Source of the DNA: Bacteroidales bacterium
GTDB taxonomy: Bacteria > Bacteroidota > Bacteroidia > Bacteroidales > UBA932
Direction of reading: 5' to 3'
DNA length: 38,679 nt
Assembly: GCA_017415715.1 (NCBI GenBank)
Contig: JAFQFD010000053.1
Location: 1 to 38,679 of the forward strand
Below, one piece after another: positions 1 through 38,679 of this stretch. Both the position numbers and the translations under genes were made by a program. A model generated the notes under the pieces. The model was not told where the DNA came from and searched no databases. It saw only the letters and a list, made by a program, of their open reading frames with translations. Position 1 is the first letter of the stretch; the number at the start of each line of letters is the position of its first letter.

Positions 1-34
1 GTTCATCCTGAGCCAGGATCAAACTCTTCATTGT
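1..34 (-). rRNA. rrs: 16S ribosomal RNA, 5' end only
   Basis: The reverse complement reads AGAGTTTGATCCTGG followed by CTCAGGATGAAC, the universal 5' end of bacterial 16S rRNA (27F primer region). By alignment to E. coli numbering the mature 5' end falls near position 34. The gene runs off the left edge, so only about 34 nt are present. Its promoters and leader lie to the right, at 35-361. Confidence 0.97.
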
Positions 35-205
35 ATAATTTTTTTATATTTCCAGTTTGATTCCGACACTTATAATTCCTTTCAAAAGAATTAACGCTTC
101 TCGATAAATTGTTTTTTCTCGGTACTTGCTTCTTGTACAGTAAATCAGTCTTTTCAATGAACTTGTCAAATCCTCTTTCGAGGACCCGTTTTTCGAACGG
201 GGATG

Positions 206-236
206 CAAAGGTAAGCATTATTTTTTAACTTCCAAA
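206..236 (-). promoter_or_regulatory. rRNA operon promoter P2 (proximal)
   Basis: On the minus strand a -33 TTTG (233-236) is separated by exactly 19 nt from a -7 box TACCTTTG (206-213). This matches the Bacteroidota consensus TTTG-N19-21-TAnnTTTG. A short stem, CCCGTT/AACGGG, follows immediately. Transcription would start near 199 and give a leader of about 165 nt before 16S. The leader also contains ATTCTTTTGAAAGG near 80-95, which could serve as a boxA-like antitermination signal, but that is uncertain. Confidence 0.8.
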
Positions 237-330
237 TTTTATTTGAAATTTTTTCAATTTTCTTAACTTTTGCTCCAGTCTTCAGTAAGAACTTTCAGCG
301 TTTCTGCTGACCCGTTTTTCAAAGGGAGTG

Positions 331-361
331 CAAAGGTACGCTTTATTTCCAAACTTCCAAA
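331..361 (-). promoter_or_regulatory. rRNA operon promoter P1 (distal)
   Basis: This is a second copy of the same module: minus-strand TTTG (358-361), 19 nt, then TACCTTTG (331-338), followed by CCCTTTGAAAAACGGG, a degenerate form of the stem found after P2. The spacing is identical to P2 and the spacer is similar in sequence, so the two promoters look like a tandem duplication. The stretch from 35 to 516 holds only these promoters, the rRNA leader and the divergent promoter of the protease gene. Confidence 0.78.
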
Positions 362-481
362 CTTTTCCGCAAGTTTTTTAACACTTTTTACCACTTTTTC
401 AACGCCCCAAAACCTAACATCCTGGCTACCAACAAAGTATAAATCTTACAATTTTAAAGAAGGTTTTAACAGGATTTTTAT

Positions 482-489
482 TAAATTTG
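482..489 (+). promoter_or_regulatory. -7 box for the tricorn-like protease gene
   Basis: TAAATTTG fits the Bacteroidota -7 consensus TAnnTTTG. No good -33 TTTG sits 19-21 nt upstream, only T-rich sequence. It is the reason for rejecting the TTG start at 487, which lies inside the box, in favour of the ATG at 517. Confidence 0.5.
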
Positions 490-516
490 CATGTTATATA
501 TAATATAAGTATGACC

Positions 517-3500
517 ATGAAAAACACACTACTTTCGCTGTTTGCATTTATATCGATTGCGGCGACAATCTCTGCGCAGGAATCACCTCTCTGGCTGAGA
601 AGGAACGCCATATCACCTGACGGCACACAGATAGCCTTTACATATAAAGGCGACATCTACACCGTGGCGACCGAAGGAGGAAAGGCCAGACAGATCACAA
701 CAAACCCAGCATATGACTCGGACCCAATGTGGACTGACGACAGCAAGACAATTGTCTTCAGTTCGTATAGGGAGGGCAGCAAGGACATATATAAGGTAAG
801 CGCGAAAGGCGGAGAGCCGACCAGGCTCACAACGCACACGGGTAACGAAACCCCGATGGCTGTTCTGGAAAACAACGACGGCATCATCTTCAGCGCCGCG
901 ATTCAGCAGGACGCCCAATATGGAGACTTTCCAGGTGGAACACAGTTATACCAGATCGGAATAGATGGCGGACGTCCAAGACAGGTAACCTCACTTCCAA
1001 TATCCAACATCGACGTCCGTATGGATGGAACCCTATTATATGAGGACCACAAAGGATATGAGGATCCATGGAGAAAGCATCATACTTCTTCTGTAACTCA
1101 CGACATCTGGATTTATGTTCCTACTGAGGATCCTGGCAAAGGAGAGATCTCCATCCACGGAAAGGGAGACTTCACCAAACTCACGACATTCAGCGGTGAA
1201 GACAGAAATCCTGTCTTTGCACCAACAGGTGGAATGGGAGGAGACTCATTCTATTATCTGAGCGAGCAGGACGGCACATATAATATATACTACAGCGGTT
1301 CGCTTCAGGACGAGATATTCGCATCAGGAGAGCCGAAGATGCAGCCGAAGCAGATCACATTCTACAAAGGCAATCCTGTAAGACATCTCAGCATTTCAAA
1401 TAACGAAATCCTCTGCTACTCTTACGACGGAGAACTTTACACGATTGACACTCAAAAGGGTGACGGTCCTCAGAAGGTACAGATCGAGATCGTAACCGAT
1501 CGTATCGAGAAGGCAGTTCAGGAGCGCACAATGACTTCAGGAGCCAGCAGCGTGGCGGTCTCACCGGATGAGAAGGAAGTGGCATTGGTTCTTAGAGGTG
1601 ATGTGTTCGTAACATCAGCAGAACATAAGACAACGAAAAGGATAACCAACACTGCCGAGCAGGAACGCAGCGTGTGCTTCGCACCGGATGGCAGGACAAT
1701 ATACTATGCCGCTGAGAGAAACGGCCATTGGGGCATATGGGCCACATCGCTTGTCGAGAAGGAAGACAAGATGTTCACATATGCGGTGAAGCTGGAGGAA
1801 AAGCTCATGACAAAGGAGGGCGAAACATGCTTCCAGCCTCAGGTGTCCCCTGACGGCAAATACATTGCCTACCTCAAGGACCGCACAGGCATCGCAGTAA
1901 TGAACCTCAAGAGCGGAAAGGAGAAGATCATCCTTGACAAGATGGTCAACTATTCATACACCGACGGTGACCAGAGCTTCGAGTGGAGTCCTGACAGCCA
2001 TTATATCCTATGCAACTACCAGAAGGACGGAGGTTGGAATAACGAAGACATAGCCGTCATAGATGTAGAGACCGGCGAAACGACAAACCTGACCCAGAGC
2101 GGATACAGCGACGGAGGCTTCAGATGGGCGCTCAAGGGCAAGGCGATGACTTGGACGTCCGACAAGAACGGATACCGCAGCCACGGAAGCTGGGGCGCAG
2201 ACCGCGACGTATACATCATGTTCTTCGACGGCAAGGCATATACCGACTTCACCAAGGACAAGGAGGACAAGGACATCGACAAGATGATGGCCGGTGACAA
2301 GAAGGAGAAGAAAGGCAAGAAGGATACGGCCAAAGTGGAGAAGAAAGAGGAGAAGCTGGTTCTTGACCTTGACGACAGAAGAGACAGGACCATCAAGCTG
2401 ACAAGATTCTCTGGCAGAATCGGAGATCACTATCTTACCCAGGACGGCAAGAAGCTGTACTACACCACACGCCTTGAAAGAAGCATGGACCTGTGCGTGC
2501 TGAACATCGAAGACAACAGCATCAAGGTGCTGATCAAAGGAGTAATGGGTTCATTCTACCCTAGCCCGGACGACAAGTTCATCTATGTACACTCTGGTTC
2601 AGGAGTGTCGAAGATCAACACATCGACAGGCAAGAAGGAGAGCATTCCGTTCAGCGGAGAGTTTGAATACAAGCCGGCAAAAGAGCGTGAATACATATTC
2701 AGCCATATATGGAAGCAGGTTGATGAAAAATTCTATGACCCTGAAATCCATGGCATCGACTGGGAAGGATACAGAGAAACATACGCGAAGTTCCTTCCTC
2801 ACATCGACAATAACTTCGATTTCCAGGAGATGCTGTCTGAGATGCTTGGAGAGCTCAATGGTTCGCATACCGGCGCAAGATATTCATACAGAAGCGGATA
2901 CACCCTGGGAACACTCGGAGCCTTCTATGACAATGACTATAAAGGAGATGGTCTGAAGATCAAGGAGATCATCAAAGGAGGAGCCCTCTATCTGCAGCAT
3001 CCTGAGGTCAAGGCCGGCGACATGATAACAGCGATCAACGGCGAGGAGATCAAGGCTGGAGAAGACTGGAGCCATATGCTCAGAGGCAAAGGCGGCAAGA
3101 AGACAGTCATCACGGTCAAGGCAAAAGGCAAGAAAGAGCAGGAACTTTTCATTGAACCTGGCTTCACAGACTACCGCCAGTTATACAACAGATGGGTCGA
3201 GCAGAGGGCGCAGATGGTGAAGGAGATGTCAGGCGGAAGGATCGGATATGTACATGTCGAAGGCATGGATTCGGAAAGTTTCAGAAGAGTATACTCAGAC
3301 CTTCTTGGAAAATACCGCACATGCGAAGCCGTCATCGTCGACACAAGACACAACGGCGGTGGATGGCTGCACGACGACCTTGCCACCCTGCTTGCTGGAC
3401 AGGCATACATAAGATTCGAGCCACGCGGACAATATATAGGCACAGAGCCTTACAGCAAATGGACCAAGCCGTCATGCGTCTTGATCGGCGAGGACAACTA

Positions 3501-3798
3501 TTCCGACGCATCAGGATTCCCTTATGTATATAAGACACTCGGCATCGGAAAGCTGATCGGCGCACCTGTCCCAGGCACGATGACCGCAGTATGGTGGGAG
3601 ACACAGATTGACCCGAGCATTGTATTTGGCATTCCTCAGGTCGGTGCTATAGGAACCAAGGAAGGCAGATACCTTGAGAACATGCAGGTCGAGCCGGACA
3701 TCCTCGTCTACAATGACCCGGCCTCAGTACTCAGAGGCGAGGACAAGCAGCTTGAAGCGGCTGTGAAGGAAATGTTGAAGACTATTGATAACAAGTAA
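517..3798 (+). CDS. Tricorn-like S41 family serine protease, secreted
   Basis: A 1093-aa protein from the chosen ATG at 517 (an ATG at 511 is equally possible). It starts with a signal peptide ending in ISAQ. It has repeated WD40/TolB-like propeller blades (SPDG, SPDE, APDG, SPDS motifs) over about residues 20-700, a Lys/Glu-rich linker near 590-620, then a core domain, a PDZ-like segment (about 830-890) and the S41 catalytic domain. Tricorn active-site residues are recognisable: Ser783-His784 (NGSHTG), nucleophile Ser996 with Asp997 (NYSDASG) and Glu1054 (YLENMQVEPD). The spacing from nucleophile to Glu, 58 residues, equals that in Thermoplasma tricorn (S965 to E1023). It probably degrades peptides in the periplasm. 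The mannosyltransferase-like gene begins 1 nt after its stop, suggesting co-transcription. Confidence 0.92.
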   Translation: MKNTLLSLFAFISIAATISAQESPLWLRRNAISPDGTQIAFTYKGDIYTVATEGGKARQITTNPAYDSDPMWTDDSKTIVFSSYREGSKDIYKVSAKGGEPTRLTTHTGNETPMAVLENNDGIIFSAAIQQDAQYGDFPGGTQLYQIGIDGGRPRQVTSLPISNIDVRMDGTLLYEDHKGYEDPWRKHHTSSVTHDIWIYVPTEDPGKGEISIHGKGDFTKLTTFSGEDRNPVFAPTGGMGGDSFYYLSEQDGTYNIYYSGSLQDEIFASGEPKMQPKQITFYKGNPVRHLSISNNEILCYSYDGELYTIDTQKGDGPQKVQIEIVTDRIEKAVQERTMTSGASSVAVSPDEKEVALVLRGDVFVTSAEHKTTKRITNTAEQERSVCFAPDGRTIYYAAERNGHWGIWATSLVEKEDKMFTYAVKLEEKLMTKEGETCFQPQVSPDGKYIAYLKDRTGIAVMNLKSGKEKIILDKMVNYSYTDGDQSFEWSPDSHYILCNYQKDGGWNNEDIAVIDVETGETTNLTQSGYSDGGFRWALKGKAMTWTSDKNGYRSHGSWGADRDVYIMFFDGKAYTDFTKDKEDKDIDKMMAGDKKEKKGKKDTAKVEKKEEKLVLDLDDRRDRTIKLTRFSGRIGDHYLTQDGKKLYYTTRLERSMDLCVLNIEDNSIKVLIKGVMGSFYPSPDDKFIYVHSGSGVSKINTSTGKKESIPFSGEFEYKPAKEREYIFSHIWKQVDEKFYDPEIHGIDWEGYRETYAKFLPHIDNNFDFQEMLSEMLGELNGSHTGARYSYRSGYTLGTLGAFYDNDYKGDGLKIKEIIKGGALYLQHPEVKAGDMITAINGEEIKAGEDWSHMLRGKGGKKTVITVKAKGKKEQELFIEPGFTDYRQLYNRWVEQRAQMVKEMSGGRIGYVHVEGMDSESFRRVYSDLLGKYRTCEAVIVDTRHNGGGWLHDDLATLLAGQAYIRFEPRGQYIGTEPYSKWTKPSCVLIGEDNYSDASGFPYVYKTLGIGKLIGAPVPGTMTAVWWETQIDPSIVFGIPQVGAIGTKEGRYLENMQVEPDILVYNDPASVLRGEDKQLEAAVKEMLKTIDNK

Positions 3799-3799
3799 T

Positions 3800-4525
3800 A
3801 TGGACAGAAAGGTTGTAATCATCCCGACTTATAACGAAAAGGAGAACATAGAGAAGATCATCAGGGCTGTTTTCGGCCTGGAAGGCGAATACCATATCCT
3901 CGTGATAGAGGACGGATCTCCTGACGGCACAGCAGCAATAGTGAAACGTCTGCAGGAAGAATTCCCGGAAAGGCTGTTCATGATAGAAAGGAAAGGCAAG
4001 CTTGGGCTTGGCACTGCATATATCACAGGATTCAAGTGGGCTGTAGGGCAGAAATACGACTATATCTTTGAGATGGACGCCGACTTTTCACATAATCCTG
4101 ACGATGTACCAAGACTTTATCAGGCATGCGCCGAGGGGGCGGATCTGGCCATAGGTTCACGCTACTGCAACGGAATCAGTGTGATAAACTGGCCGATAGG
4201 ACGAGTGATAATGTCTTATTATGCATCTGTATATGTCCGCACCGTACTCGGCATGAAGGTATATGATTGCACTGCAGGATTCAAATGCTACAGACGTCGG
4301 GTCCTTGAGACCATAGACCTGGACAAAGTACAGATGAAAGGATATGGATTCCAGATCGAGATGAAATACTCTACATATAAGCTGGGATTCAAGGTCAAGG
4401 AAGTGCCTATCATTTTCGTAGACCGTAAGGAAGGCACATCGAAAATGAGCAGCGGCATCTTCGGTGAAGCATTCTGGGGAGTATTGAAACTCAAGATGAG
4501 AAAGATCAAACCAAGACAGGCTTAA
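3800..4525 (+). CDS. Polyprenol monophosphomannose synthase-like GT2 glycosyltransferase
   Basis: A 241-aa DPM1-like family 2 glycosyltransferase, expected to transfer a sugar (typically mannose from GDP-mannose) to polyprenyl phosphate on the cytoplasmic membrane face. Visible family motifs are the N-terminal IIPTYNEKENI, VIEDGSPDGT, the metal-binding DAD in FEMDADFSHNP, the GSRY segment and the late VPIIFVDRKEG...KMS. There are no C-terminal membrane helices, as in soluble DPM1 types. The ATG at 3800 is used because it lies 1 nt after the upstream stop and directly precedes the conserved VVIIPTYNE strand. Dihydroorotase follows after 1 nt, a gene order I recall from other Bacteroidales. The sugar donor is not proven. 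Confidence 0.9.
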   Translation: MDRKVVIIPTYNEKENIEKIIRAVFGLEGEYHILVIEDGSPDGTAAIVKRLQEEFPERLFMIERKGKLGLGTAYITGFKWAVGQKYDYIFEMDADFSHNPDDVPRLYQACAEGADLAIGSRYCNGISVINWPIGRVIMSYYASVYVRTVLGMKVYDCTAGFKCYRRRVLETIDLDKVQMKGYGFQIEMKYSTYKLGFKVKEVPIIFVDRKEGTSKMSSGIFGEAFWGVLKLKMRKIKPRQA

Positions 4526-4526
4526 T

Positions 4527-5873
4527 ATGTTACTGCTTGAAAATGCAACTATAGTGACCTCTGAGAAGGAGGCGAAAGGATCTGTTCTGATCAAAGACGG
4601 GCTCATTGCCGAAGTCCTTTACTGCGAGGATGAGGATTATGGATTCCGCCTGTTCAAGATCAAGCAGGCCGGTCCGGAAGTACGAGATCTGACAGGCAGG
4701 CATCTCATGGCCGGAGGCATTGATGCACACGTGCACTTCAGGGAGCCGGGTCTTACCCACAAGGCAGACATGGCCACCGAATCGATGGCTGCCGTTGCAG
4801 GAGGTGTGACCACAGTCATGGACATGCCAAACACCTCTCCAGCCACGACAAGCGCTCAAGCACTCAAAGAAAAGATCGCCCTGGCCAATGGCCGATGCGC
4901 TTCGAAGATAGCGTTCCACATCGGAGCCACAAACGACAACGCTGACGCGATATGCAGAATGGTGGAGGAAGGTGACGAGGCGACCGGAATCATGCCTGAA
5001 GACATTGCAGGAGTAAAAGTATTCATGGGATCATCTACCGGCAACATGCTCGTAGACCAAGGAGAGACTCTCGAAAAACTGTTCTCGATCAAGAGCAAAC
5101 CCGTCCTTGTACATTGTGAAGACGAAGCGACCATAAAGGCAAATCTCGCAAAGGCTCAGGAAAAATACGGAGAAGACATTCCATTCACCGAGCATGAAAA
5201 CATCCGCAGCAGGTCCGCATGCATCAAGTCAAGCATCAAGGCCCTTGAAATGGCCATGAAGCATAAAACCCGTCTTGTTCTCTGTCACATATCTACAAAG
5301 GAAGAGGTAGAGATGGCAAGAGCGGCGAAGATCAGCAACCCGGGAATCATTGCAGAGACATCATGCAACTATCTATGGTTCTGCAATGAAGACTATGCCA
5401 GACTGGGAAGCAGGGTCAAATGCAATCCGGCAGTCAAGACTGCAGCCGACCGTCAGGCACTGCGCGATGCGCTCGCCCAGGGACTGATCGACACAATAGG
5501 CTCCGACCACGCCCCGCACCTGCTGTCTGAAAAGGAAGGCACATACTGCAAGGCGCCTTCAGGCCTGCCAAGCATACAGCAGACGCTGCCGGTACTCCTG
5601 ACGATTGCAGCACAGGACGAAATTCCGCTTACACGCATAGCTTCGGCATTCTCGGAAAATGCCGCAGCGCTCTATGGTCTGAACAGAGGAAGGATCGTCG
5701 CCGGATATGAAGCCGACCTTGTCGTCTTTGACTACAGCAAGGAATTCGAGGTAAAGGCCGAGAAGCAGTTCAGCAAGTGCGGTTGGACGCCATACGAAGG
5801 AGAGACCCTCAAGGGCGTCATCGAAACAGTCTATATAAACGGACAGGAAAAGACAATCTCCCCAGGATTATAA
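4527..5873 (+). CDS. pyrC: Dihydroorotase
   Basis: A 448-aa class I type dihydroorotase that cyclises carbamoyl aspartate to dihydroorotate in pyrimidine synthesis. The metal-binding HVHFRE motif (His68, His70, Arg72) is followed by PGLTHKAD and the GGVTTVMDMPNT signature. VKVFMGSSTG, LVHCEDE, LCHIST and IGSDHAPH supply the remaining metal and substrate residues. Length and motifs are normal for the family. It starts 1 nt after the glycosyltransferase stop, in the same operon. Confidence 0.96.
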   Translation: MLLLENATIVTSEKEAKGSVLIKDGLIAEVLYCEDEDYGFRLFKIKQAGPEVRDLTGRHLMAGGIDAHVHFREPGLTHKADMATESMAAVAGGVTTVMDMPNTSPATTSAQALKEKIALANGRCASKIAFHIGATNDNADAICRMVEEGDEATGIMPEDIAGVKVFMGSSTGNMLVDQGETLEKLFSIKSKPVLVHCEDEATIKANLAKAQEKYGEDIPFTEHENIRSRSACIKSSIKALEMAMKHKTRLVLCHISTKEEVEMARAAKISNPGIIAETSCNYLWFCNEDYARLGSRVKCNPAVKTAADRQALRDALAQGLIDTIGSDHAPHLLSEKEGTYCKAPSGLPSIQQTLPVLLTIAAQDEIPLTRIASAFSENAAALYGLNRGRIVAGYEADLVVFDYSKEFEVKAEKQFSKCGWTPYEGETLKGVIETVYINGQEKTISPGL

Positions 5874-5892
5874 ACAAGCCAAAACGAAAACC

Positions 5893-6801
5893 ATGACACC
5901 GAAAGTTCATCCCAGCAAAGTGCTGACATACATTGCATCTATTTTTGCAATAACACTCTGGGGCATGTCCTACATCTGGACAGACAAGCTTATTGCTTTG
6001 AACATTCCCATATTCTACTTTGTATTCGTCAGGATACTTATGGCAGGACTTGTCCTTTTCCTGTTCAATACAGCATACGGAAGGATAAAGAGGATTCAGC
6101 GTCAGGACCTTCCCAAGTTCCTGCTGCTGGCGTTCTTCGAACCGTTCATCTATTTCATATGTGAGACTTTCGGACTGAAACTGACCGGTTCTCCGACATT
6201 GAGCGCGATGGTGATTGCCACGATACCGATTTTCTCAATTGGAGCCGGCATCATTTTCTTTAAGGAAAAGGTCAATTTCATAAATATCATCGGAATCCTG
6301 TTCTCGCTTGTAGGTATAGTCATGGTGGCTATGGCAAAGGGGGCACTTGGAGAACACTTCATCTGGGGAGTCGTACTTCTGCTGGTCGCTGTAATCTCAG
6401 AAGTAGGCCATGCATCAATAACCAAGAGTCTGGCAGGCAATTACTCAAGCCAGATCATTGTGATGTATCAGTTCCTGATCGGAGCAATATATCTGTTTCC
6501 TCTTTTCATATGGAAAGGAATCGACGGATTCAACGTCGAGGTATACTTCAGCGCTGAAGTGTGGTATCCGCTGATCTGCCTGGCAATCCTCTGCTCAAGC
6601 CTTGCATTCTCACTCTGGGTCAGCACTATCAAGAACCTGGGAGTTGCAAAATCAAGCATATTCTCTGCACTGATCCCTGTTGCGGCAGCAATCATCGCAT
6701 GGGTTCTCGGACACGAATACCTGAACTCACGCCAGTGGATCGGAATCCTAGTATCCACCGCCGGCGTGATTCTGTCGCAGTATACTAAAAAGACTATCTG
6801 A
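5893..6801 (+). CDS. EamA/DMT family transporter
   Basis: A 302-aa integral membrane protein with about ten hydrophobic segments in two repeated EamA halves (about residues 10-145 and 155-300). Typical features are the early ITLWGMSYIW helix, SPTLSAMVIATIPIF at the end of the first half, and GVAKSSIFSALIPVAAAIIAW in the second. The substrate is unknown; the family exports metabolites or amino acids. It lies 19 nt after pyrC and overlaps the convergent tex gene by 8 nt. Confidence 0.93.
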   Translation: MTPKVHPSKVLTYIASIFAITLWGMSYIWTDKLIALNIPIFYFVFVRILMAGLVLFLFNTAYGRIKRIQRQDLPKFLLLAFFEPFIYFICETFGLKLTGSPTLSAMVIATIPIFSIGAGIIFFKEKVNFINIIGILFSLVGIVMVAMAKGALGEHFIWGVVLLLVAVISEVGHASITKSLAGNYSSQIIVMYQFLIGAIYLFPLFIWKGIDGFNVEVYFSAEVWYPLICLAILCSSLAFSLWVSTIKNLGVAKSSIFSALIPVAAAIIAWVLGHEYLNSRQWIGILVSTAGVILSQYTKKTI

Positions 6802-8929
6802 TCAATCGGAGTCCGATTCTGGCACGGTCAAGATCAACTGAGACGACCACTACCTTGATCTGCTGACGGAGTTTGAGGATCCTGGACGGGTCTGCCATGC
6901 CTTTCACGCCCATCTGCGAGGCATGAATGAGACCGTTCTGTTTGATTCCGATATCGACGAATGCACCAAAGGCAGTGATATTGGTCACTATGCCAGGGAG
7001 TTCCATTCCGGTCTTGAGGTCTTCAATTGAACGTATGTCATTGTCAAACTCAAACTCCTGAGCGCTTTCGCGAGGGTCGCGGCCAGGCTTGCGAAGCTCT
7101 GCGATGATATCATTGATGGTCGGAAGGCCAACCTCGCCCGAAACATAAGTCTCAGGCTTGATCCTGGCGCATAAATCCGCATTCCCAACCAGTTCCTTAG
7201 TTGACACGCCAAGGTCTGCTGCCATTCTGTCTACAATATGATATGATTCCGGATGAACAGCAGAATTGTCAAGAGGATTGACAGCTCCGTGAATCCTGAG
7301 GAATCCCGCACACTGTTCGAATGCCTTGTCTCCAAGTCTCTTGACCTTGAGAAGATCTTTACGAGACCTGTATGCTCCGTTCTCGCTCCTGTACTCGACA
7401 ATATTTTCTGCAAGGGCTGGTCCAATGCCTGACACATAGCTGAGAAGATAGCTGCTGGCTGTGTTCAGATTAACGCCCACGCTGTTCACACAGCTCTCCA
7501 CAGTGTTGTCAAGTTTCTCCTTGAGCAGAGACTGATCCACATCGTGCTGATACTGCCCTACTCCCAATGATTTAGGGTCGATCTTGACAAGTTCTGCCAG
7601 CGGATCCATAAGACGTCGTCCTATGGACACTGCTCCACGAACGGTCACATCATATTCCGGGAACTCAGCTCGGGCAACATCTGAAGCAGAATATATCGAT
7701 GCTCCATCTTCGCTTACTGAAAAGACGCGAACACCCTGCGGGAGCGGCACGCGCTTGATGAATTCTTCGGTCTCACGGCCGGCAGTTCCGTTTCCGATGG
7801 CAATCACTTCGATACCATATTTCTGAACCATGGTTGACACCGCCTGAATGGACTTTATCTTTTCACTTGCCGGAGGGTGTGGGAAAATGGCTTCGTTATG
7901 AAGGAGATTGCCCTGTTCGTCCAGACACACGACCTTGCATCCTGTGCGGAATCCCGGGTCGATCGCCATTACCCTCTTCTGGCCAACAGGTGGAGCAAGC
8001 AGCAACTGACGAAGATTCTCACCGAATATTCTTATAGACTCGATGTCTGCCTTTTCCTTTGCTTCCTTGATCACCTCATTTGTAATCGACGGTTCAAGAA
8101 GCCTCTTGAAAGAGTCGTCAAAGGCCATATGGATCTGCTCGGCAAGCGGAGCGGCCGGGTATCGTCTTTCCTGACAGAAGTCATAGTAAAGCTTTTTGCC
8201 GCATCTTTCCGGATCCGCATCGATCTTTACGCTTAAGAATCCCTCCTCCTCTGCCCTGAGGATGGCGAGAAGTCTGTGCGGGGCCATTCTCTCCAAGGAT
8301 TCGGAATAGTCAAAATACGAACGATATTTCATGGCTTCCTGACCGGTCGCCTTCTTTGTGGCCTTGGTCACGATCCTTCTGGTCCTGAATATCTGTCTTA
8401 AAGTTTCACGGACAGACGCAGTCTCACTGAGCCTCTCTGCAATTATGTCTCTCGCACCTGCGAGAGCCTCCTCTACGGATGTCACCTTTTCACCGACGAA
8501 TTTCTTTGCTTCCGGAACAGGATCTGCCAGAGCCACATCATACATCTTGTCTGCAAGAGGCTCCAGGCCGGCCTCCTTGGCCGCCGTAGCTCTGGTGCGA
8601 CGCTTCGGGCGGAATGGCAGATAGAGGTCTTCCAGCTCGCGTGACTCCACGCAGCCTTCCACCTTTGTCCTCAACTCATCAGTCAAAGCGCCGGCGGCTT
8701 CAATGTTTTCCAACACCGTAGCCTTGCGCTTCTCCATCTCGACGAAGACATCCGCCCAATGACGGACTTCGGCCACTGCCACTTCGTCCAGGCCTCCGGT
8801 CCTTTCCTTGCGGTATCTGCTTATGAACGGGATTGTTGCTCCTTCCTCAAAAAGCTTCACACAATTCTCAACCTGCCATTCGCGTATTCCCAACCTCTCC
8901 GCTATTCTATCAACATATATTTTCTTCAT
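6794..8929 (-). CDS. tex: Tex family RNA-binding transcription accessory protein
   Basis: A 711-aa Tex protein of normal length. In order it has an N-terminal helical region with ISRYRKERTGGLDE, a YqgF/RNase H-like domain (from VMAIDPGFRTGCKV, about 320-450), helix-hairpin-helix motifs (SYVSGIGPALAENIVEYR, about 500-520) and a C-terminal S1 domain (GMELPGIVTNITAFGAFVDIGIKQNGLIH, split here as two motifs GMELPGIVTN and FGAFVDIG). Tex binds nucleic acid and affects transcription. The gene lies downstream of clc on the same strand, separated by the palindrome at 8949-9047, and overlaps the convergent EamA gene at its 3' end. Confidence 0.96.
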   Translation of the reverse strand: MKKIYVDRIAERLGIREWQVENCVKLFEEGATIPFISRYRKERTGGLDEVAVAEVRHWADVFVEMEKRKATVLENIEAAGALTDELRTKVEGCVESRELEDLYLPFRPKRRTRATAAKEAGLEPLADKMYDVALADPVPEAKKFVGEKVTSVEEALAGARDIIAERLSETASVRETLRQIFRTRRIVTKATKKATGQEAMKYRSYFDYSESLERMAPHRLLAILRAEEEGFLSVKIDADPERCGKKLYYDFCQERRYPAAPLAEQIHMAFDDSFKRLLEPSITNEVIKEAKEKADIESIRIFGENLRQLLLAPPVGQKRVMAIDPGFRTGCKVVCLDEQGNLLHNEAIFPHPPASEKIKSIQAVSTMVQKYGIEVIAIGNGTAGRETEEFIKRVPLPQGVRVFSVSEDGASIYSASDVARAEFPEYDVTVRGAVSIGRRLMDPLAELVKIDPKSLGVGQYQHDVDQSLLKEKLDNTVESCVNSVGVNLNTASSYLLSYVSGIGPALAENIVEYRSENGAYRSRKDLLKVKRLGDKAFEQCAGFLRIHGAVNPLDNSAVHPESYHIVDRMAADLGVSTKELVGNADLCARIKPETYVSGEVGLPTINDIIAELRKPGRDPRESAQEFEFDNDIRSIEDLKTGMELPGIVTNITAFGAFVDIGIKQNGLIHASQMGVKGMADPSRILKLRQQIKVVVVSVDLDRARIGLRLIR

Positions 8930-8948
8930 AATTCAATAATTACTTTTA

Positions 8949-9047
8949 GCACGACTGATTTTCGAAAAACCCTGGCCGCCCATGGCCCGGTGAATGGGAG
9001 GGGCCCACGTAATGGGAGGGATTCAGTTTTTCGAAAATCAGTCGTGC
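8949..9047. repeat. Long-stem palindromic element between clc and tex
   Basis: Two perfectly complementary 21-nt arms (8949-8969 and 9027-9047, reading GCACGACTGATTTTC... and its reverse complement) flank a 57-nt GC-rich loop. The loop contains a direct repeat, aatgggaggg, at 8993-9002 and 9011-9020. The right arm carries the last codons and the TGA stop of the clc gene (9038-9040). There is no run of T after the stem on either side that would make it a typical intrinsic terminator. It resembles a small non-autonomous palindromic repeat, or an RNA processing hairpin between two co-transcribed genes. Confidence 0.85.
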
Positions 9048-10834
9048 GAAACCTGTTTCAATTGCTCACGATATGCAGAGAATATCTTTGACTTGGACAC
9101 AAATCCTATGTATGTCCTTTCATGGTCCACGACAGGCAGGTTCCATGCCCCTGTCTGCTCGAACTTCTTCATTACACTGTCCATCTTCTCGTCAATATAG
9201 ACATACGCCGGAGCCGATCTCATGAAGTTGTATACATGCATGGTCTCATACTGCTCATACTTGAACATATCCCTCCTTATGTCCTCAAGAGACACATACC
9301 CCTGGAAATGGTTTCTTGAATCAACGACAGGATAGATGTTTCTGGTAGACTGAGAAACCTTCTCTACCAGTTCTCCCAGGGTCGAATCGATCTGCACCGT
9401 CATGAAGTCCGACTCGATCAGGTCGCTGGTCTTCAAAAGGGTCAGCACTGCCTGATCGCTGTCATGAGTGAGGAGTTCTCCCTTCTTCGCTATTCGCTTG
9501 GTATAGATAGAATAGGGCTCAACAGCACGAGTGGCCGCATATGAAACGGTCGAAGTAAGGATAAGCGGAATAAGGAGGTCATATCCTCCTGTCATGTCCG
9601 CGATAAGGAAGATCGCGGTCATAGGCGCCTGCATGACACCGGCCATGAGTCCGGCCATGCCGACAAGGACGAAGTTCTGTTCCGGCACCAGTCCGCCTCC
9701 GGCTATGAGATTTATGGTTCTTGAAACCACGAAACCGGCAATCGCACCAATGAAAAGCGTAGGACCGAAAGTTCCTCCGACACCACCGCCGGCATTAGTG
9801 AATGACATCGAGAACACCTTCAGAAGAAGGACAAGCATGAAGAAGACAGGTACCAGCCATGCCTTATGAAGCATGAATGACAGGACAGTCTGTCCGTCAA
9901 GGTCTATCGTGCCACCGTTAAGCAGCTCATGCAGATATTCGTATCCTTCACCGAAAAGAGGAGGGAAAAGGAATATGAGCAGACCTAGACAGAGCGCAGA
10001 AAGCCCCCATCTGTACATCGGCTTGGATATGCTCTTGATCTTATCTTCAAGCCACAGCGTAGTCCTTGTGAAATATACCGAACATACCGCGCTGAAGAGA
10101 CCGAGTATCAGATAAAACGGGATGTTGCCCATTGCGAACGGAGTGATCGTACATTCGAAAGGCGGCTTGTCGCCAAGGAATATGTACGAAATCACCGTTG
10201 CAGAGATTGTAGACAGCAGCAGAGGCAGGATGGATGACATCGAGATATTGAAAAGGAGTATCTCCAATGTGAAAAGCACACCTGCAAGAGGCGCCTTGAA
10301 AATTCCGGCCACAGCACCTGCAGCGCCACATCCGAGCAGGATTGTCATGTTCTTATAAGACAACCCCATATATCTGGCGACGTTCGATCCGATCGCTGCT
10401 CCAGTATAAACGATAGGAGCCTCGGCTCCGACCGATCCTCCGAAACCGATCGTCACTGAAGAAGCGAGCATTGATGACCACATGTTATGCGGACGTATCT
10501 TGGACTCGTTCTTGGAAACCGCCACCAGAACCTTGGTCACTCCATGTCCGATGTTATCCTTTACGAGATACTTCACAAAGAGCATGGCCACGAGCATACC
10601 GATGCCCGGATAGAGGATGTAAAGGAAGTTATATGCCTCGCCATCGAACCATGAAGTGAGGGAATGGTGAATGAACTCAATGGCGAGCTTGAGCGCAACG
10701 GCAGCCAGACCGCATGACACTCCGACAAACAGAGCAAGGATGATCATGGCATTCCTCTCCGGCATTTTCATCAAGAGATGCCTGAGAGGTGCGAGAAAAT
10801 CACGTTTGAACCTGTTCTGCTTCATCATTCCCAT
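9038..10834 (-). CDS. CLC family chloride channel/transporter with CBS pair
   Basis: A 598-aa CLC protein with multiple membrane helices over about residues 25-440 and two cytoplasmic CBS domains at about 470-590. The selectivity-filter motifs are GSVGAEAPIV (the gating Glu is retained, but the usual GxEGP Gly is Ala) and GGTFGPTLFIGA. In the C-terminus VTVQ-like and PVVD segments mark the CBS repeats. It would move chloride or another anion, possibly in exchange for protons. Start candidates are ATGs at 10834, 10828 and 10825. The terminator-like stem at 10837-10872 sits directly upstream. Its stop codon lies inside the arm of the following palindrome. Confidence 0.94.
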   Translation of the reverse strand: MGMMKQNRFKRDFLAPLRHLLMKMPERNAMIILALFVGVSCGLAAVALKLAIEFIHHSLTSWFDGEAYNFLYILYPGIGMLVAMLFVKYLVKDNIGHGVTKVLVAVSKNESKIRPHNMWSSMLASSVTIGFGGSVGAEAPIVYTGAAIGSNVARYMGLSYKNMTILLGCGAAGAVAGIFKAPLAGVLFTLEILLFNISMSSILPLLLSTISATVISYIFLGDKPPFECTITPFAMGNIPFYLILGLFSAVCSVYFTRTTLWLEDKIKSISKPMYRWGLSALCLGLLIFLFPPLFGEGYEYLHELLNGGTIDLDGQTVLSFMLHKAWLVPVFFMLVLLLKVFSMSFTNAGGGVGGTFGPTLFIGAIAGFVVSRTINLIAGGGLVPEQNFVLVGMAGLMAGVMQAPMTAIFLIADMTGGYDLLIPLILTSTVSYAATRAVEPYSIYTKRIAKKGELLTHDSDQAVLTLLKTSDLIESDFMTVQIDSTLGELVEKVSQSTRNIYPVVDSRNHFQGYVSLEDIRRDMFKYEQYETMHVYNFMRSAPAYVYIDEKMDSVMKKFEQTGAWNLPVVDHERTYIGFVSKSKIFSAYREQLKQVSHD

Positions 10835-10836
10835 AT

Positions 10837-10872
10837 ATAAAAAGATGACCGGACGATAACTCGGCCGGTCCC
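10837..10872 (-). terminator. Intrinsic terminator after the small acidic protein gene
   Basis: On the minus strand GACCGG (10865-10870) pairs with CCGGTC (10847-10852), extended by an inner CGA/TCG after one mismatch, with loop GTTA. It is followed by ATCTTTTTAT. This is a standard stem plus T-rich tail. It ends only a few nt before the clc start codon, so clc must either rely on read-through or use a promoter overlapping this site. Confidence 0.7.
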
Positions 10873-10878
10873 TGTCAT

Positions 10879-11217
10879 TTATTCTCCGTCAGCGGCGTCA
10901 TCTTCACCGTACTGCGAGATATTGTCGTCTGGAAGACCTTCGCCGCCATCGCTGTCGCCGTCATCTCCATCCTCACCGTCAAGCCAGCGCTCGATGTCTT
11001 CTGCATCATCTGTCTTTACCTTGATCTTCACGAGATAGATAGCATCTGGAATCTCAACTGTAACTGCGTAGAAGCTATCTCCGTTAGGCTTATCATATTT
11101 TACGAGATCTGGAAAATAATCCGCATATCCCTTAGGATATTTCTCTGCAAATGCTGCAGCCAGCTCGTCTGACATGTTTTCGTAGCTGATTACTGCTCTT
11201 CTCTTTGTTGTTGACAT
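10879..11217 (-). CDS. Small acidic protein of unknown function
   Basis: A 112-aa protein that I do not recognise. Its first 80 residues could form a compact alpha/beta domain: basic start STTKRRAVISYENM, then FAEKYPKGYADY and VTVEIPDAIYLVKIKV. The last third is strongly acidic (DDAEDIERWLDGEDGDDGD and onward to DDAADGE). There is no signal peptide or membrane segment, so it is probably cytoplasmic. Its own terminator follows at 10837-10872, which supports a real, separately transcribed gene. Confidence 0.75.
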   Translation of the reverse strand: MSTTKRRAVISYENMSDELAAAFAEKYPKGYADYFPDLVKYDKPNGDSFYAVTVEIPDAIYLVKIKVKTDDAEDIERWLDGEDGDDGDSDGGEGLPDDNISQYGEDDAADGE

Positions 11218-11312
11218 ATCTATCTTCTTATCAATTCAGGTTTACACTTCAAAATTATGGTGCAAGTGTAGGACATTTTTTTGAATTGAGCAACACCGAA
11301 GGCACTTTTTTT

Positions 11313-13031
11313 CTACTTTCCCCTACGGAAGAAGAAGGATTTCTGCTCGCGTTTTCTCTCTATGTCTCTCTCTACAAATACTTTCTGCAGATTTTTAGGA
11401 TCCAGACCCGTATAGAACATTACCGAGGATGTCGTCATTGGAGTCGGAGTGAAATCCTGGACCTGATCCATATAAAGTCCCTTGAGCGCCGGATTTCCTG
11501 CCAGCCTCTTCATCTCGCGCATCCCGCAGCCAGGATGTCCGGATATGAAATATGGAACCAGTTCACATTTCCTTCCGCTTCCCCTCACTATGCCGTCAAA
11601 CTCCAGTCTGAGCCTCTCGAACAGTTTGAATGAAGGCTTTGCCATCAGCTTGAGCACGGCATCTTCCGTATGCTCCGGAGCCACTTTCAGACGACCGGAT
11701 GTATGCTCGAGTATCAGTTCCTTAAGATATGGATATGAGGTCTCGTCAACGAATCCCTTCTCGTCAAGGAACAGGTCATACCTGATGCCGCTGCCTATAT
11801 AGGCATGTCTTACACCCTTGGTCTTCCCTATCCTGTCATATAGTTTGAGAAGACGCTCATGCGAACGGTCCATATTGCGGCACGGGCTCGGGAAGAGGCA
11901 GGACTTGCGTCGGCATTTCGCGCAAAGTTCCTGATCCTTGCCCTTCATTCCATACATGTTTGCCGTCGGCGCGCCTACGTCAGATATGTTTCCGGAATAC
12001 CCAGGAAGTTCATTGAGTGCTGAGATCTCTTTCAGAATCGAATCCTCGCTGCGGGACTGTATGAACTTGCCCTGATGCGCTGCAATAGTACAGAAATTAC
12101 ATCCTCCGAAACATCCTCTGTGCGTATTGACCGAAAACTTGATCATCTCAAATGCAGGTATATGCTTTCCTTTGTATCTCGGATGCGGGAGTTTGGTGAA
12201 AGGAAGGTCCCAATATGAATCCATCTCCTCCTGCGTTGCTGGCGGCCAGGTCGGGTTTACCTGAACATAACCATCGCCGACCGGCTCTATAAGTACCGGA
12301 GGTGTCATCATGTTGGCATATGTCTCTATGACATGGAAGTTCTCCGCAAAGGCTATCTTGTCATCGCAGCAACGCTCGAATGAATTGAGGATCACAGCAT
12401 CCTTCAGCCTTGAACGTCCGTCCATATAGAACGCCAGCTGAGGTATCTTCCTTATATCAGACACATTGCGTCCTGACTCTATCGCCTTTGTAAACTCCAG
12501 GACTGTCCTCTCGCCCATTCCGTAGCAGAGCCAGTCTGCCCCGCTGTCAATAAGGACAGACGGCTTAAGGGCATCCTGCCAGTAGTCGTAGTGTGTAAAA
12601 CGCCTGAGCGAAGCCTCGATTCCACCGATCAGAACAGGAACGTCTGGATATATCTGCTTGAGAATCTTCGTATAGACTGTCACTGCATAGTCCGGCCTCT
12701 GTCCCGCTCTACCATCAGGGGTATACGCATCATCGCTGCGCAGACGCTTCGCTGCCGTATAATGGTTCACCATGGAATCCATGGCACCGCTGTTGACTCC
12801 GAAATACAGTCTGGGCGCCCCAAGCTTGCGGAAGTCGCGAAGGTCGTCGCGCCAGTTCGGCTGCGGCACGACCGCAACGCGGTAGCCGTGCTTCTGCAGC
12901 CACCTGGCTATGACCGCAGTACCGAATGAAGGGTGGTCTATATAGGCGTCTCCCGTAAAGAGGATCACGTCAATATAGTCCCACCCTAAAGCCTTGACCT
13001 CCTTGATGGAAGTAGGTATCTGATATGCCAT
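11313..13031 (-). CDS. YgiQ family radical SAM protein
   Basis: A 572-aa member of the YgiQ/UPF0313 family. The N-terminal region is B12-binding-like (VILFTGDAYIDHPSFG, a family signature). The radical SAM cluster motif is CFGGCNFC (in HRGCFGGCNFCTIAAHQGK, about residue 310), binding a 4Fe-4S cluster and S-adenosylmethionine. A second Cys group, CAKCRRKSC, lies near 370. The reaction catalysed by this family is not established. The C-terminal region past about 550 is shorter than in enterobacterial YgiQ. The 95 nt beyond the start (11218-11312 lies on the other side, between this gene's end and the next) shows only AT-rich sequence. Confidence 0.93.
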   Translation of the reverse strand: MAYQIPTSIKEVKALGWDYIDVILFTGDAYIDHPSFGTAVIARWLQKHGYRVAVVPQPNWRDDLRDFRKLGAPRLYFGVNSGAMDSMVNHYTAAKRLRSDDAYTPDGRAGQRPDYAVTVYTKILKQIYPDVPVLIGGIEASLRRFTHYDYWQDALKPSVLIDSGADWLCYGMGERTVLEFTKAIESGRNVSDIRKIPQLAFYMDGRSRLKDAVILNSFERCCDDKIAFAENFHVIETYANMMTPPVLIEPVGDGYVQVNPTWPPATQEEMDSYWDLPFTKLPHPRYKGKHIPAFEMIKFSVNTHRGCFGGCNFCTIAAHQGKFIQSRSEDSILKEISALNELPGYSGNISDVGAPTANMYGMKGKDQELCAKCRRKSCLFPSPCRNMDRSHERLLKLYDRIGKTKGVRHAYIGSGIRYDLFLDEKGFVDETSYPYLKELILEHTSGRLKVAPEHTEDAVLKLMAKPSFKLFERLRLEFDGIVRGSGRKCELVPYFISGHPGCGMREMKRLAGNPALKGLYMDQVQDFTPTPMTTSSVMFYTGLDPKNLQKVFVERDIERKREQKSFFFRRGK

Positions 13032-13037
13032 AAGCTT

Positions 13038-13523
13038 CTAGAACATGTATCTTGCAGATATCGTAGGTATGAATCCGAGCATACCGTCGATATCGAATCT
13101 GAAACTGTCATCGGAAAGCATCACGCCCAATGACGGACGGATGTCGACCGACAGCTGGAGCGGAAACCAGAAGATGTATTCCAGTCCTACTACGCCGACC
13201 ACACCGATGCTGAATGCCTTTTCCGGCACGAAGCCAGTACCGATCTGCACTCCCGGGCCTGCATACATGTTCCACGTTCCTTCAGAGGTCCATTCCGGAG
13301 ACATCAGCATCTTGTTGTATGTTCCGACCAGTCTCATAGAACCTGAATGCGGCACGCCTGTCTGATAACCGAGATCAAGCTGGAACACATTGTCCGTGCC
13401 ATAGATCATATGCTGGAAAGACACGCCCTCGAATGCTCCGACGGTCAGACCCACCGACCTTACCTGAGCATTTGCGGCAACAGATATCACTGCCGCCGCA
13501 AATATGATAAGCAATCTTTTCAT
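13038..13523 (-). CDS. Predicted outer membrane beta-barrel protein, unknown role
   Basis: A 161-aa protein with an N-terminal signal peptide ending in AANAQ. The rest alternates polar and hydrophobic residues in beta-strand fashion (VGLTVGAFEGVSFQ, MYAGPGVQIGTG, LQLSVDIRPSLGVML) and ends in ARYMF. A C-terminal Phe is typical of beta-barrel proteins recognised by BamA. It is probably a small porin-fold protein of the outer membrane. It sits 2 nt after argS and 6 nt before the YgiQ gene, all on the minus strand. Confidence 0.8.
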   Translation of the reverse strand: MKRLLIIFAAAVISVAANAQVRSVGLTVGAFEGVSFQHMIYGTDNVFQLDLGYQTGVPHSGSMRLVGTYNKMLMSPEWTSEGTWNMYAGPGVQIGTGFVPEKAFSIGVVGVVGLEYIFWFPLQLSVDIRPSLGVMLSDDSFRFDIDGMLGFIPTISARYMF

Positions 13524-13525
13524 AA

Positions 13526-15316
13526 TTACATTCTTTCAGGAAGAGTGATGCCAAGGATCGACATCGCCTTGCTGAGTACCTTCGCAATGGTCTCGACGAG
13601 AACGAGACGGCACTGCAGGAGCTCCTGATTCTCCTCGCGAAGGATCGGAGTATCATGGTAATACTGGTTGAACTCCTTCGCAAGCTCATAAGCATAATTT
13701 GCGACAAGAGCAGGAGAATGAGCCGCACCAGCCTCTGCAACCTTTGCCGGGAATGTGTTGAGTATCTTGATTATACGCACTTCCTTCGGTGTGAGGGCAG
13801 CATCAGTCTTGAGCACGTCCGATGTATGTGCAACACCCTTCTCATCCGCCTTGCGGAGGATTGACTTGATGCGGGCATGAGTGTACTGGATGAACGGACC
13901 TGTATTGCCGTTGAAGTCGATAGACTCCTTAGGATCGAAGAGCATCGTCTTCTTAGGGTCCACCTTGAGTATGAAGTACTTCAATGCACCAAGGCTGATC
14001 ATCCTGAAGAGAGCGTCCTGCTCCTCGGCAGAAAGGTTGTCGATCTTGCCAAGTTCCATTGAAGTTTCCTTGGCAGTGTTGTACATGTCAGCAATGAGGT
14101 CGTCAGCATCAACGACTGTTCCCTCGCGTGACTTCATCTTGCCCTCAGGAAGCTCTACCATGCCATATGAAAGATGATAGATGCTGTCAGCCCAGTCAAA
14201 TCCGAGTTTGCCAAGGATCAGCTTGAGAACCTGGAAATGGTAGTTCTGCTCGTTACCTACGACATAGATGTGCTCGTCAAGGCTGTACTCTGCAAAACGC
14301 TGCTCCGCGGTTCCGAGGTCCTGAGTCATGTATACCGATGTTCCGTCACCTCGGAGAAGAAGCTTGCGGTCAAGCCCGTCGGCGGTGAGGTCACACCATA
14401 CCGATCCATCCTCCTGAGTCTCGAAGATTCCTGCCTCAAGGCCCTTCTGAACAAGAGCCTTTCCGAAGAGATATGTCTGTGACTCATAATATGTCCTGTC
14501 GAAACTGATGCCGAGGTCTGCATAAGTCTTGTCGAAGCCCTCGTATACCCAGCCGTTCATAGTCTTCCAGAGCTCCACGACCTCTGCATCTCCCTGCTCC
14601 CACTTGAAGAGCATCTCCTGAGCGGCCTTGAGCGAAGGGGCATTCTTCTCCGCATCTTCCTTTGACATGCCACCGGCTACGAGCTCATCGACTTCCTTCT
14701 TATAGAGGTTGTTGAATGCCACATAATAGTCACCTACAAGATGGTCACCCTTCTTTCCGCTTGATGCAGGAGTCTCGCCGTTACCGAGCACCTTCCACGC
14801 ATACATAGACTTGCAGATGTGGATTCCGCGGTCATTGACAAGATTGACCTTCATCACATTGTGGCCACATACCTCGAGGAGCTTTGCAACCGACCATCCG
14901 AGGAGGTTGTTGCGGATATGTCCCAGGTGGAGAGGTTTGTTAGTGTTAGGTGAAGAGTATTCTACCATGATGGTCTTGCCTGTCGGAGCAAGCTGGCCGA
15001 AGTCTTCGGCAGCTGCGATCTGGGCGAAAAGACCGTTCCAGTATGTTGTGGAGAATGAAAGATTGAGGAATCCCTTTACGGTGTTGTATCCGTCAATCTC
15101 TGCAGTATTGGTCTTGAGCCACTCTCCAATTGCGTTTCCTGTGTTTTCCGGTGTCGTTTTCGACACCTTAAGGAGCGGGAAAACAACAAGTGTATAGTCT
15201 CCCTCGAACTCCTTGCGGGTTACGTTTACCTGAAGTTGAGCTGCAGGTATTTCTACGCCGTAAAGCGCCTGAATTGCTTCAGACGCTTTAGATATAATGA
15301 ATAATTCCGGTGTCAT
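13526..15316 (-). CDS. argS: Arginyl-tRNA synthetase
   Basis: A 596-aa class I synthetase that charges tRNA-Arg. The N-terminal additional domain is followed by SSPNTNKPLHLGHIRNN, containing the HIGH signature as HLGH. The KMSKS-like motif appears as GKMKSREGTVVDADDL. The C-terminal DALR anticodon-binding domain includes YELAKEFNQYYHDTPIL and ends VLSKAMSILGITLPERM. Its start codon overlaps the rpoD stop by 1 nt (TAATG), so translation is probably coupled to the sigma factor gene. Confidence 0.97.
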   Translation of the reverse strand: MTPELFIISKASEAIQALYGVEIPAAQLQVNVTRKEFEGDYTLVVFPLLKVSKTTPENTGNAIGEWLKTNTAEIDGYNTVKGFLNLSFSTTYWNGLFAQIAAAEDFGQLAPTGKTIMVEYSSPNTNKPLHLGHIRNNLLGWSVAKLLEVCGHNVMKVNLVNDRGIHICKSMYAWKVLGNGETPASSGKKGDHLVGDYYVAFNNLYKKEVDELVAGGMSKEDAEKNAPSLKAAQEMLFKWEQGDAEVVELWKTMNGWVYEGFDKTYADLGISFDRTYYESQTYLFGKALVQKGLEAGIFETQEDGSVWCDLTADGLDRKLLLRGDGTSVYMTQDLGTAEQRFAEYSLDEHIYVVGNEQNYHFQVLKLILGKLGFDWADSIYHLSYGMVELPEGKMKSREGTVVDADDLIADMYNTAKETSMELGKIDNLSAEEQDALFRMISLGALKYFILKVDPKKTMLFDPKESIDFNGNTGPFIQYTHARIKSILRKADEKGVAHTSDVLKTDAALTPKEVRIIKILNTFPAKVAEAGAAHSPALVANYAYELAKEFNQYYHDTPILREENQELLQCRLVLVETIAKVLSKAMSILGITLPERM

Positions 15317-16176
15317 TATCCTAAATAGCTTTTCAAAAGTTTGCTTCTTGATGTAGTCTTAAGTTTGCGGATTGCTTTCTCCTTTATCTGGCGGACACGC
15401 TCTCTGGTAAGTCCGAAGCGCTCTCCGATCTCCTCGAGTGTCATCTCCTGGCAGCCGATGCCGAAGAATGACTTGATGATCTCTTTCTCTCTTGTAGCGA
15501 GTGTCGAAAGCGCTCTCTCTATCTCCTTATTGAGAGACTCGTTGACCAGTCCGCGGTCTGCACTTGGAGAGTCGTTGTTGACAAGCACGTCAAGCAAGCT
15601 GTTGTCCTCACCCTCGACGAACGGAGCGTCCACTGAGACATGGCGTCCTGAGACCCTGAGGGTGTCAGCGATCTTGTCCTTCGGAACATCAATCATCTCA
15701 GAAAGCTCCTCGCTTGAAGGCATGCGCTCATGCTCCTGCTCGAACTTCTGGAGAGCCTTGTTGATCTTGTTGAGCGATCCTACCTGGTTGAGCGGAAGGC
15801 GGACGATACGCGACTGCTCGGCAAGAGCCTGAAGGATCGACTGACGGATCCACCACACCGCATATGAGATGAACTTGAATCCCCTTGTCTCATCAAACTT
15901 CTCGGCAGCCTTGATCAGTCCGAGGTTACCCTCGTTGATCAGGTCCGGAAGGCTGAGTCCCTGGTTCTGGTACTGCTTAGCCACAGAGACCACGAACCTC
16001 AGGTTAGCTCTTGTCAGCTTCTCAAGTGCAGCCTGGTCACCTTTACGGATCCTCTGCGCGAGTTCCACTTCCTCCTCCACTGTGATAAGCTCTTCCCTTC
16101 CGATCTCCTGCAGATACTTGTCAAGTGAAGCACTCTCACGATTCGTAATTGATTTTGTAATCTTAAGCTGTCTCAT
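15316..16176 (-). CDS. rpoD: Primary sigma factor RpoD (short Bacteroidota type)
   Basis: A 286-aa sigma-70 protein. It has region 1.2 ([18 protein letters not shown]), region 2 ([51 protein letters not shown]), region 3 ([14 protein letters not shown]) and region 4 with the [31 protein letters not shown]. It lacks region 1.1 and the large non-conserved region, as is usual for the Bacteroidota housekeeping sigma factor. This is the sigma that would read the TTTG/TAnnTTTG promoters seen throughout the window. The gene precedes argS with a 1-nt overlap. Confidence 0.97.
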
Positions 16177-16203
16177 TCTATAATATTAAGTTAATTCTCA
16201 CTC

Positions 16204-17625
16204 CTATACTCCGAAACCGAAATAACCTGTTCTTCCTGAAGGAGTCATTCCCTCCACAAACACCGCTCTCTTCGACTTCTTCACGAGGTCTATGACATCC
16301 TGAGGAGTCCTGACAGGCTGGTCGTTGACATACTGGATCACGAATCCCTCTGTCGCGCCCGCCTCCTGGAGCTTGCCCGGCCCGAGCTCTACGATCTCGA
16401 CTCCGTTCTTTATGCCAAGCTTGTCAAGCGTCTCCTTTGGAGCCTCCTTGATGTACGAACCATAGAAGGCTACCGAACCGTCTGATGTCTCCGTACCGTT
16501 CTCCTGCGCCGTTCCCTTGAATACAACCTGGAATTTCTTCTCCTTGCCATCCCTGATGACAGTAATCTCGGCTGTATCGTCAGGAGAGAATCTGCTCACC
16601 GTCTCCTGCACTGATGCAGAATTGGTTATCTTCACAGAATCTATCGCCACAAGCACATCTCCGGCCTTGATTCCGGCCTGCTCGGCGGCACCGCCTTTAG
16701 AAACCTCAACAATATATACGCCGTTTCTGGACGAAAGTTTCAGGTCCTCAGCGATTTTGTCAGTAATTTCCTGCATGGTGATTCCAAGAAGGGCCCTTTT
16801 AACACTACCGAAATCAATGAGATCTGTTACGATTTTTTTCACAATGTTGGAAGGAACGGCAAAAGAATAGCCTGCATACGAGCCTGTCTGAGATATGATG
16901 GCCGTATTGATTCCCACCAGATTTCCGTTCTTATCTACGAGCGCTCCGCCACTGTTTCCCGGATTCACGGCCGCATCAGTCTGTATGAACGACTCGATCT
17001 TGAATTCACCGGAATAGTTAGGCATAGAACGTCCTTTTGCGCTCACGATTCCTGCTGTAATCGTAGAACGAAGGTCATAAGGAGATCCTATCGCTATCAC
17101 CCACTCTCCCAGACGAAGTTTGTCAGAATCGCCGAACGGGATGTATGGCAGGCCTGTAGCGTCGATCTTCAGAAGAGCCACATCTGTTGCCGGATCGGTT
17201 CCGACCAGGACTGCATCGTAAGTATGATTGGTATTCAGGGTCACCTGAATCTTAGTAGCGCCGTCAATGACATGATTGTTGGTCACGATATATCCGTCCT
17301 CACGGATGATCACTCCCGAACCGCTGCCGACCTTCTCACGCTGCTGCGGTGTTCCATACCCGAAGAAGTACTCAAGAATGGACTGTGGGGTCTGGGACGA
17401 CGACGTCGATGTGACCTTGACATATACGACAGCATCGACTGCCGTTTCTGCAGCATAGGTAAAATCAGGCCAGTTGTCATGTGACAGACTGACAGTCCTG
17501 AACTTGGCGCCATCTTCTGACTGAACGATTACAGTTTCTTCCGGCTGAATTGATTTGACCACAGCAAAAGCGGTCAGCCCTCCGACTGCGGCAGAGAGCA
17601 GAGCATACAATAAACCTCTTTTCAT
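16204..17625 (-). CDS. HtrA/Deg family periplasmic serine protease
   Basis: A 473-aa Do-like protease starting at the ATG at 17625, where an N-terminal membrane/signal segment KRGLLYALLSAAVGG begins; the longer reading frame upstream lacks such a segment. The catalytic triad is His118 (TNNHVI), Asp148 (DPATDVALL) and Ser225 (NPGNSGGAL). Two PDZ domains follow, at about 275-365 and 385-470, the second ending in TGYFGFGV. It performs periplasmic protein quality control and is expected to be stress-induced in the family. It is divergent from dnaN, and 27 nt upstream of rpoD on the same strand. Confidence 0.95.
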   Translation of the reverse strand: MKRGLLYALLSAAVGGLTAFAVVKSIQPEETVIVQSEDGAKFRTVSLSHDNWPDFTYAAETAVDAVVYVKVTSTSSSQTPQSILEYFFGYGTPQQREKVGSGSGVIIREDGYIVTNNHVIDGATKIQVTLNTNHTYDAVLVGTDPATDVALLKIDATGLPYIPFGDSDKLRLGEWVIAIGSPYDLRSTITAGIVSAKGRSMPNYSGEFKIESFIQTDAAVNPGNSGGALVDKNGNLVGINTAIISQTGSYAGYSFAVPSNIVKKIVTDLIDFGSVKRALLGITMQEITDKIAEDLKLSSRNGVYIVEVSKGGAAEQAGIKAGDVLVAIDSVKITNSASVQETVSRFSPDDTAEITVIRDGKEKKFQVVFKGTAQENGTETSDGSVAFYGSYIKEAPKETLDKLGIKNGVEIVELGPGKLQEAGATEGFVIQYVNDQPVRTPQDVIDLVKKSKRAVFVEGMTPSGRTGYFGFGV

Positions 17626-17711
17626 ATATTCAATATTTGTATTTTTTCCGATAATTAATGACATCGCGGCAGAAAAATCAAAAAATATGCCATTCAGTCC
17701 GATTTTTTCAC

Positions 17712-17719
17712 TATATTTG
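17712..17719 (+). promoter_or_regulatory. -7 box for dnaN
   Basis: TATATTTG fits the Bacteroidota TAnnTTTG consensus and lies 36 nt before the dnaN start. No convincing -33 TTTG is visible at 19-21 nt upstream. It lies in the 130-nt divergent gap shared with the HtrA gene. Confidence 0.55.
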
Positions 17720-17755
17720 TTGAGTTAAAGCGCAAATGAACAAACACTATAAATT

Positions 17756-18877
17756 ATGAAGCTTATTATCTCAAGTTCAGAGCTCCTCAAGGGCGTAATG
17801 GCAGTATCAAAGGCCATTCCTGCAAAGTCACCTCTCCAGATTCTGGAGAACTTCCTGTTTGACCTCCAGGGCAACGTCCTTACGATCACAGCATCAGACT
17901 CGGAGCTTACCCTCAGGACGAAGATCGAGGTTGAAAGCACAGCAGAGGAAGGAAAGATAGCAGTGCCTGCAAAGCACATGATGGACCTCCTCAAGGAGCT
18001 TCCTGACCAGCCTCTGACAATCAACACGCCCAGCGACAGCGCATTCGTCTGCAGCTGGGCTTCAGGAGAGTCCACTCTCCCATACTTCCCTGCAGAGGAC
18101 TACCCTGAAATCACTGGCACAGACGAGACTGCAGCGACTCTCACATTCCCGGCTCAGAGCCTCGTCGAGGGTATCGCAAGCACCATCTATGCTACAGCTG
18201 ACGACGAGATCCGTCCTGCAATGAACGGTATCTTCTTCGACATCGACGTAAACTCGACCACACTTGTAGCATCTGACGCCCACAAACTCATCTGCTACAC
18301 AACTGCAGATGTAAATGCTTCAGAGAAGGCATCATTCATCCTCCACAAGAAGCCTGCGGCAATCCTCAAGGCCATCATCGGAAAGGACATCGAGACAGTA
18401 GACGTGACATTCGACTCGAAGAATGCTGTATTCACTTTCGGACAGACTGTCGTTATCTGCCGCCTTCTCGTAGGCAAATACCCTAAGTATCGCGACGTCA
18501 TCCCGCAGAACAACTCGAACGTGCTGCACATCGACCGCGTCCAGCTTCTGAACACCGTACGTCGTGTGTCAGTCTGCTCCAACAAGGCATCGAACCACAT
18601 CAAGCTCGACCTCATGAGCGGCAGGCTCATCATCTCTGCCCAGGACCTCGGTTTCTCGATCGCTGCGCACGAGACACTTTCTTGCCAGTATGACGGCGAG
18701 CCTCTCGCTATCGGATTCAAGTCTCCATACCTCATCGAGATTCTCTCGAACATGAGCTGCGGAGAGCTTGTGATGAAGTTCCTTGACAGCAAGAGAGCAG
18801 CACTCATCCTCCCGGGCGAGAACGAGGAAGAGAGCGAGAAGATCTGCGGAATCCTCATGCCGATAATGATTTCTTAA
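17756..18877 (+). CDS. dnaN: DNA polymerase III beta subunit (sliding clamp)
   Basis: A 373-aa beta clamp of normal length, forming a dimeric ring that tethers polymerases to DNA. Family features are MKLIISSSELLKGVMAVSKAI at the start (two motifs MKLIISSSELL and VMAVSKAI), SDSELTLRT, FPAEDYPE, GIFFDID, VASDAHKL and the C-terminal PILIS-like LMPIMIS. Codon use is skewed to C-ending codons compared with neighbours, as expected for a highly expressed gene. The DnaQ-like exonuclease starts 2 nt after the stop. Confidence 0.97.
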   Translation: MKLIISSSELLKGVMAVSKAIPAKSPLQILENFLFDLQGNVLTITASDSELTLRTKIEVESTAEEGKIAVPAKHMMDLLKELPDQPLTINTPSDSAFVCSWASGESTLPYFPAEDYPEITGTDETAATLTFPAQSLVEGIASTIYATADDEIRPAMNGIFFDIDVNSTTLVASDAHKLICYTTADVNASEKASFILHKKPAAILKAIIGKDIETVDVTFDSKNAVFTFGQTVVICRLLVGKYPKYRDVIPQNNSNVLHIDRVQLLNTVRRVSVCSNKASNHIKLDLMSGRLIISAQDLGFSIAAHETLSCQYDGEPLAIGFKSPYLIEILSNMSCGELVMKFLDSKRAALILPGENEEESEKICGILMPIMIS

Positions 18878-18879
18878 TT

Positions 18880-19803
18880 ATGGAACTGAATCTCGAAAGA
18901 CCTTTAGTATTTTTCGACATAGAAAGCACGGGGCTCAATATCGCGTCAGACTCGATTATTGAGCTCTGCTTTGTCAAGGTGATGCCAGGCGGAGAAGAGA
19001 GGGTGAAGACCTGGAGGGTGAAACCGTGGGACTACGAAAACCGTTGCCAGAGGGCCATCAACCCGTCAGCGCAGGCAGTCCACGGCATCTCAGCCGAAGA
19101 CCTGGCAGACTGTCCGACCTTCTATCAGATTGCCGACGAAGTAGTCGAGTGGCTTACAGGCACGGACCTCGCAGGATTCAACTCTGCCAAATTCGACCTC
19201 CCTATGCTGGCAGAAGAGATCGAGCGCGTATGCAGATACACTGACAAGCAGCCGGCTATAGACCTTCATTCGATGAAGATGGTTGATGTGCAGAACATCT
19301 TCCACATGATGGAGCCTCGCACACTCAAGGCTGCATACATGTTCTATTGCGGACTTGATCTTGAGAATGCCCATGCTGCCGAGGCTGACACCATGGCAAC
19401 CTACGAAGTGCTCAAAGGTCAGCTTGACAGATACCAGGGCGACTCACGCATCGAGAACAATGTAGACAAACTGGCTAAGTTCTCGACTAAGCAGAGGACT
19501 GTCGACTATGCAGGAAGACTCATTCTCAACGACAAGGACGAGGCTGTCATCAGCTTCGGAAAGCACAAGGGAAAGACTGCAAGAGAAGTTTACTTCTCGG
19601 AGCCGTCATACTTTGCATGGATCGAGAACGGAGACTTCACGCTTGACACCAAGCGCCAGTTTGCCCGTCTGAAAGCGCAGTTCGAAGAAGAAAAGAAGAG
19701 CGCAGCAAGACCGGCAGGACCTAGACCGGCATCTGTTCCAAGGACAAAAGGATACACACCATTCGAAGGTCTGGGAGACTTGTTCTCACAGCAGGAAGAC
19801 TGA
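18880..19803 (+). CDS. DnaQ-like DEDDh 3'-5' exonuclease
   Basis: A 307-aa protein with an N-terminal exonuclease domain. Exo I is FFDIESTGLN (Asp13, Glu15), Exo II GFNSAKFDLPML and Exo III HAAEADTMATYEV (DEDDh His and Asp). After about residue 220 a small domain ISFGKHKGKTAREV...YFAWI resembles DUF3820, often found behind DnaQ domains. The tail is Pro/Ala-rich and contains GLGDLFSQQED, where DLF could be a clamp contact (inference). Its position 2 nt after dnaN suggests a role as proofreading or repair exonuclease working with the clamp. Confidence 0.93.
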   Translation: MELNLERPLVFFDIESTGLNIASDSIIELCFVKVMPGGEERVKTWRVKPWDYENRCQRAINPSAQAVHGISAEDLADCPTFYQIADEVVEWLTGTDLAGFNSAKFDLPMLAEEIERVCRYTDKQPAIDLHSMKMVDVQNIFHMMEPRTLKAAYMFYCGLDLENAHAAEADTMATYEVLKGQLDRYQGDSRIENNVDKLAKFSTKQRTVDYAGRLILNDKDEAVISFGKHKGKTAREVYFSEPSYFAWIENGDFTLDTKRQFARLKAQFEEEKKSAARPAGPRPASVPRTKGYTPFEGLGDLFSQQED

Positions 19804-19809
19804 CAGGAA

Positions 19810-20364
19810 ATGAACATAATAACAAGACCATACGGCAGTGACTTGTGTTACTGCAGGCCTGATACGACTTGGGAGAGAGAGAACAAAGACCTCTACTCTC
19901 CCGAGTGCGTTAATGGATGGGACTGGGCACCCATAGTGTTTGTCAGGATCAGCAAGGCGGGCAAATGCGTCAATCCGAAATTTGCGTCAAGATATTACGA
20001 CGGATTCAATTTCGGGGCACTATTATATATATGTAATGAAGAAGTGCATTTCGCATCGTGTGCAGACCACACATCAATTCTCCCCTTTCCGCTCTACAAT
20101 CCTGTAGTGATGGAGAATGCTGAAAACACATTTACCGCATTCAAGGGAGAGACTGCAATATTCGAGAAAGACTGTGCAGAAATCAAGACGCTGGTTGAGG
20201 ATACCCTCTGCAAGGCATCGCAGCTTACCTCGCTGCGCATAGGAGATTTCGTTGCTGTGGAACTCGCTCCGATAAGCCGTCTGACTGACAGGAGCGAATC
20301 AGAAGCATCAGTCAAGGCCACATTCTGCGAAAACAGCATCTTCGACTTCAAGATCATCTACTGA
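19810..20364 (+). CDS. Hypothetical protein in the dnaN operon
   Basis: A 184-aa protein that I do not recognise firmly. It begins MNIITRPYGSDLCYCRP and is rich in aromatic residues (NGWDWAPIVFVRISKAGK, SRYYDGFNFGALLYIC). A faint resemblance to fumarylacetoacetate-hydrolase-fold proteins (bulky core strands and GDFVAVEL near residue 150) is too weak to call. It has no signal peptide. It follows the exonuclease by 6 nt and so is probably transcribed with dnaN. Its 3' end overlaps the convergent binding-protein gene by 7 nt. Confidence 0.8.
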   Translation: MNIITRPYGSDLCYCRPDTTWERENKDLYSPECVNGWDWAPIVFVRISKAGKCVNPKFASRYYDGFNFGALLYICNEEVHFASCADHTSILPFPLYNPVVMENAENTFTAFKGETAIFEKDCAEIKTLVEDTLCKASQLTSLRIGDFVAVELAPISRLTDRSESEASVKATFCENSIFDFKIIY

Positions 20365-21389
20365 TCAAGACGGAAGAAGTAATTGAGGCTGTCGGCTGGA
20401 GTATCAGAAAATATCGACACCAGGTCTTCAAGAATAAGGTCTGGACGCACAGCACCGGACTCCCAGAAGTCGTTTCCGCCACCGGCAGTATTCTTCAGAG
20501 TATTGTTATACACAGGCAGATCCTTAACGAGCGGACCGAAGCGGTCAAAGAAATGATGGAATGACATAAGCTCGCCGAGCGTGCGACAATGACCGGGATT
20601 GAGCCATATGTCAGCCTCAAGCGACAAGGCATATGCCTGTTCCATGGTTACGACTCTAGAGTGAGAGGCTCCAGGCTCAGCACCGAGAACTTCTCCGCCG
20701 GCATCACGTATAAGACAGGACATATAGCTGTCTGCCCCTGGAACATACCAGGCATCGCCATAAGGAATGTTCATCAGGACTTTGACTGGTTTCCTGACAT
20801 TGACGGAAGCCGCAAGGGCTTCATAGCGGTCGCGGACTGCATTGAAGACGGAATCGGCAGCTGCGAGGCGACCGGTCAGGGCGCCGAAGAGGCGGACGTA
20901 TTCCGCTCGGGCGAGAGGATGCTGCTCAAGATGGTCATGAAGGACCAGGACACGCACACCAAGCGAACGGAGTTTTGAGATAAACTGAGGTTCGCTTCCG
21001 GAAACAGTATAGGCAACAAGAATATCGGGGTTGATACTCAATATGGTTTCATAATCCAGTGAATTCTCATAGCCTATATCCGGAACACCTCTTTCGTGAA
21101 TGCTTCGATCTGTCACATAACGAAGTCCTGACACTGCCGAGACAGCATCGCAGGCACCGATTGCAGACAAAGCCGCCACACTTGACGAGGACATGCAGAT
21201 GATTCTGTCCATCGGCTCGGCTACAGTCAGAGTGTCTACGCTTCCGTCATACGGAGAGATGACCTTGATCAAAGGACCGTTTACATCAAAGTATGAGGCA
21301 TACTCGGAAGCGGAAACAGCAGAAGTCTGACGGGCAGATTGACATCCCGCCAGGAAGAATAAGAATGTTATTATCAGAGTCCATCTCAT
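20358..21389 (-). CDS. ABC transporter substrate-binding lipoprotein (BtuF/FepB-like)
   Basis: A 343-aa protein starting at the ATG at 21389, where a lipoprotein signal peptide begins: MRWTLIITFLFF followed by lipobox LAGC. The mature part is a two-lobed periplasmic binding protein of the vitamin B12/iron-siderophore class. Features are RIICMSSSSVAALSAIGA, SGLRYVTD, ILSINPDILVAY and a central helix with LGVRVLVLHDHLEQHPLARAEYVRL. No permease or ATPase gene is adjacent, so its transporter must be encoded elsewhere. There is no room upstream (about 65 nt) for a cobalamin riboswitch. A -7 box TATATTTG at 21398-21405 implies a very short leader. Confidence 0.88.
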   Translation of the reverse strand: MRWTLIITFLFFLAGCQSARQTSAVSASEYASYFDVNGPLIKVISPYDGSVDTLTVAEPMDRIICMSSSSVAALSAIGACDAVSAVSGLRYVTDRSIHERGVPDIGYENSLDYETILSINPDILVAYTVSGSEPQFISKLRSLGVRVLVLHDHLEQHPLARAEYVRLFGALTGRLAAADSVFNAVRDRYEALAASVNVRKPVKVLMNIPYGDAWYVPGADSYMSCLIRDAGGEVLGAEPGASHSRVVTMEQAYALSLEADIWLNPGHCRTLGELMSFHHFFDRFGPLVKDLPVYNNTLKNTAGGGNDFWESGAVRPDLILEDLVSIFSDTPADSLNYFFRLDQ

Positions 21390-21397
21390 TGCGGTGG

Positions 21398-21405
21398 CAA
21401 ATATA
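21398..21405 (-). promoter_or_regulatory. -7 box for the binding-protein gene
   Basis: The minus strand reads TATATTTG, a perfect TAnnTTTG match, ending 8 nt before the ATG at 21389. It also supports that start over the longer reading frame. The predicted mRNA would be nearly leaderless. Confidence 0.55.
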
Positions 21406-21454
21406 GTAAATATTGGCACTTGATTTGATGGCCTTATAAAGAAACAAAAACAAT

Positions 21455-21916
21455 ATGAAGACTGTATACAGAATGGCAGCAATTGCCACAATGGCAATCG
21501 CCACCCTCATCTCCTGCGGAAACGCCGGTGCTCAGAATGACAAGAAGCAGACAACAGCGACAAACCATGTCAAGGAGCTTGACGTTGACACTTTCAACAA
21601 AATGGTCTACGACATCAATTCCGGAGAAATGGAATATCTCGGCACCAAGCCGGCCATTGTCGATTTCACGGCATCCTGGTGCGGCCCGTGCCGAAGCATA
21701 GCGCCGATACTCGAACAGCTGGCTAACGAGTACAAGGATCAGATCGTCGTGTATAAAGTAGACGTGGACAAGGCAGGTGAAATAGCCCAGGCATTCGGCA
21801 TCACATCAATTCCTGCAATCCTTTACATCCCACTTGACGGCGAACCTTCAATGACGATAGGAGCAAGGAACAAGGCCAAATTCCAGGACGAAATCCAGAA
21901 AATCCTACTTGACTGA
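21455..21916 (+). CDS. Thioredoxin family lipoprotein
   Basis: A 153-aa protein with an N-terminal lipoprotein signal (lipobox-like LISC, residues 18-21) or alternatively a cleavable signal ending GAQ. The thioredoxin domain has the active site WCGPC in VDFTASWCGPCRSIAP and the cis-Pro in GITSIPAILYI. It would reduce or exchange disulfides in the periplasm. It is divergent from the binding-protein gene and 29 nt before the next unknown gene. Confidence 0.92.
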   Translation: MKTVYRMAAIATMAIATLISCGNAGAQNDKKQTTATNHVKELDVDTFNKMVYDINSGEMEYLGTKPAIVDFTASWCGPCRSIAPILEQLANEYKDQIVVYKVDVDKAGEIAQAFGITSIPAILYIPLDGEPSMTIGARNKAKFQDEIQKILLD

Positions 21917-21945
21917 TAACAAGAAAACCCAAAACACTAAACACC

Positions 21946-22515
21946 ATGGCAGCATATGATCTATATGTAGATAGCGACCTCGGATGGTCGCATTGCGGAT
22001 GCGTAACCGTAGACAGCAACGGGACTGTAGAACTCACGGACGAAGAAGTCGGAAAGCTTGTGAATCTGATCAAAGAGAAAGGCACTTCAGATGTAGAAGA
22101 GCTCGGTCTCAAGCATGAACTGCCTGACATATACAAAAAACTTGATAAAGCACATCGCGACATGGCACGCATAGCCATAATCGACCATTGGCTTATGGAA
22201 GGCTACTACGAAAACGCATATGAATGCGACATGGATGAGCTCATGGAGCATTGCACCGAAAACCACGGATTCGAGTTCTCATATGACGAGACTGACTATA
22301 CGGATGAAGATGGAAACGTTGACGAAGACGCCATATATGATGCAAGATTCGAAGCCTTTACCGAATGGCTTGAGCCTTTCATCCTCAATCTCGACTACAG
22401 GGAACGCAGGGGCTTCCTTGAGGATCAGATGGGTATAGAATTGGACTACAGCGACCTTGAAATCCCATACACAATAGAAATTCCGCAAGCTATCGTCAAG
22501 ATGGCTGAGATATAA
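21946..22515 (+). CDS. Hypothetical acidic protein
   Basis: A 189-aa protein of no recognised family. It begins MAAYDLYVDSDLGWSHCGCV and is acidic throughout (for example YDETDYTDEDGNVDEDAIYD near residue 120). It has no signal peptide or membrane segment. A strong hairpin begins 1 nt after its stop codon, which supports a real transcript end here. Confidence 0.8.
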   Translation: MAAYDLYVDSDLGWSHCGCVTVDSNGTVELTDEEVGKLVNLIKEKGTSDVEELGLKHELPDIYKKLDKAHRDMARIAIIDHWLMEGYYENAYECDMDELMEHCTENHGFEFSYDETDYTDEDGNVDEDAIYDARFEAFTEWLEPFILNLDYRERRGFLEDQMGIELDYSDLEIPYTIEIPQAIVKMAEI

Positions 22516-22554
22516 GATGAATGCCGCGCTACCTGACGTAGTGCGGCATTCATC
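22516..22554 (+). terminator. Hairpin directly after the acidic protein gene
   Basis: A 17-bp stem (GATGAATGCCGC and onward, with one G-T wobble) closes a 5-nt loop CTGAC. It starts on the base after the TAA stop. The 3' side is followed by tagcgtactcctttaatt rather than a clean T-run, so it may act as a bidirectional or Rho-assisted terminator, or as a 3'-end stabilising structure. Confidence 0.7.
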
Positions 22555-22578
22555 TAGCGTACTCCTTTAATTATCCAT

Positions 22579-23781
22579 ATGGCACATAGAAGGGTTATAT
22601 TTCATATTGACGTCAACTCGGCGTTCCTGAGCTGGACTGCAGTGCAGATGCTGCAGAACGGCCATCATGACATACGCCTGGTGCCTTCTGTCGTGTCCGG
22701 AGACCCTGATGACAGGCGCAGCATAGTGACAGCTGCATCCATACCTGCCAAGAAGATCGGAATCAAGACCGCTGAGCCGGTAAGCATGTCCATGAGGAAA
22801 TGCCCTGGCCTGATCGTAGTCAAAGGCGATTGGGAATGGTACAGACAATGCTCGGAAGGATTCATAGAGATATGTCGCAAGTATTCGCCAGTACTGCAGC
22901 AGTTCTCCATAGATGAATGTTTCATTGACATGACGCTTCGCAACTGGGATGAGGATCCCGTGGACGTTGCCACACGTTTGAAAGACGAGGTAAAGAACAC
23001 ACTTGGATTTACAGTGAATGTCGGCATCGGCTCAAACAAGCTGCTGGCAAAGATGGCTTCGGAATTTGAGAAGCCTGACAAGGTACACACCTTGTGGCAG
23101 GAGGAAGTCAGGGACAAGATGTGGCCGCTGGACGTACGTGAGCTGCTGTGGGTCGGAAAGAAGACCGAGGAGAAGCTGAAGATGTATGGGATCCACACCA
23201 TAGGCGAACTGGCACAAAGAAGTGTCGGATCACTCACCAGGATCGTGGGCAAGAAGTTCGCAACTCAGCTGCATGACAACGCAAACGGAAGAGACGACTC
23301 CCCTGTCGAGACCGAAGTACCTGAAGCAAAGAGCATCAGTGCAGAAAGAACATTCTCCAATGACATCGGCACTGAAAAAGAAATAGACAGAGCATTATTC
23401 AATGTCGCATGCGTCGTTGCACACCGGCTCAGGCGATCCGATTTCCACACGTCGTGCGTTTCGGTATTCATAAAGCACAAGGACTTCTCGGTCGTGCAGA
23501 GACAGCGGCAGATGTCGCAGCCCACAGACATCACCGCTGTGATTCTGAATGAAGCCCGTGCCCTCCTCAAAGACATCTGGGACGGAGAATCCCCTATCAG
23601 ACAAATAGGAATGGGATTGTCGAAACTCACCCACGAAAACGCCGTACAGATGTCCCTGTTCGAAGACCCGAAACTCGAATACTACCGTGAATGGGACAGG
23701 AAATACGACGAAGAGAAAGCCCGAAATGAAGACGCAAGGACATTAGCGTACGAGCGAAAGCCGACGACACCTAAAGAATAA
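22579..23781 (+). CDS. dinB: Y-family DNA polymerase (DinB/Pol IV-like)
   Basis: A 400-aa translesion polymerase. The catalytic acidic residues are Asp11 (FHIDVNSAF) and Asp112-Glu113 (FSIDECFID). The fingers/palm motif IPAKKIGIKTAEPVSM and the HhH segment GIHTIGELAQ are also present. Asn in DVN and the LSW that follows replace the usual DCFFA, a variant common in Bacteroidota and Firmicutes Y-polymerases. The C-terminal QMSLFE (357-362) is a clear sliding-clamp binding peptide, followed by a charged tail. Its last 11 nt overlap the convergent AlaX-like gene. Confidence 0.93.
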   Translation: MAHRRVIFHIDVNSAFLSWTAVQMLQNGHHDIRLVPSVVSGDPDDRRSIVTAASIPAKKIGIKTAEPVSMSMRKCPGLIVVKGDWEWYRQCSEGFIEICRKYSPVLQQFSIDECFIDMTLRNWDEDPVDVATRLKDEVKNTLGFTVNVGIGSNKLLAKMASEFEKPDKVHTLWQEEVRDKMWPLDVRELLWVGKKTEEKLKMYGIHTIGELAQRSVGSLTRIVGKKFATQLHDNANGRDDSPVETEVPEAKSISAERTFSNDIGTEKEIDRALFNVACVVAHRLRRSDFHTSCVSVFIKHKDFSVVQRQRQMSQPTDITAVILNEARALLKDIWDGESPIRQIGMGLSKLTHENAVQMSLFEDPKLEYYREWDRKYDEEKARNEDARTLAYERKPTTPKE

Positions 23782-24232
23782 CCTTCCATCTGAGGCGCCA
23801 CACGCCGTTCTCATATGAATGACTTATAATCTTGAATGTTCCCACCTCTGATGTATTGGACACATGTGCTCCGATGCAGGCGCATGCATCATAATCACCG
23901 ATTCTGACTATGCGAAGTGTCTCCGAGGCATCTTCAGGCAGTTTACTAAGATCGACGATGTCAGCAGCCTGCTCACGAGGCATGAAATCTATAGTCACAT
24001 CAAGATGCTGAGAAATCACCTCGTTGACCTTGGATTCTATTGCGGCGACCTGCTCCGCAGTCGGCTCCGCGTCAAGGATGTAGTCACACTTGGACTTCTT
24101 CCTCTCCACATGAGCATTCCTCGAACGAGGGCATCCGAACATCTTCACCATCGTGGCATTGAGGATATGCTCGGCAGTATGAGCCGGCTCGAACTCCTGC
24201 TTGTTATGTGCATTCAACAGTGGCTGATCCAT
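23771..24232 (-). CDS. AlaX-like alanyl-tRNA editing protein
   Basis: A 153-aa stand-alone relative of the AlaRS editing (tRNA_SAD) domain, expected to hydrolyse Ser or Gly wrongly attached to tRNA-Ala, or possibly a related mischarged tRNA. The zinc-binding motifs are HTAEH (His18, His22) and CIGAH (Cys119, His123). It is compact, lacking the extra C-terminal domain of the longer AlaX types. A -7 box TAAATTTG on the minus strand (24271-24278) precedes it. Confidence 0.88.
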   Translation of the reverse strand: MDQPLLNAHNKQEFEPAHTAEHILNATMVKMFGCPRSRNAHVERKKSKCDYILDAEPTAEQVAAIESKVNEVISQHLDVTIDFMPREQAADIVDLSKLPEDASETLRIVRIGDYDACACIGAHVSNTSEVGTFKIISHSYENGVWRLRWKVIL

Positions 24233-24572
24233 ATATGTATCATTTTATCGCTTCCTATATCTTCATAGCACAAATTTATGAAATTTTCCGAATACACTCA
24301 TCCCGAATGGTCGCAGAATGATTCCGGCGTTTTCCGTAATACCCTCATACAGAGTAGATTACATATTTCAAGGTCAGTCACCTTACCGACCTTGAATCCC
24401 TTAAACCCAAAGCTGTCAATGATTTACACGAAACGCTGAGAAGATACAATCATAAAATTTTACTAAATTTACACGGACTAATCGGACAATTACAATGGTG
24501 ATTCTGTTTGTGCAGATGCTCATAGCGGGAATCGCAATGGTGTCCAAGAGGATCTGATAAAAAAGTTGTTAT
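24233..24572. other. 340-bp gap with no confident gene
   Basis: This gap holds the AlaX-like gene's -7 box (TAAATTTG, minus strand, 24271-24278). It also holds a 53-codon ORF (24278-24439, +), starting MKFSEYTHPEWSQND, and a 20-codon hydrophobic ORF (24495-24557, +), MVILFVQMLIAGIAMVSKRI, ending 15 nt before menG. A 9-bp imperfect stem aaggtcagt/accgacctt lies inside the first ORF. Neither ORF has a recognised family or a clear promoter, so I treat both as unproven. Confidence 0.5.
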
Positions 24573-25277
24573 ATGGCAAAAAAAGAAGGCATCAGGAAGC
24601 TGTTTGATAAAATAGCCCCGGATTATGACAGACTGAACCATATCCTTTCCCTCAATATTGACAAGGGATGGAGAAAGAAGGCGGTACGCCAGATTGCGGA
24701 TGAGGACCGTCCGATGAAGGTCCTTGATGTGGCATGCGGTACAGGAGACTTCACAATAGAGATAGCGCGGAAAGTCACTCCAGGGAGCGAAGTAACCGGA
24801 GTGGACATCTCAGAAGGAATGATGGCTGTCGGAAAAGAAAAGATCAGGAAAGCAGGAGTTTGTGCCGAGCTGTATGTTGCCGATTGTGAAGCACTGCCTT
24901 ACGAAGACAACACTTTCGACCGCATCTCTGTAGGTTTCGGAGTGCGCAACTTCGAGCATCTTGACATCGGACTCAAAGAGATGTCCCGAGTGCTCAAACC
25001 GGACGGAAAACTGGTGATTCTTGAACTTTCAGTTCCCTCGAATCCGGTAATCCGCTGGTTTTACAAACTATATTTCCTGAAGATTCTGCCAGCCATCGGA
25101 GGCCTTGTTTCAGGAGACCGAGGGGCATACGAATACCTGCCTGCTTCGGTCCTTCGCTTCCCTGCCCCGGAACTGTTCATCCAGATGATGAAAGATGCAG
25201 GTTTCGAGACAGTGGAACATACCCCGTTCACACTAGGAATATGCCGCATGTATGTCGGCAAAAAATCAGCCTTATGA
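24573..25277 (+). CDS. menG: Demethylmenaquinone methyltransferase
   Basis: A 234-aa UbiE/MenG methyltransferase, the last step of menaquinone synthesis. It has the family start FDKIAPDYDRLNHILS, the SAM-binding motif VLDVACGTGDF, VDISEGMM, and the UbiE signatures FGVRNFEHLD and LELSVPSNP. The C-terminal YEYLPASVLRFP is also typical. Its stop overlaps the menA start by 4 nt (ATGA). Because menA follows, a menaquinone rather than ubiquinone role is inferred. Confidence 0.96.
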   Translation: MAKKEGIRKLFDKIAPDYDRLNHILSLNIDKGWRKKAVRQIADEDRPMKVLDVACGTGDFTIEIARKVTPGSEVTGVDISEGMMAVGKEKIRKAGVCAELYVADCEALPYEDNTFDRISVGFGVRNFEHLDIGLKEMSRVLKPDGKLVILELSVPSNPVIRWFYKLYFLKILPAIGGLVSGDRGAYEYLPASVLRFPAPELFIQMMKDAGFETVEHTPFTLGICRMYVGKKSAL

Positions 25278-26158
25278 TCAAAAGCTGGATTGAGGCCATG
25301 AGGCTCAGGACTCTGCCGGTCAGTGTGGCAGGTGTCATTGCCGGAACCGGATGCGCCATCATGCTTGGCTCGTTCAAGGCTGTCCCTGCCTTGACATGCC
25401 TGTCATTCGCCATCCTCGCACAGATTGCGTCAAATTTCGGGAACGAGTATTATGATTTCAAGAACGGCATCGACAGGAAAGGGCGTGCAGGATTCCGCAG
25501 AGGTGTAACGGAAGGAGAGATTGCCCCACAATCCATGAAGACAGCCACCTTCGCAGTTCTTGCACTGGCAGCAGCAGTCGGATGTACAATGCTTCTCTAT
25601 GGTCCTTGGTGGTTGATCCTGGTGGGTGTCATGATCATGATCTTTGCGCTGGCATACAGCACCGGCCCATATCCTTTGTCCCACCATGGACTCGGCGACC
25701 TGGCTGTCGTGATTTTCTTCGGGATCATCCCTGTGACACTTACCTGTTTCCTTCAGACAGGTGTATGGGAAGGCATGGGTATTATCACACCCACATCTGT
25801 CGCCGTCGGTCTTCTTGCGGCAAATGTATTGATTGTCAACAACTACAGGGACATGGAGGACGATGCCGCCGTCGGCAAACGCACTACGGTTGTCATCTTC
25901 GGACGAAAATTCATGAGCATTGTCTATCTGCTCTTCGGCATAACCGGCATGGCTGTGATGATTCCTGTATGGACGAGACTTCCTTTATGGGCATGGACAG
26001 TGCCTTCCATTTATATGGTTCTTCATCTGAAGACATGGATGACACTCAGGGATACAGCCGGAGCAGGGCTGAATCCTCTTCTGGGAAGGACTGCCGTGAA
26101 TCTTCTGACATTCTCGGTGCTTTTCTTATCAGCATCTTTGTGCCACACCGCCGGCTGA
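25274..26158 (+). CDS. menA: 1,4-dihydroxy-2-naphthoate polyprenyltransferase
   Basis: A 294-aa UbiA-superfamily membrane prenyltransferase that attaches the isoprenoid tail to DHNA in menaquinone synthesis. The start at 25274 overlaps the menG stop (ATGA) and gives the normal MenA N-terminus IKSWIEAMRLRTLPVS. The prenyl-diphosphate/Mg motifs are NEYYDFKNGIDR and NNYRDMEDDAAVGKRT, separated by several hydrophobic helices. It is co-transcribed with menG. Confidence 0.95.
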   Translation: MIKSWIEAMRLRTLPVSVAGVIAGTGCAIMLGSFKAVPALTCLSFAILAQIASNFGNEYYDFKNGIDRKGRAGFRRGVTEGEIAPQSMKTATFAVLALAAAVGCTMLLYGPWWLILVGVMIMIFALAYSTGPYPLSHHGLGDLAVVIFFGIIPVTLTCFLQTGVWEGMGIITPTSVAVGLLAANVLIVNNYRDMEDDAAVGKRTTVVIFGRKFMSIVYLLFGITGMAVMIPVWTRLPLWAWTVPSIYMVLHLKTWMTLRDTAGAGLNPLLGRTAVNLLTFSVLFLSASLCHTAG

Positions 26159-26171
26159 ATGTGAGAAGGAC

Positions 26172-26645
26172 TCAGATGCTGTCGAAAATCAGCGGGAGGA
26201 GGTCGTCGACCTTCTCGAATCGCCAGATCTTGTGGGCTCCTACGAGCAGAACGCGCATCGGGAGGCCGCTCTTGAGCTGATACTGCGCCATCACCTGACG
26301 GCAGGCCCCGCATGGAGTCGCTGGCGTCTCACAGAGATGACCGTCCTGGCCGGCGGCTATGGCTATTGCCACCATCGCCTTATCAGGCCTGCTGGCGCTT
26401 GCATAGAACAATGCTGTCCGCTCAGCACATAGTCCTGAAGGATAGGCTGCATTCTCCTGATTGGCTCCTTTGACTATGACGCCGTCTTCGAAGAGAACGG
26501 CCGCTCCTACATTGAATTTCGAATATGGGGCGTATGCTTGGGCTGTAGCCTCGACGGCCGCCTGCGCAAGCTCTCTGTCCTTTGCTTCGAGTTCATCTAT
26601 CGCATCAAACTCCTGATAGGCGATTTTTATCTCTTTGCTTGTCAT
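26172..26645 (-). CDS. cdd: Cytidine deaminase
   Basis: A 157-aa zinc-dependent deaminase converting cytidine or deoxycytidine to uridine forms in pyrimidine salvage. The catalytic motif is CAERT (Cys73, Glu75) and the second zinc pair lies in PCGACRQ (Cys112, Cys115). YSKFNVGAAV binds substrate. A 13-nt gap separates it from the convergent menA. A minus-strand TATATTTG box at 26679-26686 is its likely -7 element. Confidence 0.96.
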   Translation of the reverse strand: MTSKEIKIAYQEFDAIDELEAKDRELAQAAVEATAQAYAPYSKFNVGAAVLFEDGVIVKGANQENAAYPSGLCAERTALFYASASRPDKAMVAIAIAAGQDGHLCETPATPCGACRQVMAQYQLKSGLPMRVLLVGAHKIWRFEKVDDLLPLIFDSI

Positions 26646-26686
26646 AACTGATGAATTGAGTTATCTTTGCAACATTCACAAATATA
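26639..26686. promoter_or_regulatory. Divergent promoters for cdd and mnmA
   Basis: On the plus strand TATCTTTG (26662-26669) with CTTG 19 nt upstream (26639-26642) would drive mnmA. On the minus strand TATATTTG (26679-26686) would drive cdd. The two boxes lie 9 nt apart and face away from each other in an overlapping arrangement, so the polymerases could interfere. Confidence 0.55.
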
Positions 26687-26715
26687 ATGCTTTTTATTAA
26701 AAAAAGTCTCATTTT

Positions 26716-28152
26716 ATGGCAGATAACGGCAATATAAAGGTTTGTATGGGGCTTTCCGGCGGTGTCGATTCCAGTGTTGCCGCCTGGATTCTCAAGCAGC
26801 AGGGATATGACGTCTTCGCCCTATTCATGCAGAACTGGCATGATGCGTCGACAACTCTTCATGGAGACTGCGAGTGGGAAGAGGACCGTTTTGTTGCCGA
26901 GATGGTTGCCCGCAAGGTGGGCATCCCGTTCTACTTTGTGGACCTCAGCAAGGAATACAGACAGAGGGTCGTAGACTACATGTTTGACGAATACGAGAAA
27001 GGACGCACGCCTAATCCTGACGTCCTCTGCAACAGGGAAATCAAGTTCGACGCATTCCTGAAATGTGCCAAGAAGCTTGGAGCAGAATATGTCGCGACCG
27101 GTCATTATTGCCGCAAGGAAACAGTCGAAGGGCCTGATGGTCAGAAGATTCACAGGATTCTTGCAGGCGCAGACCCCAACAAGGACCAGAGCTATTTCCT
27201 CTGCCAGCTCACTCAGGAGCAGCTTTCGCAGGCACTCTTCCCTATCGGCGACATTGAAAAGCCAGAGGTGCGCAGGATAGCCCATGAGGCGGACCTGCCT
27301 TCGGCGGACAAGAAGGATTCGCAGGGAATATGCTTTGTCGGAAAAGTCGACCTTCCTACATTTCTGCAGCAGAAGCTCAAGCCATGCGAAGGAGATGTGG
27401 TAGAGGTGTTTGATGCATATTATGAGACAGACGGACACTATGCGGACATAAGAAGGATCCTTCAGTCCATATTACGTGATGACGAAGATTCGCTGAAGAT
27501 GATTACCGACTATGTATCAGAAGACAAGGCTGTGCCTGCGGCATCAGCCGGATGTCCGTTCGATCCTGAGAAGATCGCAACACTGTCGGACGAAGAGCTT
27601 ATGACGCTGTCACAGCCTGTGAAATATGACATAAAGTTCGAGACCGAGACATACAGGAGCGGCAGGAAGCACATCAAGAAGACCAGGTATAAGGACAATC
27701 CATACGGAAAGATTGTCGGAAAGCACGACGGAGCTCAGTTCTACACGATAGGACAGCGAAAGGGGCTGAACATCGGCGGTCACAAGGATTCGATCTTTGT
27801 CATAGAGACAGATATTCCGAACAATATCATATACGTCGGCGAGGGACATACCCATAAGGGACTTTCGCGAAGCTGCCTGCGCGTGGCTCCGGAAGAGATC
27901 CACTGGATCCGCCCGGACCTCAGGATGGTTACCGGCGAGATCAGACGCTACCGCGTCCGCATCCGATATCGCCAGCCGCTTCAGGACGCGACTCTGATCA
28001 TGCGTGAGAATGGTCTCTATATATTATTTGACACGCCGCAGCGCGGAATCACCCCAGGTCAGTTCGCAGTATGGTATGCTCCTGTGGAAGACGCTTTGTC
28101 TACAAGAGCAAAGGACACATCTGTAGAAATGCTTGGTTCTGGTGTCATTTAA
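26716..28152 (+). CDS. mnmA: tRNA-specific 2-thiouridylase MnmA with large insertion
   Basis: A 478-aa enzyme that thiolates U34 of tRNA. The ATP PP-loop is GLSGGVDSSV, the first catalytic Cys is Cys105 in VLCNREIKF, and the persulfide Cys is Cys206 in SQGICFVG. The C-terminal barrel starts GKIVGKHDGAQFYTIGQRKG (331-350). Usual MnmA proteins are about 350-380 aa. Here roughly 95 extra residues (about 231-330) sit between the catalytic and central domains, where the canonical protein has only a short loop. The insertion is charged and has no recognised motif. The reading frame is intact. Confidence 0.95.
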   Translation: MADNGNIKVCMGLSGGVDSSVAAWILKQQGYDVFALFMQNWHDASTTLHGDCEWEEDRFVAEMVARKVGIPFYFVDLSKEYRQRVVDYMFDEYEKGRTPNPDVLCNREIKFDAFLKCAKKLGAEYVATGHYCRKETVEGPDGQKIHRILAGADPNKDQSYFLCQLTQEQLSQALFPIGDIEKPEVRRIAHEADLPSADKKDSQGICFVGKVDLPTFLQQKLKPCEGDVVEVFDAYYETDGHYADIRRILQSILRDDEDSLKMITDYVSEDKAVPAASAGCPFDPEKIATLSDEELMTLSQPVKYDIKFETETYRSGRKHIKKTRYKDNPYGKIVGKHDGAQFYTIGQRKGLNIGGHKDSIFVIETDIPNNIIYVGEGHTHKGLSRSCLRVAPEEIHWIRPDLRMVTGEIRRYRVRIRYRQPLQDATLIMRENGLYILFDTPQRGITPGQFAVWYAPVEDALSTRAKDTSVEMLGSGVI

Positions 28153-28154
28153 GA

Positions 28155-29534
28155 TTATTCTGCCACTTCTGGATTGTCAAGAAATCTCGCTGCGTTGATG
28201 CCTGCAAGATAGCCGGTCGAGAAGGCCGTCTGAAGATTATATCCACCTGTATCTGCATCAAGGTCAAGCACTTCGCCAGCAAAGTACAATCCCGGCACCA
28301 GTTTGGATTCCAGCGTCTTTGGGGTGATCTCGTCAAGTGATACACCTCCAGCCGTGATCACGCATCTTTCATAGCCCACATATCCGGCAATCTCAAACTT
28401 CCAGTTCTTGAGGAACTTCGCCAACGTCTTGTGATCGGCATTAGGATTACATCTGACAAATGCAGGAATAAGAGACATCGGAAGCACTTTAGTCAGAAGA
28501 ATCTTGAAGCGGTCCTTATATATCTTCTGCGCGTTCCTCTTATCCTTTGACACTTCGTTCCACAATGTAGAAATACGGACCGTGAGATCCTCGATCTCTA
28601 CCGCAGGTTTCATGTCCATCACGACATGCACCTTCGAGCCGTTCACTATGGCATTGACACACTTTCTGCTGACCTTGAAGCCTATCGGTCCCTCTATTCC
28701 ACCATCTGTGAAATCGAGATCACCGAACTCATACTGAGCTTCATTTCCGTCAATGAACACAGTCAGTGCTACATTCTTCAGTTGATTTCCGCAGAGCATC
28801 TGCCCGAGCTCGCTGAGCGGCTCGCTCCGATGTATATGCCCCTTGCCTGTCATCTCGGGTTTTCCCCCTGTCATCTCGAGCGTAGTCGAGAGATCCTTAT
28901 ACCCCCTAGGCACAACAGCCGTCAACGACGGAAACAACGGCCTCACAGAATGTCCCATCTGCTCAGCCCACGCATATCCATCACCGGTAGATCCTGTCTT
29001 AGGATATGAAAGCCCGCCAGTGCATATTATCAGTTTGCTGCAACTATATGAGGCTCCATCCCCGCATTTGATGCGGAATGAACCATTGTCCTGACGAACA
29101 ATCTCTCTCACTTCCTTGTTGCAGAGCACCTCGGCTCCTGCCTGTTCGGCAGTCCTTACCAGCGCATCAACCACGTCAGATGCAAGATGTGAAGCCGGAA
29201 ACGCCCTGTCTCCCCTCTCCACAACACTCTCCATTCCCGCTTCCTGCAGGAAATCGATCATGCGCTCTGATGTGAGATTGTAGAATGACGGTTTGAGGAA
29301 ACCAGGCTTCGGATGCACATGCTCCGAGAACTCGTTCCACGCCTTGAGGTTGGTGAAATTGCATCTTCCCTTGCCGGTAATCATGATCTTCCTGCCCGGA
29401 CGAGGCATCTTCTCAAGCACTGTAACCTTGCCTTCCACGCCCTTCCTGGCGAATGTCTCAGCTGCGCCTGCAGCCGCCATAAGCCCTGCCGCGCCGCCTC
29501 CTATGATGATAATATCTGCTGAATTGTTTGCCAT
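28155..29534 (-). CDS. HI0933/BaiN-like flavoprotein (NAD(P)/FAD-dependent oxidoreductase)
   Basis: A 459-aa flavoprotein with the FAD dinucleotide fold IIIIGGGAAGLMAA, followed by the family signature GRKIMITGKGRCNFTN and the C-terminal GLYFAGEVLDLDADTGGYNLQ. The family's substrates are mostly unknown. Unusually, about 40 residues between SLTAVVPRG and LCGNQLKNV interrupt the normal sequence. That stretch contains DLSTTLEMTGGKPEMTG, encoded by a palindromic repeat element (28867-28893). The frame is kept. A -7 box, minus-strand TATATTTG at 29542-29549, lies just upstream. Confidence 0.93.
   Translation of the reverse strand: MANNSADIIIIGGGAAGLMAAAGAAETFARKGVEGKVTVLEKMPRPGRKIMITGKGRCNFTNLKAWNEFSEHVHPKPGFLKPSFYNLTSERMIDFLQEAGMESVVERGDRAFPASHLASDVVDALVRTAEQAGAEVLCNKEVREIVRQDNGSFRIKCGDGASYSCSKLIICTGGLSYPKTGSTGDGYAWAEQMGHSVRPLFPSLTAVVPRGYKDLSTTLEMTGGKPEMTGKGHIHRSEPLSELGQMLCGNQLKNVALTVFIDGNEAQYEFGDLDFTDGGIEGPIGFKVSRKCVNAIVNGSKVHVVMDMKPAVEIEDLTVRISTLWNEVSKDKRNAQKIYKDRFKILLTKVLPMSLIPAFVRCNPNADHKTLAKFLKNWKFEIAGYVGYERCVITAGGVSLDEITPKTLESKLVPGLYFAGEVLDLDADTGGYNLQTAFSTGYLAGINAARFLDNPEVAE
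28846..28893. repeat. Palindromic repeat unit inside the flavoprotein gene
   Basis: The core TCTCGA-GCGTAG-TCGAGA (28874-28891 or nearby) matches a dispersed palindromic repeat that I know from Bacteroidota genomes and that yields peptides such as LSTTLEMT or CHLERSREI in different frames. Its flank, cctgtcatctcg, occurs twice, at 28846-28857 and 28867-28878, 21 nt apart. The repeat therefore adds whole codons and encodes EMTG twice. The neighbouring frame reads VISSVVERS, another typical translation of this element. Confidence 0.8.
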
Positions 29535-29562
29535 AATTCTGCAAATATATCTAAAAAATCTC

Positions 29563-29570
29563 TATATTTG
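29563..29570 (+). promoter_or_regulatory. -7 box for the tRNA-Thr gene
   Basis: TATATTTG lies 26 nt before the tRNA 5' end. No TTTG is found at the usual -33 spacing. A mirror -7 box for the flavoprotein gene (29542-29549, minus strand) lies 13 nt to the left. Confidence 0.55.
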
Positions 29571-29596
29571 CAGTCCCTTGAAAAAGGAGATTCGTT

Positions 29597-29669
29597 GCCA
29601 GTTTAGCTTAGTCGGTAGAGCATCGCATTCGTAACGCGAAGGTCGTGGGTTCGAATCCCATAGCTGGCT
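29597..29669 (+). tRNA. tRNA-Thr (anticodon CGT)
   Basis: A 73-nt cloverleaf. The acceptor stem GCCAGTT pairs with AGCTGGC (one G-T pair). The D-arm is GCTTAGTCGGTAGAGC. The anticodon loop TTCGTAA has anticodon CGT, reading ACG. The T-arm is GTGGGTTCGAATCCCAT. The discriminator base is T and CCA is not encoded. The anticodon stem has one A-C mismatch next to the loop. A terminator follows directly. Everything downstream looks accessory, so this tRNA may be an integration site, though no duplicated 3' end was found in the window. Confidence 0.95.
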
Positions 29670-29670
29670 C

Positions 29671-29720
29671 AAGAGATTGACCAAAAGTCAATATGACTGA
29701 ATGGTCAGTCTCTTTTCTTT
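29671..29720 (+). terminator. Intrinsic terminator after tRNA-Thr
   Basis: AAGAGATTGACC (29671-29682) pairs with GGTCAGTCTCTT (29703-29714) as a 12-bp stem with one G-T pair, followed by a T-rich tail (TTTCTTT). Confidence 0.85.
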
Positions 29721-29776
29721 ATATATGGTTACCCTGGGAGGATAATCAGGTCATTGAAAAACAAGGGGTAAAACTA

Positions 29777-29784
29777 TATCTTTG
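29777..29784 (+). promoter_or_regulatory. -7 box upstream of the chimeric ORF
   Basis: TATCTTTG, with ATTG about 20 nt upstream, gives a reasonable promoter. Just after it is a 7-codon ORF reading MAIISDH (from 29792), which resembles the first residues of a calcineurin-like phosphoesterase and may be the broken 5' end of that gene. Confidence 0.45.
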
Positions 29785-29857
29785 CATAACTATGGCTATC
29801 ATTTCGGACCACTGATCGAGAGAATTGAAAAGGCAATCATAAAAATACTGGCATGAT

Positions 29858-30229
29858 ATGGCTCAGATAGAATACAAGGTTCTCCAGTATCCTGAAGGAA
29901 TCACCCAGAAGACAGAAAAAGAATGGAACCAATCAGGCAAGGACGGATGGGACCTCGTTTCTTTCGGTCCGACCGCTCTTGATGTTACTGGTTCAGTAGA
30001 AGATTCCATGCCAGGCTTGGGGAATTACCCCAAGCTGATTGGTAAATATGGCTATGGCAGTGCTAAACTTATGGCAAGGGTACTGGATGTCTGTCCTAGA
30101 GCCCATCTGTTTGGACATATTCATAACGCCACCGGAATCCATGCAGGAAAGTACACGGCGTTTTCAAACGGTTCCGTTGTCAATGAGCACTACGAGGTTT
30201 GCAAATACGGAAATCGACTAATTTTTTAA
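29858..30229 (+). pseudogene. Chimeric ORF: DUF4177-like start joined to a metallophosphoesterase remnant
   Basis: A 123-codon ORF with two unrelated halves. Residues 1-50 (MAQIEYKVLQYPEG...SGKDGWDLVSF) look like a DUF4177 small domain. Residues from about 65 on (YGSAKLMARVLDVCP, then HLFGHIHNATG and FSNGSVVNEHYE) match the C-terminal end of calcineurin-like phosphoesterases, including the GHIH metal motif. The N-terminal DxH and GD motifs are absent, so the phosphoesterase cannot be active. It is probably a rearrangement product, although the joined frame is open. Confidence 0.65.
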
Positions 30230-30241
30230 TATAATACTTAA

Positions 30242-30747
30242 TTAATATCCTCCCAGGCTATTCAGCAGTTGCATAAGGGCTTCCTCACCCGTGATTGCAA
30301 TTGGCTTATGAGATAGTTTCATCTTGCAGATATCAACCTTACCATCGACAGGAGTTATTTGAAGGAGATACGGATCTCCGATTTCAGGCCATACCAGTTC
30401 CATCTTATCGCCGCCATCCACAGGCTCCATATATATGACAAAGGTACTGAAGTGTTCTGAAGGATACTCCTTTACATATGCTCTGGAAAATGCACTTCTT
30501 TACCATCAATAGAAGCCACCTTCTTTTCGAAATCAAACTGTGCTATTGTAACCTCAATTACAGGTACTGTCATCTCCGAGCTGAGAATGGCATGATCCTC
30601 ATAGGAAACATATCGTGGAGTCGTCAGGACTTCCGCGGCTGAGACATACATTTTCCCGCTATAGTTAAGCGGGTTCAACTTAGGATTCTGTGCTGCAGCT
30701 GCCAAGATGCAGGCAAAAGAACAAAAGAGTGCCAAATACTTTTTCAT
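30242..30747 (-). pseudogene. Secreted protein gene broken by a frameshift
   Basis: An N-terminal part (30472-30747) begins with a signal peptide (MKKYLALFCSFACILAAAAQ) and ends early at KEVHFPEHM. A second frame picks up at about 30475-30500 (AYVKEYPSEHFSTFVIYMEP) and continues to SLGGY at 30242. A -1 shift would restore one protein of about 168 residues with no other stop. The family is unknown. The start at 30747 is chosen for the signal peptide and lies 27 nt after the -7 box at 30774-30781, which carries the shared WYL-locus element. Confidence 0.65.
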
Positions 30748-30773
30748 ATAGAATTTCTTTACGGTTAATGCAG

Positions 30774-30809
30774 CAAAGTTATCTGGCACTTCAGCATTTC
30801 TTCGGCAGA
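30774..30809 (-). promoter_or_regulatory. Site A: -7 box plus shared 21-bp element
   Basis: On the minus strand the element TCTGCCGA-AGAAA-TGCTGAAG (30789-30809) sits 7 nt upstream of a -7 box TAACTTTG (30774-30781). The element covers the position where the -33 TTTG would normally be. It precedes the frameshifted secreted-protein gene. Compare sites B and C. Confidence 0.7.
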
Positions 30810-30814
30810 AGGTA

Positions 30815-32089
30815 TCAGTCTATTATAATTTCCATATCATCCACATATCTAGTGGAAGATATCACCTTAGCTCTTAGTTCTTCAGATATGTCCAAGGTGC
30901 AGAAATCACTGTCTACCTCCTTGTGAATAGGGATTATTGCTGACTTAGGATTGGTCATTTTGCAGACTCTTGCCAGAGTTTGCCTTGTAGCATGTCCTGT
31001 AGTATGAATATAGACACAGTTCTTGCCGAACATCCTTACGAAATCACGAAGCTTGGGCTGTTCTTTAAGGTATCCCTTATACTGAGAATAAACCAGCACA
31101 GTCTGGTCAGGGTCCAGATGAGGCATAAGGTAACTGACCCATTTACGGAACGTAGGGTTATCCCTTACAATCATTGTGAATCCCCTTTCAATCATCTTCT
31201 TGTGCAGGTTCACCTTTTTTAGGGACATCTCTGCAGCGTTATCGATCACGTACAAGTCCGAATACTTTCCGCTATATTGCGTCAAGGTCTTGAACTGAGC
31301 ATTCTGATACACATCACAGACAAACGGCCTGCCTCTGAATCCAGCATTTGCCTTATGCAGTCCGGCAAGCCTGTCAAAATTCGTTGATGAGCACAACACG
31401 AATACATTCTTGTATCGGGCCATGATTTCAGTCATCTGAGTTTGTATCTCGCTTTCGGTCATAGTATGCTCATCGTCTCTCGAAAGCATAGTGCCCTCAG
31501 TAATCAGAACATCTACTGATGAAACATACGACATAATAGTCTTCTCCAGACCTTTGCCAAGGAATCCATGCTCCCTCAGATCTCCAGTATGCAGAACGCG
31601 CTTTCCATCACACTCTATCAAGAGCATATACGAATCCGCTGCAGAGTGACTCACGAAATACGGAGTCACCTTAATATCACCTACACAGAATGACTTTTTC
31701 GGTGCATAAGTTCGGAAAAGCGTAAGGCTCATGATTTTACGCTCGATTTTCTCAATAAGACATTTATGCTCTGCACGTATCGCCTTATTAAGACTTTCAT
31801 CGAGGACATTGACGATAACCTCACGGGACATCTCTCCGATATATTGAGGGATTTCCCTGGGTACCTGGTCAAAGAATCCAAGATGATCTCCGTGATTGTG
31901 AGTATATATAATACCGGAAATCCCATCAAGGAGAGCAGACAGATTAGAGGCTTCATCAAACATATCTGCTGTTGCTTCCCCAGGAAGGTTATGCCCAAGG
32001 TCAATGAGGACACGAGTACCGTTGTCTGAACGTATCTCCGTTATGCATCCGCCGATCTGATTGGCACCTCTATGGATTCGTATCTTCAT
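30815..32089 (-). CDS. MBL-fold hydrolase, beta-CASP/RNase J-like
   Basis: A 424-aa metallo-beta-lactamase-fold protein. The metal motif is THNHGDH (His64, His66, Asp68, His69), with His148 (VSHSAADSY) and Asp170 (LHTGDLREHG) further on. LITEGTM matches the RNase J/CPSF LIxExT strand. Later, HTTGHA (362-367) and PIHKE (387-391) match beta-CASP motifs B and C. It is therefore probably a metal-dependent nuclease acting on RNA, or possibly DNA, but shorter than RNase J (about 550 aa) and without its C-terminal domain. Its start overlaps the upstream 167-aa gene by 20 nt, indicating translational coupling. Confidence 0.88.
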   Translation of the reverse strand: MKIRIHRGANQIGGCITEIRSDNGTRVLIDLGHNLPGEATADMFDEASNLSALLDGISGIIYTHNHGDHLGFFDQVPREIPQYIGEMSREVIVNVLDESLNKAIRAEHKCLIEKIERKIMSLTLFRTYAPKKSFCVGDIKVTPYFVSHSAADSYMLLIECDGKRVLHTGDLREHGFLGKGLEKTIMSYVSSVDVLITEGTMLSRDDEHTMTESEIQTQMTEIMARYKNVFVLCSSTNFDRLAGLHKANAGFRGRPFVCDVYQNAQFKTLTQYSGKYSDLYVIDNAAEMSLKKVNLHKKMIERGFTMIVRDNPTFRKWVSYLMPHLDPDQTVLVYSQYKGYLKEQPKLRDFVRMFGKNCVYIHTTGHATRQTLARVCKMTNPKSAIIPIHKEVDSDFCTLDISEELRAKVISSTRYVDDMEIIID

Positions 32090-32573
32090 CGCTTACCTGA
32101 TTTCGCGCTATCATCTTCACTGTGTGGATCATATCATCCCAGGTCTTGAGTCTCTTGCGTTCTTCTGGCTCGAGCGAGTTCTTCAGTTGATCATCACTCA
32201 TGTCCTGATTGACGCGTAGAGTCTCATATATCTTGCTCATGAGAGCATATTTCTCCTGGATGTATTGATTACATGGTGCAAATCCAATGTACCCAGCCTG
32301 AAAGGCAATCCTGTACCACTCATTGGTGGCATGAAGGAAACTATAGCCCTGCTCTTGTGCCGACTTGATGAACTCCCGCTTGAAGTAGTCGAACAGTGCG
32401 TAACTCCTTGATGAAGCATGTTTGATGGCCAGCTCGGCATCCGCCAACGGGAGCTTGCCTATTACCTGGCAAAGAAGGAGCGCCTGACCTCTGTACATGA
32501 TTCCCGGTCCGGAATCAAATCCCATCTTGGCTTCCAGGAATGGGATAATCCTACCATTTTTGCAATGTTTCAT
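32070..32573 (-). CDS. Unknown 167-aa partner of the MBL protein
   Basis: I do not recognise this protein. It starts at the ATG at 32573 (MKHCKNGRIIPFLEAKMG), placed after a -7 box at 32591-32598; the longer frame upstream covers the operator and is rejected. It is mostly helical, with aromatic-rich segments (SYALFDYFKREF, FLHATNEWYRIAFQAGYIGF) and a charged C-terminal third ending SDEDTNP. No signal peptide. It overlaps the MBL gene by 20 nt, so the two products are likely to act together. Confidence 0.8.
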   Translation of the reverse strand: MKHCKNGRIIPFLEAKMGFDSGPGIMYRGQALLLCQVIGKLPLADAELAIKHASSRSYALFDYFKREFIKSAQEQGYSFLHATNEWYRIAFQAGYIGFAPCNQYIQEKYALMSKIYETLRVNQDMSDDQLKNSLEPEERKRLKTWDDMIHTVKMIARNQVSDEDTNP

Positions 32574-32590
32574 AATTCTATATTTTGTTG

Positions 32591-32626
32591 CAAAGGTACT
32601 GGCATCTTCTGCAAGAAGTCGGCAGA
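32591..32626 (-). promoter_or_regulatory. Site B: -7 box plus shared 21-bp element
   Basis: The minus strand has TCTGCCGA-CTTCT-TGCAGAAG (32606-32626) 7 nt upstream of the -7 box TACCTTTG (32591-32598). Including the preceding C and T, the outer halves CTTCTGC and GCAGAAG form a perfect inverted repeat with a 9-nt spacer, the best dyad among the three sites. It drives the 167-aa/MBL gene pair from within the gap after the PD-(D/E)XK-like gene. Confidence 0.75.
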
Positions 32627-32632
32627 AGCCGA

Positions 32633-33253
32633 TTATTCTATCACATCGGTTGCTATAATCTCTTCTTGTTCGCCTTTGAATGATGCTACGATATAAGATA
32701 CTGGATGTGAGCAATCCATAGTATGGGCTTTATAACCTTTTTTAGCCTTTAGCTTTTCGACAATACTTTCATCTGTCTTGCTGTCATGGCTCTTCACAAT
32801 TTCAATAAAGTATCTCAACTCACCCTCAATCTCATGTTTTAACTTAAAGGCGTCTTTAGCATGGGCATGTTCAGAGGGATTCAAAGCCTTGAACTCAATC
32901 AGAGCTATTCTCTTGAAGTCTTTGCCGTGTATACAGAGATCTATACAGCCACTCTGTTGGCCCTCACCGGTCAATTGATATGAGTTACTAGTCGGAGTCT
33001 CTACAGAGTAATAGACTTCCCACTCACGATGTGCATCGCAATACTTGTTTAGTTCTTCAACGAACATGAAACGCAGTTCCTGCTCACTCACTCTCAATTC
33101 ACCTTCTACGCGCTCTCCTTCCTTAGTAACCCAGTAACGAGGGAAGATAAGACGTGTATTTTCAAGTCCGCCACCGTCTCTATGATATAGTGAGTTCAAC
33201 TTTGAGAGAGTCTTCTCAATTACTGCCATAATGTGTTTCTTGTGATTTTCCAT
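32633..33253 (-). CDS. PD-(D/E)XK nuclease-like protein
   Basis: A 206-aa protein. A helical N-terminus is followed by an acidic helix (SEQELRFMFVEEL, residues 56-68), strand EVYYSVETPT, and then the core motif: Asp105 in GCIDLCI and Glu120-x-Lys122 in ALIEFKALNP, spaced as in PD-(D/E)XK enzymes. It continues HAKDAFKLKHE and a helical end. This fits a restriction-endonuclease-like fold, though no specificity can be told. It starts 5 nt after the WYL gene stop and is probably in its operon. No methyltransferase gene is present beside it. Confidence 0.72.
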   Translation of the reverse strand: MENHKKHIMAVIEKTLSKLNSLYHRDGGGLENTRLIFPRYWVTKEGERVEGELRVSEQELRFMFVEELNKYCDAHREWEVYYSVETPTSNSYQLTGEGQQSGCIDLCIHGKDFKRIALIEFKALNPSEHAHAKDAFKLKHEIEGELRYFIEIVKSHDSKTDESIVEKLKAKKGYKAHTMDCSHPVSYIVASFKGEQEEIIATDVIE

Positions 33254-33258
33254 AGTTT

Positions 33259-34173
33259 CTACCTTTTTACGTCTTTTCTATATTTCATATAAACATTCAG
33301 CACCATCCTGCCGATTTCCTTTCTAAGAGACAATGGCTCTAATACTTCCACCGAATCCAAGTAGGAAATTATCTCCTGCTTGAAGTCAAAGTTCGGTCTG
33401 AGGAGATATTCGAACACAGAGTATTCATCATTGGTCTCGATCTCCGCCTGTGAACAATGCAGCGCCACTGTTCTTACCAGGTCGCGATGCTTTGCATTCA
33501 CCTTAAGCAGGACTCTCTGCTTATCATCTTCCGAGCGCCTTACTCCATAGAAGTCCTCGAAGTAACCTTCTGCATCAAAGTCTTCCGGCATCTCGAATAC
33601 CTCATCCAGAACATTCACGTACATGGTTCGGTCTAGCATATAGAGTCTAATACCCTTGGAGTACTCAGAATATGCTATCAAATACCATCTGCGCTTGAAC
33701 AGTCTGATGCTATAAGGATGGATGACCATGTCCTTATATTCAGTCATTGAATGGCCCTTGTAAGATATACACAACTTCTTATTATCCCTCATGGAACCGA
33801 TTATAGAAGTCAGGAATCTGTGGCTTGATGGCACATCCTCGAGGAGTATCCTCTCATGGAGTCCCGCGCTCTCATTCAGCAGATTCCTCAAAGACAACGA
33901 GTTCAGCATCCAGTCCCTTATGGAATTCCCGTTAAGGTCATCTTCATTATCGATAAAGTATTCATTAGTAGTCCTGTCACACTTTATCTCTATGTCGAAT
34001 ATCTGCTCTATATTAGCCTTATAATTAGCGAAGGTTCTATCCGCAAGTGGCTTCCCCTCATCATTTACCGAGCTCCTTTCCCACTTTGCCTTCAATTCTT
34101 TTAGGGTAATCCTTCCATACCTCTGAATCGTGTCCAGAATCCAGATGTATCTTTTGAATGAATCTTTAGCCAT
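33259..34173 (-). CDS. WYL-domain transcriptional regulator
   Basis: A 304-aa protein with an N-terminal winged-helix-type region (FKRYIWILDTIQRYGRITLKEL, then a second helix with DRTFANYKANIEQIF) and a WYL domain at about 140-230 (MVIHPYSIRLFKRRWYLIAYS, RLYMLDRT; here split into motifs VIHPYSIRLF and RRWYLIAYS). A C-terminal WCX-like extension follows. WYL proteins sense ligands, probably nucleic acids, and often control phage-defence operons (BrxR, CapW). The start at 34173 is chosen over ATGs at 34179 and 34182. Site C lies directly upstream, so it is probably self-regulated. Confidence 0.9.
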   Translation of the reverse strand: MAKDSFKRYIWILDTIQRYGRITLKELKAKWERSSVNDEGKPLADRTFANYKANIEQIFDIEIKCDRTTNEYFIDNEDDLNGNSIRDWMLNSLSLRNLLNESAGLHERILLEDVPSSHRFLTSIIGSMRDNKKLCISYKGHSMTEYKDMVIHPYSIRLFKRRWYLIAYSEYSKGIRLYMLDRTMYVNVLDEVFEMPEDFDAEGYFEDFYGVRRSEDDKQRVLLKVNAKHRDLVRTVALHCSQAEIETNDEYSVFEYLLRPNFDFKQEIISYLDSVEVLEPLSLRKEIGRMVLNVYMKYRKDVKR

Positions 34174-34190
34174 ACACATCATGTTTTGAG

Positions 34191-34227
34191 CAAAGATAAG
34201 AAAGAGCTTCGGCAAAAACTTGGCAGA
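34191..34227 (-). promoter_or_regulatory. Site C: -7 box plus shared 21-bp element (WYL gene)
   Basis: The minus strand reads TCTGCCAA-GTTTT-TGCCGAAG (34207-34227), 8 nt upstream of the -7 box TATCTTTG (34191-34198). The -7 box is only about 18 nt before the chosen WYL start. The element matches sites A and B at 15 of the fixed positions, and its location at the regulator's own promoter makes autoregulation likely. Confidence 0.72.
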
Positions 34228-34347
34228 GCATCTAAATATTGTGGAATTTTAAGCAAAATGATGTATTTTTGATACGCGTAATTATCGTTTATCTATCTCC
34301 AGCACTTTATAGGGTATCTGAAGACAAATTTATTACATCTTTGGGAC

Positions 34348-34692
34348 ATGATTAAACAAGCAACATTACATCTCTCTGCTAAACGCAGAGGATGTCACTT
34401 AGTCACTCATGAGATTCTCGAGCAGCTGCCGAAACCGCTACCGCAGGTGGGGATGCTCAATCTATTCCTACAGCATACCTCATGTGCTCTGACCATCAAC
34501 GAGAATTTTGATCCTGACGTGCGTACGGATATGGATTCTATCCTGAATCACATGGTCAAGGAGGGAGAACCTTATTACAGACACACGATGGAAGGCCCTG
34601 ATGACATGCCGGATCATGCGAAGTGTTCCCTCTTCGGAGTCAGCCTGACAATCCCGATAACAGGCGGAAAGCTTAACATGGGGACCTGGCAG
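34348..34692 (+). pseudogene. YjbQ family protein, 3' truncated
   Basis: The first 115 codons are a good YjbQ/UPF0047 protein: KRRGCHLVTHEI, LFLQHTSCALTINENFDP, EGPDDMPDHAK, LTIPITGGKLNMGTWQ. Family members continue with about 20 more residues (GIYLCEFR and onward). Here, after GTWQ, the reading frame becomes unrelated (KRKPNWKISLTAEHSP) and runs to a stop at 34833. The missing end suggests it is inactive or impaired. Confidence 0.8.
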
Positions 34693-34838
34693 AAGAGAAA
34701 GCCGAACTGGAAGATAAGCTTAACGGCGGAACACTCCCCTACGAGGAACTTCAGAAGACATCGGAGCGCATCGGTCAGATCATGGAACTCACCGACGAAA
34801 AGGAGTTCAGACTCCTTGAACTTTATGAACTGATGTAA
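34689..34838 (+). pseudogene. C-terminal remnant of an ABC-F ATPase
   Basis: In a different frame from yjbQ, 49 codons read AEEKAELEDKLNGGTLPYEE, then LQKTSERIGQIMELTDEKEF and RLLELYELM, ending with TAA. This coiled-coil, Lys/Glu-rich ending is characteristic of the C-terminus of Uup-type ABC-F proteins. Only this tail is present, joined directly to the truncated yjbQ, so a deletion fused the two genes. Confidence 0.75.
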
Positions 34839-34859
34839 CCACAAAAACACACTTACGCT

Positions 34860-36020
34860 ATGAGAAAGTTTTACACCTTGGCCGGTATTCTCTCCATTTC
34901 GGAGGAAGAAAAGGAATTGATCAGGCAGCAGGCTCTGGAAGGTGATCCTGTCGCCTGTTACAAGTTGGCGGAAATCTATCTGCATCTCCATGAGTGCGAG
35001 GATTATGTATCATCTGCGCACGAGCTGCTGCAGAAGGCAAGCGAAGGCGGCGTGGCAGATGCTGACGCCACTATAGCCATAATGATGTTCCGGGGAGAAA
35101 TCGAGCCATTCGATCCTGTAGCTGCGGCAAAACGCCTTGAAAAGGCCATCAATAACGGAAGTGATCGCGGAATAGCGTTCCAGCTCAGGAACCTTCTTTA
35201 TGGCAGGTATGGATACGAGCCGAATATCGACCTTGTCAGGCAGACGCTCGATCAGCTTCTCTCCCAAGGCGAAGACCCATATTGGTGCGCCCTGATGGGA
35301 GACCTCCTCATGGCCGAGGGAAAGATAGTCGAATCACGGCAGTGGTACGAAAAGGCCGTAGCGGGCGGAGAGAATAGCGCGTATGGCGACCTTGCACTGG
35401 CAAGAGGACTAAACGACGACTATAGCTTCAGAGACTATGAGGCATATAACGACACATTGATGGAAGGCAATGATGCCATGGACCCGATGTGCATGTACTA
35501 CTTCCTTCTTGACAAGATCGAAAGCTACTACGACATCGATCCGGAAGACACGCAGGCTCGTGATGAATACAGGCAGATGATTATCCATGCATTGGAACTG
35601 AACATCGAGTGGTGCCATCCAATGTCTATGGAACTGCTTGGAGACATTTACAGAGAGGGAAAGATCGATGTTCCTGCGGATCCTGTCAAAGCATGGTCAT
35701 ACTATGTTCAGGGATCTGAATTCATGCACGCATCGTGCTTCGGAAAGATGTACGATATGCTGCAGACAGATGAGATCCAACTTGGTCAGATGAGCAATGA
35801 AGAGGCAATGGATCTCTGCATGATCAATGGTGCCAGACTGCATTACGCAAGACTTCTTGTTGCAACTGTCGAAGCCTACAAGCATGGCCGACTGACGCAG
35901 TTCGCTAGAGAGATCGAGATGTTCCACATCCCTGCATACGACGCCATCCCGGACGACGAACCTCTTGACGACGAGGACGAAGGTCCAGATGACGACGGCC
36001 GTTTCGACGCATGGGTATAG
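34860..36020 (+). CDS. Sel1/TPR-like repeat protein
   Basis: A 386-aa protein beginning MRKFYTLAGILSIS, a start shared with its tandem neighbour. It is built from Sel1/TPR-like helical repeats (EGDPVACYKLAEIY, GGVADADATIAIMMFRGE, GKIVESRQWYEKAVAGG, SMELLGDIYREGKIDVPADPVKAWSYY). The end is very acidic (DDEPLDDEDEGPDDDG). No signal peptide. Such repeats usually bind other proteins. It is the intact copy of the two paralogs and heads a three-gene plus-strand cluster. Confidence 0.85.
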   Translation: MRKFYTLAGILSISEEEKELIRQQALEGDPVACYKLAEIYLHLHECEDYVSSAHELLQKASEGGVADADATIAIMMFRGEIEPFDPVAAAKRLEKAINNGSDRGIAFQLRNLLYGRYGYEPNIDLVRQTLDQLLSQGEDPYWCALMGDLLMAEGKIVESRQWYEKAVAGGENSAYGDLALARGLNDDYSFRDYEAYNDTLMEGNDAMDPMCMYYFLLDKIESYYDIDPEDTQARDEYRQMIIHALELNIEWCHPMSMELLGDIYREGKIDVPADPVKAWSYYVQGSEFMHASCFGKMYDMLQTDEIQLGQMSNEEAMDLCMINGARLHYARLLVATVEAYKHGRLTQFAREIEMFHIPAYDAIPDDEPLDDEDEGPDDDGRFDAWV

Positions 36021-36036
36021 CTAAATCAAAAATATT

Positions 36037-37539
36037 ATGAGAAGATTTTACACACTTGCTGGAGTCAGAAATATTTCTGACAAGGAGATCAGAGTAATCA
36101 GAAAAAAAGCCGATGCCGGTGATCCGGTAGCCTGCTATCAGATGGCTCAACTACACATGGCGTGGCATTGGGAGTAAAACTACATCGATGTGGCAAACGA
36201 TTATCTTATTAAAGCACTAAACGGCGGCGTTGACGATGCCATTGTACTCCTGGCACTGATGCTATATAGAGGAGAAGGTGAATATAATCCCGAAAAAGCA
36301 GAAAGTCTTATAGCTGCCAGTTTTGACAAAAGAAACGAGTACGCCATGTTTACTCAGCTGGTAAATGTTATTTACGGACGATTCGGCATTGAGAAAAATC
36401 TTGAAGCAGCACACGAGGTATTGGAAAGGCTGCTGGAGGTTGACGAGTGTCCTCATTGGCACATGTTGAACGGTGACGCGCTCTATGCCTTGGGTAAGAG
36501 AGAAGAGGCAGTTTACCACTACGAGCAGGCATTGGAAGGAGGGCTCACAGAAGTTTACGGAGATCTGGCAATAGCACGAGGAGTCGAACTGGACGGAACC
36601 CTTGTTGACTGGGATAGCATGATGGACACATTGGAAGAAGGAAATGAAGTGGCTGACGTTGCATCCATGTATTATACAGCTCTTGAAGATTGCAGTCTAT
36701 ATGAACAGTGTGAGGAGGACGATACCGAGCAGAAAGACACATTACGCGAACTGATCTTGACATACCTGCAAGAATGCAGTGACTACAAACATATAGGTGC
36801 AAATGAACTTCTTGGAGACATCTACAGAGAGGGGTTATATGACGTTCCAGTAAACTACAGGAAGGCATTTGATCATTACAGGATGGGAGCCAGCTTCAAT
36901 GGGGGCTCGTGCTACAGCAAATTGCATCAGATGCTGTCCAATGGGGAACTCTCTCTGAGTTCGGGCAAGCAGGAAGCATTGGATACGTTTGCACTGCTCG
37001 GCGCACGACTTCATGAAGAGGACATGATCATTGAGACCATAAAGGCTTACAGGGCGGGACGCCTTTCCAAACATGCCGCTGAGATTGAAAAATATCATCT
37101 GCCAGCCTACAGGAATCTCTCTGCCTCGGAAGAGGACAGGGATACAGTATTGATAGACGGAAGTGCGGTAACATTCAAGCAGCTGACAGCCATAGCAAGC
37201 CTGATGATAACACTAGGCAATACAGACGGGCTTCATGATGGTGAGACTAACATGATCGTCATTTTCTTGAGGCATTTCGTGCCCGATGAAGCAAAGCAAA
37301 AAGAATTGCTCTGCAACGCCATCGAAATGCACAAGGAAGAGGCTGTCGAAATAATAAAGGGACTTGATCAGACTACCAAACAGGGTATCTCAAACGCCAT
37401 GTCCCTCATCATGCTGGCCGACGGAGAGATATCCGATCCGGAAGCGGCAATGTTCATGGAACTGATGTTTGATTGCGGCATTCCTGATCCTGATACCCAG
37501 GAATGGTTAAACTGGCTATCGGGAGACAACAACTCATAG
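36037..37539 (+). pseudogene. Sel1/TPR paralog with an in-frame stop and a TerB-like end
   Basis: A paralog of the preceding gene, starting MRRFYTLAGVRNIS at 36037. After 46 codons (ending MAWHWE) an in-frame TAA at 36175-36177 sits where the sister gene has Glu (HECEDY). The same frame then continues intact for 453 codons to 37539, matching the sister throughout (GGVDDAIVLLALMLYRGE, LLGDIYREGLYDVPVNY). A GTG at 36190 could restart translation. The C-terminal part adds a TerB-like segment (GNTDGLHDGETNMI and LADGEISDPEAAMFMEL) absent from the sister. Confidence 0.75.
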
Positions 37540-37566
37540 GAAGAGATCTTCAGTAACGAATAAACC

Positions 37567-38511
37567 ATGAAGCAAATGGAGCAGTTATTCAATATAATAA
37601 GGATCGAGACTTCGATGGACATGGGTATCGGCAACAGAAGCAAGAGATGGACTCGTATTCTTGCCGAAGACCTTGAGGCCGGAAATGTTTTCGACATCGA
37701 CGGTCAGGAACTGACCATCATGGAGATCGATGAAAACGAGATGAAATTCGAGTACCGCGGCAAGACTTTCTCTGTCAACCGCCAATGGCAGGTACTCGGC
37801 ACTCCTGAATTCGGAATTCCCAACGAACGTATCTCCATGCAGGGACGATACATATTTTTCTTCAGCAATGACTCCGATCTTGAATTTGACTGGCAGGAGG
37901 AGCATGCCGCAGACCTTGTGAGTCAGATGAACAGTAATCTTGAAGAAGGCCTGCTTTGGAAAAATATCCCGCTTGTGCGGGAATGGATACACGAAATGAA
38001 GGATATAGCCCCTTATAAGTCTGCGAACATCAATCCTACCTACAAGGCCCACTTCATTTCAAAGATCCTCGAAAACGACTACATAGACAAGAGGGAAACG
38101 CCAAGACTCTTCCACTCATTGTGCGAGCTATACAGAGTCTACGTTGACTTTCCATACGCATCCGACTACGACGATTTTCTCAATGAGAATTTTGACAAGT
38201 ATTACTTCCGTGAGGTGGACAGATGGATCTACAAGCTTGCATGGATAGTTGACAATCCGCAGAGCAAGATCGCACTTGACAGTTGGAATGGATTGGGTGG
38301 AATGCTCAAGGTGGACCCCGTACAGGCGACTCCGGAATGGGAGAAGGTCATTTACGAGGTGGAACAGGAACTGGACGAACAGTTGAAGGACGAACCTCGT
38401 GGAATGGGTTTCTGCCACAGCTACTGGAGCGCAAAGCGAGCAGCCCTCGCCCGCAGAGGCATCGAGTGGCGAAGCCCGTCGGCAATGAACCCAAGAGTAA
38501 TGTTTGACTAA
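37567..38511 (+). CDS. Unknown protein in the Sel1 cluster
   Basis: A 314-aa protein with no recognised family. The N-terminal part (about 20-80) looks like a small beta domain (RWTRILAEDLEAGNVFDIDG, then LTIMEIDENEMKFEYRGKTFSV). The middle is helical with aromatic residues (YKAHFISKILENDYID, FDKYYFREVDRWIYKL). The C-terminus has GMGFCHSYWSAKRAALARRGIEW and ends in MFD. No signal peptide. It follows the Sel1 paralog by 27 nt on the same strand and is probably its functional partner. Confidence 0.8.
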   Translation: MKQMEQLFNIIRIETSMDMGIGNRSKRWTRILAEDLEAGNVFDIDGQELTIMEIDENEMKFEYRGKTFSVNRQWQVLGTPEFGIPNERISMQGRYIFFFSNDSDLEFDWQEEHAADLVSQMNSNLEEGLLWKNIPLVREWIHEMKDIAPYKSANINPTYKAHFISKILENDYIDKRETPRLFHSLCELYRVYVDFPYASDYDDFLNENFDKYYFREVDRWIYKLAWIVDNPQSKIALDSWNGLGGMLKVDPVQATPEWEKVIYEVEQELDEQLKDEPRGMGFCHSYWSAKRAALARRGIEWRSPSAMNPRVMFD

Positions 38512-38534
38512 AATCCCAAGACATATGAAAGTAT

Positions 38535-38679
38535 AATAGGCGAATTCAACTTGCAAATGCAATCGAATTCTAATTGGTTAATAATAAGTTAAATTTTTCA
38601 TTTGGTGTGAGATAACCAAGCCTCTTTCTGGGTCTGTTGTTCAATTTGTCTTCAACCCAGCTGACAAACTCATCGGTTA
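38535..38679 (-). mobile_element. IS30 family insertion sequence, one end
   Basis: The transposase end lies about 58 nt after the upstream gene. The terminal inverted repeat should lie between 38512 and 38569 (AT-rich, with cgaattcaacttgcaaatgc at 38541-38560), but its exact boundary cannot be fixed without the other end. Confidence 0.6.
38570..38679 (-). CDS. IS30 family transposase, C-terminal end (partial)
   Basis: The minus strand reads TDEFVSWVEDKLNNRPRKRL, then GYLTPNEKFNLLLTN and a TAG stop. NNRPRKRLGYLTPNE is the characteristic C-terminus of IS30 transposases. The gene runs off the right edge, so 35 codons are visible and its integrity cannot be judged. Confidence 0.92.
   Translation of the reverse strand, partial: TDEFVSWVEDKLNNRPRKRLGYLTPNEKFNLLLTN

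Follow-up and report, generated by a model that had tools for sequence, protein, structure and literature searches.

Why does one 21-bp element recur at three promoters of a single Bacteroidales locus, and is the WYL-domain regulator encoded there the protein that reads it? An earlier note had proposed a local WYL-controlled regulon, with an activator or another sigma factor as alternatives. We analysed the locus in its window, by which we mean the whole stretch of 38,679 nucleotides, and compared it with genomes of the same genus.

The three sites and their genes

The features of the locus, with the sites labelled as candidate operators, are the following:

30245..30747, minus strand: predicted secreted protein gene
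30774..30781, minus strand: -7 box TAACTTTG of the operator A promoter
30789..30809, minus strand: candidate operator A, upstream of the secreted-protein gene (exact motif match)
30815..32089, minus strand: metallo-beta-lactamase (MBL) fold protein, 424 aa, RNase J-like by sequence, motif THNHGDH
32070..32573, minus strand: p167, 167 aa, no family
32591..32598, minus strand: -7 box TACCTTTG of the operator B promoter, with the p167 ATG 17 nt further on
32606..32626, minus strand: candidate operator B, upstream of the p167-MBL operon, the best dyad (7/7; motif and arm identity)
32633..33253, minus strand: cargo gene, 206 aa, PD-(D/E)XK-like by motif only
33259..34173, minus strand: WYL-domain regulator, 304 aa, WYL and WCX with an N-terminal HTH-like part, helix RTFANYK
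34191..34198, minus strand: -7 box TATCTTTG of the operator C promoter, with the WYL ATG 17 nt further on
34207..34227, minus strand: candidate operator C, upstream of the WYL gene, CTGCC-N7-TGCC-GAAG (exact motif match)

The element TCTGCCRA-N5-TGCNGAAG was found at 3/3 sites with 0 mismatches, and its gaps to TAnnTTTG were 7 (A), 7 (B) and 8 nt (C), both as the earlier note had claimed. The inverted arms CTTCTGC/GCAGAAG that it described were perfect at B (7/7), and weaker at A (6/7) and C (4/7); site A is equally good as a direct repeat, TGCCGAAG-N3-TGCTGAAG (7/8). Dinucleotide shuffling of the window, repeated 300 times, produced no exact match to the 21-mer, and with up to 3 mismatches allowed the window gave 9 matches against 2.34 expected (100 shuffles, maximum 8).

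A sigma-ABfr promoter combines a -7 box TAnnTTTG with a -33 TTTG. The -7 box was present at all 3 sites and a -33 TTG at spacer 19-20 was absent from them; the dyad replaces the -33 element, 11-12 nt from the -7 box, so the element does occupy the -33 region. The right half of the window sites is non-canonical, not GGCAG; the dyad of operator C is weak (4/7) and its gap is 12. Judged by comparison of sequences, the element has diverged from a wider putative operator, CTGCC-N7-GGCA(G)-N11-TAnnTTTG.

Pfam placed WYL (2.6e-11) and WCX (5.7e-7) in the regulator, both above cut-off, and its N-terminal part, which we take to be an HTH as in the family, is conserved in an alignment of 16 homologs. 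PADLOC matched the regulator to WYL models and, over its WYL part, to one called Cas3c (1.3e-16), with nothing further below E 0.0002. In the cargo protein D105...E120-x-K122 was invariant in 5/5 sequences; it had no Pfam hit, and its predicted model (pLDDT 52) had no Foldseek match in the PDB at E <= 0.001. The model of p167 was all-helical at low confidence (pLDDT 58), and a search of the genome contigs with the MBL query led to two loci. The secreted-protein gene is split here (frames 30747-30481 and 30496-30245) and is a single open frame in the loci of the two nearest relatives, L064 and L065. Rfam found one tRNA and nothing else over 28000-36000.

In the draft genome of the organism (2.58 Mb, 86% complete), the exact 21-mer had 4 copies, the fourth of which (C5:23603) has no TAnnTTTG in the ~100 nt downstream. 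There were 0 copies with 1 mismatch and 36 with 2, hence 40 in total, where the reversed pattern gave 11. A composite of the right half and the -7 box, TGCNGAAG-N5-9-TAnnTTTG, occurred 3 times genome-wide, always at the window sites (reversed control 1). We had considered it as a regulon finder and dropped it, as it matched 80/150 relatives, mostly at scattered places; among relatives it is the wider operator that is enriched near WYL genes. A looser form, TGCC-N8-GC-N12-14-TAnnTTTG, gave 9 matches in the genome (control 1), and the 6 outside the three sites seem, by their sequence, to belong to another site class.

Linkage of the operator to one WYL clade

We looked for the exact form CTGCC-N7-GGCA-N11-TAnnTTTG in 400 same-genus genomes and found 81 copies in 47 of them, against 1 for the reversed control. 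The enrichment beside WYL homologs that the earlier note had named as support was present, with 50/81 sites at most 3 kb from a WYL gene of one clade, where about 0.2 are expected by chance if one clade gene per 2.3 Mb genome is assumed. For the other 31 no clade WYL lay in that range, and some of these are matches inside coding sequences; 14 of the 21 genomes with unlinked sites showed no clade-level WYL, including G023, which is 97% complete. The idea of a local WYL regulon is strongly supported, in that operator and WYL clade travel together, and has to be amended in that the regulon is partly dispersed in relatives.

We also ran the test forward, starting from 39 WYL loci, one of them the window's own, which had been chosen for the similarity of their WYL proteins. 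With a cut-off of 430 bits, set after seeing the results, 13/17 loci at or above it had a site within 350 nt upstream; a 14th carries a perfect dyad N11 from TTTCTTTG, and 4/17 had no site at their own promoter by the scan used. The 22 loci below the cut-off, 9 paralogs among them, yielded a weak N10 match in 2 near-identical loci. None of the 9 control paralogs had a site, and homologs at or below 394 bits had none by the scan, except a weak one in L038. In G130 and G149, the form TGCC-N7-GGCA lies upstream of WYL-matching genes.

Results showed that the operator form tracks the WYL tree, with variant operators sampled from few lineages, and that the recognition helix corresponds to the half-site, RTF[HF]NH going with GGCA and RTF[AS]N with TGCNGAAG. 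RTFHNH is also found in site-less WYL proteins outside the clade (L037, L039, L047, L058), so the helix alone is no predictor of a site.

The locus is a mosaic. L064 and L065 have different genes at the cargo position (32633..33253), and the conserved block resumes at operator B. The ortholog of operator C has the same sequence in L064 and differs once in L065 (GAAG to GAAA), and the ortholog of operator B in L065 is TTGCC-N7-GGCAG, a bridge site. No match to p167, the MBL or the secreted gene was found in 18 other WYL loci compared; with 11 window genes as queries, the WYL gene alone matched 20/20 loci, these having been fetched for WYL. The comparison supports operator-WYL linkage, co-variation and fixed geometry, while binding, sign, ligand and purpose are what we infer; the three sites are very probably operators bound by the local WYL protein.

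Fixed spacing and the sign of control

In 21 loci picked regardless of site, near-duplicates included, the first box within 80 nt of an N7 dyad lay at exactly 11 nt in 13/18 cases, and control spacers 3-6 and 8-11 gave 236 dyads with 7 boxes, one at 11. An open-gap search over N8-16 placed 20/28 at gap 11. A -33 TTG at spacer 19-20 was found in 37/133 ordinary promoters and 1/31 operator promoters (p = 0.0019), a contrast that is partly built in, since CTGCC precludes TTG at spacer 20 and near-copies are among the 31; it is absent from 96/133 ordinary promoters as well.

The nearest solved structures by profile were PafBC (2.2e-15), DriD (8tp8, 6.3e-10 over WYL-WCX) and CapW (E 0.0069). WYL activators of the DriD type turn transcription on when bound to ssDNA. 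The Caulobacter activator DriD shares the HTH-WYL-WCX architecture and an N7 pseudo-palindrome, ATACGAC-N7-GTCGTAT, which overlaps a weak -35 at constant distance from -10; nuclease genes are among its targets, and it is reported not to regulate itself (PMC12340889). Here too an N7 palindrome lies over the -33 at constant distance from the -7 box, whereas the half-sites are CTGCC/GGCAG, the promoter carries TAnnTTTG, and a site precedes the regulator's own gene, in what looks like local control of a cassette. A cognate operator at the own or a neighbouring promoter is indicated by comparison only. PafBC is also a WYL factor, with which the housekeeping sigma uses -26-motif promoters, and it inserts between DNA and sigma domain 4 (PMC11804915); it is a mycobacterial heterodimer, in contrast with the one gene and dyad seen here. 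SiwR, a mycobacterial WYL activator, has adjacent genes and a 19-bp imperfect palindrome in the -10 to -35 region with one reported target operon (PMC10693628); here there are three promoters, and the operator family extends across the genus. In G198, G240 and G173 the WYL locus, with a metallophosphoesterase, the window's cargo family, an MBL and RtcB, resembles RtcB-PrfH or Swiss-army-knife RNA repair operons; PrfH was shown in G198, and HAD_SAK_2 lies beside another MBL. No RtcB was seen among the window genes tested, and the rtc operon known from the literature is under the control of RtcR (PMC7790460).

The comparison among relatives suggests that proteins of this family take one fixed position at their promoters and probably turn on nuclease-like and repair genes. 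A WYL homodimer would place two winged helices on the two dyad halves (CTGCC / GGCAG), 7 bp apart, the GGCAG half having presumably diverged to TGCNGAAG in the window. The dyad centre would coincide with the -33 position read by sigma-ABfr, 11-12 nt from the -7 box, where the usual TTG is missing. A ligand, nucleic acid or nucleotide, produced on phage attack or nucleic-acid damage, may bind the WYL domain; the loaded dimer would seat on the site, straddle sigma region 4 and retain the housekeeping RNA polymerase at an otherwise weak promoter. The WYL gene, the nuclease-like cargo, the p167-MBL operon and the secreted protein would then be switched on together. A dyad in the -33 place at fixed spacing, as in DriD, makes activation likelier than repression, and provided that the WYL protein binds, we consider a role as activator the probable one. 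The whole explanation, WYL operators with DriD-like activation of the locus, is the one we favour, with somewhat less assurance. The activator that the earlier note had listed as an alternative may thus be the WYL protein itself, as the fixed position points to an activator aiding the housekeeping holoenzyme.

The same protein could instead repress from the same sites, blocking the -33 region until released by ligand or phage infection, which we judge rather unlikely. A -33-less promoter under an operator would suit a repressor too, autoregulation is typical of repressors and a site stands upstream of the WYL gene, and the cargo, nuclease-like by motif, may require silencing. Both CapW and BrxR, WYL regulators beside defence-like genes with inverted repeats, are repressors (PMC9122588, PMC9122601), and BrxR also has two boxes in one island (PMC9122601). 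However, CapW sites overlap -10 (PMC9122588) and BrxR repeats lie downstream of the predicted -10 (PMC9122601), whereas the sites here lie upstream of the -7 box at a fixed N11-12. Repression would require neither an unvarying 11-nt gap across dozens of promoters nor promoters without the -33 TTG, and the WYL sequence is closer to PafBC/DriD than to CapW.

It is improbable that the element is recognised by some other regulator or by an alternative sigma factor, with the WYL gene just one target among several. The 31/81 sites without nearby WYL and the 14/21 genomes lacking a clade-level WYL speak for it, as does a second, dispersed class of sites, TGTGCC-N7-GGCACA, which keeps the frame and by which another factor would use this geometry. 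Against it stand the dyad symmetry, the WYL gene as the sole query matching all 20 loci (fetched for WYL) and the operator form following the WYL tree; moreover, of 11 genomes with class-1 sites (G014, G023, G042, G047, G049, G055, G073, G082, G086, G089, G090; G028 and matches at other gaps were left out as chance-like), 7 have no class-2 site at <=1 mismatch. An ordinary -7 box calls for no separate sigma factor, and this part of the earlier proposal was set aside. Cassettes duplicated by recombination, alike for that reason and under no shared control, are very improbable: the mosaic structure of the locus, which breaks at operator B, and the TGCCAG that A and B share 3' of the element speak for this reading, but the three flanks are otherwise little alike on inspection, the architecture recurs upstream of unrelated genes in many species, and shuffles gave no match.

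A second site class at recA and umuD

We also noticed TGTGCC-N7-GGCACA in the same frame at recA promoters in three genomes and at the umuD promoter in one; near recG there is a paralogous WYL gene. This hints at a damage response under WYL control. A class-2 site before recG was found in 1/8 recG-WYL loci, matching 15/18 letters, so the link of the recG-adjacent WYL to class 2 is only a lead. Two genes that follow class-2 sites (L276, L277) were first taken for AddB-like; they had no Pfam or NCBIfam match, and that identification was withdrawn. The operators of Bacteroidetes LexA-like SOS repressors, GGA-N5-TCC or CTAA-N5-TTAG (PMC8565304), did not fit the three window sites when compared by eye.

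More tentatively, Bacteroidales may possess a class of -33-less WYL-activator promoters, in which a CTGCC-N7-GGCAG branch would serve exchangeable cassettes of nuclease and RNA-repair genes, and a paralogous TGTGCC-N7-GGCACA branch (N11) a recA/umuD SOS-like regulon, with a recG-adjacent WYL regulator replacing LexA-type control. No title or abstract opening in the literature searched describes such an operator in Bacteroidota, which does not prove its absence.

In conclusion, the analysis describes the operator of one WYL clade base by base, with a rule for its spacing and a candidate rule for specificity that pairs recognition helix with half-site. The clade belongs to a large Bacteroidales genus, and a common class of unknown regulators thereby becomes testable. 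The promoter frame shared at recA and umuD bears on the control of DNA repair in Bacteroidota without canonical LexA.

The operator at the three promoters

The window is one contig (C52) of a draft genome of 2.58 Mb in 56 contigs, 86% complete. Its minus-strand block is ordered as follows.

33259-34173, minus strand: WYL regulator, 304 aa; operator C at its promoter, 34207-34227
next, minus strand: cargo gene, 206 aa
next, minus strand: p167, then MBL (metallo-beta-lactamase protein, 424 aa, resembling RNase J in sequence); operator B before both, 32606-32626
30245-30747, minus strand: secreted-protein gene; operator A before it, 30789-30809

The 21-mers that an earlier note had placed at these promoters were found there with 0 mismatches, 7, 7 and 8 nt before a TAnnTTTG -7 box, and the arms of the partial inverted repeat, described as perfect at B, agree at 6/7 (A), 7/7 (B) and 4/7 (C) positions. 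The 21-mer was absent from all 300 dinucleotide shuffles of the window. The whole draft genome holds one extra exact copy, with no -7 box in the adjoining sequence inspected, and 36 two-mismatch copies, bringing the matches to 40 versus 11 for the reversed pattern. Right half plus -7 box occurs genome-wide at these three places only; in relatives, the combination was found in 80/150, mostly scattered, which counts against the test set in the note, and it is therefore insufficient as a signature.

The secreted-protein gene has two frames here and a single open frame in the relatives' loci L064 and L065, reflecting either a true frameshift or an assembly error. At 29858-30229, a DUF4177-like start is joined to a metallophosphoesterase end via a ~336-bp deletion at 30039/30040, relative to L064, and a tRNA gene (29597-29669) adjoining the variable island is a possible integration landmark.

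Spacing frame and linkage to WYL genes

At 40-45% identity, several less closely related WYL genes also have CTGCC-N7-GGCA(G) upstream, 11 nt before TAnnTTTG. Operators A and B show exactly this spacing (CTGCC-N7-TGCN-N11-TAnnTTTG, 35 nt), and C has N12 in place of N11. When the gap was left open (N8-16), 28 sites turned up in 150 relatives, and 20 lay at N11 (a count of 79 at N11 takes in loci fetched for N11 and was excluded from evidence). In 21 loci, either the window or taken for WYL similarity only, the first box following an N7 dyad lay at exactly 11 in 13/18, and 236 dyads with the eight other spacers led to 7 boxes, one at 11. TGCC-N7-GGCA-N11-TAnnTTTG also precedes WYL-matching genes in genomes from other families of the order (L286, G130:C18; L285, G149:C4).

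The exact pattern CTGCC-N7-GGCA-N11-TAnnTTTG (class 1) occurred 81 times in 47/400 same-genus genomes (reversed control, 1). Results showed that 50 of these sites lie within 3 kb of a WYL gene of the window's clade and 31 do not; each linked gene matches one of eight clade queries at 54-100% identity, with two fragments among them and one (L247) assigned by tree. Among the unlinked sites, 8 are inside long open frames, three of them (L208, L216, L222) near-identical and probably one coding gene; the 23 outside include one before a lone RNase_T exonuclease (L207) and others before a 219-227 aa family (L212, L214, L219). A search of 21 genomes holding unlinked sites gave a clade-level WYL gene in 7 (390 bits or more; G223, G201, G055, G346, G419, G394, G252), weaker WYL matches only in 6 and none at E 1e-40 in 8. 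The putative WYL regulon is thus local and, in some relatives, dispersed as well, with some class-1 sites left unmatched to a regulator. In the opposite direction, 39 loci were collected for WYL similarity; a site lies upstream in 13 of the top 17, the window's own included (the 430-bit cut was chosen after the scores were known), and one further top-17 locus has a perfect dyad with a TTTCTTTG box. The remaining 22 gave a weak N10 match at two near-identical loci, the 9 paralog WYL loci among them (29-34% identical) having no site.

Relaxing the first base added 6 sites in the window's genome. A second class, TGTGCC-N7-GGCACA-N9-TAnnTTTG with <=1 mismatch, was found in 38/150 relatives, all of this genus, with 0/59 among the same-order genomes G091-G149 (reversed control, 1). 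It precedes recA in G000 (C38:14535-14570; L279/L317), G022 and G064, and umuD in G011 (further loci: L334, L341, L340); family models confirm RecA in G000 and UmuD in G011, the latter beside a UmuC-type gene, and the other two RecA proteins were named by likeness. By a simple ORF filter, 22 of 30 inspected class-2 loci had no gene start within 300 nt, and an AddB-like reading of genes behind two sites (L276, L277) was withdrawn, with no Pfam or NCBIfam match. These dispersed dyads share the N11 frame and look like an SOS-like regulon. Eight paralog WYL loci (L162-L169, 29-33% identical) have recG, directly adjacent in 7 and beyond a peptidase gene in L169, with a prolyl-oligopeptidase-family gene likewise nearby; a ninth (L170) has no recG, and a class-2-like site precedes recG only in L162 (15/18 letters). 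This paralog is a candidate DNA-damage regulator of the genus, and a WYL damage regulon is a lead only, not a result.

Co-variation, relatives of the locus and cargo

The locus has its two closest relatives in L064 (G066) and L065 (G026), which come from Bacteroidales MAGs, one from roe deer rectum. Both keep the order WYL, p167, MBL, secreted gene and have the element at each of the corresponding three promoters, with identities to the window of 86 and 69% for WYL and 99% for MBL. In L065, site B is a clean dyad (TTGCC-GAGTTCT-GGCAG), site C has one change and site A none. Between WYL and operator B the cargo varies: 206 aa in the window, 267 + 219 aa in L064 and 272 aa in L065, the relatives' proteins without Pfam match and the window's without match to L064. 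A conserved 2591-bp block (96-97%) resumes at 32629 in both, the outer edge of operator B, which makes operator B a module boundary.

Window and L064 DNA are 98% identical over 34302 to 33542; the WYL proteins agree at 199/200 positions, then diverge in the last third (57/105). With near-identical flanks and replaced cargo, this suggests a cassette swap at 32629-33542, whose right edge is at operator B in both relatives; the L065 WYL gene differs along its whole length (72% DNA identity).

Clade WYL proteins with recognition helix RTF[HF]NH have GGCA right halves wherever a site was found, and those with RTF[AS]N[HY] (window, L064, L065, L096, and L066 with the right half only) carry TGCCGAAG; the window's other promoters have TGCNGAAG as right half. 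L095 (RTLSNH) has no site at its own promoter and one at a following gene, and RTFHNH also occurs outside the clade, there without site. A tree built from 60 WYL proteins, with L043 and L034 labelled by hand, puts those that have an operator into a single clade of 37 (94/85): a canonical branch (97/89) of 31 rows, 27 canonical and 4 without site, many fetched because of having one, and a variant branch (100/98) of 6 rows, 5 variant and 1 without, representing few independent lineages. Rows outside the clade gave 22 none and 1 weak.

As for the cargo, MBL is sporadic (11/250 genus genomes); the secreted gene turned up in 4/120 genomes, one match being weak. The window's 206-aa protein keeps D105...E120-x-K122, a PD-(D/E)XK-like motif, in 5/5 homologs, and a fold search gave no support for PD-(D/E)XK. 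At the WYL loci of G198, G240 and G173 (L095-L097; the G173 WYL gene is truncated at a contig end) we found a metallophosphoesterase, identified by Pfam in G198 and by likeness in G240 and G173, together with the window's cargo family, MBL and RtcB, the last a Pfam match at each locus; PrfH is confirmed in G198 (L095). A role in nucleic-acid conflict or RNA repair is likely, and in these three loci RNA repair is possibly under a WYL regulator instead of RtcR. Directly before the L095 regulator (L095:907-3777), a 956-aa protein combines Schlafen AlbA_2 with a marginal WYL match.

Promoter geometry and mode of control

Ordinary TAnnTTTG promoters on the same contigs (133 distinct) have a TTG peak 19-20 nt upstream (37/133; for the -33 TTTG of Bacteroides see PMC7366714), and only 1 of 31 operator promoters has it (p = 0.0019), a contrast partly built in, as CTGCC excludes TTG at spacer 20, and computed with 6 promoters of middling operator score left out and near-copies retained among the 31. 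The dyad centre is ~2 nt from the ordinary TTG place.

By profile, the nearest structures to the WYL protein are PafBC and DriD. The WYL activator DriD is reported to bind ATACGAC-N7-GTCGTAT, a site that overlaps -35 and keeps a fixed spacing to -10; its two domains lie on either side of sigma region 4 at promoters whose -35 is poor (PMC12340889). PafBC acts by sigma adaptation via a -26 motif (PMC11804915). The window's operator resembles the DriD site in its N7 dyad over the -35/-33 place and its fixed distance to the -10/-7 box. The main rival is repression by the WYL protein; CapW occupies -10 (PMC9122588) and the BrxR repeats lie after its predicted -10 (PMC9122601). Considering the fixed geometry together with the likeness to PafBC and DriD, we favour over repression a probable DriD-like activator site. 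Sites, linkage, spacing and co-variation are what the analysis observed; binding of the sites by the WYL protein, the sign of control and the ligand are inferred.

In conclusion, the operator is real and informative, and represents WYL control of a known type in a new form.
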